55,342 nt of DNA. Origin: an uncultured Bacilli bacterium. Its GTDB lineage: Bacteria > Bacillota_I > Bacilli_A > RF39 > UBA660. Every line of letters starts with the position of its first letter. Positions within the stretch are counted from its first letter, which is position 1. This document shows, in pieces, positions 1-55,342 of the stretch. The notes under the pieces are model-generated. The model searched no databases. It saw nothing but the letters and a program-made list of their open reading frames with translations, and had not been told where the DNA came from. The stretch spans positions 1 to 55,342 of the forward strand of contig CANQIK010000004.1 in the NCBI GenBank assembly GCA_947624085.1, in the 5' to 3' direction. A program made the translations under genes and the position numbers.

Positions 1-56
<56 letters not shown>

Positions 57-186
57 TGTGTCAATTGACGTGAAGTGCTTTACGTTCTAAACATTAATAT
101 CTTTTTCATTTCATGATTTCTTTCGTCAACTTCTTTTGCTTATAAATGATGTTCTAGCAAATATTCAACATAGTATCGTTAATATT

Positions 187-1128
187 TTATTTTAATAGTC
201 TTTTTAAACTTCTAACTTGGTCTTGAAGATCGCTAAGTATATCGTCAATCAAATCTTGTTCTATTGGCTCACTTGGGTTTAAATCATCAACTGCTGGCTT
301 CTCAGCTGGAGGTAATATTTCTTGGCCATTAAGATGGCAACCAAACCAACAATGAATCATTGCTAAATATATGGCATATTTATATTTACCATTTTTTAGG
401 TCAGTATCAGAAAGTTCAATGTTAATACCTGTATTACATAAATTACAATAGGGAAAATCTCCTGCTTCAAACGTATCAAAATAGCTCCTAGCATGGATTG
501 TTCTAGATGATAAATTTATTCCTTTCAAAGAACTTTTGCAACCTGAAATAATGCAATTACTGGGAATTGATAAATTAGTTTCCCCTATACTAGAATGCGA
601 TAAATACAAATTTGTTATTCCCGTCAAATCTAGTTGCGATAAGTCTACTCCTGTAAAGTTACACTCACTAATATTAATCCATTTTTCATGAATTGCTTCA
701 AACGATTTTGCTAAATCAACGTTGGCATTTGTCCAACTATAATCTACAATGTAGCCTGTTTGGCTTTTAAGAAGGCTTTTTTCCATATCTTTTCTAATTT
801 TGCTAATTTTTTCCAATACACTTTTATCATAAATGGCCCAAGGGCCACTATTAATGATAAATTCAACTTCATCTTCTTCACAACCCAATATATCCCAAGA
901 AACATTAGTAAAATCAACTTCACTTAAATCAATCTTTCTTAAAAACTCGCCAGACCATACTGGTAACTTTACTATTATACCTTGTTTTTCATCTAAAGTT
1001 ACAGTTTCAAATAATAAATCCTCTAATAATTGTTTATCTAAATGCAATCTTTGGCCATTAGGAACTGCATTTACTAATCTAATTATTTTCTCCCTTAATT
1101 CTTTTTTACTTCTTTCACTTAATTCCAT
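187..1128 (-). CDS. Pentapeptide-repeat-like hypothetical protein, paralog copy A of a tandem triplet
   Basis: ORF with GGAGGT SD; blocks PVWSGEFLRKIDLSEVDFTNVSW, YSWTNAN.DL, SECNFTGVDLSQLDLTGI and HCWFGC shared with the next two ORFs. Confidence 0.8.
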   Translation of the reverse strand: MELSERSKKELREKIIRLVNAVPNGQRLHLDKQLLEDLLFETVTLDEKQGIIVKLPVWSGEFLRKIDLSEVDFTNVSWDILGCEEDEVEFIINSGPWAIYDKSVLEKISKIRKDMEKSLLKSQTGYIVDYSWTNANVDLAKSFEAIHEKWINISECNFTGVDLSQLDLTGITNLYLSHSSIGETNLSIPSNCIISGCKSSLKGINLSSRTIHARSYFDTFEAGDFPYCNLCNTGINIELSDTDLKNGKYKYAIYLAMIHCWFGCHLNGQEILPPAEKPAVDDLNPSEPIEQDLIDDILSDLQDQVRSLKRLLK

Positions 1129-1186
1129 AATTTACCTCCAAAATATTAGATTTATTATACTATAACATTAATCAATTTAAGACACT

Positions 1187-2116
1187 TCATTTTTTAAGGC
1201 GTCTAACTTGGCCTTGAAGATCGTCAATTACATCATCAATAAAGTCTAGTTCTGTTGGCTCATTTAGACTTAAAACATCAACTGTTGGCTCTTCTGCTAG
1301 GGCTAAAACCTTTTTGCCATTAACGTAGCATCCAACCCAACAGTGGGTCATTGCCATATAGATAGCACAATCATATTCACTTGTTAAGTCACTTGCAGAA
1401 AGATCAATGTTAATGCCTGTATTGCATAAATTACAATAAGCAAGATCTTCTTCTTCAAACTTAGCAAGATAGCAACCAGCATATATTGTTCTAGATGATA
1501 AATCTATTCCTTCAAAGGAACTCTTGAGACCTAAAATATCTAAATTACTTGGAATTGATAAATTAGTTTTCCCTATACTAGAATGTGTTAGATACAAATT
1601 TTCTATTTCCGTCAAATCTAGTTGTGATAAATCAACTCCGGTAAAGTTACACTCACTAATACTAATACAATGTTGATGGATTGCTTCAAACGATTTTGTT
1701 AAATCAATGTTGGCATTTGTCCAGCTATAATCTACAATATATCCTAATCGGCTATCAAGATAGTTCTTTCTCATTTCCGTTCTAATTTTGGTGATTTTTT
1801 CAATTACACTTTTATTACTGGTAGTCTTAGTACTACTATTAATGATAAATTCAACTTCATCTTCTTCGCAACCCAAAATATTCCAAGAAACATTAGTAAA
1901 ATCAACTTCACTTAAATCAATCTTTCTTAAAAACTCGCCAGACCATACTGGTAATTTTAATATTATATTATTTTCTTCACCTAGAACAATAACTTCAAAT
2001 AATAAATCCTCTAACAACTCTTTATCTAAGTGCACTCTTTGACCATAAGGTACTTTATTTACTAATCTAATTATTCTTTCCCTTAATTCATTTTTACTTT
2101 TATCGCTTAACTTCAT
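1187..2116 (-). CDS. Pentapeptide-repeat-like hypothetical protein, paralog copy B
   Basis: High protein and DNA similarity to flanking ORFs; GGAGGT SD. Confidence 0.8.
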   Translation of the reverse strand: MKLSDKSKNELRERIIRLVNKVPYGQRVHLDKELLEDLLFEVIVLGEENNIILKLPVWSGEFLRKIDLSEVDFTNVSWNILGCEEDEVEFIINSSTKTTSNKSVIEKITKIRTEMRKNYLDSRLGYIVDYSWTNANIDLTKSFEAIHQHCISISECNFTGVDLSQLDLTEIENLYLTHSSIGKTNLSIPSNLDILGLKSSFEGIDLSSRTIYAGCYLAKFEEEDLAYCNLCNTGINIDLSASDLTSEYDCAIYMAMTHCWVGCYVNGKKVLALAEEPTVDVLSLNEPTELDFIDDVIDDLQGQVRRLKK

Positions 2117-2145
2117 AATTTAACCTCCAATACATTAAATAATTA

Positions 2146-3087
2146 TTACTCCAGCATTAATCCTTCTGACTTATATTTTCTAGTGCGTCTAACTTGGCCT
2201 TGAAGATCGCTAAGTACATCGTCAATAAAACTTTGTTCTGTTGGCTCACTTTGGTTTGAAGAATTAGCAACTGGTTCCTCATCTAAAACTTTTTTACCAT
2301 TAAGATAGCACCCAACCCAACAGTGAATCATTGCCATATAGAAAGCTCCATCATATTTACTCTTATCTAGTTCATCTTCACAAAGTTTAATATTAATACC
2401 TGTACTTTTTAAGTTGCAATATGGAAGATCTGCTCGTTCAGCTATATCAAAATAACCACTGGCATATATTGTTCTAGATGATAAATCTATTCCTTCAAAA
2501 GAACTTTCACAGCCAGAAATATCAACATTACTTGGAATTAATAAATTAGTTTTTCCTATACTAGAACACACTAGATACAAACCTTTTATTCCCGTCAAAT
2601 CTAGTTGTGATAAATCTACTCCAGTAAAGTTGCATTCACTGATAACAATACTTTGTTCATGAATTGCTTCAAATGATTTTGTTAAATCAATGTTGGCATT
2701 TGTCCAACTATAATCTACAGTATAGCCTACTTGCCTCTTAAGGAAATTTTCTCTTTTTTCTCTTGCATTATTATTTCTATAAACACTTTCATCACTAATA
2801 ACTATATTGTTAAAGAGAATTTCGGCATCTTCTTCTTCACAACTCAATATATCCCAAGTAACATTAGTAAAATCAACTTCGCTTAAATCAATCTTTCTTA
2901 AAAACTCACCAGACCATACTGGCATTTTTACTACTGTACCTTGTTCTTTATCTAGAACAATAACCTCAAATAGTAAATCCTCTAACAACTCTTTATCTAA
3001 GTGCACTCTTTGACCATAAGGAACTTTTTCCACCATTTCAATTATTTTCTTTCTTAATTCATTTTTACTTTTTTGACTAAGCTTCAT
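2146..3087 (-). CDS. Pentapeptide-repeat-like hypothetical protein, paralog copy C
   Basis: High similarity to copies A and B; GGAGGT SD; first in transcription order. Confidence 0.8.
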   Translation of the reverse strand: MKLSQKSKNELRKKIIEMVEKVPYGQRVHLDKELLEDLLFEVIVLDKEQGTVVKMPVWSGEFLRKIDLSEVDFTNVTWDILSCEEEDAEILFNNIVISDESVYRNNNAREKRENFLKRQVGYTVDYSWTNANIDLTKSFEAIHEQSIVISECNFTGVDLSQLDLTGIKGLYLVCSSIGKTNLLIPSNVDISGCESSFEGIDLSSRTIYASGYFDIAERADLPYCNLKSTGINIKLCEDELDKSKYDGAFYMAMIHCWVGCYLNGKKVLDEEPVANSSNQSEPTEQSFIDDVLSDLQGQVRRTRKYKSEGLMLE

Positions 3088-3220
3088 AGTTTGACCTCCA
3101 AAATATTAGATTTATTATACTACAACATTAATCAAAAGCAATAAATTTTAATCCTCAACATTGCCTACCCTTTTAATTTAATTATTTACTTGGAATATAT
3201 TTTAAAAGGAAGTGATTTTT

Positions 3221-3916
3221 TTGTTAGAAAGTATGGTCCTATTACTAAAAAATATGATGTGTTTTACAGGTAGTTATTCCAATAATGTCTTTTTAGAACC
3301 ATTATCTAAAGAAGAGGAAGATAAATATGTAGAACTCATGCTCCAAGGCGATATGGACGCACGAAATAAATTAATTGAGCATAATTTAAGATTGGTTGCT
3401 CATATAGTCAAAAAATTTGATAGTAAAGAAAAGATGACGGATGATTTAATATCGATTGGAACAATTGGCTTAATTAAAGGCATTGATACTTATAAAGATA
3501 ATAAGAAAACAAAAATTACAACTTATGCTGCAAGATGTATTCAAAACGAAATTCTTATGTATTTTAGAGCCAATCAGAAACGAAATAATGATGTATTTTT
3601 ATCAGATTCAATAGGTTATGATAAAGAAGGAAATGAAATAAGTCTAATTGATGTTCTTGAAGATAATACCGAAGATTATGTGGAAATAATAAATGAAAAA
3701 GATAATATTCAAATGTTAAAGAAATATTTAAATCTTTTAACGGATAAGGAAAAAGAAATTATTAAGAAAAGATATGGTTTAAATGGTGAAGATGAAAAAA
3801 CGCAAAAAGAGATAGCTAAAGAATTAAATATTTCGAGAAGTTATGTATCAAGGATTGAAAAAAGAGCATTAACGAAAATATTAAAAGAATTTGTGAAAGA
3901 CAAAAAAACATTGTAA
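3221..3916 (+). CDS. sigK: Sporulation-type RNA polymerase sigma factor, SigK-like
   Basis: GSYSNNVFLEPLSKEEEDKYVELM, IEHNLRLVAHIVKKF, DLISIGTIGLIKGI, ISRSYVSRIEKRAL resemble SigK; likely TTG start at 3221 after AAGGAAGTG; short hydrophobic N-terminus recalls the pro-sequence. Confidence 0.85.
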   Translation: MLESMVLLLKNMMCFTGSYSNNVFLEPLSKEEEDKYVELMLQGDMDARNKLIEHNLRLVAHIVKKFDSKEKMTDDLISIGTIGLIKGIDTYKDNKKTKITTYAARCIQNEILMYFRANQKRNNDVFLSDSIGYDKEGNEISLIDVLEDNTEDYVEIINEKDNIQMLKKYLNLLTDKEKEIIKKRYGLNGEDEKTQKEIAKELNISRSYVSRIEKRALTKILKEFVKDKKTL

Positions 3917-3962
3917 TTGAAAATACCTACAATAAATGATAAAATTGTTATAGTACGAGGTT

Positions 3963-5018
3963 GTGGTTATGGAAAATATGGAAATTACGCAAGATACTAT
4001 CATTTATTATGATAAAGCAACAGGTAGAGTGTTGTCTCCAGAGGAATTAAGAGAAAAATGGAATATGGCTGTCTTAAATGGTGGTCATACTGATATTACT
4101 ATTGTATCTTCCCCTGCGAAAAACTTGATTATTGAAGATGGTATCGTAAAAGATAGAGTAAATCAAACTGTTGGCGATTTACTTGCCCAAAGTGCAAAAC
4201 AAAAAGCTGAAATGGATGCTCAAACTGCTGATTTTCAGTCTTTACTAAATTCTAGTGAAAAAGCGGAAAGTTCTTTAACAGATATTGATAATCCTGATTA
4301 TATTATTAATATTTTAGAAAATGCCAAATTAAAATCAAGCATGGATGACTACGCCCATATCGCAGACTCAAGTATTGCAGTTAAAGATGAACCTTTACCT
4401 TCATACGAAAGAATGGGCCAAAGAAAAAGCATTAAATACCCTAGTTTTACCAAAGGCTTAGTTAAAATTGCAACTGTTGCTACTATATTAGGAGTAAGTT
4501 TATCATTAGCAAATGTCGCAGCCCAAAATATATCTTCTACTAATAGATATAATTCTGCAGTTAAATATATTGAAGAACAATATGAAGAAGATGGCCGTAA
4601 TTTTGTAAATAGAAATAAACATATTATCGAAGGCTCCTTTGATTCTTATGGACACCCTATTTATTTTATTGATAATGAAGCGGTAGCCAAAGATATTCTT
4701 GCTGTACCAGATGAAGGATATCTAGGAGCTTTATATATGGCTTATGAGCAAATGGGAAATGACCGAGCAAATGGCGAATATGACAATTGGGATGATACCA
4801 TTGGTTTTATTGGTAGTTTAGTTGATGAAACTCATCCTAAGGCTTACTTAACTACCGCTGGTTGTAAAAGCTTTGATGAATTTTTAATTAAAGCCGGCTA
4901 TGTTGATGAAAAAAGTAAAGAGCCATCAGTAGAAATGTTTAAAACCGCGGGCAAACAAGCTGTTATCGATTTTGCTAATTTCTTGCAAGAAGATAATATT
5001 ACGGTAGGAGGAAGATAA
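3963..5018 (+). CDS. Hypothetical protein with one predicted TM segment
   Basis: Long ORF; hydrophobic stretch KIATVATILGVSLSLANVAA mid-protein; no family recognised. Confidence 0.7.
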   Translation: MVMENMEITQDTIIYYDKATGRVLSPEELREKWNMAVLNGGHTDITIVSSPAKNLIIEDGIVKDRVNQTVGDLLAQSAKQKAEMDAQTADFQSLLNSSEKAESSLTDIDNPDYIINILENAKLKSSMDDYAHIADSSIAVKDEPLPSYERMGQRKSIKYPSFTKGLVKIATVATILGVSLSLANVAAQNISSTNRYNSAVKYIEEQYEEDGRNFVNRNKHIIEGSFDSYGHPIYFIDNEAVAKDILAVPDEGYLGALYMAYEQMGNDRANGEYDNWDDTIGFIGSLVDETHPKAYLTTAGCKSFDEFLIKAGYVDEKSKEPSVEMFKTAGKQAVIDFANFLQEDNITVGGR

Positions 5019-5227
5019 TGATAGATCTTGAAGTAGTAACTCTTGAAGATAATAAAGAATATTATATTTTAAGAGAAATAGCTAATTATTTATATTTAGT
5101 AAATACCCAAGATGATAAAGATATAACTATTAGAAAAAATGTTAATAAAGATGGCAAAAATTATGTTCAAAAGTTAGATAGTGAGGAAGAATTACAAAAA
5201 GCTTTAGAATTATTTGCTAACAATTAG
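5018..5227 (+). CDS. Small acidic protein, possibly DUF1292-like
   Basis: 1-nt overlap with the upstream ORF; GGAGGAAGATA SD; composition and pattern similar to DUF1292. Confidence 0.55.
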   Translation: MIDLEVVTLEDNKEYYILREIANYLYLVNTQDDKDITIRKNVNKDGKNYVQKLDSEEELQKALELFANN

Positions 5228-5253
5228 AACCTTAGCGTTCTTTTTTAATCGCA

Positions 5254-5279
5254 TAAAAAAATTAGAGTAAAACTCTAAC
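5254..5279 (-). terminator. Rho-independent terminator of the rpsP-khpA operon
   Basis: TTAGAGT-TTT-ACTCTAA followed by TTTTTTT on minus. Confidence 0.8.
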
Positions 5280-5525
5280 TTAAAATGAATCAATGTTAAT
5301 CTTAACTTTAGGCATATTCTTTAAAAAAGCATATGCTTGAATAATAGTTCTAATAGCAGAAGCCATTTTGCCACCCTTGCCTATGATTAAACCCATATCA
5401 TCATGATGAACAATGATTTCAATAATTGGTGATTCATCATCACTTTCAAATATTTGCACTTTAACCATATCAGGATTATTCACTAGTGACTTAACAAGGA
5501 ATTCAGTATACTCCGTTAATTCCAT
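5280..5525 (-). CDS. khpA: KH-domain RNA-binding protein
   Basis: GLIIGKGGKMASAIRTII KH motif; next to rpsP. Confidence 0.9.
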   Translation of the reverse strand: MELTEYTEFLVKSLVNNPDMVKVQIFESDDESPIIEIIVHHDDMGLIIGKGGKMASAIRTIIQAYAFLKNMPKVKINIDSF

Positions 5526-5527
5526 AA

Positions 5528-5806
5528 TTAAGCCTTCTTTACTTTTTTGCTTTCAGCATATTTTTTCATAATACCTTGTTTGCTTAAAATATTACGTACG
5601 GTTTCGGTAGGTTCAGCTCCATTATTTAGCCATTTTAAGGCCTTTTCTTCATCAACAGTAACTACTTCTTGACCTTTAATAGGATTATAAGTACCTACAA
5701 GTTCAATAAACTTACCATCTCTAGGGCTTCTTGAATCTGCCGCTACAATACGATAAAAAGGTTTTTGCTTTCCACCCATTCTTTTTAATCTTAATTTAAC
5801 AGCCAT
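5528..5806 (-). CDS. rpsP: 30S ribosomal protein S16
   Basis: [45 protein letters not shown] before the internal ATG at 5806. Confidence 0.97.
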
Positions 5807-5862
5807 ATTTCCTCCTTTGTTTACTACCATAATATATCATACCAAAAAGATACTGTCAACCT

Positions 5863-6411
5863 TTATTTGTTGACAGCATCATCTAAATAGTTATCATCTA
5901 AATTATCAACATTTATATCTAATTCTTTTTCATCATCCGTATCATATAGTTCTTCATATTCATCAAAGTCATCTTCAACAGCAACTTTAACAGTCGTATT
6001 ACCGATAATTTCCACACCTAATTCTTTTTCAACTTGTAAATTAACATAACCATTTTCTATTTTAACATCAGTGACACTAGGTTGTTTTAAACACTCTACA
6101 ATAATTTCTGATCTATCATCAAGAGTCGAACCATTTTTTAAAGTAGCATTCATCATATCTGAATAGCTAAATTTCTTCGAACATACTCCTGTCTTAGTAT
6201 TGTTATCATATGAATACCAAACATTAACATCATATGAACCGCTTAGGTTAACTTTTCCTCCCGTGGCTGTACCACTGAAACTATGATTTATAACCCAACA
6301 GCCTAAAATGGTATCAGGCTTTTCATCACACTCAAGTTTAAATGAGGCCTTGTTTTTTTTCTTACATTTACCAATTATTGCTTTGGTAACTATTTCTTTA
6401 TAATTTGCCAT
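5863..6411 (-). CDS. cotE: Outer spore coat morphogenetic protein CotE-like
   Basis: YKEIVTKAIIGK, ILGCWVINHSFSG, GSYDVNVWYSYDNNTKT and acidic C-terminus align with B. subtilis CotE (YREIITKAVVAK, ILGGWIINHKY, GYYDINVWYSYADNTKT). Confidence 0.87.
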   Translation of the reverse strand: MANYKEIVTKAIIGKCKKKNKASFKLECDEKPDTILGCWVINHSFSGTATGGKVNLSGSYDVNVWYSYDNNTKTGVCSKKFSYSDMMNATLKNGSTLDDRSEIIVECLKQPSVTDVKIENGYVNLQVEKELGVEIIGNTTVKVAVEDDFDEYEELYDTDDEKELDINVDNLDDNYLDDAVNK

Positions 6412-6429
6412 TATATCCCCTTCCTAATT

Positions 6430-6457
6430 TAATTTATGCGACCAAATTGGGAATAGT
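6430..6457 (-). promoter_or_regulatory. Possible mother-cell (SigK/SigE-type) promoter upstream of cotE
   Basis: Minus strand reads AC-N17-CATAAATTA, matching the SigK pattern AC-N17-CATANNNTA. Confidence 0.4.
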
Positions 6458-6513
6458 ACCTATATTTATAAAATTTTATATGTTATAATTAACGAAAGTA
6501 AGAGGTGTAAAAA

Positions 6514-6879
6514 ATGGATTGTATATTTTGTAAAATTGCTCATAAAGAAATTCCCAGTGAAGTTTTATATGAAGATGATAGTGTTATGGCTATAATGGAT
6601 ATTAATCCTTTATGTGATGGTCATGTCCTTGTTATTCCTAAAAAACATTATGAGGATATTTATGAAGTTGATAAGGAAACTTTAGTACATATGTATGATA
6701 TAGCAAAAGACTTAAATAAAAAGATAATGGCTAAATTAAATGAACCGGGAGCAACATTCTCAATTAATTATGGAGATAAGCAAGAAATAAAACATCTTCA
6801 TTTACATATTCTTCCTAATTTTAAAGCCAAAGCTACTAAAACCCATGAAGAAGTATATAAATTATTAAGTGGAGATTAA
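6514..6879 (+). CDS. HIT family protein
   Basis: CIFCKIAHKEIPSEVLYEDD start; HLHLHILP motif. Confidence 0.95.
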   Translation: MDCIFCKIAHKEIPSEVLYEDDSVMAIMDINPLCDGHVLVIPKKHYEDIYEVDKETLVHMYDIAKDLNKKIMAKLNEPGATFSINYGDKQEIKHLHLHILPNFKAKATKTHEEVYKLLSGD

Positions 6880-6881
6880 TA

Positions 6882-8153
6882 ATGGCCAAAAGAAAATTAA
6901 AGAAAAAATATAAAGTTGTTTTTTGGTTACTAGCTTTAATTATCATCTTTACAGGAGGCTACTTAGTAATTAGTAAAACAGCTTTAAAAGATAATTTTTT
7001 AAATAAAACAAACGCACCTAATAAAGATAATGAGACCAAAGAAAATGAAAGTTATCCTAAAACTTATAAAGCGTCTTTAATTGCCACAGGCGATGGACTT
7101 TTACATAATGCTGTATATCTTGATGCCTATGATAAAGCAACAAATACCTTTGATTTTAAGCCCCAACTTCAATTTGTTAAAGACATTATAAGTAAATATG
7201 ATATTGCTTACTATAATCAAGAAACTGTTTTTGGTAAACCTGAAGGTGAATTACTTACACGATTTCCCGCGGATTCCGTTAATATAGCAGGCTATGTATC
7301 TTATCCCTACTTTAACTCCCCTTCAGCCTTTGGCGATGATATGGTTGACATCGGCTTTAATTTAGTATCTTTAGCCTCTAATCATAGCGCTGATTGTACT
7401 AACCTTACCGATAAATGCGTTACGGACTCATACAATTTTTGGCAAAACAAAGATATTGTATTCGCCGGCTTTAAGCCAACACCTGAGACGGATAGTTCAG
7501 AAAACTATATTATCGCTGAAGCAAACGGTATAACATATACTCTACTTAACTATACAACAAGCCTAAATGGATTAAATGGTTATAACTCTTCAAAACTTAT
7601 TAATGAGTTTGATGAAGAACAAGTAAAAAAAGATATTGAAGCTGTCCGCGATAAAGTTGATGTTCTTATCGTAGCTATGCACTGGCATACAGGAGCAGAA
7701 TATTCTTTTGAAGTAACAGAAGAAAATCGTAAAATTGCTACTTTCTTAGCTAATAATGGCGTTGACTTAGTTCTAGGTACTTACTCTCATTGTTTACAAC
7801 CTTTTGAATGGATAGATGATACGCTTGTTTACTATTCACTTGGCAATTTTATTTCTAATCAAGGCGACTTAATTGATAATATTGGTTATAAAGGCATAGT
7901 TGGTGTCCTTGCTACTTTAGATATCACCAAGACAGTCCAAAAAGATGGAACATCAAGTATTAAAATTGATAATTTAGGAGCAGACCTTACCTACACTTAC
8001 AATAATAACCATCATGATTATCGCGTTATTCCTTTTAGTAAGATGAGCGCCGAATATAACCCGGATTATTTAAAAATATATGAGCAATATAAAGAAGTAT
8101 TTACTTCACTAGATAAAAATATTAATATAGTTCCCGTGAATACGGGCATATAA
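6882..8153 (+). CDS. CapA family protein (poly-gamma-glutamate/capsule-type metallophosphoesterase fold)
   Basis: N-terminal TM; ASLIATGDGLLHN, LASNHSADC, VDVLIVAMHWHTGAEYS, VLGTYSHCLQPFEW, VYYSLGNFISNQ. Confidence 0.9.
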   Translation: MAKRKLKKKYKVVFWLLALIIIFTGGYLVISKTALKDNFLNKTNAPNKDNETKENESYPKTYKASLIATGDGLLHNAVYLDAYDKATNTFDFKPQLQFVKDIISKYDIAYYNQETVFGKPEGELLTRFPADSVNIAGYVSYPYFNSPSAFGDDMVDIGFNLVSLASNHSADCTNLTDKCVTDSYNFWQNKDIVFAGFKPTPETDSSENYIIAEANGITYTLLNYTTSLNGLNGYNSSKLINEFDEEQVKKDIEAVRDKVDVLIVAMHWHTGAEYSFEVTEENRKIATFLANNGVDLVLGTYSHCLQPFEWIDDTLVYYSLGNFISNQGDLIDNIGYKGIVGVLATLDITKTVQKDGTSSIKIDNLGADLTYTYNNNHHDYRVIPFSKMSAEYNPDYLKIYEQYKEVFTSLDKNINIVPVNTGI

Positions 8154-8181
8154 AAAGCGTTTTTTAACGCTCTTTTATTTT
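8154..8181 (+). terminator. Rho-independent terminator after the capA-like gene
   Basis: AGCGTT-TTTT-AACGCT followed by CTTTTATTTT. Confidence 0.75.
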
Positions 8182-8182
8182 G

Positions 8183-8395
8183 TTAAAACAATTCCTGAAT
8201 TATGAAAATGCCAAAGCCAATGATAAAAAGCAATAATATTAAAACAATAATAATAAATTTAACATCAAACTTCTTTTTAGCTTTTTTATTAATGGGCTCT
8301 GCTGATATTTCTTCCTCTAAATTAATGGGATTTCCACACGCTGGGCAAATAACATCAGTAGAAGTTAAAGCTGTACCACATTTTGGACAATTCAT
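8183..8395 (-). CDS. Zinc-ribbon domain membrane protein
   Basis: CPKCGTAL...CPACGNPI plus C-terminal TM helix. Confidence 0.8.
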   Translation of the reverse strand: MNCPKCGTALTSTDVICPACGNPINLEEEISAEPINKKAKKKFDVKFIIIVLILLLFIIGFGIFIIQELF

Positions 8396-8448
8396 ATTCT
8401 AGCCTCCTCGTATTATAAATCAAGTTAAGTATAGCATATATTACGCAA

Positions 8449-8470
8449 CAAAAAAAGAGGCAATGCCTCT
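8449..8470 (-). terminator. Rho-independent terminator of the micropeptide pair
   Basis: AGAGGCA-TTGCCTCT followed by TTTTTTT on minus; overlaps the stop of the 41-aa ORF. Confidence 0.75.
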
Positions 8471-8595
8471 TATATAACTACTCCTCCAATAATGATGGCT
8501 AATAGGATATAAAGGATTAATACGATGAAGAAATAATTATAAAAGCTATTATTATTGCCTTCATTACTAGAAGAATTATTTTTGCAACAGCTCAT
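8470..8595 (-). CDS. 41-aa tiny transmembrane protein, YjcZ-type (missing from ORF track)
   Basis: Translates MSCCKNNSSSNEGNNNSFYNYFFIVLILYILLAIIIGGVVI; AAGGAGGTAA SD immediately upstream. Confidence 0.75.
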   Translation of the reverse strand: MSCCKNNSSSNEGNNNSFYNYFFIVLILYILLAIIIGGVVI

Positions 8596-8608
8596 TTTAT
8601 TTACCTCC

Positions 8609-8704
8609 TTAGATATAAGCTCCCACGATTATTATAAGTAATATAAATAATACTAAAACAATCGCAGCGCCTACGCCAGTTGAACATGAATTTTGCATTT
8701 TCAT
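8609..8704 (-). CDS. 31-aa tiny transmembrane protein, YjcZ/SporV-type micropeptide (missing from ORF track)
   Basis: Translates MKMQNSCSTGVGAAIVLVLFILLIIIVGAYI; the VLVLFILLIIIVGAYI core is typical of the YjcZ tiny-TM family; AAAGGAGGA SD. Confidence 0.82.
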   Translation of the reverse strand: MKMQNSCSTGVGAAIVLVLFILLIIIVGAYI

Positions 8705-8829
8705 TCCTCCTTTTTCTATTCATAGTATTTAATGCGAAATTTTAAATAAGGTGCCATTTTCTTTTAAATTTCATTGTTTTTTAACGCTTATATTGTTATA
8801 ATAAGACTTATGGAGGAAATAAAAAAAAT

Positions 8830-9831
8830 ATGAAAAAGAAATTAGCAATTTTGGGTTTATGTACCCTTTTAGTAGCAGGTTGTGGTAAAGTACCTACCCT
8901 AAAAAATGGGGAGGAAGCTGTTGTAACATTTAAAAATGGGGATAAAATAAGTGTTGATGAGTTATATGAAACAATAAAGAATGATTTTGGTTTAAGTAGC
9001 TTAGTTACCTTAGTTGATTCTTATGTTTTAGAAAAAACTTTCCCTGATTATATTGATGTAGCTAAACAAAAAGCTGATGTTTATCTTCAGTCTGCTACCC
9101 AAGTATATGGTGTAGATGCTACAACCCTTGCCAATCAATATGGTTTTTCTACTGAAGAAGCTTTAAAAAATTACTTCTATCTAAATTATATGCAACAATA
9201 TGCTGAAGAGGAATACTCTAAAACCTTAATTGAGGATGATGATATTGAAAAATATTATGAAGAGGAAATTGTTGGCGATATTGAAGTAAGTCATATTTTA
9301 ATTACACCGGAAACAACAGACACTATGACTGATGAAGAAGTAGAAAATGCTGAAAAAACAGCTGAAGATAAAGCTAAAGAAATTTTAAGCAATCTTAAAA
9401 AAGCTGATAATTTAGAAGAAGCTTGGAAAGAAGCTGTTAAAGAAAATACTAAAGATGACGCTACTAAAGACAAAGATGGTTCATTAGGTAAGATTAACAA
9501 ATCTACTTTAGGAGATTCTTATAAAGAACTAGTTGATGCTGCTTATTCTACTAAAGATGGTTCATTATATGGTAGTGTTGTTAAAACCGAACTAGGATAT
9601 CATATTATTTATAAAACTAAATCTTATGATAAAGCTTCTTTAAAAGATTCTCGGGATAGTATTATTGAAACCCTTGCTTCTGACTTAAGAAATGATGATA
9701 CAACAATTTATATGCAAGCTTTACAACATTATCGTAATGAATTAGGCCTTGAGATTGTTGATGATGATCTTAAGAGCCAATATGCAGCTTATGTTCAAAA
9801 CGGCTTAACAGAAAGTAATTCAGAAGAATAA
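8830..9831 (+). CDS. prsA: PrsA-like foldase lipoprotein (parvulin peptidyl-prolyl isomerase)
   Basis: Lipobox LLVAGCGK; EVSHILI...GSLGKI...VVKTELGYHIIYK parvulin motifs. Confidence 0.92.
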   Translation: MKKKLAILGLCTLLVAGCGKVPTLKNGEEAVVTFKNGDKISVDELYETIKNDFGLSSLVTLVDSYVLEKTFPDYIDVAKQKADVYLQSATQVYGVDATTLANQYGFSTEEALKNYFYLNYMQQYAEEEYSKTLIEDDDIEKYYEEEIVGDIEVSHILITPETTDTMTDEEVENAEKTAEDKAKEILSNLKKADNLEEAWKEAVKENTKDDATKDKDGSLGKINKSTLGDSYKELVDAAYSTKDGSLYGSVVKTELGYHIIYKTKSYDKASLKDSRDSIIETLASDLRNDDTTIYMQALQHYRNELGLEIVDDDLKSQYAAYVQNGLTESNSEE

Positions 9832-9858
9832 ATTGGATTGTCATAATCCAATTTTTTT
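9832..9858 (+). terminator. Rho-independent terminator after prsA
   Basis: ATTGGATT-GTCAT-AATCCAAT followed by T7. Confidence 0.85.
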
Positions 9859-9865
9859 ATGCCAT

Positions 9866-9889
9866 AAAAAAGGAAGTATCTCTACTTCC
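9866..9889 (-). terminator. Rho-independent terminator of the recX operon
   Basis: GGAAGTA-GAGA-TACTTCC followed by TTTTTT on minus; overlaps the recX 3' end. Confidence 0.75.
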
Positions 9890-10616
9890 GATAGCCTAAA
9901 GCATACAGCTTTTGCTCAACTTTAGCCTCTAAAAGTTCCCCTTCATATTTATGAGCTAAACGTTTAACTATTTTTTCTTTATCTTTAAGATAATTAGCTT
10001 CTTCATTAATAGTTATGGCACTTAAATAATCCCTAAAATATTCCTCAGGATAACCTAAATTATATAAATCATTTTTAAGTTTTAATTTAAGCCTTTCAAG
10101 TGAACCACTTTTATAAGTTTTAAGTTTTTTATCAATATATTTTTTAGCATTAGCGATAAACTCATCAGCATTAATACTTTCTAACTCTTTAGCAATAATA
10201 CTATCACTGATACCTTTTTTCTTAAGCATCATAACAATCTTTTTAGGACCATTAAGAGTTAAATTAACTTCATCAAGGATAAACGCCTTAGCATACTTCT
10301 TATTATCAATATATCCCTTACTAATCAGTTTAGCAATAATCTTATTAATTTCAGCTTTATCGATATCTAAACTAACAAGTTTTTGATATACCTCTTTTTG
10401 GCTACGCATTTTAAAATTAATAAATCTAATGGCTTTATAATAGCCTTCGTAAAAGCTATTTTCTTTCATTATTTGTTCATACGTATCTTGACTTATTTCA
10501 CAAGGTTTATAAAGATTAAATTCTAAAAGCACGTCATCATATATGATATGCTTCTTTTTATCTATTAATAATTCATATTTACTACCAGTTATATATTTTA
10601 TACTAGTTATTTTCAT
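9882..10616 (-). CDS. recX: RecX family regulatory protein
   Basis: RxKxEVYQKL, KLISKGYIDNKKYAKAFILDEVN, GPKKIVMMLKKKGIS repeats. Confidence 0.88.
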   Translation of the reverse strand: MKITSIKYITGSKYELLIDKKKHIIYDDVLLEFNLYKPCEISQDTYEQIMKENSFYEGYYKAIRFINFKMRSQKEVYQKLVSLDIDKAEINKIIAKLISKGYIDNKKYAKAFILDEVNLTLNGPKKIVMMLKKKGISDSIIAKELESINADEFIANAKKYIDKKLKTYKSGSLERLKLKLKNDLYNLGYPEEYFRDYLSAITINEEANYLKDKEKIVKRLAHKYEGELLEAKVEQKLYALGYRK

Positions 10617-11590
10617 TCATTTTCCTTGCCTAAGTAATCACTACATAATTTATCTAAATCATTAATTAATTTATCTATATCATCTTTTTTAGATATTCTA
10701 GCTCCTGAAGCATAAGCATGGCCTCCCCCATGATAATTTGCTGCCACTTCATTAACAACTGGTCCACGGGAACGGATATTTACTTTATAAATTTCATTTC
10801 TTTCATCATAAGTTACAAAACACCAACAATAAAGTTCTCTAATAAAATTAAATTTATTAATTGCAACGGAAGCTGCGGAACTATCAAGGCCAAGCTTTTC
10901 TATCTCATTATTATCGATAATTAAATATCCTAGCCCATTTTCGGTTATTGTCATATTATCAGTAATATATGCTTCAAATTTACATTCATTAAAGCCTTTT
11001 TCATAAAGTTTATCATATAAACTTAAGAAATCAATTTGATAGTCTTTTAACAAGCGAATAACTATTTCAAAAGTATGAACGGTTGTATTTCTAAATAAAA
11101 ATCTTTCACTATCGGAAACAATACCCATGAAAAGACTTTCTGCTACATTGGTATCCATCATAAGTTTACTATTTAAAATAAGTTCCGCTATCATTTCGGC
11201 AGTTGAAGAATAATTATTTGAAGTAAAATCAACATCTCCGACAATATCTTCTTTGGGATGATGGTCTATTTTAATAATCTTTGAATATTTTAAATCTTCA
11301 ATACCATCAACCCGGATAAAATTTGGGACATCTAAAACAATTAGCAAACTATCTTCTAAAGTGGTAACATCAATTTTATCAAGGCTACCTAAGTATTTAA
11401 ATCTACTTACCCCTGCTCCGATAGCATAAACATTTTTATTAGGAAACGTTAATTTAATAGAATCTCTTAATGCAATTTGACTTCCTATAGCATCGGGATC
11501 AGGACCTATATGTCTTGCTATAACAATATTGTTATAAGATTTAATTAACTTATATATTTGTTTAAATAAGTCCTTATTAATAGCAAACAC
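10613..11590 (-). CDS. nrnA: DHH/DHHA1 phosphoesterase (NrnA-like nanoRNase/c-di-AMP-type)
   Basis: ARHIGPDPDAIGSQIAL, IKIDHHP, GGGHAYASGARI. Confidence 0.9.
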   Translation of the reverse strand: MFAINKDLFKQIYKLIKSYNNIVIARHIGPDPDAIGSQIALRDSIKLTFPNKNVYAIGAGVSRFKYLGSLDKIDVTTLEDSLLIVLDVPNFIRVDGIEDLKYSKIIKIDHHPKEDIVGDVDFTSNNYSSTAEMIAELILNSKLMMDTNVAESLFMGIVSDSERFLFRNTTVHTFEIVIRLLKDYQIDFLSLYDKLYEKGFNECKFEAYITDNMTITENGLGYLIIDNNEIEKLGLDSSAASVAINKFNFIRELYCWCFVTYDERNEIYKVNIRSRGPVVNEVAANYHGGGHAYASGARISKKDDIDKLINDLDKLCSDYLGKENE

Positions 11591-11594
11591 CTTC

Positions 11595-12776
11595 TTACTT
11601 ATTCTTCAAGTTAAATGTATCTAAAGCAATCATTAATTCTTCATTAGTAGGTACAACATATACGGGAATTTTACTATCTTTTCCAGATATACATTTAAAT
11701 TCTCCGCGCATATCATTAGCCTGAACATCTAATGTTACCCCTAAAGAATGAATACGGCTGATAATAGCTTGACGCATATCCTTACTATTTTCGCCAAGAC
11801 CTGCGGTAAAGACAATAACATCAGCGCCATCAAGCATATTATTATACATAGCAATATAATTAGCAACTTTATCAGCATAGATATCTTGAGCTAATTTAGC
11901 TCTCTCATCGCCCTTAGCTATGGCATCTTCAATATCTCTTGAATCAGAAGAAATTCCTGAAACACCTAAAAGACCACTTTTCTTATTTAGTTCATTAGTA
12001 GCCTCACCTATTGTAATATTTTTCTTATTACATATAAATTCTAGAATACTAGCATCAATATCCCCGCATCTAGTACCCATCATTAAACCTGCTAAAGGGG
12101 TGAAGCCCATTGATGTTTCAATAACTTTGCCATTATCAATAGCACTAACACTTCCCCCGTTACCAATATGACAAGTTATAGCTTTTAATTTTTCCTTACC
12201 TAAATGATTTTTAATTTCATTATAAACATATTTATGACTTGTACCATGGAAGCCATATCTTCTTACGCCGTATTTTTCATACCATTCATAAGGAACAGGA
12301 TATAGATAATGTTCTTTAGTCATCGTTTGATGGAATGATGTATCAAATACCCCAACTTGAATAGCATTTGGCAAAGCCTTTCTAAAAGCTTCTACTCCTA
12401 ATAGATTAGCAGGATTATGTAAAGGAGCATATTCATTATAAGTAGCTATTTTCTTAATAACATCATCATTTAACACTACGGAGTCAGTAAATTCTGAACC
12501 ACCATGAACAATTCGATGACCTACCCCTTCAATTTCATCTAAAGAAGAAACAATATGCATATCTATTAATTCTTTCATTAAGATATTAACAGCTTCGGTA
12601 TGATTAGGCACACTTACTTCTTTTTTGCTTTTTTCGCCATTAAATTTTATCGTATAAAAGCTATCATCAAGCCCGATTTTTTCAAAAGTACCACTGGCAA
12701 TAGTAACTTTTTCTGGCAATTCAAATAAAGTAAATTTTAAAGATGAACTACCAGCATTTATTGATATAATTTTCAT
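11595..12776 (-). CDS. ackA: Acetate kinase
   Basis: ISINAGSSSLKF, GHRIVHGG, FDTSFHQTM, YGFHGTSHKYV, CHIGNGGS. Confidence 0.97.
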   Translation of the reverse strand: MKIISINAGSSSLKFTLFELPEKVTIASGTFEKIGLDDSFYTIKFNGEKSKKEVSVPNHTEAVNILMKELIDMHIVSSLDEIEGVGHRIVHGGSEFTDSVVLNDDVIKKIATYNEYAPLHNPANLLGVEAFRKALPNAIQVGVFDTSFHQTMTKEHYLYPVPYEWYEKYGVRRYGFHGTSHKYVYNEIKNHLGKEKLKAITCHIGNGGSVSAIDNGKVIETSMGFTPLAGLMMGTRCGDIDASILEFICNKKNITIGEATNELNKKSGLLGVSGISSDSRDIEDAIAKGDERAKLAQDIYADKVANYIAMYNNMLDGADVIVFTAGLGENSKDMRQAIISRIHSLGVTLDVQANDMRGEFKCISGKDSKIPVYVVPTNEELMIALDTFNLKNK

Positions 12777-12812
12777 TTAATTCACCTCAATTAAATTATA
12801 CAAAAAAAAAGC

Positions 12813-13007
12813 CTATTTGACTATCTTTTTGGCTTTATTTTGACAATTATTATTACTAGTGAAACTAAATTCTTTAAAGTGATTAACGGGTGTTTTGCGA
12901 TTTGAATTTAAATTATACCCATAATCATTAAAAAATTCCCATCTTCTTTTTTCTCTAACAGATGTTATAAATAAATCACATGCTTTGTAGAACTCTTTCT
13001 TTATCAT
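12813..13007 (-). CDS. Small hypothetical protein (doubtful)
   Basis: 64-aa ORF in a gap; no clear SD; 3' end overlaps a terminator-like hairpin. Confidence 0.3.
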   Translation of the reverse strand: MIKKEFYKACDLFITSVREKRRWEFFNDYGYNLNSNRKTPVNHFKEFSFTSNNNCQNKAKKIVK

Positions 13008-13040
13008 ATTATTATGATATCCAAAATCATAATAATTATG

Positions 13041-14228
13041 CTATAGTAAATCCTTAAAGTTATTTTCTTCTTTTTCACTAATATGAAGAATTTGGCGCGT
13101 TTTTATTGCTTCATAAACAAGGTTATCAAAATCTACTAATTTTTCATACTCATGAGCTAGATTAATATCCGGGTTAATAACAGGATGTTCAGGCACAAAA
13201 ATCGTACAACAATCTTCATATGGTCTTATTGAAATATCATAAGTACCTATTTTTTTAGCTAACTCAATAATTTCTAATTTATCATAAGTACAAACTGGTC
13301 TTATAACTGGCATTTTTACGGCTTCATTAATAACTTGCATACTTTTTAACGTTTGACTAGCAACTTGGCCTATACTTTCGCCATTAATTATAGCATGAGC
13401 ATTAATACTACCACATATTAAAGCACTAATTTTATACATCATGCGGCGCATCATAGTTATCAAATAATTTTTGGGAATATTTTTAATAATTTCCTCTTGA
13501 ATTTTGGTAAAACCTATTACATGAATTTTAACTTCTGTATTATTATATTTAGCGAGTACCCGAGCTAAATCTTCAACTTTCTTTAAGGCCATAGGACTAG
13601 TGTGAGGAGGTGAATCAAAATAAATTGCTTCAATCTTAACTCCCCTTTTGATAGCTAAGTATCCTGCTACGGGAGAATCAATACCACCACTTAACATTAA
13701 TAGACCTTTACCTAAAGTAGATACTGGATAGCCCCCCAAGCCTAAAACTCCCCGACCATAAATTAAAACTTCATTTAATCTAATTTCGACAATAACATTT
13801 AAATCTGGGTTATTAACATCGACTTTAATATTAGGAATATTTTTAAGAATATAGGCACCTATATCTTTAGCAATAGTAATACTAGTTCCTGGATAATTTT
13901 TGTCTGACCTTTTAACCGTAATTTTAAAACTAGAAAAAGGACTGGTTTTAAGTAACTCTAAAACATTGACTTTAATATTTTCTAAAGATTTATCTTCATA
14001 TAAAAAACCATCACATATTTCATGGATACCAAATACTTCTTGTAACTTTTCTTTTACTTTAGAAATATCTTCAGTAAATATAAGCATCCGCCCATGATCA
14101 TATTTAATTTCATAGTCAAAACTGGCAAGTTTTTTATCAATATTATTTTTTAAAGTCTTTAAAAAAAAGTTAATATTATCACTTTTAGTAGATAATTCGC
14201 CATATTTAATTATAACTACTCTTTTCAT
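13041..14228 (-). CDS. thiI: tRNA 4-thiouridine sulfurtransferase
   Basis: LSGGIDSPVAGYLAIKRG; THUMP-like N-terminus; 1 nt from nifS-like gene. Confidence 0.96.
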   Translation of the reverse strand: MKRVVIIKYGELSTKSDNINFFLKTLKNNIDKKLASFDYEIKYDHGRMLIFTEDISKVKEKLQEVFGIHEICDGFLYEDKSLENIKVNVLELLKTSPFSSFKITVKRSDKNYPGTSITIAKDIGAYILKNIPNIKVDVNNPDLNVIVEIRLNEVLIYGRGVLGLGGYPVSTLGKGLLMLSGGIDSPVAGYLAIKRGVKIEAIYFDSPPHTSPMALKKVEDLARVLAKYNNTEVKIHVIGFTKIQEEIIKNIPKNYLITMMRRMMYKISALICGSINAHAIINGESIGQVASQTLKSMQVINEAVKMPVIRPVCTYDKLEIIELAKKIGTYDISIRPYEDCCTIFVPEHPVINPDINLAHEYEKLVDFDNLVYEAIKTRQILHISEKEENNFKDLL

Positions 14229-15359
14229 TTAATTCACCAATACTTTCAAAGAGGCATAACATTTATCAAACTTGTCTAAAAAAGCACTTATTTCTTGCGT
14301 TGTTGTCATAGCCGACAAGCTAATACGAATTGTATGTTTCGCTCTTTTTTGATCACCATATATAGCTACAATAGCTTTTGATACTTCTCCGGAAGAACAA
14401 GCCGTATTTGTTGATACATATACCTCTTCTTTATCTAAGGCATGCATTAATGTTTCGGGCATTACATCCATTACCGAAATGTTTAAAATATGGGGAATAG
14501 AATACCTTGTTTTATTAATTATGACATTAGGATATTTCATCAGACGACTACAAATACGATCATTTAATAAAGCAATATATTTTTCTTTTTTTTCTAAATC
14601 CTCATTAGCAAGTCTTAAAGCTTTAGAAAAGCCTACAATAAGAGGAAGCGGTGGAGTTCCTGGTTTTAAATCATTACTCTTGCCAGAGCCATAAATCAAA
14701 GGCATAAGTTTAATATCACTAGCTTTATATAGCATAGCAATGCCTTTAGGACCATAGATTTTATGAGAAGATATTGAAGCCAAGTCAACATCATGAAGCG
14801 AAATAGTTGTTTTACCAATAGCTTGAGTCATATCACTATGAAAAATAGTAAAGGTATTTACTTTTTTAATTATTTGTCTAATCATTTTTAAAGGTTGTCT
14901 TACCCCTGTTTCACTATTAACAGCACAAATACTAACTAAAATTGTGTCACTTCTAATAAGGCTTCTTAAATGTTCAAAATCGATTAAGCCCTCTTTATCA
15001 TTATTTACATAATCTACTTCAAAACCAATTGTTTTTAAATAATCAGCAATATTATATACCGAAGGATGTTCAAGTCTTGATAAAATAATATGTCTTCCCT
15101 TTTTATAATATTTTAAAGCAGTACCAATAATCGCTAAATTGTTACTTTCTGTAGAAGAAGATGTAAAAGTTATTTCATTTTCTAAAATATTAAATAAATC
15201 TGCTATCTGTTTAGTAGCAGAATGTAATAATTCACTTGATTTTAGGCCTAATGCATTGATTGAATTAGGATTACCAATATATTCTTTATATGTTCTATTC
15301 ATAGCGTCAAGAACCTCTAAAGAAATTGGGGTTGTTGCCGAATAATCTAAATATATCAT
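14229..15359 (-). CDS. Cysteine desulfurase (NifS/IscS family)
   Basis: YLDYSATTPI, SSHKIYGPKGIAML, STNTACSSGEVSKAI; partner of thiI. Confidence 0.95.
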   Translation of the reverse strand: MIYLDYSATTPISLEVLDAMNRTYKEYIGNPNSINALGLKSSELLHSATKQIADLFNILENEITFTSSSTESNNLAIIGTALKYYKKGRHIILSRLEHPSVYNIADYLKTIGFEVDYVNNDKEGLIDFEHLRSLIRSDTILVSICAVNSETGVRQPLKMIRQIIKKVNTFTIFHSDMTQAIGKTTISLHDVDLASISSHKIYGPKGIAMLYKASDIKLMPLIYGSGKSNDLKPGTPPLPLIVGFSKALRLANEDLEKKEKYIALLNDRICSRLMKYPNVIINKTRYSIPHILNISVMDVMPETLMHALDKEEVYVSTNTACSSGEVSKAIVAIYGDQKRAKHTIRISLSAMTTTQEISAFLDKFDKCYASLKVLVN

Positions 15360-15370
15360 GTCCTACTCCT

Positions 15371-17089
15371 TTAATCTTTGTATTGTTCTAATAATTTCTT
15401 ATGGATTCCCGGTTCAACTATATTAAGAGCACTAATAGCTTGTTCTAAACTATTCTTATAATTTCCTTTATTAAAAGCATTTTCGGCTTTTTGTAACCCA
15501 AAATCCACTTCTTTATTCACAACACGATAGCGATTACCATACACGATAGCCATTTCAGCCATTTTGGCAGTCTTGGTTGTTTCATTAATAGTATTATATA
15601 CTTTTAATACTAAATCGCGCGCGGTATCAACTCTTGTGTTTAATATTTTAATCGAAATAGGTCTTTTGTCAAGTTCTAGAACCATTTCATTAATAGCTTC
15701 AACCGCTTCAGATAGTTCTATATAATAGTTTCTTGGTACAATTGGTAGTTTGTATCCTTTAGCTTTTTCTTTAGCATCTCTTAAAATTGTTTTGATATCA
15801 TCAAGTTGCTCGCGAGCCCGGTTTTCATCATCTTTTAAAGAACTTAAATTACGAAGTGTAACATTTAATTTCTCCTCAGTAGCAATAAGTTTATTATTTA
15901 AGATTTCCATTTGTAAACTTAATTTTGAATAAGCTACTTTCTTACTACGGAAATCTTCAATTGTTTTTTCATAATCTGTTTTAATTTCAATTAAAGCTGC
16001 TTTAATATCGGTAATTATTGCTAGTTCATCATCAGTTAAATCATAACTATATTTTAAATCACCAATTTTTTTATATAATTCATTATTTATTTTTTCTAAT
16101 TTCGTAGACTTAATTAAAATACTTCGAGAGTAGTCATCAAAAACTCTTCGTGAAAGCTTTTCTTTTTCAAAATCATTATATAATGAATCAAAATAATCAA
16201 GCATAGTTTTAAGTTCAAAAACGGAGTCTTCAACATCTAAAACATTAAGTCTTTGAAAAATATCTTGAATCTTTTTTTGCGTTTCTTCAATATTATAATC
16301 AATATTTAAATAGTCAAGATTATATCCATCATTTACCATTTTTTTAGCTATCTTACGAATTTCTTCAATTTTTTTAGGTATTAATAAATCGCCATATTGA
16401 CATATATATTTAGTTTCTTCAATAACTACTTTTAAATTAGAAATAATATCATCGATAGCTTTTACAATCTTACCTACTTCTGTATAGGCATTTTTATCCA
16501 TTGCGGCTTCAAAAGATACAAAAAGTTTATCAACATTTTCAAATTGCAGTTCAATTGGTACTTTAATTTTTTCAAATTCTTTAGGATTATCATTATAGTT
16601 ACTAGCTATAGCCCGATATTCAGCTTTTAGCTTCGTTATTTTTTCGCGATTTTTTTCTTCGCTTAAAGTTATCTCTTTTATTTCCATTAAAAGAGTATCA
16701 GCTTTAGTCTTAAGATAATTCAAGTCCATTTCCGCTTTAATCAAAGATAATTTTAAAGCTTTATAATCTTTATTATCATAATTAAATTGGACTTCATTGA
16801 TAGCATCAGTTATTTTAGGAATGTCCTTATCTTTAATTTGCTCAAATCTTTTTTTCCAATTAGCATACTTTTCTTTTAAATCTTCGTTAGAGGCAAGAGC
16901 TTCAACTTTGTTTAATTCACTTAATATTTGGGCAGATATAATTAAATTCTTTTCTCTTTCTAATTCATTTATTTGCTCGGAATATTTCTTTTTATTATGA
17001 TTATTTATAATAACTAAAACAATTACAATAATAGCTATTGTAATAAAGTAGTAACCAAAAGCAAATAATAGAAACATTGATCTAGTCAT
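15371..17089 (-). CDS. ezrA: Septation ring formation regulator EzrA
   Basis: N-terminal TM plus long coiled coil; ezrA-nifS-thiI order as in B. subtilis. Confidence 0.88.
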   Translation of the reverse strand: MTRSMFLLFAFGYYFITIAIIVIVLVIINNHNKKKYSEQINELEREKNLIISAQILSELNKVEALASNEDLKEKYANWKKRFEQIKDKDIPKITDAINEVQFNYDNKDYKALKLSLIKAEMDLNYLKTKADTLLMEIKEITLSEEKNREKITKLKAEYRAIASNYNDNPKEFEKIKVPIELQFENVDKLFVSFEAAMDKNAYTEVGKIVKAIDDIISNLKVVIEETKYICQYGDLLIPKKIEEIRKIAKKMVNDGYNLDYLNIDYNIEETQKKIQDIFQRLNVLDVEDSVFELKTMLDYFDSLYNDFEKEKLSRRVFDDYSRSILIKSTKLEKINNELYKKIGDLKYSYDLTDDELAIITDIKAALIEIKTDYEKTIEDFRSKKVAYSKLSLQMEILNNKLIATEEKLNVTLRNLSSLKDDENRAREQLDDIKTILRDAKEKAKGYKLPIVPRNYYIELSEAVEAINEMVLELDKRPISIKILNTRVDTARDLVLKVYNTINETTKTAKMAEMAIVYGNRYRVVNKEVDFGLQKAENAFNKGNYKNSLEQAISALNIVEPGIHKKLLEQYKD

Positions 17090-17205
17090 TTTTATTATGC
17101 CACCCTACTTTAATTCTACCATAATATGTTTTTTTAAGCTACTAAAGTTTGCATTTTTATTGTATTTTTTTGGCACTTATAGTATAATTAATTTGTTTTA
17201 GACAA

Positions 17206-17282
17206 GCGCCCATAGCTCAACTGGATAGAGCGTTAGACTACGGATCTAAAGGTTGGGGGTTCGAATCCCTTTGGGCGTACCA
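17206..17282 (+). tRNA. tRNA-Arg (ACG)
   Basis: Cloverleaf GCGCCCA...TGGGCGT-A-CCA; anticodon loop CTACGGA; GGTTCGAATCC. Confidence 0.96.
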
Positions 17283-17289
17283 AAAAATA

Positions 17290-17322
17290 ATAACTCGGAC
17301 TATTTCAGTTCGAGTTTTATTG
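17290..17322 (+). terminator. Terminator after tRNA-Arg
   Basis: AACTCGGAC...GTTCGAGTTTTATT. Confidence 0.6.
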
Positions 17323-17324
17323 TC

Positions 17325-18293
17325 TTATAAATTAATACTTTTAGCTAGACTTCTAACTTGCTCTACCTCTTTAACAGCCTGCTCATACTGGTCAGAAAGG
17401 GCTGGAGCATTTGTAAATTCTTGAACAGGTACATTAGTTAAACTATAATTAATAGTTCCATCCATATTTTGCAAGATTTTATATTGAGGTGTTTCTAATC
17501 GCCAACAACCATTGCAAAAATCAATTGTTACGGTTCTATCACCAATTGTAATAGCAAAATAATCTAAATGGCCATAAGAAAGAGAGAGCTTATCAACAGT
17601 TTTTTTACTACCACCATCATTTTTGGTAACTTCCATAATAAGGCTTGGATAAGTTTCAACATGACTTATAGATATTTCGCATATTTTTTTAAATACTTCA
17701 TTAATAGCAAAAGGAATGGTTAGTTCAAGTAAATATTCTTGTAAAGCTAAAATGTTTTCCATATAATAGGCACTACCTGTTTGATTAATAGTTAAATTAA
17801 ATGTATAGTCACCACTCATTAACTTGAAAACATAATTATCATTATTAGCTTTTTCAACCTCTTGTTTAATTAATTCAAATTTGGAAGGTTCATTTAAATT
17901 AGTATTCCAATGTAAGAATCTATATGTTTTAATTTCATTGTGATAATTTACCGTAAACTCTTTTACGATAAAATTTTTGGCAAGAGAAATTGTAGCTTTA
18001 TCGTCTTTATCACTAAAATAACAATCAAAGGTAAGACTTTCTTTATCAAAATTTCTTAAAGTACATATTTCATTTTGCGCAAGGCCGGTTAATCGAAGTA
18101 AAACGGCAAATTTAGTGGCAATATCTTTAGCTTGTATGCCAGATAAAAAATAATGTTTAATTTCAACTTCTTTAATGGGAATAATATCAAACCATCTAGC
18201 TAAAACAATTTGCAAATCAGGATCTTCAATTATAACGTGAATACGGTTAGTTTCTTTATTATCGGAAGCTTGTTTTTTAAATAAGTTTTTCAT
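17325..18293 (-). CDS. Hypothetical protein
   Basis: 322-aa ORF; no family recognised. Confidence 0.65.
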   Translation of the reverse strand: MKNLFKKQASDNKETNRIHVIIEDPDLQIVLARWFDIIPIKEVEIKHYFLSGIQAKDIATKFAVLLRLTGLAQNEICTLRNFDKESLTFDCYFSDKDDKATISLAKNFIVKEFTVNYHNEIKTYRFLHWNTNLNEPSKFELIKQEVEKANNDNYVFKLMSGDYTFNLTINQTGSAYYMENILALQEYLLELTIPFAINEVFKKICEISISHVETYPSLIMEVTKNDGGSKKTVDKLSLSYGHLDYFAITIGDRTVTIDFCNGCWRLETPQYKILQNMDGTINYSLTNVPVQEFTNAPALSDQYEQAVKEVEQVRSLAKSINL

Positions 18294-18422
18294 GCCATGT
18301 TCCTTTCATTTGATGCTATCTATTTTACCATCTTTAACAAAAAATGCAATGCAAGTTTTTACTTTTACTACATAAAAATACTTGAAGTACATATTATTTT
18401 ATAGTATAATTAATAGCGAGCT

Positions 18423-18499
18423 CGAGAAGTAGCACAGCTTGGTAGTGCACCACGCTTGGGACGTGGGGGTCGCAGGTTCGAATCCTGTCTTCTCGACCA
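18423..18499 (+). tRNA. tRNA-Pro (TGG)
   Basis: CGAGAAG...CTTCTCG-A-CCA; anticodon loop CTTGGGA; GGTTCGAATCC. Confidence 0.96.
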
Positions 18500-18510
18500 T
18501 TAATAAAAAT

Positions 18511-18540
18511 ACCTAGGAATTTCCTAGGTTTTTATATTTT
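18511..18540. terminator. Bidirectional-type terminator after tRNA-Pro
   Basis: ACCTAGGAA-TTTCCTAGGT followed by TTTTATATTTT. Confidence 0.75.
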
Positions 18541-18551
18541 TAAAAATAAAA

Positions 18552-18980
18552 TTATATCTCTTTGCCTTTAGATTTAATATCCTCAGAAATTCCAACGATG
18601 AAGCTAATAAAAATACATAAGAATAAAAAAGGAATTATGAACATACCTAACCATAATATAGCTCCCTTTCTAAAAAGAATTGGCAGTTCAATAATAAACA
18701 AAAGGGATAGTGTAAATAATCTTAAAGGATAATGAAAAAAGTGGCCGAACTTTATTTCTCTCAATTTTTTAAATCTAAAGCAAATAAAATAAGCTACTAA
18801 GATAATTATTGACACTATTAAAAGACAAAAATATGCAAATGTAAAGGGAACGCTATCGCCAGATTCAGATAATAGAGCCATTTTGTCCATTTGTTGAAGC
18901 AAAATAAACCAAACTATTAAATATATACAAACACATGATGTAAAATGAAATAGTCCATAGTGTTTTTTTAATACTTGCAT
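18552..18980 (-). CDS. Hypothetical multi-pass membrane protein
   Basis: Four hydrophobic segments; 3-nt gap to the upstream gene. Confidence 0.6.
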   Translation of the reverse strand: MQVLKKHYGLFHFTSCVCIYLIVWFILLQQMDKMALLSESGDSVPFTFAYFCLLIVSIIILVAYFICFRFKKLREIKFGHFFHYPLRLFTLSLLFIIELPILFRKGAILWLGMFIIPFLFLCIFISFIVGISEDIKSKGKEI

Positions 18981-18983
18981 ATT

Positions 18984-19769
18984 TTATCTTGCCTTTTTAA
19001 ACATAGCAGCCTTTTCTGCCTCTGCTTCTTCATCAGACATTGGTATTTTATTAGGATTTACACCTCCTACAGGAGAACCTAAATGTCTATTAGGCTTATT
19101 AGCGTCCATTTGAACGCCTAATGTACTTACATATGAAGTAGATGGGTTATCTTCTTGTTTGACAGTATCATTTTTATTTTTCTTACCTAAATTCTCATCG
19201 GTAAATACTTCAATATCTTCATTTTTACTTTGAATAAATTTAATAGTATCATTATAATTTTTAATACCGGTTAAAAGTAAAGGTAATTCATTTTTGTCGG
19301 TTGAAGTAATCTTTTTAAAAATCAAAATAATATCAGCATAATTATTTTTAATGTTATAAACACCTAAACGGTCTATTCTTTGAATATATCTAATCGTATA
19401 CCCTTTTTTATTATTAAAAGCTATAACTCTTAAATTAGTTAGCCAATATTTATTAAAACGATTTTTGGTATTAATCATTAAATCATAAACAAAAAGGAAA
19501 ACCGCAAAGACAGTTATAACAAAGATAATTAAAAAAGCTAGATATTTATCAAAGCCAAAGCCTTTGCCACTATAAGTTACACCACCAATAGTATGAGTTA
19601 CACAAAAAGAATAAATATATAAAGCCCATAAAACAATCAAGAGAATTAATGAATATACATATTTTTCCCAATACTTTTTAGTTTTTCTAACATCAGTTTC
19701 TAATACTAATTCTATTTTTTCATTCTCTATTAGCTTATTTCCAACATCTTCATACATAAGTATCACCAT
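18984..19769 (-). CDS. Membrane protein with PH-like cytoplasmic region
   Basis: Two N-terminal TMs; WLTNLRVIAFN...IRYIQRIDRLGVYNIKNNYADIILIF resembles bacterial PH domains. Confidence 0.55.
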   Translation of the reverse strand: MVILMYEDVGNKLIENEKIELVLETDVRKTKKYWEKYVYSLILLIVLWALYIYSFCVTHTIGGVTYSGKGFGFDKYLAFLIIFVITVFAVFLFVYDLMINTKNRFNKYWLTNLRVIAFNNKKGYTIRYIQRIDRLGVYNIKNNYADIILIFKKITSTDKNELPLLLTGIKNYNDTIKFIQSKNEDIEVFTDENLGKKNKNDTVKQEDNPSTSYVSTLGVQMDANKPNRHLGSPVGGVNPNKIPMSDEEAEAEKAAMFKKAR

Positions 19770-19846
19770 ATTTAGTATAACTTAAATAATTTAGAAAAGT
19801 TAAATTAATTAAGTTATTTACTTTATAGAATGTCAAAAGCAATTTA

Positions 19847-21103
19847 TTAATTTACTCTGTATGGGCTACTATCGCTACCATCAATATTTTCGCCTGTAAC
19901 TAGTTCTACATCTGAATTTAGATAGAAAACCGGGCGCACACCAATATAATCGTCATTCGGTGAAGTCCAATTGTCTAAACAACCCGCATTATCTAAATAC
20001 CAAACTCCTTCTTCATCATCATCATCAAATTTATAAGGCGTAATAGTCCATTCATCTAGTCCATTAAAAAGCCATTGATTTTCCGGTATATCGGAGGCAT
20101 CATAACCAGAGGTTCCTGATGGCCATGCACTTTCTTTAGCGGCAAAGCCATAATCAGCTACATACATTAGCCCTATTTTAGCTGATACCTTTTTAAGATT
20201 ATTCATTTCCTCTTTGTATATTTCTAGTATGGAGTTACTAGTACCTGAAATACCTGTTACATTCCATTGAACTTGCTCTATTTTTTTTGACCAATTATCT
20301 CCTAATTTTTTTATGAAATTATTATTTAGTGCATAATATAAAGTACTACTTTCCCAAATATTATTTTTCTGTTCGTTCCAATAAAAACCATCAATAATTT
20401 CCCCCTTTATTCTTTTTAAGTGTTTGTATTTGCTCCAAATTTCTTTAGGTTTATAACTTTCTATTCCTAATTCATCATGAGTGACAAATTCTGATTTTAT
20501 GACTTTTATTAATTTTGTTTTTGTTCCGTCAGGCAATTCTACAGGTACATAGCCTATCATACGATATAAATTTTCATCAGGACAGGTCGCACCAGTTACT
20601 CCTTTATTGTAGTCTTCACTTCCTGGACCAAAGCAAATAAAGTTATTAGGATTATTTCCTGAATACCTATAGCCATTATCTTCTGCACCATTTTCTAAAC
20701 TAGTATCATGATATAATAAATTACCTTGACCTACTTTTTGATTTTTATATTTCTCATAAAATTCTTGTGCTGTGTATGCTTTATCAAAATATAATGTACA
20801 ATTATTATTTTCATTTGAAGTCATTAATACGGTTTTATTTTCTGAGTCCCAATCTAGTATATCACTTGGATTGCTATCTCCATTGCACGTGCTCTTTCCT
20901 ACATTTAAAGCATAACTACCATTAGACCAATCGTTTGAACTCCCCTGTTCATAATCTCCACTATCTGTTTCATAGTAATACGCTATTTCATCATAAACAG
21001 CATTAAAATTCAAAGATTGATTATCCTTATTTATTAAAAATACAATTGATATTATACCTAACGTAACTATAATACCTACTACTAATAATATTTTCTTCTT
21101 CAT
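19847..21103 (-). CDS. Membrane-anchored exported hypothetical protein; C-terminal motif common to DUF6273/lectin-like gut Bacilli proteins
   Basis: N-terminal TM/signal; C-terminal DDYIGVRPVFYLNSDVELVTGENIDGSDSSPYRVN; Trp/Gly/Asn-rich extracellular composition. Confidence 0.65.
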   Translation of the reverse strand: MKKKILLVVGIIVTLGIISIVFLINKDNQSLNFNAVYDEIAYYYETDSGDYEQGSSNDWSNGSYALNVGKSTCNGDSNPSDILDWDSENKTVLMTSNENNNCTLYFDKAYTAQEFYEKYKNQKVGQGNLLYHDTSLENGAEDNGYRYSGNNPNNFICFGPGSEDYNKGVTGATCPDENLYRMIGYVPVELPDGTKTKLIKVIKSEFVTHDELGIESYKPKEIWSKYKHLKRIKGEIIDGFYWNEQKNNIWESSTLYYALNNNFIKKLGDNWSKKIEQVQWNVTGISGTSNSILEIYKEEMNNLKKVSAKIGLMYVADYGFAAKESAWPSGTSGYDASDIPENQWLFNGLDEWTITPYKFDDDDEEGVWYLDNAGCLDNWTSPNDDYIGVRPVFYLNSDVELVTGENIDGSDSSPYRVN

Positions 21104-21115
21104 TTCCTACCTCGT

Positions 21116-21184
21116 AGACAATTATTATCTATATTATTTATTATAGACAATATTTATCTAAACGTCAACAGATAATTTTTATCT
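21116..21184. promoter_or_regulatory. Three operator-like 15-bp inverted repeats (AGAYAA-N3-TTATCT) in a divergent promoter region
   Basis: 21116-21130 AGACAATTATTATCT; 21145-21159 AGACAATATTTATCT; 21170-21184 AGATAATTTTTATCT. Minus-strand promoter TTGACG-N17-TATAAT spans 21168-21140. Confidence 0.75.
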
Positions 21185-21214
21185 ATAATAAAATGTTTTC
21201 AAGGTGATTTGATA

Positions 21215-21442
21215 ATGAATAGATTAAAAGAATTAAGGGAAGATAATGATTTATTACAAAAAGATGTTGCTAAAAAAGTAGGTATTTCTCAAAGAAAATA
21301 TAGTTATTATGAAACAGGTCAAACATTACTCACAGAAGAAATATTAAAAAAGCTTGCGGAATATTATCAAACAAGTATTGATTATCTTCTTTATCAAACC
21401 GATGAAAGAAAGCCTTATCCCAAATCAATTATGAAAAAATAA
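21215..21442 (+). CDS. XRE-family HTH transcriptional regulator
   Basis: MNRLKELREDNDLLQKDVAKKVGISQRKYSYYETG; ATG at 21215 after AAGGTGA. Confidence 0.92.
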   Translation: MNRLKELREDNDLLQKDVAKKVGISQRKYSYYETGQTLLTEEILKKLAEYYQTSIDYLLYQTDERKPYPKSIMKK

Positions 21443-21444
21443 AG

Positions 21445-21480
21445 AAACTGCTTAATCATTTATAAGCAGTTTTTATATTT
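21445..21480. terminator. Terminator between convergent XRE and proS genes
   Basis: AAACTGCTTA...TAAGCAGTTT followed by TTATATTT. Confidence 0.75.
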
Positions 21481-21481
21481 A

Positions 21482-22921
21482 TTAATAAGCTTTGCCAAAA
21501 TAAACCATATGTTTAGCTTCTTTACCACAGCATACACATTTATCTGATATTTTATCTTCCTCAAATGGTATACATCTTGATGTAGCTCCCCCGGTTTTTT
21601 CTTTAATTATTTTTTCACATTCTTCCTCGCCACACCACATAGCTTTAACAAAGCCACTTTTTTCATCAAAAGTTTTTATAAGTTCTTCCATATTATGAGC
21701 TTCATAAATATGGTTTTCTAAATGTTCTTTAGCTTTTTGATACATATCATTTTGCATTTGTTCAAGAACCTTTGGAAGTTCAGTTACAACTTCATCAAGT
21801 TTAACACTTATCTTTTCTCTTGTATCTCTTCTAACAATTGTAACAACGCCATTTTCAAGGTCCCGAGGTCCTATTTCAATTCTTGTAGGAATACCTTGAA
21901 CTTCTTGATTAGAGAATTTATAACCCGGAGTCTTATCGGTTAAATCAATATCAACTTGAATACCTTGATTTTTTAATTCTTCATATATCTTATTAGCTAC
22001 GTCCATTATTTCTGGTTTATTATGCCCAATAGGAATTATCATGCTTTTAATTGGGGCAATATGTGGCGGAAGAACAAGCCCGTCATCATCGCCATGAACC
22101 ATAATAATAGCTCCGATAATTCTTGTTGAAAGCCCCCATGAAGTTTGAAATGGATTTACATATTTATTATTTTTATCAATATATTTAACATCAAATGCTT
22201 TACTAAAACCATCACCAAAATAATGACTTGTTCCTGATTGTAAAGCTTTACCATCATGCATTAAAGCTTCAATTGTATAAGTTGACTCCGCTCCAGCAAA
22301 TTTTTCACTTTCAGTTTTTTGCCCCCATACAACAGGAATAGCCAAATCATTTTCAACAAAATCATGATAAACTTCAAGCATCATTCTCGTTCTATCTTTG
22401 GCTTCTTCACTAGTAGCGTGAATGGTATGTCCCTCTTGCCATAAGAATTCCTTACTTCTTAAAAATGGTCTAGTCGTCTTTTCCCATCTTAAAACCGAAC
22501 ACCATTGATTATAAACCATAGGAAGGTCACGATAAGAATTTAAGTTTTTGGCAAAGTGTTCACAAAATAAAGTTTCACTTGTGGGTCTTATACATAATTT
22601 TTCTTCTAAAGGATTAGAACCACCCATTGTTACCCAAGCAACTTCTGGAGCAAAGCCATTTACATGGTCTTTTTCTTTATTTAAAAGGCTTTCAGGGATT
22701 AACATTGGCATATAAACATTCTTTACCCCCGTAGCTTTAAATCGCTCATCAAGATTCTTTTGAATATTTTCCCAAATAGCATACCCCGCGGGCATATATA
22801 CCATGCATCCTTTAATACTAGTATACTCACATAGTTTTGCTTTTCTAACTACATCAGTATACCACTTTGCAAAATCAACATCCCGTGCTGTTATAGCGTC
22901 TAAAAATTTTTCATTAGCCAT
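21482..22921 (-). CDS. proS: Prolyl-tRNA synthetase, short archaeal/eukaryote-like type
   Basis: CIRPTSETLFCEHFAKN, QWCSVLRWEKTTRPFLRSKEFLWQEGHT; 479 aa; Zn-binding-type C-terminal tail. Confidence 0.96.
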   Translation of the reverse strand: MANEKFLDAITARDVDFAKWYTDVVRKAKLCEYTSIKGCMVYMPAGYAIWENIQKNLDERFKATGVKNVYMPMLIPESLLNKEKDHVNGFAPEVAWVTMGGSNPLEEKLCIRPTSETLFCEHFAKNLNSYRDLPMVYNQWCSVLRWEKTTRPFLRSKEFLWQEGHTIHATSEEAKDRTRMMLEVYHDFVENDLAIPVVWGQKTESEKFAGAESTYTIEALMHDGKALQSGTSHYFGDGFSKAFDVKYIDKNNKYVNPFQTSWGLSTRIIGAIIMVHGDDDGLVLPPHIAPIKSMIIPIGHNKPEIMDVANKIYEELKNQGIQVDIDLTDKTPGYKFSNQEVQGIPTRIEIGPRDLENGVVTIVRRDTREKISVKLDEVVTELPKVLEQMQNDMYQKAKEHLENHIYEAHNMEELIKTFDEKSGFVKAMWCGEEECEKIIKEKTGGATSRCIPFEEDKISDKCVCCGKEAKHMVYFGKAY

Positions 22922-22983
22922 AATATGCCCTTCTTTCTTATTAAACTAGTTTAAATTTTATCATAATAATGTCTTAAAGTAAA

Positions 22984-23454
22984 TTAAAGTTCGTTTATAA
23001 CATTATGATTTAGCTTTGTATCTGCAAACCAATCCTTAGCAAAACTTGGTCTAATATCAAAGTTTTTTGCTTCATCTATATCATACCATTTATTTATAGA
23101 GTTTTTATCTTTATCAAGAGTATAAAAATTATCCTTATTGTTTATACTTTCATTATCTACTTTATAAACAAATAACAATTCATGAAATTTAGTATTATCA
23201 TAAACAAAAAAGTTTTCTACTACCTCAAGTAAAGATAGTTCATCATCTTTAACATTAACGCCTACTTCTTCTTTTATTTCCCTTATCATAGCCTTTTTAG
23301 TATCCTCTAAAAACTTGACTCTGCCCCCGATTAAAGAATAATAATCGCCACTTTTTTTATTTTTTTGCAAAAGTACTTTATTACCATTTTTAAAAATAGC
23401 CGCTACCCGAAAATTGAATTTTATTCCATCATCATTTACAAATTTAATATCCAT
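22984..23454 (-). CDS. NUDIX hydrolase
   Basis: GRVKFLEDTKKAMIREIKEEVGV Nudix box. Confidence 0.92.
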   Translation of the reverse strand: MDIKFVNDDGIKFNFRVAAIFKNGNKVLLQKNKKSGDYYSLIGGRVKFLEDTKKAMIREIKEEVGVNVKDDELSLLEVVENFFVYDNTKFHELLFVYKVDNESINNKDNFYTLDKDKNSINKWYDIDEAKNFDIRPSFAKDWFADTKLNHNVINEL

Positions 23455-23456
23455 AT

Positions 23457-24437
23457 TTATTTTTCCCTTCTTCTTACAATAAATCTTGTACTTCCTTTTT
23501 CCTTACCATCATATAAAGAATTAATAAATTTTAAGAGTTCCAATAATGATCCATTAATATAATAATATCCTTTACAAGCATTAATTCTGCTTATTAATTC
23601 TTGTCTTTTAAGATATGTTTCTTCCGTTTCATAAGAAGGTACATATCCCATAGGATGACCACTAGCATCTACAAAAGTTGCTGCTTGGCCCCGAATATGG
23701 CTTGATAAATTTTGATAAAGCAAAAAGTTATTTCGCCAACTATCACCTGCAGTAACTTTCAAATCATTTTCTCTATCATCAAGTCTCACATGAACAATAT
23801 TAGTAATAGGTATTACAGCATATTCAGTATTAATGCCCACATCTTGAGCCATAATGGTAATCTTATTTGTCCATTCATCCTTAATATCATTATGAAATAA
23901 GTATAGTAAAGACTCCATATTTTTTTTAACAGATAATAATCTTAAGTTTAAAAACTTAGTTCCTCCATATGCAGAAATGCCATCAGCATCAAGACCTATC
24001 AAAGTCATATCATTGCTAATTAAAGAAAAGCCATAATTTTGACATAGGTTTACAGCTAAACTAGTTTTACCTGCTCCAGCTTCGCCAATAATCAAAGTAG
24101 CCTCCCCGTTTTTACATACACAGGCCGAGTGGCACGAGCTTAGGCCCATCTGCGCAAACTGTTTTTCTAATAAAGGGTATGCTAAATAAATAATATTATT
24201 TTTTGTTAAATTTTGATATGGAAAGCGTAAAATTATATCGTTATCATCACACTTTAATCCCACATTTTTTTCAGTATCAGTATAAGAAAAAGTATGAACA
24301 ATTGAATCTACATCTTCAATAAATTTGGGATCAAAAAATTCCATAAATTGTTTATTACGTAAGAAATACTCCTGCAAGGGAATATCACTTATAAAACGTA
24401 AAGTAGCTGAGGCTACTTCTATACAAAAGGTCTCCAT
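23457..24437 (-). CDS. HPr kinase-like P-loop ATPase
   Basis: Walker A LIIGEAGAGKTSLAVNL followed by SLISNDMTLIGLD, as in HPrK-like domains; 326 aa. Confidence 0.75.
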   Translation of the reverse strand: METFCIEVASATLRFISDIPLQEYFLRNKQFMEFFDPKFIEDVDSIVHTFSYTDTEKNVGLKCDDNDIILRFPYQNLTKNNIIYLAYPLLEKQFAQMGLSSCHSACVCKNGEATLIIGEAGAGKTSLAVNLCQNYGFSLISNDMTLIGLDADGISAYGGTKFLNLRLLSVKKNMESLLYLFHNDIKDEWTNKITIMAQDVGINTEYAVIPITNIVHVRLDDRENDLKVTAGDSWRNNFLLYQNLSSHIRGQAATFVDASGHPMGYVPSYETEETYLKRQELISRINACKGYYYINGSLLELLKFINSLYDGKEKGSTRFIVRRREK

Positions 24438-24445
24438 AGTAACTC

Positions 24446-25642
24446 CTAATACAAATTAATTGGTTTAATAATCTCATGCACAAAATTTTCTGTAAATTCT
24501 TTTTCAATTATTTTTTTGCATTCTTTTTTCTTGCTTAAATCGTTTACCATTAAGTAAAAGAAATAAGGTTCTACAATAGAGCCTTTATTCCTCGTCAAAG
24601 AAAACAGTGTGCATTTAATGCCAAGTTCATCATAAATTCTTTGCACTGCTTTATTGGCTATAAAATTAATTACGCACCCTGTATGATATCTTTCATTTTT
24701 ACCACAAGGTGCTTCCATAGTATGCTCTCTAAAACTAGAAATTAAACCCTGAGCATTATTACCTCTTCCTACGACTCCTTCTTCGCCACATTCAATACAA
24801 CTTCCTTTTACTAAGCTATAAATATGATATGACCCATCTAGATTTTTATTAATATCAATTTTATATATATAACCTTTAGGATTATGTATTTTAGCAACCT
24901 CTTTATATAAAAGTTCTGTATATCTATCAATTATCTTATCATATTCTTCTTTATCTTTAAATTTATCTTTAAATATTGGTAAAGAAACATAAATATCGAC
25001 ATCTTTATTTTTTCTAGTTATCATTACTTTAATATCTTGGCCCACATCATTATACTTAGGGCAGGCATAACCATCATCATTAAACCTCCAAAAGAAAGAT
25101 TCTACTTTTAAAGTAGCTTCTTCGCAAAAAGTTTTAGAACTATGATTTACACATAAAGAGGTATCAGCCGCATATAAAGTCTTGGCATCAGGCAGATCAT
25201 TTATGCTTTGAGGTTTATACCAATTTTCTTGTTTAGAATATTGCGTTGGATTAATAATGATATCCAAATCTTCTTCCGGATTAATCCTTGGCATGATCGT
25301 ACTTAAGTATTTTTTAATAACCGGAGTAAATAGAGCTTCTAAATCAATTTTCTTACTTACATATTCATTGCTTACTCGGCCATTCATTTCTACTCTTATT
25401 GGGTGTTTTTTTATAGCCTTGCCATTTTCATATACGAACAGTCCTCCCCCGATATAAAACTTATCAATATTATGGTGAAGAATTACCCCAAAGTTTTCCA
25501 TACAATATTTAGCATAAACTCTCGAACATTCCTGAGCGAGTTTATCAGCAATAGTGTCTGGATGTCCTATACCTTTTCTTTCTACTATTTCTAGATAATT
25601 GTCTTCTGGATCATTATATCCCTTTATTACTTGTAATTTCAT
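24446..25642 (-). CDS. Archaeal-type S-adenosylmethionine synthetase (AMAT family)
   Basis: VERKGIGHPDTIADKLAQE, FGVILHHNIDKFYIGGG, GVVGRGNNAQGLISSFREHTMEAPCGKNERYHTG. Confidence 0.85.
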   Translation of the reverse strand: MKLQVIKGYNDPEDNYLEIVERKGIGHPDTIADKLAQECSRVYAKYCMENFGVILHHNIDKFYIGGGLFVYENGKAIKKHPIRVEMNGRVSNEYVSKKIDLEALFTPVIKKYLSTIMPRINPEEDLDIIINPTQYSKQENWYKPQSINDLPDAKTLYAADTSLCVNHSSKTFCEEATLKVESFFWRFNDDGYACPKYNDVGQDIKVMITRKNKDVDIYVSLPIFKDKFKDKEEYDKIIDRYTELLYKEVAKIHNPKGYIYKIDINKNLDGSYHIYSLVKGSCIECGEEGVVGRGNNAQGLISSFREHTMEAPCGKNERYHTGCVINFIANKAVQRIYDELGIKCTLFSLTRNKGSIVEPYFFYLMVNDLSKKKECKKIIEKEFTENFVHEIIKPINLY

Positions 25643-26678
25643 ATAGCCTCCTTAAATCGATACAGCTTTGAACAATTAACGTTTCCCAATTTTCAATATC
25701 ATTATCATCAATATACTGCCAAAAACTAACTACTCTTTTCATAAACAAATCCACTAATTCACTCATCATTTTATGGGAGAAATCATCTTCTAACAAATAT
25801 TTATTAAGAGCATCAAGCCATTCGTGATATATAGTATCATAATCGAGCTTAATGGGGTCAAAATTTAGTTTATCATATACTTCAGCTATATATTCCCATC
25901 TTTGATTTGGAATAATAAATGGTTTGTAATCTATTTCTTCATAACTTGCATTTAAGGGAGGATATTTATTAATAGCATTTTTTAATCCCTTAGCTACTCC
26001 CATAAAGATATTGGCCATTTTATGATAACTTACACCATGAATCTTTTGACCAAGATATACAATATCAACTTTAAAATCATGAGTAAGAGCATAAATTAGC
26101 ATATAAATATCTATACCATAGCCCATAATATCATCATCTAAATCACTTGCTAAAATGCTTTTGATATATTTTAAATTAAAGGCATAATCTCCTCCGATAG
26201 GTTGCCTTATAAACTTGCCATATAAAGTATATAATATAGGCACTACGAAATGATTCGTGGTATTACCCTCTTCTTTTCTTCTTTCATAATAAGGACATAT
26301 AAAATCATTACCCTTTTCTAAAGAAGCAACGATATTTAAAAGCCATGTATAATTAAAACTTCGAAGGTCAGCATCTATCGTAATTGCGTAATCAATATTA
26401 CTATTAACACAAAAATCAAAAAAAGCTCTTATATTATATCCTTTGCCTCTTTTATCAAGTACCACGCTTTCCTTAGGATGATGAGTTTTAGTGTTTAAAA
26501 ATATCTCATTAGTTTTATCAGGGCTATTATTATCCGAATTAAAAATTACACTAGCATATTTATTATCAAGGTAAAACAAAGCATCATCAATTTGCTTTGT
26601 TATATTAGCAATATTTTTACTTTCATTATAACTAGGAATACATATCGCAATCTTTTTGTTCATAGCCTTATTATACAC
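25614..26678 (-). CDS. GT-A fold glycosyltransferase (GT2/GT81-like)
   Basis: IAICIPSYNESKNI...YAITIDADL...IGGDYAFN; start possibly at 26663; overlaps the AMAT gene by 29 nt. Confidence 0.8.
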   Translation of the reverse strand: MYNKAMNKKIAICIPSYNESKNIANITKQIDDALFYLDNKYASVIFNSDNNSPDKTNEIFLNTKTHHPKESVVLDKRGKGYNIRAFFDFCVNSNIDYAITIDADLRSFNYTWLLNIVASLEKGNDFICPYYERRKEEGNTTNHFVVPILYTLYGKFIRQPIGGDYAFNLKYIKSILASDLDDDIMGYGIDIYMLIYALTHDFKVDIVYLGQKIHGVSYHKMANIFMGVAKGLKNAINKYPPLNASYEEIDYKPFIIPNQRWEYIAEVYDKLNFDPIKLDYDTIYHEWLDALNKYLLEDDFSHKMMSELVDLFMKRVVSFWQYIDDNDIENWETLIVQSCIDLRRLYEITSNKGI

Positions 26679-26730
26679 CCGAATAAATATTATGCCAAAG
26701 AAAAAAGAGAAATTTTTCTCTTTATTTTTA

Positions 26731-29289
26731 CTACATACCCAAAGGAATTTTTTGTTTTTTTAAATATTCTTTTCTAATAAAATCAACCGGAATAATTGTT
26801 AAAGCAATAACACCAATTAAAACTAATTCTTTTAGGCTAAGACCATAAGTTCTAAATAAATCTCCTCCATAATATATAATTATCATTTGAACGGTAATAA
26901 TAAAAACATTAATAAAAATAAAAACAGGATTTTTCTTTAAATGAGCTAATAAATTTATACGATGAGTTCTGGCGAGGAAAGAGTTAATAATACCAAAGAA
27001 GATAAATAAAGCAAAGAATGCTGTCATAAAGTGTTTTTCACTAGAGAAAAAAGAACTTATTATAGGGAGTTTTAAAAATAGCAAACAGATTATGGAGGTA
27101 TATAAACCATTTACAGCTACTTGATTTATCATGTATTTATTAATTATTTTTTCATCTTTTTGTTTAGGTTTTTCTTCCATATATTCTTTTAAAGGGGCTT
27201 CGTAAGAAAAAGCTAAACCGGCAAAAGTATCCATTATCATATTAAGCCAAAGCATTTGAATAATTGTTATGGGGGTTGCAACACCAATTAAAGTTCCGAG
27301 AATAGATAAAATTAAAGCACAAATATTTACTGTTAATTGATATGTTACAAATTTACGAATACTTTTAAAGATAGTTCGACCATATAAAATAGCTTTACAA
27401 ATAGAACTAATATTATCATCAAGAATGACAATATCACTAGCTTCTTTAGCAACTTCACTACCACTGCCTAAGCTAAAACCAATATCACTTTTCTTTAAAG
27501 CTAAAGCGTCATTTACACCATCGCCAGTCATTCCTACTACTAACCCTTTATCTTTATATATACTTACTAAACGGGCTTTATCTTGCGGTAAGGCACGGGC
27601 AATAATAGCTATTTTGTTGGTGTTTTTGCTAATATCTTCATCACTTAATTTAGCAAGTTCTTCATGAGTAAATATCAAATCATTGGGAGCCATAATATTT
27701 AATTTTTTAGCAATAGCCAAAGCAGTATTTTTATTATCACCCGTTATCATTACTATTTTAATACCGGCATTTTGGATTGTTTTTACACTTTCATAGGCTT
27801 CTTCTCTAATAGTATCAGAAATAACTATTAGGGAAATAAATATTAAGTTTGTATCTTTACCATTATCACTAAAGGCATTAAGTAAAACGCGATACCCTGA
27901 AGAAGTATACTTATTAATTAAAACTGTTAAATACTCTTTATTTAAAAGAATTTTCTTTTCACCTGTTAAAGATAAATATCTATCACATTTAGCTAAGAGA
28001 ATTTCGGCAGCGCCCTTATAATAAATATCGTTTGTATTACTTTTGACAAAACTATATTTTACCGCACTATCAAAATCTTTTTTTGTAACAACTTTTTGGG
28101 TAGCATGACCTTTTTGCATAAAATTAATAATAGCTTTATCTGTAGCATTACCCCCGATTATATTGTTATCCTCAATATCACATTCATTATTAAGGATTAA
28201 CGAATTATTTAGAATATCGCGATATTTAGGATAGCTTTCTAAATCACTATATTTTTTAATTTGTTTATCATCTTTGGTAATCAGCATTTCGACTTTCAAA
28301 TTACCCTCGGTTAAAGTACCGGTTTTATCACAAAACAAATAATTCATTGTACCACTGGTTTCTATTCCCACGAGTTTACGCACTAAAACATTATCTTTTA
28401 ACATTCTTTTCATATTCGAGGATAAAACTAAAGTAATCATCATAGGAAGCCCCTCGGGTACAGCCATGATAATAATCGTAACGCATAAAGTTAAAGCATA
28501 AACAATAAATCCTAGCATGGTATGAAAATTAGTTACCGTTGCCATAATATCTGCCCATACAAAATGATTTTCAACAAAAATTTTAATAAATAAATAGGAA
28601 GCTGTAGCTAAAAAAGCCCCTAAATAACCAAGTTTACTTATTTGCATAGCTAAAACGTGTAGTCTTTGTTTAAGGGGACTTTCCTCATCTTTTTCTTGCA
28701 TTTGGGAAGAAATATCACCCATAAAAGTTTTATCGCCTATTTCCGTTACTTTAATAAGACAGTCACCTTTATAAACGACACTTCCACTGTAAACTTTATC
28801 ATTACTTTTTTTATAAACTTCTTTACTTTCCCCCGTCATAAAACTTTCATCTAAAGTTAAATTACCTTTTATAATTTGGCCATCGGCAGGAATTTTATCG
28901 CCTGTTGTTATTTTGATGATATCTCCGACCACAATATCTTTAACATATATTTCTGTTAATTTATTATTTCGATATACTTTAGATTTTAAAAGTTTATTTT
29001 CTTCTTGCAGTCTTTCAAAGGCTTTATTTGAACCATATTCGGAGATAGAAGAAATAAAAGAGGCTAAAAAAATAGCTACTAAAATACCTATTACTTCAAA
29101 AATATCTGATGAATGAACTAAGAAAACCACTTTAACTGCTAAAGCAATAAGTAATATTTTAATTATTGGATCACCTAAAGACTCTAATAAAATGGAGATA
29201 AAAGTATTTTTCTTTTTTTTAGTTATTTCATTAGTACCAAATTTACGGCGAGATTCTTCTACTTCTTTATCATTTAATCCAGTGGTCAT
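26731..29289 (-). CDS. Cation-transporting P-type ATPase, calcium-type (P2)
   Basis: FCDKTGTLTEGNLKVE, TGESKEV, VMITGDNKNTALAIA, VGMTGDGVNDALALKKSDIG; PEGLP TM4 motif. Confidence 0.93.
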   Translation of the reverse strand: MTTGLNDKEVEESRRKFGTNEITKKKKNTFISILLESLGDPIIKILLIALAVKVVFLVHSSDIFEVIGILVAIFLASFISSISEYGSNKAFERLQEENKLLKSKVYRNNKLTEIYVKDIVVGDIIKITTGDKIPADGQIIKGNLTLDESFMTGESKEVYKKSNDKVYSGSVVYKGDCLIKVTEIGDKTFMGDISSQMQEKDEESPLKQRLHVLAMQISKLGYLGAFLATASYLFIKIFVENHFVWADIMATVTNFHTMLGFIVYALTLCVTIIIMAVPEGLPMMITLVLSSNMKRMLKDNVLVRKLVGIETSGTMNYLFCDKTGTLTEGNLKVEMLITKDDKQIKKYSDLESYPKYRDILNNSLILNNECDIEDNNIIGGNATDKAIINFMQKGHATQKVVTKKDFDSAVKYSFVKSNTNDIYYKGAAEILLAKCDRYLSLTGEKKILLNKEYLTVLINKYTSSGYRVLLNAFSDNGKDTNLIFISLIVISDTIREEAYESVKTIQNAGIKIVMITGDNKNTALAIAKKLNIMAPNDLIFTHEELAKLSDEDISKNTNKIAIIARALPQDKARLVSIYKDKGLVVGMTGDGVNDALALKKSDIGFSLGSGSEVAKEASDIVILDDNISSICKAILYGRTIFKSIRKFVTYQLTVNICALILSILGTLIGVATPITIIQMLWLNMIMDTFAGLAFSYEAPLKEYMEEKPKQKDEKIINKYMINQVAVNGLYTSIICLLFLKLPIISSFFSSEKHFMTAFFALFIFFGIINSFLARTHRINLLAHLKKNPVFIFINVFIITVQMIIIYYGGDLFRTYGLSLKELVLIGVIALTIIPVDFIRKEYLKKQKIPLGM

Positions 29290-29366
29290 GTTTCCTCCGA
29301 TTAAATATATGCTAAATAATAGAAGAATATTAAAGCAAAAGAAAAACCTTCTTAATGAAAGTTTTC

Positions 29367-30494
29367 TTATATTTTTTTACAGGCTTTTTTGAATTCTTTA
29401 AAGGCTTGTTCATCATCTAAATCTGAATCAAGTAGTTCTTCAAACAAGGCTTTTTGTTTACGGGAAAGTTTAGTTGGAGTAATAATGTTTACAACAACAT
29501 ACATATTTCCTCTCATTAAGCTATTAGGAGATTTAATGCCTTTACCACGTAATTTGATTTTCTCATAATTTTGAGTACCAGCCTTAATTTCAACTCTTTC
29601 AATGCCGGTTAAAGTTGGAACATCAATCTCACAGCCTAGTGCTGCCTGAGCAACATTGATAGGGTATTCCATGTAAATATCATTACCTTGTCTTTCATAA
29701 AGAGGATGATCCATAATATCAAAGTCTACAAGCAAATCGCCAGCTTCCCCACCATTACGTCCTGCTTCACCTCTATTTGCTAAACGAAGTTGGAAACCAT
29801 TATCAACGCCCTCGGGAATTTTAATAGTCATTGTCTTTTTACGGCTTACAATACCAGAACCGTTACAATCCGGACAAGTTTCGCCAAATGTCTTACCCGT
29901 TCCATGACAATCAGGACAAGTCTTTTGCGTTTGCATCATGCCAAATAAAGATTGAACTCTTTCTAAGACAATACCTCGGCCCCCACAGGTAGAACAAGTT
30001 TTTTCATTAAAGCCACCTTTACCATCACATCTAGGACAAGCATCGTCCATTGTTATATCAACTTTCTTTTCACAACCAAAAGCGGCCTCTTCAAAAGTTA
30101 ATCGTAGTACAATCCGAACATCGGAACCTCTTTTTGACCTTGATGATGAACCTCTTCGGGAACCAAAACCGGCGAAGCCACTGCCAAAAACATCTCGTAA
30201 AATGGAATCTAGGTCAAAATCACTAAAGTCAAAGCCCCCAAAGCCGGAAGCTCCTCCTGCTCCTTGACCGCCATTTTCAAATGCCGCAGAGCCAAATTGA
30301 TCATAAGTTTTTCGTTTATTAGGATCAGATAAGACAGCATAAGCTTCACCAATCTCTTTAAATTTTTCTGCTGCTCCCGGTTCTTTATTCAAATCGGGAT
30401 GATATTGTTTTGCAAGTTTTCTAAAGGCTCTTTTAATCTCTTCATCCGAAGCATTTTTATTAACACCTAAAGTTTCATAATAATCTTTACTCAT
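29367..30494 (-). CDS. dnaJ: Chaperone protein DnaJ
   Basis: J domain with [17 protein letters not shown]; four CxxCxGxG-type zinc motifs. Confidence 0.98.
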
Positions 30495-32250
30495 ATAACC
30501 GCCTCAATTCATCTATTTCTTGTTCAAGGACATGGAAAACTTCATTATAAATATCACTCTTTGTCATATCAACACCTGCTACTTTTAAAGAAGCACAAGG
30601 ATTTTTGGTACAGCCAAGCTTTAGGAACTTCAAGTAATTTTCTAAAGCCCCTTTCTTACCAGCGATAATATCCATAGCAATTTTCATTGCCGCCGTATAG
30701 CCGGTAGCATATTGATAAACATAGAAGTTATAATAAAAATGAGGAATTCTAAAACATTCATATTTTATATCATCATCTATAATGACATCTTTGCCAAAAT
30801 ACTTTTGATTTAATTTATAGTACGTATTTGTTAACACATTCTTAGTAAGAGTAATGCCTTTGTTATCAAGCTTATGAATTTCATCTTCAAATTCAGCAAA
30901 CATTGTTTGTCTAATAATAGTAGATTTAAATTTCTTTAAAATATTATCAAGAATATATTTCTTTTCTTCTTTATTATTACTATTATTATAGAAATAATCC
31001 ATTAAAATTATTTCATTTACTTGACTAGCAACTTCGGCAACAAAGATAGAATACCCATAATCTTGATACGTATTATTTTTTTGCGCATAATAATAGTGCA
31101 TAGCATGACCAAGCTCATGAGCAAGGGTTGAAATATCTTCAAGCTTACCTTCATAACTACTTACAACATATGGATGAGTAGCATAAGCACAAGTACAATA
31201 TGCTCCACTTCTTTTTTTATCGCGAATCTTAGCATCTATCCAGTTATTAGCAAAAGCTTGGCTTAAATCATTAATATAATCTTTACCTAAAACGGATAAA
31301 GCTTTCAAAATAATTTCTTTAGCTTCTTCATAAGTATATTTGCTATCATACTCTTTTGTAATACTTGCATAAGTATCATATGTATGAAATTCTTTTAACC
31401 CTAGGATATCTTTTTTTAGTTTAAAATATTTAAGAAATCGGGGTAAATTATTACTTACGTTTTCGATTAAACTATCATATATTTTGTTATTGATATTATT
31501 ATGATATAAGCTTAATTCTCTTGCACTTTTAAAGCCTCTTATTTTAGCTATCTTATTATTATTTAAAACTTCGGTAGCTAAAATAGAAGCAAAAGTATTC
31601 TCATGAGCTTTAATTTGCGCATATAAAGCCTCAAAAGCTTCTTTTCTAACTCGAGGATCATTGCTTTCTATATAAGTTGAATAATTAGAATTAGTAAGAT
31701 GAACTTCTTGATTATTTTCATCTTTAATATTACCATAGTCAATATCGGTATTAATTAAAAGCTCACTTATGTCTTCAGGTTTACCATATGAAGAAGTCAA
31801 AATTGATATTAACGCTTCTTCCTCTTTATTTTTAGTAAACTTTTTAGCTCGATATAAATCTTTAATCATTCTTTTATATTTATTTAACTTAGGATTTTGC
31901 TTACAAAATGTTAAGAACTCTTGATAATCATGAGCTAATATTTCCGGCAAAACAAAGGAACATATTTCCCCCATTTGGTTCATAAGTTCACTAAGTCTAC
32001 CATTATAATCTTGAAAAGTTTCATCAGTTAAATCTAAGTCGCCATTTACATGAGCATAAACATAAATTCTTTCAATTTCCATAGATAGTTTAGTATCAAA
32101 TTCTAAATATTCTAGCAATTTATCAGCACTATCAAATAAATGACCTTCATAACTTTTTATTTTCTTGATAGCATTTTTTATTTTATTTAATCTTTTAATA
32201 AAGTCTTCATTACTTTTACATAATTCTGTCAAATCAACAGTATCTTGCAT
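30487..32250 (-). CDS. pepF: Oligoendopeptidase F (M3 family)
   Basis: [16 protein letters not shown] HExxH motif; 587 aa; overlaps dnaJ start by 8 nt. Confidence 0.96.
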
Positions 32251-32273
32251 TCCCTAGTCCTTTCATAAATACA

Positions 32274-32296
32274 AGGTTCTAGTTTGACTAGAACCT
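32274..32296 (-). terminator. Strong hairpin between dnaK and pepF (possible attenuator)
   Basis: AGGTTCTAGT-CAA-ACTAGAACCT; followed on minus by TGTATTT rather than a clean T-run. Confidence 0.55.
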
Positions 32297-32304
32297 ATAT
32301 TTTA

Positions 32305-34137
32305 TTAATCTTTTTGTTCGTATGTTCCTTCTACGGGTTCATCTTCATCTTTAGATGATGTTCCTGAAGCATTATTTGTTTCTGCTCCAGTATTATTCTT
32401 ACTTGCCTCTTCATATACTTTGGCGGCTAAATCCATTGCTTTTTTATTTAAAGCTTCCGTCTTTTCTTTGATTTCAGCGATATCTTCACCCTTTAAAGCT
32501 TCTTCAAGTTCTTCTTTTAACTTAGTAGCTTCTTTTTTATCATCTTCAGATACTTTATCACCTAAATCTTCTAAAGCTCTATCAACAGCAAGAATTGTTC
32601 CGTCAGCTTCGTTTCTAACATCACTTTCTTCTTTACGTTTTTCATCAGCTTCTTTATTAGCTTCGGCTTCTTTAACCATTCTATCAATCTCTTCATCAGA
32701 TAATGATGTTGAAGATGTAATAGTAATACTTTGCTCTTTATTAGTGCCTAAATCTTTAGCTGTAACATTAACAATACCGTTGGCATCAATATCAAATTTA
32801 ACTTCAATTTGTGGAACACCTCTTCGAGCAGGTGGAATATTTGTAAGTTGGAAATTACCTAAAGTCTTGTTATCGGCAGCCATTGGTCTTTCGCCTTGTA
32901 ATACATGGATATCTACTGCTGGTTGGTTATCGGCTGCTGTTGAGAATACTTGACTCTTACTTGTAGGAATTGTTGTATTTCTTGGAATTAATACTGTCAT
33001 TACATTTCCTAAAGTTTCAATACCTAGTGATAATGGGGTAACATCAAGTAAGACGATATCATTTACTTCACCTGTTAAAACACCACCTTGAATAGCAGCA
33101 CCCATAGCTACAACTTCATCAGGGTTAACACTCTTATTAGGTTCTTGACCTAACTCTTTCTTAACAAGGTCTTGAATATAAGGGATTCTTGATGAACCTC
33201 CTACTAAAACGACTTTATTAATATCTTTATTAGTTAATTTAGCATCTTTTAAAGCTTTATGAACTGCATCAAGAGTACTATCAAATAAATCTTTACATAA
33301 ATCTTCAAATTTAGCTCTTGTTAAACTAGTTTCTAAGTGTAGAGGCTCTTTATCATCATTTTGGGCAATGAATGGTAGAGATATTTGAGCGGTTGTCATT
33401 GAAGATAAGTCTTTCTTAGCTTTTTCTGCAGCATCTTTTACTCTTTGCATAGCCATTGGATCTTTAGAAAGATCAATACCATTGTCTTTCTTAAATTCTT
33501 TAACTAAATGTTCAACAACTCTTTCATCAAAGTCATCGCCACCTAAATGGTTATTACCGGAAGTTGATTTAACTTCAAAGACACCATCACCAAGTTCTAG
33601 AATAGATACATCAAATGTACCTCCTCCTAAGTCATATACTAAAATAGTTTGAAGTTCATCTTGTTTATCAAGACCATAAGCTAAAGCAGCGGCTGTTGGT
33701 TCATTAATAATTCTTTCTACTTCAAGACCGGCAATTTTACCAGCATTTTTAGTAGCTTGTCTTTGAGCATCATTGAAGTATGCAGGAACTGTAATAACAG
33801 CTTTAGTTACTTTTTCGCCTAAATAACTTTCAGCATCAGCTTTAAGTTTAGCTAAAATCTTAGCACTTATTTCTTCAGGAGTATATTTCTTATCGTTAGC
33901 TTCTACTTTCTCCTTAGTTCCCATTTTTCTTTTTATAGAAGAAATAGTATTTTTAACATTTGTCACTGCTTGTCTTTTAGCAGTTTCTCCTACTAATTCT
34001 TCACCGTTTTTAAATGCTACAACACTTGGAGTTGTACGGTTTCCTTCAGCATTAGGGATTACTTTAGGGTCCCCACCCTCTAAAACTGCGACACAACTAT
34101 TAGTTGTACCTAAGTCTATACCTATAATTTTACTCAT
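32305..34137 (-). CDS. dnaK: Chaperone protein DnaK
   Basis: [33 protein letters not shown]; likely ATG at 34137. Confidence 0.99.
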
Positions 34138-34161
34138 TTTAATCATTTCCTTTCAATTTAA

Positions 34162-34716
34162 TTATTCATTTACTTTTACCATTGCTACACGTATAACTTT
34201 ATCATTATACATATAACCTTTTTGTAATACTTCAAGAACAACACCTTGTTCTTCTTCCATAACATTAGATGTCATAATAGCTTCCATTTTAGTTGGATCA
34301 AATGGTTTACCTTGGGCTTCAATTTCGCTAACCCCCATAGCTTGAAGGGTACTTAAAAGTGAAGTGTAAATCATTTTAAATCCTGATAAGAATTTTGAAA
34401 GTTCATCAGATAAATTAGTATCATCTAAAGAAATGGCTCTTTCAAAATTATCAATAATTGGAAGTATTTCTTTAATCAGTCTTTCCCCATCATATTTATA
34501 TATGTTAGCTTTCTCTTGTTCATGACGGCGAGACATATTTTGCATTTCTGCTGAAAGCCTTAACACTTTATCGTTTAACTCAGCATTAATCTTTTGTAAG
34601 TTTTCGATTTCAGCATTTTTTATAGCTTTCTTTTTCAAAACTTTCTTAATTGTACTATTTTCTTTAGTTTCCGTTTCTAATTTGTTAGTTTCTAAATTTT
34701 CCGTCTTTTCTTCCAC
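34162..34716 (-). CDS. grpE: Nucleotide exchange factor GrpE
   Basis: RHEQEKANIYKYDGERLIKEILPIIDNFERAI; VLQKGYMYNDKVIRVAMVKV. Confidence 0.97.
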   Translation of the reverse strand: MEEKTENLETNKLETETKENSTIKKVLKKKAIKNAEIENLQKINAELNDKVLRLSAEMQNMSRRHEQEKANIYKYDGERLIKEILPIIDNFERAISLDDTNLSDELSKFLSGFKMIYTSLLSTLQAMGVSEIEAQGKPFDPTKMEAIMTSNVMEEEQGVVLEVLQKGYMYNDKVIRVAMVKVNE

Positions 34717-35726
34717 TATTTTTCATCCTTCTTTTTCATTTCATCTAGAACATAGTCTAACAGACCCATGACTCTAGCATATTCCATTCTTTTTGGTCCA
34801 ATAACGGCCACGGTGCCAGTTTCACCGTTAATATCATATTTTCTTTTAATAACAGTTGTATTAGGATCAACCTCAGAATCTTTACCTATATAGATTTTTA
34901 TTTCTTCGTTATCTTTATCTTGAACAACGTGTTTAATAAATTTCTCATCATCAAGTTTATAGGCTAACTTCTTAATTGTATCCGCATCACTATATTCTGG
35001 TTGCTCAAGGACTTTAGCCCGACCAACAACTCTAATATCATCAGTATCTTGAGCAGCAAAATCACTAAGAGCATTATAGAAGATATGATATATTCTTTCA
35101 TAATCAACCATCTGCTTAGCAATAATTGGCTTTATTTCAAACTCAAGTCTTGATGCAACATCACTAATCGGTGTTCCTGTTAACATTTTGTTGATAATCT
35201 CACTTGTTTTAATCAGTTCTTTCAAATCAGTATCGGCATCTAATTGAAATTGTTTATTTTCAACAACGCCCCGATTTGTACAGACAAGAGCAACAATCTT
35301 ATTATTATCAATTGGAATGATGCTTATTTGCTTTAGAAGGTTATCTTCAGCATTACTGCCTAAAACGACGGAAGCATAATTGGTTAAATCACTAATTATT
35401 TCCATACATTTGCTAATGGCATCTGACAACACTAAGTCTTGATTTTTAACGATACTTTGGAGTTTTAGAACATCTGATCCCGTAAGCTTTTCCGGTTCCA
35501 TTAAATGTTCTACATAGTATCGATAACCACTTTCACTAGGAACTCTACCTGAAGAAATATGGTTTTTTTCAACGTAACCAAGGCTTTCCAAAACGGCCAT
35601 CTCATTACGAATTGTTGCACTGGATAGTTTGAACTTTTGACACAAGCTTTTGCTACCAACAGGTTTAACAGTTTTAACGTAGGTTTCAACAATAGCCTTT
35701 AATAGGTCTTCTTGTCTTTTATCCAT
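34716..35726 (-). CDS. hrcA: Heat-inducible transcription repressor HrcA
   Basis: RQEDLLKAIVETYVKTVKPVGSKSL; SSATIRNEMAVLESLGYVEKNHISSGRVPS; ATG at 35726 with AAAGGA SD. Confidence 0.97.
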   Translation of the reverse strand: MDKRQEDLLKAIVETYVKTVKPVGSKSLCQKFKLSSATIRNEMAVLESLGYVEKNHISSGRVPSESGYRYYVEHLMEPEKLTGSDVLKLQSIVKNQDLVLSDAISKCMEIISDLTNYASVVLGSNAEDNLLKQISIIPIDNNKIVALVCTNRGVVENKQFQLDADTDLKELIKTSEIINKMLTGTPISDVASRLEFEIKPIIAKQMVDYERIYHIFYNALSDFAAQDTDDIRVVGRAKVLEQPEYSDADTIKKLAYKLDDEKFIKHVVQDKDNEEIKIYIGKDSEVDPNTTVIKRKYDINGETGTVAVIGPKRMEYARVMGLLDYVLDEMKKKDEK

Positions 35727-35737
35727 ACTAGTCCTTT

Positions 35738-35811
35738 CTAGCACTCTTCTTTTTCAAGTGCTAACAGTATTATATTATGCAAATTAGCACTTGTCAATAC
35801 CAAAGTGCTAA
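35738..35811 (-). promoter_or_regulatory. CIRCE elements (two) with consensus promoter upstream of hrcA
   Basis: CIRCE1 35738-35764 CTAGCACTC-N9-AAGTGCTAA; CIRCE2-like 35784-35811 TTAGCACTT-N10-AAGTGCTAA; minus promoter TTGACA(35797-35792)-N17-TATAAT(35774-35769). Confidence 0.9.
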
Positions 35812-35867
35812 TATTTTTTATATATTGACTTTTAAAAATTTGATTACATTTTTAGGCATATTTACTA

Positions 35868-36206
35868 ATGCCAAAGCCTAGAATAGAATACTTTATAAAT
35901 ATGAAAAACAAAGTTAAATATTTAATTCATAAATTATTTATTTATAATTCAGTGGATATTTCTGATACTTTAGTATTATCTTGTCTTACTAATCTTTTGA
36001 TAATGTATTTTCCCGATTTTAGTAAAGAAGATATTATAAGCATTATGAAAAGTCTTTACAATATGCCCTATTATATTGATGAAGCTAGTTTGGATATTAC
36101 CGGTTTAGATAATTTGCTCACTAGCTATAGTGATTATAATGAATTATATTTAAATTTATATGAATTAAAAAAATCGCTTATTTGTAGCGATTCATTTGAG
36201 CCATAA
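35868..36206 (+). CDS. Hypothetical protein
   Basis: 112-aa ORF divergent from hrcA; 29-nt 3' overlap with yneF; weak SD. Confidence 0.45.
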   Translation: MPKPRIEYFINMKNKVKYLIHKLFIYNSVDISDTLVLSCLTNLLIMYFPDFSKEDIISIMKSLYNMPYYIDEASLDITGLDNLLTSYSDYNELYLNLYELKKSLICSDSFEP

Positions 36207-36393
36207 CTTGTTTAACTTGTTTTTGGCTTGGCTTTCTACCCATAGAACTCATCATTGCTTCAATCATTTTCTCATTAATGGGAGGATTTTTAGCAAGCAT
36301 TTTTTTTGTAACTATTCGAGCAATAACAAAGCCTAAAATTAAACCTACTATTAAACTACCTATACTCCATAATACTGTTTCTAAAACAGGCAT
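36178..36393 (-). CDS. yneF: YneF family (UPF0154) membrane protein
   Basis: GLILGFVIARIVTKKMLAKNPPINEKMIEAMMSSMGRKPSQKQVKQVMAQMNR. Confidence 0.93.
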   Translation of the reverse strand: MPVLETVLWSIGSLIVGLILGFVIARIVTKKMLAKNPPINEKMIEAMMSSMGRKPSQKQVKQVMAQMNRYK

Positions 36394-36436
36394 AATGTCC
36401 TCCTTTACATTTTAATTTTACTATACTTTTATTAAT

Positions 36437-36844
36437 TTAACAATAAATTTCATCAAGCCAAAAATAATCTTTGTTTTCAAAATCACATACGAATAAATTA
36501 TATCCATTAAGTTTTTGCAAAAGGGGTATCTTAAGAGTATTACAATTACAAAGTAAATAACTGTTTTTAATTTCTATTTCACATCTTTCATCGCGATATT
36601 TATTATAGTATGAATGATGATTATTAACATACATATAAAATTGATTATCTTTAAAACTATTTAATATTTTTTGATTAACAATATTTTTATTAAATTTATT
36701 AGCTATTTGTTCATATAGATTTTGGGCCATATATAAATCTTTAGTATTATGAATTGACTCAAAACTTTTAAACAAAACATAAGGGCTATCTTTAGTTAGA
36801 ATTTCCATTTCTTTATTAATATTAAATATATAGAATGTTCTCAT
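36437..36844 (-). CDS. sirA: SirA-like protein (sporulation inhibitor of replication; YneE position)
   Basis: TFYIFNINKEM...PYVLFKSF...LFVCDFENKDYFWLDE resembles SirA ends; conserved tkt-sirA-yneF order. Confidence 0.62.
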   Translation of the reverse strand: MRTFYIFNINKEMEILTKDSPYVLFKSFESIHNTKDLYMAQNLYEQIANKFNKNIVNQKILNSFKDNQFYMYVNNHHSYYNKYRDERCEIEIKNSYLLCNCNTLKIPLLQKLNGYNLFVCDFENKDYFWLDEIYC

Positions 36845-36895
36845 AAAATCACCATCTTCATGATAACAAAAAGATGGTAAAAAAAATGTCGAATC

Positions 36896-38875
36896 TTAAG
36901 ACTCGAGCATTTCTTTAATCTTTAATAATAAAGAATTATAATCGTAATTATTATATTTTAAAACATCATCTTTTTTACCAGATCTGCCAAAGCTATCAAT
37001 GCCAATTGTATATTTAGGACTAGAGGCAAAACGATTCCAAATTAATGTTGAGCCTGCTTCTAAAGTGATAATCTTAACATCTTTTGGTAATAGCTTTTCT
37101 TCATATACCGGATTTTGTTTAACAAATAGTTCCATCGATGGCATTGAAACAACTCTGATATCAATACCACTTGTAAATAGTTCTTCGGCAAGTTTGATTG
37201 CTAAAGCTACTTCACTACCGGTTGCAATAATAACACCATCTAAATGATATTTTTCTTTACGTACTATATAAGCTCCATATTGCACATATTTACCATTGGT
37301 ATGTTTTAAAATATTCATTTTCTCTTTAGAGATTACTAATGAAAAAGGTCCTTGATGTTTCAAAATATATTCCCAAGCACCAATAATTTCATTAATATCA
37401 CAGGGCCTAAATACTGTCATATTAGGAATTGTTCTAAGCATAGATAACTGCTCTACCGGTTGATGAGTCGGTCCATCTTGGCCCACAGTAATACTATCAT
37501 GAGTAAAAATATAAGTAACTGGCAAATTCATAAGAGCGCTCATTCGCATTGCCGGTTTTAAATAATCCGCAAAAGATAGGAACGTAGAGCCAAAAACTCT
37601 TAATCCTGATAAAGCCATTCCATTTAAGATACCACCCATGGCGTGTTCACGAAGGCCAAATGCAATATTACGGCCTGTTGGATTATCATCACTCATAAGG
37701 CCACTGTTATTGATAACGGTTTTTGTACTCGTGGCTAAATCAGCCGAACCACCAACAAAAAATCTTGTTTTAGGAGCAATAAAGTTAATAACTCTTTCAT
37801 TTGAAATGCGCCCTTCTTCACAGTATTTATCATTAATTTTATAATTTGTACTATCAAAGTCTACAGTAAAATCATTTTTTTCAATCAAGTTAATAATATT
37901 TAATAATTCACTATTATTTTCTCTTAACTCATTAAATTCGCGTAACCATAGTTCATATTTCTTACTCACTCTATTTATAATAAAGTCAGTTACATAATTG
38001 CGTGATACTTCATCATAAACAAAAGGTTCAGTTGGCAAATGATATTTTTCTTTTAAATCCTTAACTTCAGCACTATCTAATAAATGATTATGCGCCTCAG
38101 GCAATCCCTCAAAAGTTGTATCTTCACCAATTTGGGTATGACAAATAATAAGAGTTGGCGAATCTGATTTACGAGCTTCTTTAAGTGCCGAAGATATATC
38201 ATTAACATTACTGCCATTTTTGACATTAATAACATTAAAATCTAAAGCTTCAAAACGTAAAGTTAAATCTTCAGTAAAAGTATTTTCTACTTCGCCATCA
38301 TGTTGCACTTCATTATTATCTAAAATAACAACTAATTTATTAAGTCTTTGCGCTCCTGCTAAAGATAAAGCTTCATAAGCAATGCCCTCCTGTAAATCGC
38401 CATCCGAACATAATACATAAGTGTAATAATCAATTAAATTACTTTTCTTGTTAACTGCCCGACATAAATTTTCATAATATCTTTCGGCCAAAGCCATACC
38501 TACCGCATTAGCAACACCTTGACCTAATGGCCCCGTAGAACACTCTATTCCCAGATCAACATTTAATTCAGGATGACCCGGAGTAAAAGAATCAATATCT
38601 CGATAACGTTTTAAATCTGCCATAGAAATATCAAAACCCGCAAAATAAAGCATGGAATATAGCATTGCACTGCCATGACCTGCAGATAAAACGAAACGAT
38701 CACGATTAACCCAATTAGGTCTTTTAGCTAAAACATTAAGTTCATTTAAATATAAGGCATATATAATTGGACTAGCACCAAAAACAATACCTGGATGGCC
38801 ACTTTCAGCCTTTTGAATCATATCTATAGCAAGCATTTTCATTGAATTTAAAGCTTGTTCACTTTTACCGGCCAT
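36896..38875 (-). CDS. tkt: Transketolase
   Basis: SGHPGIVFGASPI, SCxDGDLQEGI-type motif SDGDLQEGIAYEA, HDSITVGQDGPTHQPVEQL. Confidence 0.97.
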   Translation of the reverse strand: MAGKSEQALNSMKMLAIDMIQKAESGHPGIVFGASPIIYALYLNELNVLAKRPNWVNRDRFVLSAGHGSAMLYSMLYFAGFDISMADLKRYRDIDSFTPGHPELNVDLGIECSTGPLGQGVANAVGMALAERYYENLCRAVNKKSNLIDYYTYVLCSDGDLQEGIAYEALSLAGAQRLNKLVVILDNNEVQHDGEVENTFTEDLTLRFEALDFNVINVKNGSNVNDISSALKEARKSDSPTLIICHTQIGEDTTFEGLPEAHNHLLDSAEVKDLKEKYHLPTEPFVYDEVSRNYVTDFIINRVSKKYELWLREFNELRENNSELLNIINLIEKNDFTVDFDSTNYKINDKYCEEGRISNERVINFIAPKTRFFVGGSADLATSTKTVINNSGLMSDDNPTGRNIAFGLREHAMGGILNGMALSGLRVFGSTFLSFADYLKPAMRMSALMNLPVTYIFTHDSITVGQDGPTHQPVEQLSMLRTIPNMTVFRPCDINEIIGAWEYILKHQGPFSLVISKEKMNILKHTNGKYVQYGAYIVRKEKYHLDGVIIATGSEVALAIKLAEELFTSGIDIRVVSMPSMELFVKQNPVYEEKLLPKDVKIITLEAGSTLIWNRFASSPKYTIGIDSFGRSGKKDDVLKYNNYDYNSLLLKIKEMLES

Positions 38876-38929
38876 ACTACATCACTTCCCTATTTTTCAT
38901 TTTAGCATAGTTTCTTCATAAAATAAAAC

Positions 38930-39091
38930 CTATATTTTTAATTCCGTGTTTGTGATTAAGTCCGACTTGCCATTTTGACTTTCAGCCATCTTATAATCGG
39001 CAAGTAATGAAAAGGTTGCTATTATTACCGCCAGGTATAAGAAAATAAGTCCTCCGTAGTTCACAATAATTTTTTTCAAAACTTTTTTCAT
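38930..39091 (-). CDS. 53-aa single-TM protein in the YneA position, divergent from lexA
   Basis: MKKVLKKIIVNYGGLIFLYLAVIIATFSLLADYKMAESQNGKSDLITNTELKI; AAGGATGTGAT SD; the track start upstream has no SD; LexA-box-like promoter. Confidence 0.7.
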   Translation of the reverse strand: MKKVLKKIIVNYGGLIFLYLAVIIATFSLLADYKMAESQNGKSDLITNTELKI

Positions 39092-39122
39092 TCTTATCAC
39101 ATCCTTCGTTACAATATTAAGG

Positions 39123-39164
39123 CAAATGTTTGTTCGTGTCAATATATTTCAAAACATTTGTTTG
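39123..39164. promoter_or_regulatory. Two LexA-box-like sites in the lexA divergent promoter region
   Basis: 39123-39136 minus CGAACAAACATTTG in the spacer of TTGACA-N17-TAATAT; 39151-39164 plus AAAACATTTGTTTG overlapping TTGACT-N17-TAAACT. Confidence 0.75.
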
Positions 39165-39212
39165 ACTTTTTACAATATATGATGTAAACTTAAAATATAT
39201 ATGGAGGTAGAA

Positions 39213-39839
39213 ATGAAAAGAGCTGCTATGTTAACAAGAAGACAAGCGGATGTCTTAAAATTTATAAAAAAATATTCCGCAGAACACGGCTTTCCGCCTA
39301 CTATAAGGGAAATTTGTGCCGGTGTGCATTTATCTAGTACAGCTACTGTATTTGTTCATATTAAAAATCTTGAAAAAAACGGTTATTTGAGAAGTTCTAA
39401 TAATAAGTTTCGAACAATAGAACTTTTAGTAGATAACGAATATGAAAAGAAAAATGAAGATACTGTTAAAGTTCCTCTTCTTGGTAAAGTAACCGCGGGA
39501 AATCCTATTACCGCAATTGAAACACCAAACGAATTTTTCTCTTTACCTTCTTCCTTAGTTCCGGCCTCATCCGAAGTATTTACCCTACACGTTTCAGGCG
39601 AAAGCATGATTAATGCTGGTATTTATGATGATGATTATGTGATTGTTAAAAGACAAAATGATGCTAAAAATGGCGATATTGTTGTTGCTATGACAGATGA
39701 AAATGAAGTAACGCTTAAAAGATTTTTTAAAGAAAATGACCATATTAGATTACAGCCTGAAAATGATACCATGGCGCCCATTATTTTACCTAATTGTACA
39801 ATTCTTGGTACTGCCATTGGTTTATATCGTAAAATATAA
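39213..39839 (+). CDS. lexA: LexA repressor
   Basis: TRRQADVLKFIKKYSAEHGFPPTIREI; HVSGESMINAGIYDDDYVIVKRQ; GGAGG SD before ATG 39213. Confidence 0.98.
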   Translation: MKRAAMLTRRQADVLKFIKKYSAEHGFPPTIREICAGVHLSSTATVFVHIKNLEKNGYLRSSNNKFRTIELLVDNEYEKKNEDTVKVPLLGKVTAGNPITAIETPNEFFSLPSSLVPASSEVFTLHVSGESMINAGIYDDDYVIVKRQNDAKNGDIVVAMTDENEVTLKRFFKENDHIRLQPENDTMAPIILPNCTILGTAIGLYRKI

Positions 39840-39875
39840 AAAAATTATCAGTTTATTTTGATAATTTTTCTTTTT
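39838..39875. terminator. Bidirectional terminator between lexA and rpe
   Basis: AAAAATTATCA-GTTTATTT-TGATAATTTTTCTTTTT. Confidence 0.8.
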
Positions 39876-40515
39876 ATAATAGCACGCCATTTTTTAAAGT
39901 AGCTATTCTTTCATTATAATCTTCACCATTTGTTACAAAAGAGCCACTTACTACTATATCAATATCTTTATCTATTAACAAAGATATGGTATTAGCATTT
40001 ACTCCCCCATCAATTATGGTTTGAATTTGATAATCATGTTTTATTTCATTAAATTTAGCAACTTTATCTAAAACTTCTTCTTGAAAAGGCTGACCCCCTG
40101 CGCCAGGATTTACCGTCAAAAATAAGACTTCATCTATTTGTTTTAGATATGGTGTTAATGTATTGATATCATCACTAGGATTTAGGGCAATGCCTACTTT
40201 AATCCCCATAGAGGATATGTAATCTATGACTTGGCTCGGTTTTTTAGTCGCGTCTAAATGAAATATTATGGTACTTACATCATAAAAAGCTAGTTTATCC
40301 ACATATTTAAGAGGATCATTGCACATTAAATGAATATGAAGTTTTTTTTGGGCTGTTCCTAGCAATTTATCTAATGAGCCTAATGTGAAATTTTTGGTTT
40401 TAACATATTTACCATCGCATAAATCAACATGAATATAATCAGCATTAGAATCATTAATTTTTTTTATACATTTAATATAGTTATCACTACTTAAAAAACT
40501 TACTGCTACTTTCAT
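39874..40515 (-). CDS. rpe: Ribulose-phosphate 3-epimerase
   Basis: YIHVDLCDGKYV, VNPGAGGQPFQEEVLDKV, IDGGVNANTISLL, VVSGSFV. Confidence 0.95.
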   Translation of the reverse strand: MKVAVSFLSSDNYIKCIKKINDSNADYIHVDLCDGKYVKTKNFTLGSLDKLLGTAQKKLHIHLMCNDPLKYVDKLAFYDVSTIIFHLDATKKPSQVIDYISSMGIKVGIALNPSDDINTLTPYLKQIDEVLFLTVNPGAGGQPFQEEVLDKVAKFNEIKHDYQIQTIIDGGVNANTISLLIDKDIDIVVSGSFVTNGEDYNERIATLKNGVLL

Positions 40516-41335
40516 GGCACTCCTTTATAAACTTTAAATAATTTTCATATCGTGAATTTAGTATTTTAGTACCGACTTTTGGCTCTACTTCACACCCTTC
40601 AGTTTTAATGTGCATACAATCTTTGTATTTGCAATTACTATTTTTAAATTCACCAAAGGCATCTCTAATTTGCTGAGGGGTAAAATTAGCTAAATCAAGT
40701 GCACTAAAGCCTGGGGTATCAGCTAGAAGGAAATTATCTATTTCATATAAACTAACATATCTTGTTGTGTGAACACCCCGGTTAAGAGAAGATGAAATAG
40801 GTTTTGTTTCAAGTTTTAAATTCTTATCTATTTTGTTAATGAATGTGGATTTACCCGCCCCCGTTTGCCCACAGCAGACAATTATTTTATCTTTAGCTAT
40901 TTTTTTAAAATAAGCTATAGCGGTATTTTCTATAACCACAATATCTAAAGTTTCATAATACTTTTTAATCTTTTTGTAATATTCTAATTCTTTTTTATCA
41001 AGTAAATCTATTTTGGTAAAGCATATAACTGGCTCTATATTATTACCAATTACATTAACTAATAATTTATCTAATAGCACTAAATCTAAATCCGGTTTTT
41101 TTACAGAAGTTATAATTAACGCTATGTCGACATTAGCAATATTAGGTCTTGTTAAAAAATTGCGTCTTTCATATATTTTACTTATCCGATTTTCATCATC
41201 AAGTAAAACTATATCACCTACCAAGGGAACAATTTTTTCTTTACGAAAAATTCCCTTTACGGTAGCATTAATATCCCCTTGTGATGTTTTAACAACATAT
41301 TTCGTACTATTAATATGAATAATTCGTCCCTGCAT
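40487..41335 (-). CDS. rsgA: Ribosome small subunit-dependent GTPase RsgA
   Basis: GQTGAGKSTFINKI; GVHTTRYVSLYEI; DTPGFSAL; C-terminal Zn motif. Confidence 0.96.
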   Translation of the reverse strand: MQGRIIHINSTKYVVKTSQGDINATVKGIFRKEKIVPLVGDIVLLDDENRISKIYERRNFLTRPNIANVDIALIITSVKKPDLDLVLLDKLLVNVIGNNIEPVICFTKIDLLDKKELEYYKKIKKYYETLDIVVIENTAIAYFKKIAKDKIIVCCGQTGAGKSTFINKIDKNLKLETKPISSSLNRGVHTTRYVSLYEIDNFLLADTPGFSALDLANFTPQQIRDAFGEFKNSNCKYKDCMHIKTEGCEVEPKVGTKILNSRYENYLKFIKECHESSSKFFK

Positions 41336-41336
41336 A

Positions 41337-43106
41337 TTAATCTAATTCGTGGTTTCCTTCACTATTTGAAGTATTACCCTCTATAGTTATGGTTAAAGTG
41401 GCACTACGCGTAACTTTGGCACCCTCTTTACGACTTTGATTAGTTATTTTATAACTTGCATAATCTTCAGCATTGCCTTTATTTATTGATAAACTATTTT
41501 TATCTTTATCAACAAATTTACAAGACAATTCATATTCTTCACAGAAATCTAGAATATCTAATATTTCATAGCCATCAGTAAAGTCTGGATATAAATCTTG
41601 AACTTTAGGAATCCATAAAATTATTTCATCGCCACTTTTTAAAGATTCCCCTGCTGCTACAGATTGGTCAATAATAGTATTTTCTTTAAAATCGTCCTCA
41701 CTGCCCTCGGCTATATCTCTTTCTTTACATGAAGCATTAACCCCTTGCGCATCAAGAGCTCCTTCAATATTATCGCAATTCTTGCCGGTATAATCTTCAA
41801 TAACAATTTCAGCGGTACCCTTAGAAATATAAATAGTTATTTCTGAGCCCTTTTTCTTTTTAGAGCCTCCTGATGGAGATGTCATAACAACTCGACCTTC
41901 ATCAATAGTAGAAGAATTTTTTTCTAAAGTTTCATCGGCGACACTAAAGCCTTCTTTTTCTAGTTTCTTAACAGCGTCTACTAAAGTCATATTGGTAACA
42001 TCAGGAACCTCAATCGTACCAATAGAATTACCATATCTTATCCATAGTAAAACAACCGTAATACCTACTACCAAAGCAGTAAATACCGCCATCAAGATAA
42101 TTATCGTCTTATTTTGCTTCTTCAAATCATTTTCGGTTATCTTCTTTGCTATAACTTCCTCACCATCTTTCTTATTTGTTTCCTTATTATTAATATTTGC
42201 TTCTTTTTTAATTTTTAGTACAGCATTATCATCATAATCATTTTCAGGATATTTAAATGTATATTTTATCTCATTAATTCGGGCTTCATCTAAGCAAGTT
42301 TTTAAATCTTCATGCATTTCTCTTGCATCAGTATAACGATTTTTAGGATTTTTAGCCGTAGCTTTCATAATAATGTTTTCAATACTTTGGGGTAAATCAG
42401 GTAAGATACTCCTTATAGACGGAAGAGGTTCTTTTAAATGTTTTAAAGCAATCTCAACAGCATTATCTCCACGATAAGGAAGTTTACCCGTTAATAACTC
42501 GAACATCAAAATACCAAGGGAATATATATCACTTTGTAAAGTCGCCCCTTTGCCACAAGCTTGTTCAGGTGGAAGATAATGAACAGAGCCCATTACAGAG
42601 TTTGTTTGCGTAAGCTGAGTTGAATTCATGGCTACCGCTATACCAAAATCCGTAAGTTTTACTAAACCATTTTCCAAAATCATAATGTTTTGGGGTTTAA
42701 TATCTCTATGAATTATATATGAATCATGAGCTACAGAAAGACCACTGGTAACTTGAAGCATAATATCTACAACCTCGGGAACGGTAAGTTTACCTCTTTT
42801 TTTAAGGAGTGTTTTTAATTGTTTACCCTCGATATATTCCATAACAATATAATACTCGCCATGGTCTTCACCAACATCATATACTTCAACTATATTTTGA
42901 TTATTAAGACTTGAGGCTTGTAAAGCTTCTCTTTGAAATCTTCTTACAAATTTTTCATCAGTTGCTAAATCTCCCCGCAGAATTTTAACAGCAACATTAC
43001 GTTCTAAAATAGTGTCATATGCTAAATAAACATTAGCCATTCCACCTTCACCAATGCTTTTTAAAATTTGGTATCTATCACTAATTTTTTGCCCTTTAGC
43101 AATCAC
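41337..43106 (-). CDS. prkC: Ser/Thr protein kinase with PASTA domains
   Basis: GEGGMANVYLAYD; IIHRDIKPQNIM; PASTA repeats after TM. Confidence 0.97.
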   Translation of the reverse strand: MIAKGQKISDRYQILKSIGEGGMANVYLAYDTILERNVAVKILRGDLATDEKFVRRFQREALQASSLNNQNIVEVYDVGEDHGEYYIVMEYIEGKQLKTLLKKRGKLTVPEVVDIMLQVTSGLSVAHDSYIIHRDIKPQNIMILENGLVKLTDFGIAVAMNSTQLTQTNSVMGSVHYLPPEQACGKGATLQSDIYSLGILMFELLTGKLPYRGDNAVEIALKHLKEPLPSIRSILPDLPQSIENIIMKATAKNPKNRYTDAREMHEDLKTCLDEARINEIKYTFKYPENDYDDNAVLKIKKEANINNKETNKKDGEEVIAKKITENDLKKQNKTIIILMAVFTALVVGITVVLLWIRYGNSIGTIEVPDVTNMTLVDAVKKLEKEGFSVADETLEKNSSTIDEGRVVMTSPSGGSKKKKGSEITIYISKGTAEIVIEDYTGKNCDNIEGALDAQGVNASCKERDIAEGSEDDFKENTIIDQSVAAGESLKSGDEIILWIPKVQDLYPDFTDGYEILDILDFCEEYELSCKFVDKDKNSLSINKGNAEDYASYKITNQSRKEGAKVTRSATLTITIEGNTSNSEGNHELD

Positions 43107-43861
43107 TATTTTTTACTCCCTTCCATATCCAAAAATGCCACAGAGATATTATCATTTCCACCCCGTGCATTACATTTTGTTATAAGTTTTTGAACTTTTT
43201 CTTCAATTGTTAACTCAGTATCATCTAAGACTCTTTCAATTTGATCATCGGCCAAAAGCGAAGTCAAGCCATCACTACAAAGCATTATGCCATCAATATC
43301 AGCATCAACAACATCAAATATATCAAGTTCAGCTTTCTCTGTTGCTCCTAATGCGCGCATTAAGACATTCTTTTTAGGATGAAATTTAGCTTCTTCCTCA
43401 GTCAAATTACCCGCTTGAACTAAAAGGTTTACTAAAGTATGATCTTTTGTTACTTTATGAAGTTTACCAGCTTTTAAAACATAGCCTGATGAGTCGCCAA
43501 TATTGCCAAAGATTAAAAATTCCTTGGTTAAAACCGCTACTACTAAAGTAGTTCCCATACCTACCGAGTCTTCATGAGCAATAGTATATTCTAAAATCTC
43601 TTTATTAATCTCATTAACGTTATCATTAAGCCAATTAACAGCATCAAGTTTAGTACCAATACTTGCCGTTTCAGTAAATCTTTTACCTAAATGAGTAAGG
43701 GCTATTGAGGAAGCAACCTCCCCTTTACGATGACCACCCATACCATCAGCAACCATTAATAAATATTCATCAGATTTATTTTTGAGAATTGTTACGCTGT
43801 CCTCATTATGTGTTCTAACCCGTCCAGCATCTGTTAAATAAAACGTTTTTATATAAACCAC
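43106..43861 (-). CDS. stp: PP2C-type protein phosphatase
   Basis: TDAGRVRTHNEDSV; VADGMGGHRKGEVAS; GNIGDSSGYV; 1-nt overlap with prkC. Confidence 0.96.
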   Translation of the reverse strand: MVYIKTFYLTDAGRVRTHNEDSVTILKNKSDEYLLMVADGMGGHRKGEVASSIALTHLGKRFTETASIGTKLDAVNWLNDNVNEINKEILEYTIAHEDSVGMGTTLVVAVLTKEFLIFGNIGDSSGYVLKAGKLHKVTKDHTLVNLLVQAGNLTEEEAKFHPKKNVLMRALGATEKAELDIFDVVDADIDGIMLCSDGLTSLLADDQIERVLDDTELTIEEKVQKLITKCNARGGNDNISVAFLDMEGSKK

Positions 43862-43902
43862 CTATCTTCAATGATAATTATAACATTATTTATTATTTTT
43901 TA

Positions 43903-44919
43903 CTATATTTCTTTACTTCTAAGTTGCCCACACGCAGCCGATATTTTATTACCAAATTTATGCCGTACCGTTACATCAAGGCCATTTTTCTTTAAAGTAT
44001 CATAAAATAAAGCTATTTGTTTTTTACTACTAGCCTTAAAGGCAATATTTTTCGTTTCATTATATGGTATTAAATTAACATAAACATTATAACCATTTAA
44101 TAATTTACTAAGAGCTAAAGCATCTTCTTTGGTATCATTAATTTTATCAAGCATTATGTATTCAATTGTTACCCGTCTTTTCGTTTTATTTTGATAATAT
44201 TTTAAAGCTTCAAAAACTTCTTTTAAACTATACGCTTTGGCAACATTCATTATTTGTTTTCTTTTTTCATCAGTTGGAGAATGTAGGCTTAAAGCTAAAT
44301 TAACTTGAAGTTCCATATCCGCAAAAGCTTTTATTTTGGGAACTAAACCACAGGTGGAAACAGTAATATGTCTTGCCCCAATTGCTAAAACTTTTGGATC
44401 ATTAAGTAAATTAATAAATTTCATAACATTAGTAAAATTATCAAAAGGTTCACCAATTCCCATGATAACAACACTATCAATTTTCTGTTTTACATAATTG
44501 CTAATTGCGATTGCTTGCTCAAGCATTTCATAAGTTTCTAAATCTCTTACCTTTTTAAGGCGCCCACTTTCACAAAATTTACAGCCCATATTACAGCCTA
44601 CTTGTGAAGATACACAAACACTTAACCCATAATTATGATACATTAAAACACTTTCAATCTTTTGACCATCTTTTAAAGTAAATAAAAATTTTTTAACATC
44701 CGTATCTTCCTCTACTTTAGTTATTGTAATAAAAGCGGTTGAAAATGTTGCTTTTAAAAAATCTATTGTCTCTTTTTTTATGTTTGTATAATTATTAAAA
44801 TCATATTCTTGCTTATTATAAAGCCAGTCAAATATTTGACTTGCTAGAAATTTTTTATAACCTTTAGCTACTAAATAATCCTCTAAATCTTTTTTAGGGT
44901 AATTAAATATATTTTCCAT
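43903..44919 (-). CDS. rlmN: 23S rRNA (adenine2503-C2) methyltransferase
   Basis: SSQVGCNMGCKFCESG radical SAM motif; SLHSPTDEKRKQIMN. Confidence 0.97.
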   Translation of the reverse strand: MENIFNYPKKDLEDYLVAKGYKKFLASQIFDWLYNKQEYDFNNYTNIKKETIDFLKATFSTAFITITKVEEDTDVKKFLFTLKDGQKIESVLMYHNYGLSVCVSSQVGCNMGCKFCESGRLKKVRDLETYEMLEQAIAISNYVKQKIDSVVIMGIGEPFDNFTNVMKFINLLNDPKVLAIGARHITVSTCGLVPKIKAFADMELQVNLALSLHSPTDEKRKQIMNVAKAYSLKEVFEALKYYQNKTKRRVTIEYIMLDKINDTKEDALALSKLLNGYNVYVNLIPYNETKNIAFKASSKKQIALFYDTLKKNGLDVTVRHKFGNKISAACGQLRSKEI

Positions 44920-45668
44920 TAACGATTACCTTTTAAATATTTTCTAATAGTTTTTAAACCTGCACTATCTTTATACTTTTCATAAAATTCATTATTAAGC
45001 CAGAAAGCATAGAAGTTATATAAAACATTTTTAAAAGAAGTTTTAGGTTTAAATCTAATCATTATTTCTTTAGGATCAATTTTTACTTCATTAGGGATAT
45101 CTTCTTTCTTAATAGCTAAATAGGAAATAATTGTAAGAATTTCAAATAAATAAAGAGGAGCAAAAATAATAGCATATAAAAAGTTATGGCTAATAGACTG
45201 TACTTGATTTATAAAGGCTGGATTAAGGATAGTTATAGCTTCAATATCACTAATTAGATAAAGTACTATAATAGTTAATGATACCACCCATGTTTTAATT
45301 TTGCCTACCATTGAGCTTTTAACATTAATGTTATGGTAATATTTTATAGTTTGAATAAGAACGATTATAACTTCACAAAGGATAGGAAATATTGCATACT
45401 TACTACTTGTAAGTAAGATAATAAGATTGGCTAAAGAAAATAACTTGTCGGCAGCACCATCAAAAGCACTACCAAAAAATGTAGCTGCGTGCCATTTTCG
45501 AGCTAATATACCATCAATCCAATCAGTTAAATAGCAAAAGATAGACCATTCGGCAGCTGCTAAACCACCTTGGTAAATATAAATTGGCACCAAGCAAATT
45601 ACCCCAATAACTCTTATTGAGGTTAATAAATTAACTATTAATATAGCTATTAACTTTTTCATACCCAA
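44919..45668 (-). CDS. CDP-alcohol phosphatidyltransferase family protein
   Basis: DWIDGILARKWHAATFFGSAFDGAADK matches DGxxARx8GxxxDxxxD. Confidence 0.92.
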   Translation of the reverse strand: MGMKKLIAILIVNLLTSIRVIGVICLVPIYIYQGGLAAAEWSIFCYLTDWIDGILARKWHAATFFGSAFDGAADKLFSLANLIILLTSSKYAIFPILCEVIIVLIQTIKYYHNINVKSSMVGKIKTWVVSLTIIVLYLISDIEAITILNPAFINQVQSISHNFLYAIIFAPLYLFEILTIISYLAIKKEDIPNEVKIDPKEIMIRFKPKTSFKNVLYNFYAFWLNNEFYEKYKDSAGLKTIRKYLKGNR

Positions 45669-45687
45669 ATACCTCTAATATAAAATA

Positions 45688-46335
45688 TTAATCAATACGT
45701 GTAAAACTTAAAATATACTTGCTATCTACTAAATCTATTTCAATTGAATTAATATAATCTCCTGCCGAAATTATAACATAATCTTCCCCTTTTTCATAGA
45801 TATAACTATCCTCTGTAGTGGTAGGCGTAATGTCTTGAAAATTATAATATATATTTTCAGGATTTAAATATATATCATAGTTAATATTATCAAGGCTGTC
45901 ATAAAAAATAGCTTCATCATTTATTACATTATATACACTATTATCTTGAATATAATATTCACTAGTACCTGAGGCATCCGTTTTAGTGCCACTTATATCG
46001 CCCTCAGCTTTAACTCCTTCATACTCTATTATATCTTCATTTTTATAAACAACATACTTATATTCATATTCACTGTTTAGTAAATCTTGCCACATACTTT
46101 CAAGCGTAGTACTTTCATCAGAAGTCTTTTCGGGAAGTGTTTCATTAGCAAGATTTTCCTCATATTCCTTAAGCTTTTGCGTTTTATTGTTATAAGGAAT
46201 TATAAAAACCATAAATATAATAACAATAAAAGCAATCCATAATGGTAACAATATTAAGGCTCTATTCCGAGGAACTTTCCAAAAATTAGTTATATTACTC
46301 TCGGGAAAATATTTTTCTAAAAGTTTAGTTAACAT
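45688..46335 (-). CDS. Single-TM hypothetical protein with extracytoplasmic domain
   Basis: TM ALILLPLWIAFIVIIFMVFIIPY; AAAAGGATG SD; likely start at 46335, overlapping fmt stop. Confidence 0.6.
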   Translation of the reverse strand: MLTKLLEKYFPESNITNFWKVPRNRALILLPLWIAFIVIIFMVFIIPYNNKTQKLKEYEENLANETLPEKTSDESTTLESMWQDLLNSEYEYKYVVYKNEDIIEYEGVKAEGDISGTKTDASGTSEYYIQDNSVYNVINDEAIFYDSLDNINYDIYLNPENIYYNFQDITPTTTEDSYIYEKGEDYVIISAGDYINSIEIDLVDSKYILSFTRID

Positions 46336-47245
46336 ATTCATCATCCTTTTTAGAGCCATTTAAGTAAGAAATAATATCCATTTGTTTTTTGCCTTCAGGT
46401 TTAACTATTTCTAGATTAATCCAACCATCAAGACACCCAATTTGCATTTGTTTTTTTAAATATCTTATTTTATTTATTTCAGCATTTTTATCAGCAATAA
46501 AGCTTGCTTTAATAACTTTAATAGCTCCATTTTTTAAATTAAAATAAACACCCGGCCATGGATTAAAGGCTCTTATTTTATTTATAATATTTGCTCCTTT
46601 ATCATTAAATAATAAATGTTCATCTTCTCTTTTAATAATTTTTGTATACGTTGCTTCTTCGTTATTTTGTTTTATTCTTTCATTTGTGCCTTGATATATT
46701 AAAGGAAGCGTTTGGTCTAAAAGTTCTACGCCTAGTTTAGATAATTTGTCATGTAATGTTCCCACATTATCCTCAGGTAATATTGCACATTCTTCAAAAG
46801 ATATAATATCGCCGGTATCCATATTTTCATCCATATACATGATTGTAACCCCTGTTTTTTCATCACCATTAAGTAAGGCTGTTTGGATAGGCGATGCTCC
46901 CCGATATTTTGGTAAAAGAGAAGCATGAATATTAATACACCCTAGTTTAGGTATTTCAAGCATTTCTTTAGGTATTATTTGGCCATAGGCACAAGTAACT
47001 ATCAAATCAGGATTTAACTCACTTATTATTTCATATTCATTTCTAATTTTAATAGGTTGAAAAACATCGATATTATTTTTTAATGCCACTTCTTTAACTG
47101 GAGAAAACATCATTTTTTTATCCCTACCCGTTTGTTTATCTGCTTGGGTTACAGCTAAGACAACATTTGTGTTTTCAATCAAGTATTCTAAAACAGGTAC
47201 TGAGAAATCAGGTGTTCCCATGAATATAACTTTTAAATCCTTCAT
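46325..47245 (-). CDS. fmt: Methionyl-tRNA formyltransferase
   Basis: VIFMGTPDFSVPVLE; NIHASLLPKYRGASPIQTALLNGDEKTGVTIM. Confidence 0.97.
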   Translation of the reverse strand: MKDLKVIFMGTPDFSVPVLEYLIENTNVVLAVTQADKQTGRDKKMMFSPVKEVALKNNIDVFQPIKIRNEYEIISELNPDLIVTCAYGQIIPKEMLEIPKLGCINIHASLLPKYRGASPIQTALLNGDEKTGVTIMYMDENMDTGDIISFEECAILPEDNVGTLHDKLSKLGVELLDQTLPLIYQGTNERIKQNNEEATYTKIIKREDEHLLFNDKGANIINKIRAFNPWPGVYFNLKNGAIKVIKASFIADKNAEINKIRYLKKQMQIGCLDGWINLEIVKPEGKKQMDIISYLNGSKKDDEYVN

Positions 47246-47390
47246 ATTAGTATCACCGTTTAAATTGTATCAAAATTAAGCTAAAAAGTCATTAACTGAA
47301 TAAAAATTAATTTTTTCAAAAAAATTACTCTAAAAAAAAGGAAATCGGACCTTTACCCGGTATATATAAATGTAGAAGGAGAAAATAGTT

Positions 47391-48332
47391 ATGAAAAATG
47401 AAATTATATTATTTGAAAATCAAAGTGTGAAATTAGAGGTAAACATGAAAGATGACACTGTATGGCTTTCATTAGACCAAATGAGTGAATTATTTGCTAG
47501 AGACAAGTCAGTTATTTCAAGGCATATTAAAAATGCTTTAAAGGAAGAGTTGGACAACTCAACTGTTGCAAAATTTGCAACAGTTCAAAATGAGGGCACC
47601 AGGAATGTTACAAGAGATATCGAGTTTTATAATCTTGATATGATTATTAGTATCGGATATCGAGTAAAAAGCCAAAATGGGATTATTTTCCGTAAATGGG
47701 CTAATAAAATTCTTAAAGATTATATGTTAAAAGGCTATGCTATTAATCAAAAAAGATTAGATTATTTAGAGAAAACAGTTAAACTTCTTGATATAGCTAA
47801 TCGAGGAAGTGAAAGAATAACTGGCGACGAAGCCAAAGAAATATTAACCGTTATTAATGAATATTCTAAAGCTCTTGACTTACTTGATGATTATGATCAT
47901 CGCACAATAAAGAAAATTAAAGGCCAAAAAAGTGAAAAAATTATAACTTATGAAGAGTGTCTTGGTATTATTAATAAATTACGCTTTAATAACGAAAGTA
48001 AGTTGTTTGCCTTAGAAAGAGATAATAATTTTGCCTCTATTATAAATGATATTTATCAATCTTTTGGCGGAAATGATGTATATCCTAGTATTGAAGAAAA
48101 AGCTGCCAATCTACTTTATTTGACAGTTAAAAACCATGCCTTTATTGATGGCAACAAAAGAATTGCTGCAACAATATTCATCTATTTTATGCAAGTAAAT
48201 GGTATTCTTTATAAAGATGGTAATATGGTAATAGATAATAATGCTCTTGCTTCTATAACTTTGTTAATCGCCGAGTCGAATCCAAAAGAAAAAGAAATCA
48301 TGATTGATTTAATAATGAATTTTTTAAAATAA
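47391..48332 (+). CDS. RhuM-Fic/DOC fusion protein
   Basis: N-terminal RhuM-like VWLSLDQMSELFARDKSVISRHIKN...STVAKFATVQNEG; C-terminal Fic motif HAFIDGNKRIAATIF. Confidence 0.9.
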   Translation: MKNEIILFENQSVKLEVNMKDDTVWLSLDQMSELFARDKSVISRHIKNALKEELDNSTVAKFATVQNEGTRNVTRDIEFYNLDMIISIGYRVKSQNGIIFRKWANKILKDYMLKGYAINQKRLDYLEKTVKLLDIANRGSERITGDEAKEILTVINEYSKALDLLDDYDHRTIKKIKGQKSEKIITYEECLGIINKLRFNNESKLFALERDNNFASIINDIYQSFGGNDVYPSIEEKAANLLYLTVKNHAFIDGNKRIAATIFIYFMQVNGILYKDGNMVIDNNALASITLLIAESNPKEKEIMIDLIMNFLK

Positions 48333-48344
48333 TTTAATATAACG

Positions 48345-48370
48345 AAAAAAGCCCTTATACTGGGCTTTTC
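48345..48370. terminator. Bidirectional terminator between the fic-like gene and the tRNA cluster
   Basis: AAAAGCCC-TTATACT-GGGCTTTT, with T-runs on both strands. Confidence 0.8.
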
Positions 48371-48380
48371 CAATTTTCAA

Positions 48381-48456
48381 TGGTGTCCTGTTGGAGATTC
48401 GAACTCCAGACCCTTTGATTAAAAGTCAAATGCTCTACCGACTGAGCTAACAGGAC
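48381..48456 (-). tRNA. tRNA-Lys (TTT)
   Basis: GTCCTGT...ACAGGAC-A-CCA; anticodon loop CTTTTAA. Confidence 0.96.
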
Positions 48457-48467
48457 ATATATATAGA

Positions 48468-48543
48468 TGGCTGCCTCGGATGGATTCGAACCATCGAAAT
48501 GTCAGAGTCAAAGTCTGATGCCTTACCACTTGGCTACGAGGCA
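48468..48543 (-). tRNA. tRNA-Gln (TTG)
   Basis: TGCCTCG...CGAGGCA-G-CCA; anticodon loop CTTTGAC. Confidence 0.95.
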
Positions 48544-48550
48544 ATATAGA

Positions 48551-48634
48551 TGGTGGAAGGATATGGATTTGAACCATAGAACCCGAAGGAACAGATTTAC
48601 AGTCTGCCGCGTTTGACCACTTCGCTACCCTTCC
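48551..48634 (-). tRNA. tRNA-Tyr (GTA)
   Basis: Class II tRNA; GGAAGGG...TCCTTCC-A-CCA; anticodon loop CTGTAAA. Confidence 0.95.
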
Positions 48635-48734
48635 AAAATGCACTAAAAAGTACGCAAACTTTCAGTACGCTTATAATCTTACCATAAAAAGTTGCTTTTG
48701 TGAACACTTTTTTTGCTTTTTTACTCAACTTTTT

Positions 48735-49940
48735 TTAGTCTTTAAAATATTTTATTATAAATGAGGTACCTTTATTCTTTTTTGAGGACACTTCAATAAT
48801 TCCTCCATCTTTTTCTACAATAATATTAGCAAGCGAAAGCCCTATTCCGACACTATCTTCACTTGCCCCTTGGCCTTTATAAAATCTTTTAAAGATATTT
48901 TGGATATCTATATCATCCATACCTTTACCAAAATCCTGAATAGATACTTTAGTATAAATATTATTTTTTTCAATATTTATAATTATTTTTTCATCCTTAT
49001 TGGAATATTCTACAGCATTTTTCAAAATATTAGTAATAGCTTCGGTTTCCCAAAATTCATCAACATTAATTATTGCTTCAACATCACCTTTAATTTTAAT
49101 ATTAACATTTTTCAAATCACAAATAGCCTCTAACTTATCAACAGCCTTTTGGACAATTTTACCTACTGTCACCTTTTGTTTATCAAAAACAATCGTATTA
49201 GCTTCAAAACGCGATAATTTTAATATTGATTGAACTAAGTTATTTATATTATTAATTTCTTTTTTTATTTGTTTTAAAAACTTAATCCGTAATTGTTCAT
49301 CAGTATCATCCTCAAGAAGGTTATCAATTGTTATCATAATTGATGTCAAAGGAGTTTTAAGCTGATGGGATATATCTTGAATAGCATTTTTTACGCTCTT
49401 TTTATCATTTAAAGAATTTTCAGCTTCTTCTTTAAGCATAATAGTCGTTTTATATATTTCTTCTTTTAAAATAGATAATTTATCTTCGGAAAGATTATCA
49501 ATATCTAAACTATAATTTTTCTTATTTATATTCTCTATACATTTAATTATTTTATTTATTTCTTTATCTTGTTTTAAATTATATTTAATAAATAAATATA
49601 AAATAATAGTTACTAAAACTAACACAATAATACTTTCTAAAACTAAAAAGTAGATATAAGCTTTATCATTAGCTTTAACTAAATTATCTTCTTTTAAATC
49701 ATAACCGTAATTACTTAATGTATTATAACTATCTTTTTCTATAATATTAATTATTTCTTTTTCATCAAAATCAGGATTATCTTTTTTAATAAGTAAAATT
49801 ATATCATTTATTTTATTATTAAAATTTTCTTTATATTGATTATACTCTACCGTTTTAATAATTAAGAAGATAAAACTAAATATAAAAAATACTAATATAG
49901 TAATTATAAAGTAATTTTTAAAATTTTCATTATTCTTCAT
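48735..49940 (-). CDS. Sensor histidine kinase
   Basis: Two TMs; ISHQLKTPLTSIMITID; DFGKGM; GIGLSLANIIV. Confidence 0.95.
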   Translation of the reverse strand: MKNNENFKNYFIITILVFFIFSFIFLIIKTVEYNQYKENFNNKINDIILLIKKDNPDFDEKEIINIIEKDSYNTLSNYGYDLKEDNLVKANDKAYIYFLVLESIIVLVLVTIILYLFIKYNLKQDKEINKIIKCIENINKKNYSLDIDNLSEDKLSILKEEIYKTTIMLKEEAENSLNDKKSVKNAIQDISHQLKTPLTSIMITIDNLLEDDTDEQLRIKFLKQIKKEINNINNLVQSILKLSRFEANTIVFDKQKVTVGKIVQKAVDKLEAICDLKNVNIKIKGDVEAIINVDEFWETEAITNILKNAVEYSNKDEKIIINIEKNNIYTKVSIQDFGKGMDDIDIQNIFKRFYKGQGASEDSVGIGLSLANIIVEKDGGIIEVSSKKNKGTSFIIKYFKD

Positions 49941-50580
49941 CTATCCTATACCCCACGCCTTTAATTGTTATAATAATATCACTACCTAGCTTTTCTCTTA
50001 TCCTTTTTAAATAAACCGTTATAGTATGATCATCAACATCATTCCCAGTCCACTCCCAAATTTTATCTAAAATAGTTTCTCTTTTAACAACTTTATTAAC
50101 ATTCAAAAATAATAATTCTATAATTTGCCGTTCAATGCTTGATAAGTTTATTTCTTTATCTTTTTTATAAAGAGCCATTTTATCTAAATCAAAAGTTATA
50201 TCTTTAGCTTTTATAATTTTGGTCTTTCTTTTTCGCATAATAATATTATTTACTCTTGCTAATAATTCTTTAGAGGAAAAAGGTTTAGTTACATAGTCTT
50301 CAGCGCCAAGGCTTAAACCTTTAACAATATTTTCTTCATCATCTAAAGCGGTTAAAAATACAGCTGGAATTTTCAGATCTTTAATTTTATCTTCATATAA
50401 GGCAAAACCATTGCCATCAGGTAAAGAGACATCTAAAATAATAACATCATAATTATCATTTAATTTAGTTAAAGCTTTTTGATAAGTATCTACTATATCT
50501 ACTATAAAATTATTTTTATTAAAGAAATAACTTATACCCTCCGCTATTTGATCATTATCCTCTATTAATAATATTTTCAT
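49930..50580 (-). CDS. OmpR-family response regulator
   Basis: IEDNDQIAEGI; VIILDVSLPDGNGF; winged-helix C-terminus; overlaps HK start. Confidence 0.96.
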   Translation of the reverse strand: MKILLIEDNDQIAEGISYFFNKNNFIVDIVDTYQKALTKLNDNYDVIILDVSLPDGNGFALYEDKIKDLKIPAVFLTALDDEENIVKGLSLGAEDYVTKPFSSKELLARVNNIIMRKRKTKIIKAKDITFDLDKMALYKKDKEINLSSIERQIIELLFLNVNKVVKRETILDKIWEWTGNDVDDHTITVYLKRIREKLGSDIIITIKGVGYRIDEE

Positions 50581-50639
50581 ATTTACACCATGCCTTTTAT
50601 TATAACCTACATTTTAAAAAAAGGAAAATAAATCCCTTT

Positions 50640-53099
50640 TTAAACAGTTTCTTTTCTTATTGTTTCAATGGTATTTTGTTTATTTATTTTCTTAATAGAG
50701 TATTTCATAATAACATAAACAATTACAAAGACAAAGATAATAGATATTAAAATAGCTTTATAAGGTATGCTAAAAGTTATCTCCATATTTTTACTAAATG
50801 CTCTATATATAAAATAACTAGCAAGTAATCCAAGAACTGTGCCATAAATTAAAGATTTAGCGCAGTAAAAGATTGTTTCTAAAGTAATCATTCGATTAAA
50901 TTCCTTTTTCGTCATTCCTATACTTTTTAACATGGCAAATTCTCTTGATCTTAATTCCATATTCGAAGTTATTGTATTAAAGATATTAGTAACGCCTATT
51001 AAGGTTATAAGAGTTATAAAGCCATATAAGAAAATACTTATAACAATAATAAGATTTCTTTGCGTTCTAACACTTTCTTCATAATTATATAGTTCTATTT
51101 TTTTATCATATTTTTGGATATTTTCCACTGTTTTATCAGGATTACTTGAAACTACATAAACATCACTTAATAAAACTGTTGAGTCAAAATAATCTTTGTT
51201 AAAAATAACAGTTGGATTACTAATCGTTTCATAGCCATAAACTGGTTTAGTACATAAAGCGCCAATTACATATTCATGCGTTGTTTCTTTCATTTCATCA
51301 AAAAGCGGTATTTTATCATTTGCTTGATATTTAAATGTTCGGTTATCCTCGCTTTCGGCATAAGAATTCACATCATAAAGTAAAGCTTTATCTTTTACTT
51401 CATCATACTTTAAATTATTTTTTGAAACATAATCTTTAAAAGTTTCATCATTTAGTATTACGGTATTAAGATATATACTATACTCACAATCTTCTTCCTC
51501 TTCACCATCACATGAGTTTGAATAACTCGAAACATTTTTAAAATTGATATTATCTAAATCTTTACTTACAAAATATTCATCTTGAAGACTATATGTAACA
51601 TACATTTTCTCAACTTCTTTAAAGCCCTTTACAACTTTTAAAGTATCTTCAGTTATACTATGAATATTAGTATTATAAAGGATAATATCATACCCATAAT
51701 CGGTATACATATTATCGGTCATATTAAAGCCTTCCCCGACAAAATAAGAAAGAGCAATAAATACAAAGATACTAACAGTTAAAGATATAACCGTTGTTCG
51801 ATATTTCTTTTTACTTCGTTTGAGGTTTTTAACCGCTAAGACGCCTCCAGTTTTAAAAACTTTCTCAATTATTTTTGGTGTTTTTAATTTACTAGCTTTA
51901 ATTTTAATATCATTTGTAAGTTTTAAGTTTTCTATTGGGCTTACTTTACTAGCTTTTCTTGCCGATGATAAAGATGATAAAAAGATGGTTAAAAAAGCTA
52001 AAAGAGAGGCTATGATACAGGCTATTATCGAAGGAGTAAATATTATGTTCGTGCCCGCGGATGTAAAGACATCTTTTAATAAAAAGTTGACTACTTTAAA
52101 GAGAATAAAATCGCCCAAAAGGCCACTTATAACCCCAAGCGGAATTCCAATACTTCCTAAAACTAATCCCTCATAAATAACACTTTTTTTAATTTGTTTT
52201 TTGGTAGCGCCCACACTAGAAAGCATACCAAACATTTGCATTTTCTCGGTTGTTGATATAGCAAAAGAATTTCTTATACAGAAAATACTAGCAATCATGA
52301 TAATAACAATAATAATGCCTGCAATTGTCAAAAGCATATTAGTCGTTTCTGATGAAAAACTAAAAACCTCTAAATGAAGTAAATAAGTATTTAAATAACT
52401 TGTATATTTAGGTTCTTCCGCTCCATCGTAATAATTCTTCCAATTATCTATTTCTAAAAGCTGAGAAATACTCTTTTTATAAGTGCTTGGCTTAGCTAAA
52501 GTCATATAAACATCGATATCATTAGACTTTTCATCTGTAGTAAAACCATTAAAGTTATAAGTATCTAAAGAGCCAACAACTGTATAATTTTTCGTATTTT
52601 TATCGGTTATTTCCCAGTTATCATCATAGTTACCAATGTCAAAAGAAACTTTATCGCCTATTTTTAAATCATAATACTTCATAACGATTCGAGAAAGAAT
52701 TATTTCTTCATTATTATTAGGGTATCTTCCTTCATAGATATTATATTTTAAATCGATTAAATTTTGTTTGGAAGCCGAGTCTATTTCAATTAGCGAAGCA
52801 CTTTCATCATCCTCTTGTTTCAAATCAGCATACCCTAGTATATATATCGGTCTTATTTTACTAAAGTTTTTATTATCTTTAACATTTTGAAAATCATCTG
52901 CCGTTATATCTTGAAGTACTAAATGATAATACCCATCATTTTGAATAGTTGTAGTTATAAGGGTTTTGCGAAAACTTGTTACCATTGTCGCAACAGCACA
53001 TATCATCGCTGTAGATAAAATAATACCAATAATTGTACCAATCGTTCTTTTTTTATTAAGCTTTAAATTTTTATTAGTTAACTTTTTTAGGATATTCAT
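50640..53099 (-). CDS. FtsX-family ABC transporter permease
   Basis: FtsX-like TM bundles with KMQMFGMLSSVGATKKQI and EFAMLKSIGMTKKEF. Confidence 0.92.
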   Translation of the reverse strand: MNILKKLTNKNLKLNKKRTIGTIIGIILSTAMICAVATMVTSFRKTLITTTIQNDGYYHLVLQDITADDFQNVKDNKNFSKIRPIYILGYADLKQEDDESASLIEIDSASKQNLIDLKYNIYEGRYPNNNEEIILSRIVMKYYDLKIGDKVSFDIGNYDDNWEITDKNTKNYTVVGSLDTYNFNGFTTDEKSNDIDVYMTLAKPSTYKKSISQLLEIDNWKNYYDGAEEPKYTSYLNTYLLHLEVFSFSSETTNMLLTIAGIIIVIIMIASIFCIRNSFAISTTEKMQMFGMLSSVGATKKQIKKSVIYEGLVLGSIGIPLGVISGLLGDFILFKVVNFLLKDVFTSAGTNIIFTPSIIACIIASLLAFLTIFLSSLSSARKASKVSPIENLKLTNDIKIKASKLKTPKIIEKVFKTGGVLAVKNLKRSKKKYRTTVISLTVSIFVFIALSYFVGEGFNMTDNMYTDYGYDIILYNTNIHSITEDTLKVVKGFKEVEKMYVTYSLQDEYFVSKDLDNINFKNVSSYSNSCDGEEEEDCEYSIYLNTVILNDETFKDYVSKNNLKYDEVKDKALLYDVNSYAESEDNRTFKYQANDKIPLFDEMKETTHEYVIGALCTKPVYGYETISNPTVIFNKDYFDSTVLLSDVYVVSSNPDKTVENIQKYDKKIELYNYEESVRTQRNLIIVISIFLYGFITLITLIGVTNIFNTITSNMELRSREFAMLKSIGMTKKEFNRMITLETIFYCAKSLIYGTVLGLLASYFIYRAFSKNMEITFSIPYKAILISIIFVFVIVYVIMKYSIKKINKQNTIETIRKETV

Positions 53100-53100
53100 C

Positions 53101-53772
53101 TTAATCCTCGCTTACTATCTTGCCATCTTCAAGTTTAATAATCCGATCAGCGCATTTTGCTATTTCCATATTATGGGTAATCATAATAATAGTTTCTTTA
53201 TATTCTTTATTGGCTTTCTTTAATAAATCAACTATTTCATCACTGGCGTTACTATCAAGATTTCCCGTAGGTTCATCGGCAAGAATAATTGTAGGATTAG
53301 TAATAAGAGCTCTACCAATAGAAGTTCTTTGTTGTTGGCCACCAGAAAGTTCATTAGGAAGATGTTTTCTTCTGTTCTCAAGGCCTAACAATTTCAAAAG
53401 AGTTTCTAAATGCTCTGTATCAACCTTTCGATTATCAAGATTAAGAGGAAGAGTTATATTTTCTTCAACATTTAAAATAGGGATTAAATTATAAAATTGA
53501 TATATAAGCCCTACTTGTCTTCTTCTAAAAATAGCTAATTTATCATCATCAAAAGAATAGATATCTTTCCCATCAATATAAACTTTTCCTGATGTTGGTT
53601 TATCAACTCCTCCTATCAAATGAAGAAGTGTTGATTTACCTGAACCAGAAGCTCCTACTATGGCGACAAACTCGCCTTTTTCAATGCTAAATGATATATT
53701 ATCAAGAGCCACAACCTTAGTTGTTCCCTTACCATATACCTTAGTTAAATTTTCAACTTTTAAAATTTCCAT
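53101..53772 (-). CDS. ABC transporter ATP-binding protein (LolD/MacB-type)
   Basis: GASGSGKSTLLHLIGG; LSGGQQQRTSIGRAL; ILADEPTGNLD. Confidence 0.97.
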   Translation of the reverse strand: MEILKVENLTKVYGKGTTKVVALDNISFSIEKGEFVAIVGASGSGKSTLLHLIGGVDKPTSGKVYIDGKDIYSFDDDKLAIFRRRQVGLIYQFYNLIPILNVEENITLPLNLDNRKVDTEHLETLLKLLGLENRRKHLPNELSGGQQQRTSIGRALITNPTIILADEPTGNLDSNASDEIVDLLKKANKEYKETIIMITHNMEIAKCADRIIKLEDGKIVSED

Positions 53773-53827
53773 ATTTCGCTCCTTTTTATATACTAATTAT
53801 ATTACAGTAAAGTTACAAGCAAGTTAC

Positions 53828-53861
53828 AAAATAAAAACCTTAACATTTCATGTTAAGATTT
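53828..53861 (-). terminator. Rho-independent terminator after the 448-aa ORF
   Basis: CTTAACA-TGAAA-TGTTAAG followed by GTTTTTATTTT on minus. Confidence 0.75.
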
Positions 53862-53864
53862 TCG

Positions 53865-55199
53865 TTAAAGCTTTATAACATCACTTATGTTATCGACTAT
53901 TTTTTTGGCAGTGTCTTGAATCATTTCTTCTTCAAATAAACATTCATATTCGAGTTTGTATTTATCACTTTCTTCTTGATGACAGCCAAAGCGATTGCCA
54001 TTATCCATGAAAGATTCCCAGCTAGCAGGAACGCTAGTACCTAATCCGCGAAAGCTTAAACAATCAATACTTGTTTGGCGAGAATAAAACATATCAATTG
54101 CTCCTTGATAACCAGGAGAATCTATTCTTCCTTTATTTTTTAAATAAGGTTTACTGCCAGAGAAAACACTAAATTGAGATGGAGCCAAAAACTGCGTATA
54201 TAATCCTTCACCAAAGCTATTAACAAAAGCTACACTATGGTAACGATTATAGCCTACACTAGCAACTCTATAGCCTTCATCATAATAGTCACCACCTTCT
54301 GCAACTATCCCGGCACAAATATCATCTAATTGATCGTAAGTAAGATTATCACGAACCATAATTATCAGCATTTTTTCATAATAAGTTCTATCTTCATTTT
54401 CATAAAGATAATCTAGGGCTTCATCAGAACTTGAAAATTTAACTTCTGGAACTATTCCCTCACACATACTTACTAATAATTTATCAAGCATATCTTTAGT
54501 TAAATAATCTCTTTGTCTAACTGTTAAACATTTTTCTTCGTATGTTATATTCGGTTCTGTTTTTACTAACATAGTAGGATAAAAAGCTAGAAAATTTTTA
54601 AATGATTCACTGGAAACTGGAATATTCTTTATTATATTGTCATCCACAAGATTTTGATATAAACTTGAAAATTCTTCTTCAGACAATAATGACTCAAAAA
54701 TACAAGTATGTTCTGCTAAAGTAATTGGTTTTGAAGCTGTTTTGGTAATAGTAGCTCTTGTATCTTTTAAACTATTAGAATCAGTTAAAAGGCAAGCCAA
54801 AGAAACAGAGCCTAAAACTATAGCACCAGACAACATTAAAGCTAAAGATGAATTTTTCTTAAAAATATTGTCTCTTTTCTTTTTCTTAGTCGCATTTCTT
54901 TCTTCAGGAACTAATTTATCTTCAGGAATTTTAGTAATAATGCTCTTTTTTAAATTTCCTAATAACTTATTATTTATAATCATAGGAAACTTACGCAAAA
55001 TAAGAGTAACACCATTGCCAAACAAATATAAATTAGTTCCTTTTATAACCACGCCATAATCATCTTGAATAAATGAAGTTATAATATAATGGAACATTTT
55101 ATTATCATTAATAAAAGAGATTTTTCCTTCATTATCAATTTTTTCGCAAACTAAATTTGATGAAGTTTTACCTTCCATCGGATATAATATAAATTTCAT
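53865..55199 (-). CDS. Membrane-anchored protein with SleB/CwlJ-like (Hydrolase_2) C-terminal domain
   Basis: TM LALMLSGAIVLGSVSLACLL; DDICAGIVAEGGDYYDEGYRVASVGYNRYHSVAFVNS...YTQFLAPSQFSVFSG resembles the SleB/CwlJ catalytic fold; ATG 55199 after GGGGGA. Confidence 0.65.
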   Translation of the reverse strand: MKFILYPMEGKTSSNLVCEKIDNEGKISFINDNKMFHYIITSFIQDDYGVVIKGTNLYLFGNGVTLILRKFPMIINNKLLGNLKKSIITKIPEDKLVPEERNATKKKKRDNIFKKNSSLALMLSGAIVLGSVSLACLLTDSNSLKDTRATITKTASKPITLAEHTCIFESLLSEEEFSSLYQNLVDDNIIKNIPVSSESFKNFLAFYPTMLVKTEPNITYEEKCLTVRQRDYLTKDMLDKLLVSMCEGIVPEVKFSSSDEALDYLYENEDRTYYEKMLIIMVRDNLTYDQLDDICAGIVAEGGDYYDEGYRVASVGYNRYHSVAFVNSFGEGLYTQFLAPSQFSVFSGSKPYLKNKGRIDSPGYQGAIDMFYSRQTSIDCLSFRGLGTSVPASWESFMDNGNRFGCHQEESDKYKLEYECLFEEEMIQDTAKKIVDNISDVIKL

Positions 55200-55221
55200 A
55201 ATTTCCCCCATTGCTGGGGAT

Positions 55222-55250
55222 ATTTTAGCACAGAGTCTAATTCATGTCAA
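55222..55250 (-). promoter_or_regulatory. Vegetative-type promoter for the SleB/CwlJ-like gene
   Basis: TTGACA(55250-55245)-N17-TAAAAT(55227-55222). Confidence 0.7.
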
Positions 55251-55342
55251 GGGAAAGTAAACAGGTGTTATTTAAAATTGAAAGTGCCCATAAATACTTG
55301 TCATGGGAAACAAGTCATTAAATTATATGACTACAAATTTTT

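Follow-up and report, generated by a model that had tools for sequence, protein, structure and literature searches.

Several groups of very small membrane proteins known from sporulating Bacilli resemble the gene pair described here. The YjcZ family (tiny_TM_bacill; TIGR01732 and PF09680) comprises tiny proteins that have a short Gly/Asn/Cys-rich N-terminus and a single transmembrane core with the pattern A-[IFL]-[IV]-LVLFILL-[IV]-II, and for which no function has been settled. SpoVM is a tiny membrane-associated spore protein of the mother cell, an amphipathic curvature-sensing helix that anchors SpoIVA. SscA of B. subtilis (formerly YhzE) is a protein of about 28 aa with a role in late mother-cell assembly of the spore coat. 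The sscA gene is listed among the spore coat genes (PMC12368082), and B. subtilis yjcZ has been assigned to the sigma-K regulon (Eichenberger et al., PMC517825).

In the window, the whole stretch of 55,342 nucleotides from an uncultured gut Bacilli bacterium (assembly GCA_947624085.1, contig CANQIK010000004.1) that was analysed here, a tandem pair of minus-strand genes very probably encodes overlooked spore-building parts of the YjcZ kind, since the pair is conserved, is preceded by a predicted sigma-K-type promoter and is absent from non-sporulating relatives. It shares with the YjcZ family the transmembrane core, the tiny size, the short N-terminus of similar composition and the occurrence in sporulating Bacilli; control by sigma-K, as of yjcZ, is predicted for the pair from its promoter. 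It differs from this family in its constant arrangement next to prsA as an operon of two genes that belong to distinct subfamilies, in the scores of the window’s own peptides, which fall below both curated cut-offs, and in peptide 2 having ILLAI in its core and an Asn/Cys-rich tail. Tiny size and a late mother-cell coat role, which for the pair is a proposal, liken it to SscA, and tiny size together with the predicted membrane association in the mother cell likens it to SpoVM; both likenesses are of description. In contrast to the amphipathic SpoVM, the cores of the pair are uniformly hydrophobic.

The gene pair and its expression signals

The genes and their signals are arranged as follows:

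8609..8698, minus strand: peptide 1 gene, a tiny transmembrane peptide of 29 aa plus stop (from the ORF, the SD spacing and the orthologs)
8470..8595, minus strand: peptide 2 gene, 41 aa (from the ORF and its profile match to peptide 1)
8706..8712, minus strand: SD of peptide 1, AAGGAGG (from the sequence; kept in orthologs)
8604..8610, minus strand: SD of peptide 2, AAGGAGG (from the sequence; overlaps the peptide 1 stop codon)
8455..8471, minus strand: intrinsic terminator AAGAGGCATTGCCTCTT with a T-run (7-bp stem)

The original prediction had placed two minus-strand ORFs of 31 and 41 aa here. Both are present and the second length is right, but the first ORF has 29 aa: its SD lies 7 nt from the ATG at 8698 and only 1 nt from the ATG at 8704, so that the 31-aa form starting at 8704 was rejected, and the start is very probably the second ATG (8698-8696). 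The 29-aa form reads MQNSCSTGVGAAIVLVLFILLIIIVGAYI; peptide 2 has an Asn/Cys-rich N-terminus followed by the transmembrane core FFIVLILYILLAIIIGG. The signals had been described correctly. A strong SD precedes each ORF (8712-8706 and 8610-8604), that of the second gene overlaps the stop codon of the first (8611-8609), and the two genes share a terminator at 8471-8455, which begins at the stop codon of peptide 2. Judged by their sequences, both ORFs are real genes, and their layout suggests that the two peptides are co-expressed.

On the minus strand, the ORF at 8183-8395 encodes 70 aa, with a zinc ribbon at the N-terminus and a hydrophobic helix at the C-terminus. It was considered as a third member of the operon and rejected, since it comes after the terminator and is preceded by an SD of its own. 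Moreover, the ORF, and in particular its zinc-ribbon part, was found in the two closest relatives only.

Conservation and coding constraint

Relatives of peptide 1 were found in 63 of the 98 related genomes searched, with orthologs in most genera of one Bacilli family, about 40 of which have kept the tandem pair. In nearly 30 of these genera the loci were read and contain the tandem pair with a strong SD for each ORF, while in about 13 further genera matches to both peptides lie side by side according to their coordinates. Within the genus, seven of the nine other members have peptide 1 orthologs that are 72-100% identical; as for the remaining two, the contig of G009 ends inside prsA, and G001 has no peptide 1. 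A prsA-neighbour search in a named collection showed prsA to be accompanied by at least one of the peptides in 33 of the 35 loci, 26 of which have both; some of the loci come from genomes already covered. The recurrence in related genomes, which had been suggested as a check, is seen in most of the relatives examined, with the SDs retained, and exceeds what chance would produce. The genomes that carry the pair come from metagenomes, often of animal gut or rumen, and bear the titles Bacilli, Tenericutes or Erysipelotrichaceae bacterium; they probably belong to an RF39-like order.

The expectation of purifying selection on both frames was borne out, the changes being mostly silent. Difference rates at codon positions 1, 2 and 3 are 0.145, 0.016 and 0.485 for core 1 and 0.268, 0.062 and 0.568 for core 2. 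The median dN/dS of the unsaturated pairs is about 0.05 for core 1 and about 0.10 for core 2 (dS was saturated in 26 of 120 and 38 of 66 pairs, respectively). The helices of both peptides are strictly conserved (LVLFILL and ILLAI), and the tails are short, variable and rich in Asn, Cys and Gly.

Relationship to the YjcZ family

The YjcZ type, proposed originally from the pattern of the first peptide, could be supported by a less direct route than the suggested HMM search, which gave a divided outcome. Against the curated cut-offs of 21.35 bits (TIGR01732) and 21 bits (PF09680, YjcZ_2), peptide 1 of the window scored 10.5 and 11.8 bits, below both, and peptide 2 matched neither model. One ortholog from another genus exceeded both cut-offs (23.9 and 23.3 bits, respectively), and the other orthologs scored reached 12-20 bits. 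TIGR01732 is listed for all 23 peptide 1 orthologs, almost as the sole family, and for 14 of 33 peptide 2 members. After this scoring of orthologs, we dropped the reading of the low scores as non-membership. Since the window’s own peptides remain below the cut-offs, membership rests on the orthologs and on profile comparison.

The profile of peptide 1 matches that of peptide 2, and both peptides match YjcZ-type proteins of other Bacilli, the hhalign comparisons giving scores of 49.1 and 39.5. The reference alignment had eight rows; three of them were scored individually, and each passed at least one cut-off. Because hydrophobic helices resemble each other, the core columns of the target alignment were shuffled 200 times per comparison. 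The maxima obtained were 19.9 and 18.4, the real scores never being reached, and we therefore rejected the idea that hydrophobic composition alone produces the match. These comparisons point to a transmembrane core common to the pair and the YjcZ family beyond mere hydrophobicity, and suggest that the pair represents a branch of the YjcZ kind with a fixed two-gene arrangement, much of which the curated models miss.

The same genome has a 61-aa Gly/Tyr-rich YjcZ-like paralog on another contig (L057:2806-2991, G000:C3), which scored 15.8 of the 21 bits required by PF09680. Upstream of it lies a separate conserved stretch, resembling TATCTTATAATAGATACATA within the genus, which is not a clear sigma-K site. 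Only this paralog was accepted as true: the other matches in the genome were weak, and inspection of one of them, on C20, showed it to be opposite a 302-aa ORF.

Predicted sigma-K-type promoter and genomic setting

Outside the operon itself, the following features of the window are of importance:

8750..8753, minus strand: predicted sigma-K promoter, -35 element CACC (conserved as MACM in orthologs)
8726..8734, minus strand: -10 element CATTAAATA of the same promoter (15-nt spacer to the -35 element; one mismatch to CATANNNTA)
8830..9831, plus strand: PrsA-like PPIase lipoprotein gene, divergent from the pair (Rotamase PF00639; synteny)
5863..6411, minus strand: cotE, outer spore coat protein E (PF10628, 161.2 bits, cut-off 25)
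3212..3916, plus strand: sigK, sporulation sigma factor K, uninterrupted (TIGR02846, NF004471)

The motif MACM-N14-16-CATANNNTA, whose consensus letters we take to be of sigma-K type, occurs upstream of peptide 1 exactly in 26 of 36 orthologs and, with one mismatch allowed, in 34 of 36, the chance expectation under a first-order model being 0.4% and 7%, respectively. The site of the window, CACC-N15-CATTAAATA, has one mismatch to the consensus, and the two closest relatives have TACC instead of MACM at -35. On the reverse strand of the same stretches the exact motif was found in none of the 36, and among 2491 tiled windows of the same loci it was found in two. With both controls clean and a spacer of varying length, we do not attribute the motif to shared ancestry alone, although the relatives are non-independent. 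A spacing of 15 +/- 1 nt is characteristic of sigma-K promoters (Eichenberger et al., PMC517825). The pair is thus predicted to carry a conserved sigma-K-type promoter.

The sigK gene scored 304.6 bits with TIGR02846 (cut-off 298.65) and 317.3 bits with NF004471 (cut-off 252). Intact sigK and cotE are both located less than 6 kb from the pair, forming a late mother-cell neighbourhood. A 351-aa ORF on the plus strand just 3' of sigK (3963-5018) has no Pfam or NCBIfam match. The identified neighbours of the pair are ordinary chromosomal genes, with no autolysin identified among those scanned, and throughout the family the pair has prsA as its constant neighbour.

A promoter of the late mother-cell type, driving the joint production of two strongly hydrophobic single-span peptides with strictly conserved helices, might also be expected of a membrane-permeabilising system, for example a holin-like one, timed by sigma-K and aiding mother-cell lysis and spore release. 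However, the YjcZ relatives of other Bacilli have Gly/Tyr/Cys-rich tails more like coat material, and the gene found nearby is one for a coat protein, cotE, rather than for an autolysin. We consider such a lytic role improbable and prefer a role in building the spore.

Joint presence and absence with sporulation genes

Spore formation has been predicted for RF39, and its loss has occurred repeatedly in related lineages (PMC10868615). Of the 58 family genomes, the six without a sigK-grade match are all without a match to peptide 1 as well, and 51 of the 52 with sigK have a peptide 1 relative (Fisher P 1.7e-7, a value that overstates certainty because the relatives are non-independent); G009, with its truncated contig, is counted among the 51 on its paralog match only. 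G048 has sigK, cotE and spoIVA and no peptide 1 match, and its assembly also does not contain the prsA locus. The six genomes without sigK belong to six genera and are devoid of cotE and spoIVA as well. Outside the family, with matches accepted at E up to 1, 10 of 11 sigK genomes had a match versus 1 of 27 others, and this lone sigK-less match sits in a 302-aa frame. The joint pattern with sigK, spoIVA and cotE indicates that the pair is found in spore-forming Bacilli.

These data also bear on two alternative roles. The constancy of prsA beside the pair could suggest accessory membrane peptides that help the divergent PrsA-like foldase in growing cells, but all six sigK-less genomes retain a PrsA-like gene that stands without the pair, prsA and the pair are transcribed divergently, and the promoter of the pair is of sigma-K type; this possibility can hardly be given any weight. 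In G001, the member of the same genus that has no peptide 1, the capA-prsA-recX order is intact, and the stretch between capA and prsA, about 190 bp long, does not contain the pair. By their size and hydrophobicity the peptides also fit type I toxins, which are small hydrophobic membrane toxins silenced by antisense RNA, and the YhzE group of B. subtilis is listed among unconfirmed toxins of this type (PMC6562991). Such a role is disfavoured, and we hold it to be very improbable: one syntenic operon persists across the whole family and is absent together with sigK, a sigma-K-type promoter lies upstream, the identified neighbours are ordinary, and no Rfam match was obtained at the locus, although a novel antitoxin RNA would escape this search.

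Proposed role of the pair

We suggest as the likely explanation that the pair is a two-gene operon for late mother-cell spore membrane or coat proteins of the YjcZ/YhzE kind. Its link to sporulation is well supported at the sequence level. The ties to sigK and cotE consist of the promoter, the place and the joint absence; the original prediction contained neither the sigma-K-type promoter, nor the presence of sigK and cotE in the window, nor the joint loss with sporulation genes.

RNA polymerase with sigma-K, encoded 5 kb away, would transcribe the pair in the mother cell at a late stage. With their LVLFILL and ILLAI helices, both peptides would then be embedded, probably next to each other, in the membrane on the mother-cell side (the outer forespore membrane), and their exposed Asn/Cys/Gly-rich tails may help to assemble, anchor or cross-link the spore coat at this membrane. 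The pair would probably act at the contact between coat and membrane; its membrane side, partner proteins, coat role and biochemical role are inferred. A more far-reaching version, which seems to us rather unlikely, is that, in the outer forespore membrane, two diverged YjcZ subfamilies form an obligate two-peptide transmembrane unit with a defined structure, either a coat anchor or a pore, which constitutes a required late sporulation step in these small-genome gut bacteria.

This two-gene version, in genomes of about 1-1.2 Mb, is simpler to test than the many-copy sets found in other Bacilli, and for uncultured gut Bacilli the pair could serve as a compact marker of their capacity to form spores.

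Split sigK genes in related genomes

In G056, sigK is present as two same-strand halves about 6.9 kb apart (L123:385-8022; G056:C1:33184-40821), and a large ORF that by eye is serine-recombinase-like adjoins the 3' half, as in skin elements. In G047, from another genus, the sigK halves are on two contigs (L124:1431-1769 and L125:1156-1536) with a recombinase-like ORF beside the 3' half, which is probably another skin-like interruption. In G042, the 3' half of sigK occurs alone at the end of contig C25.
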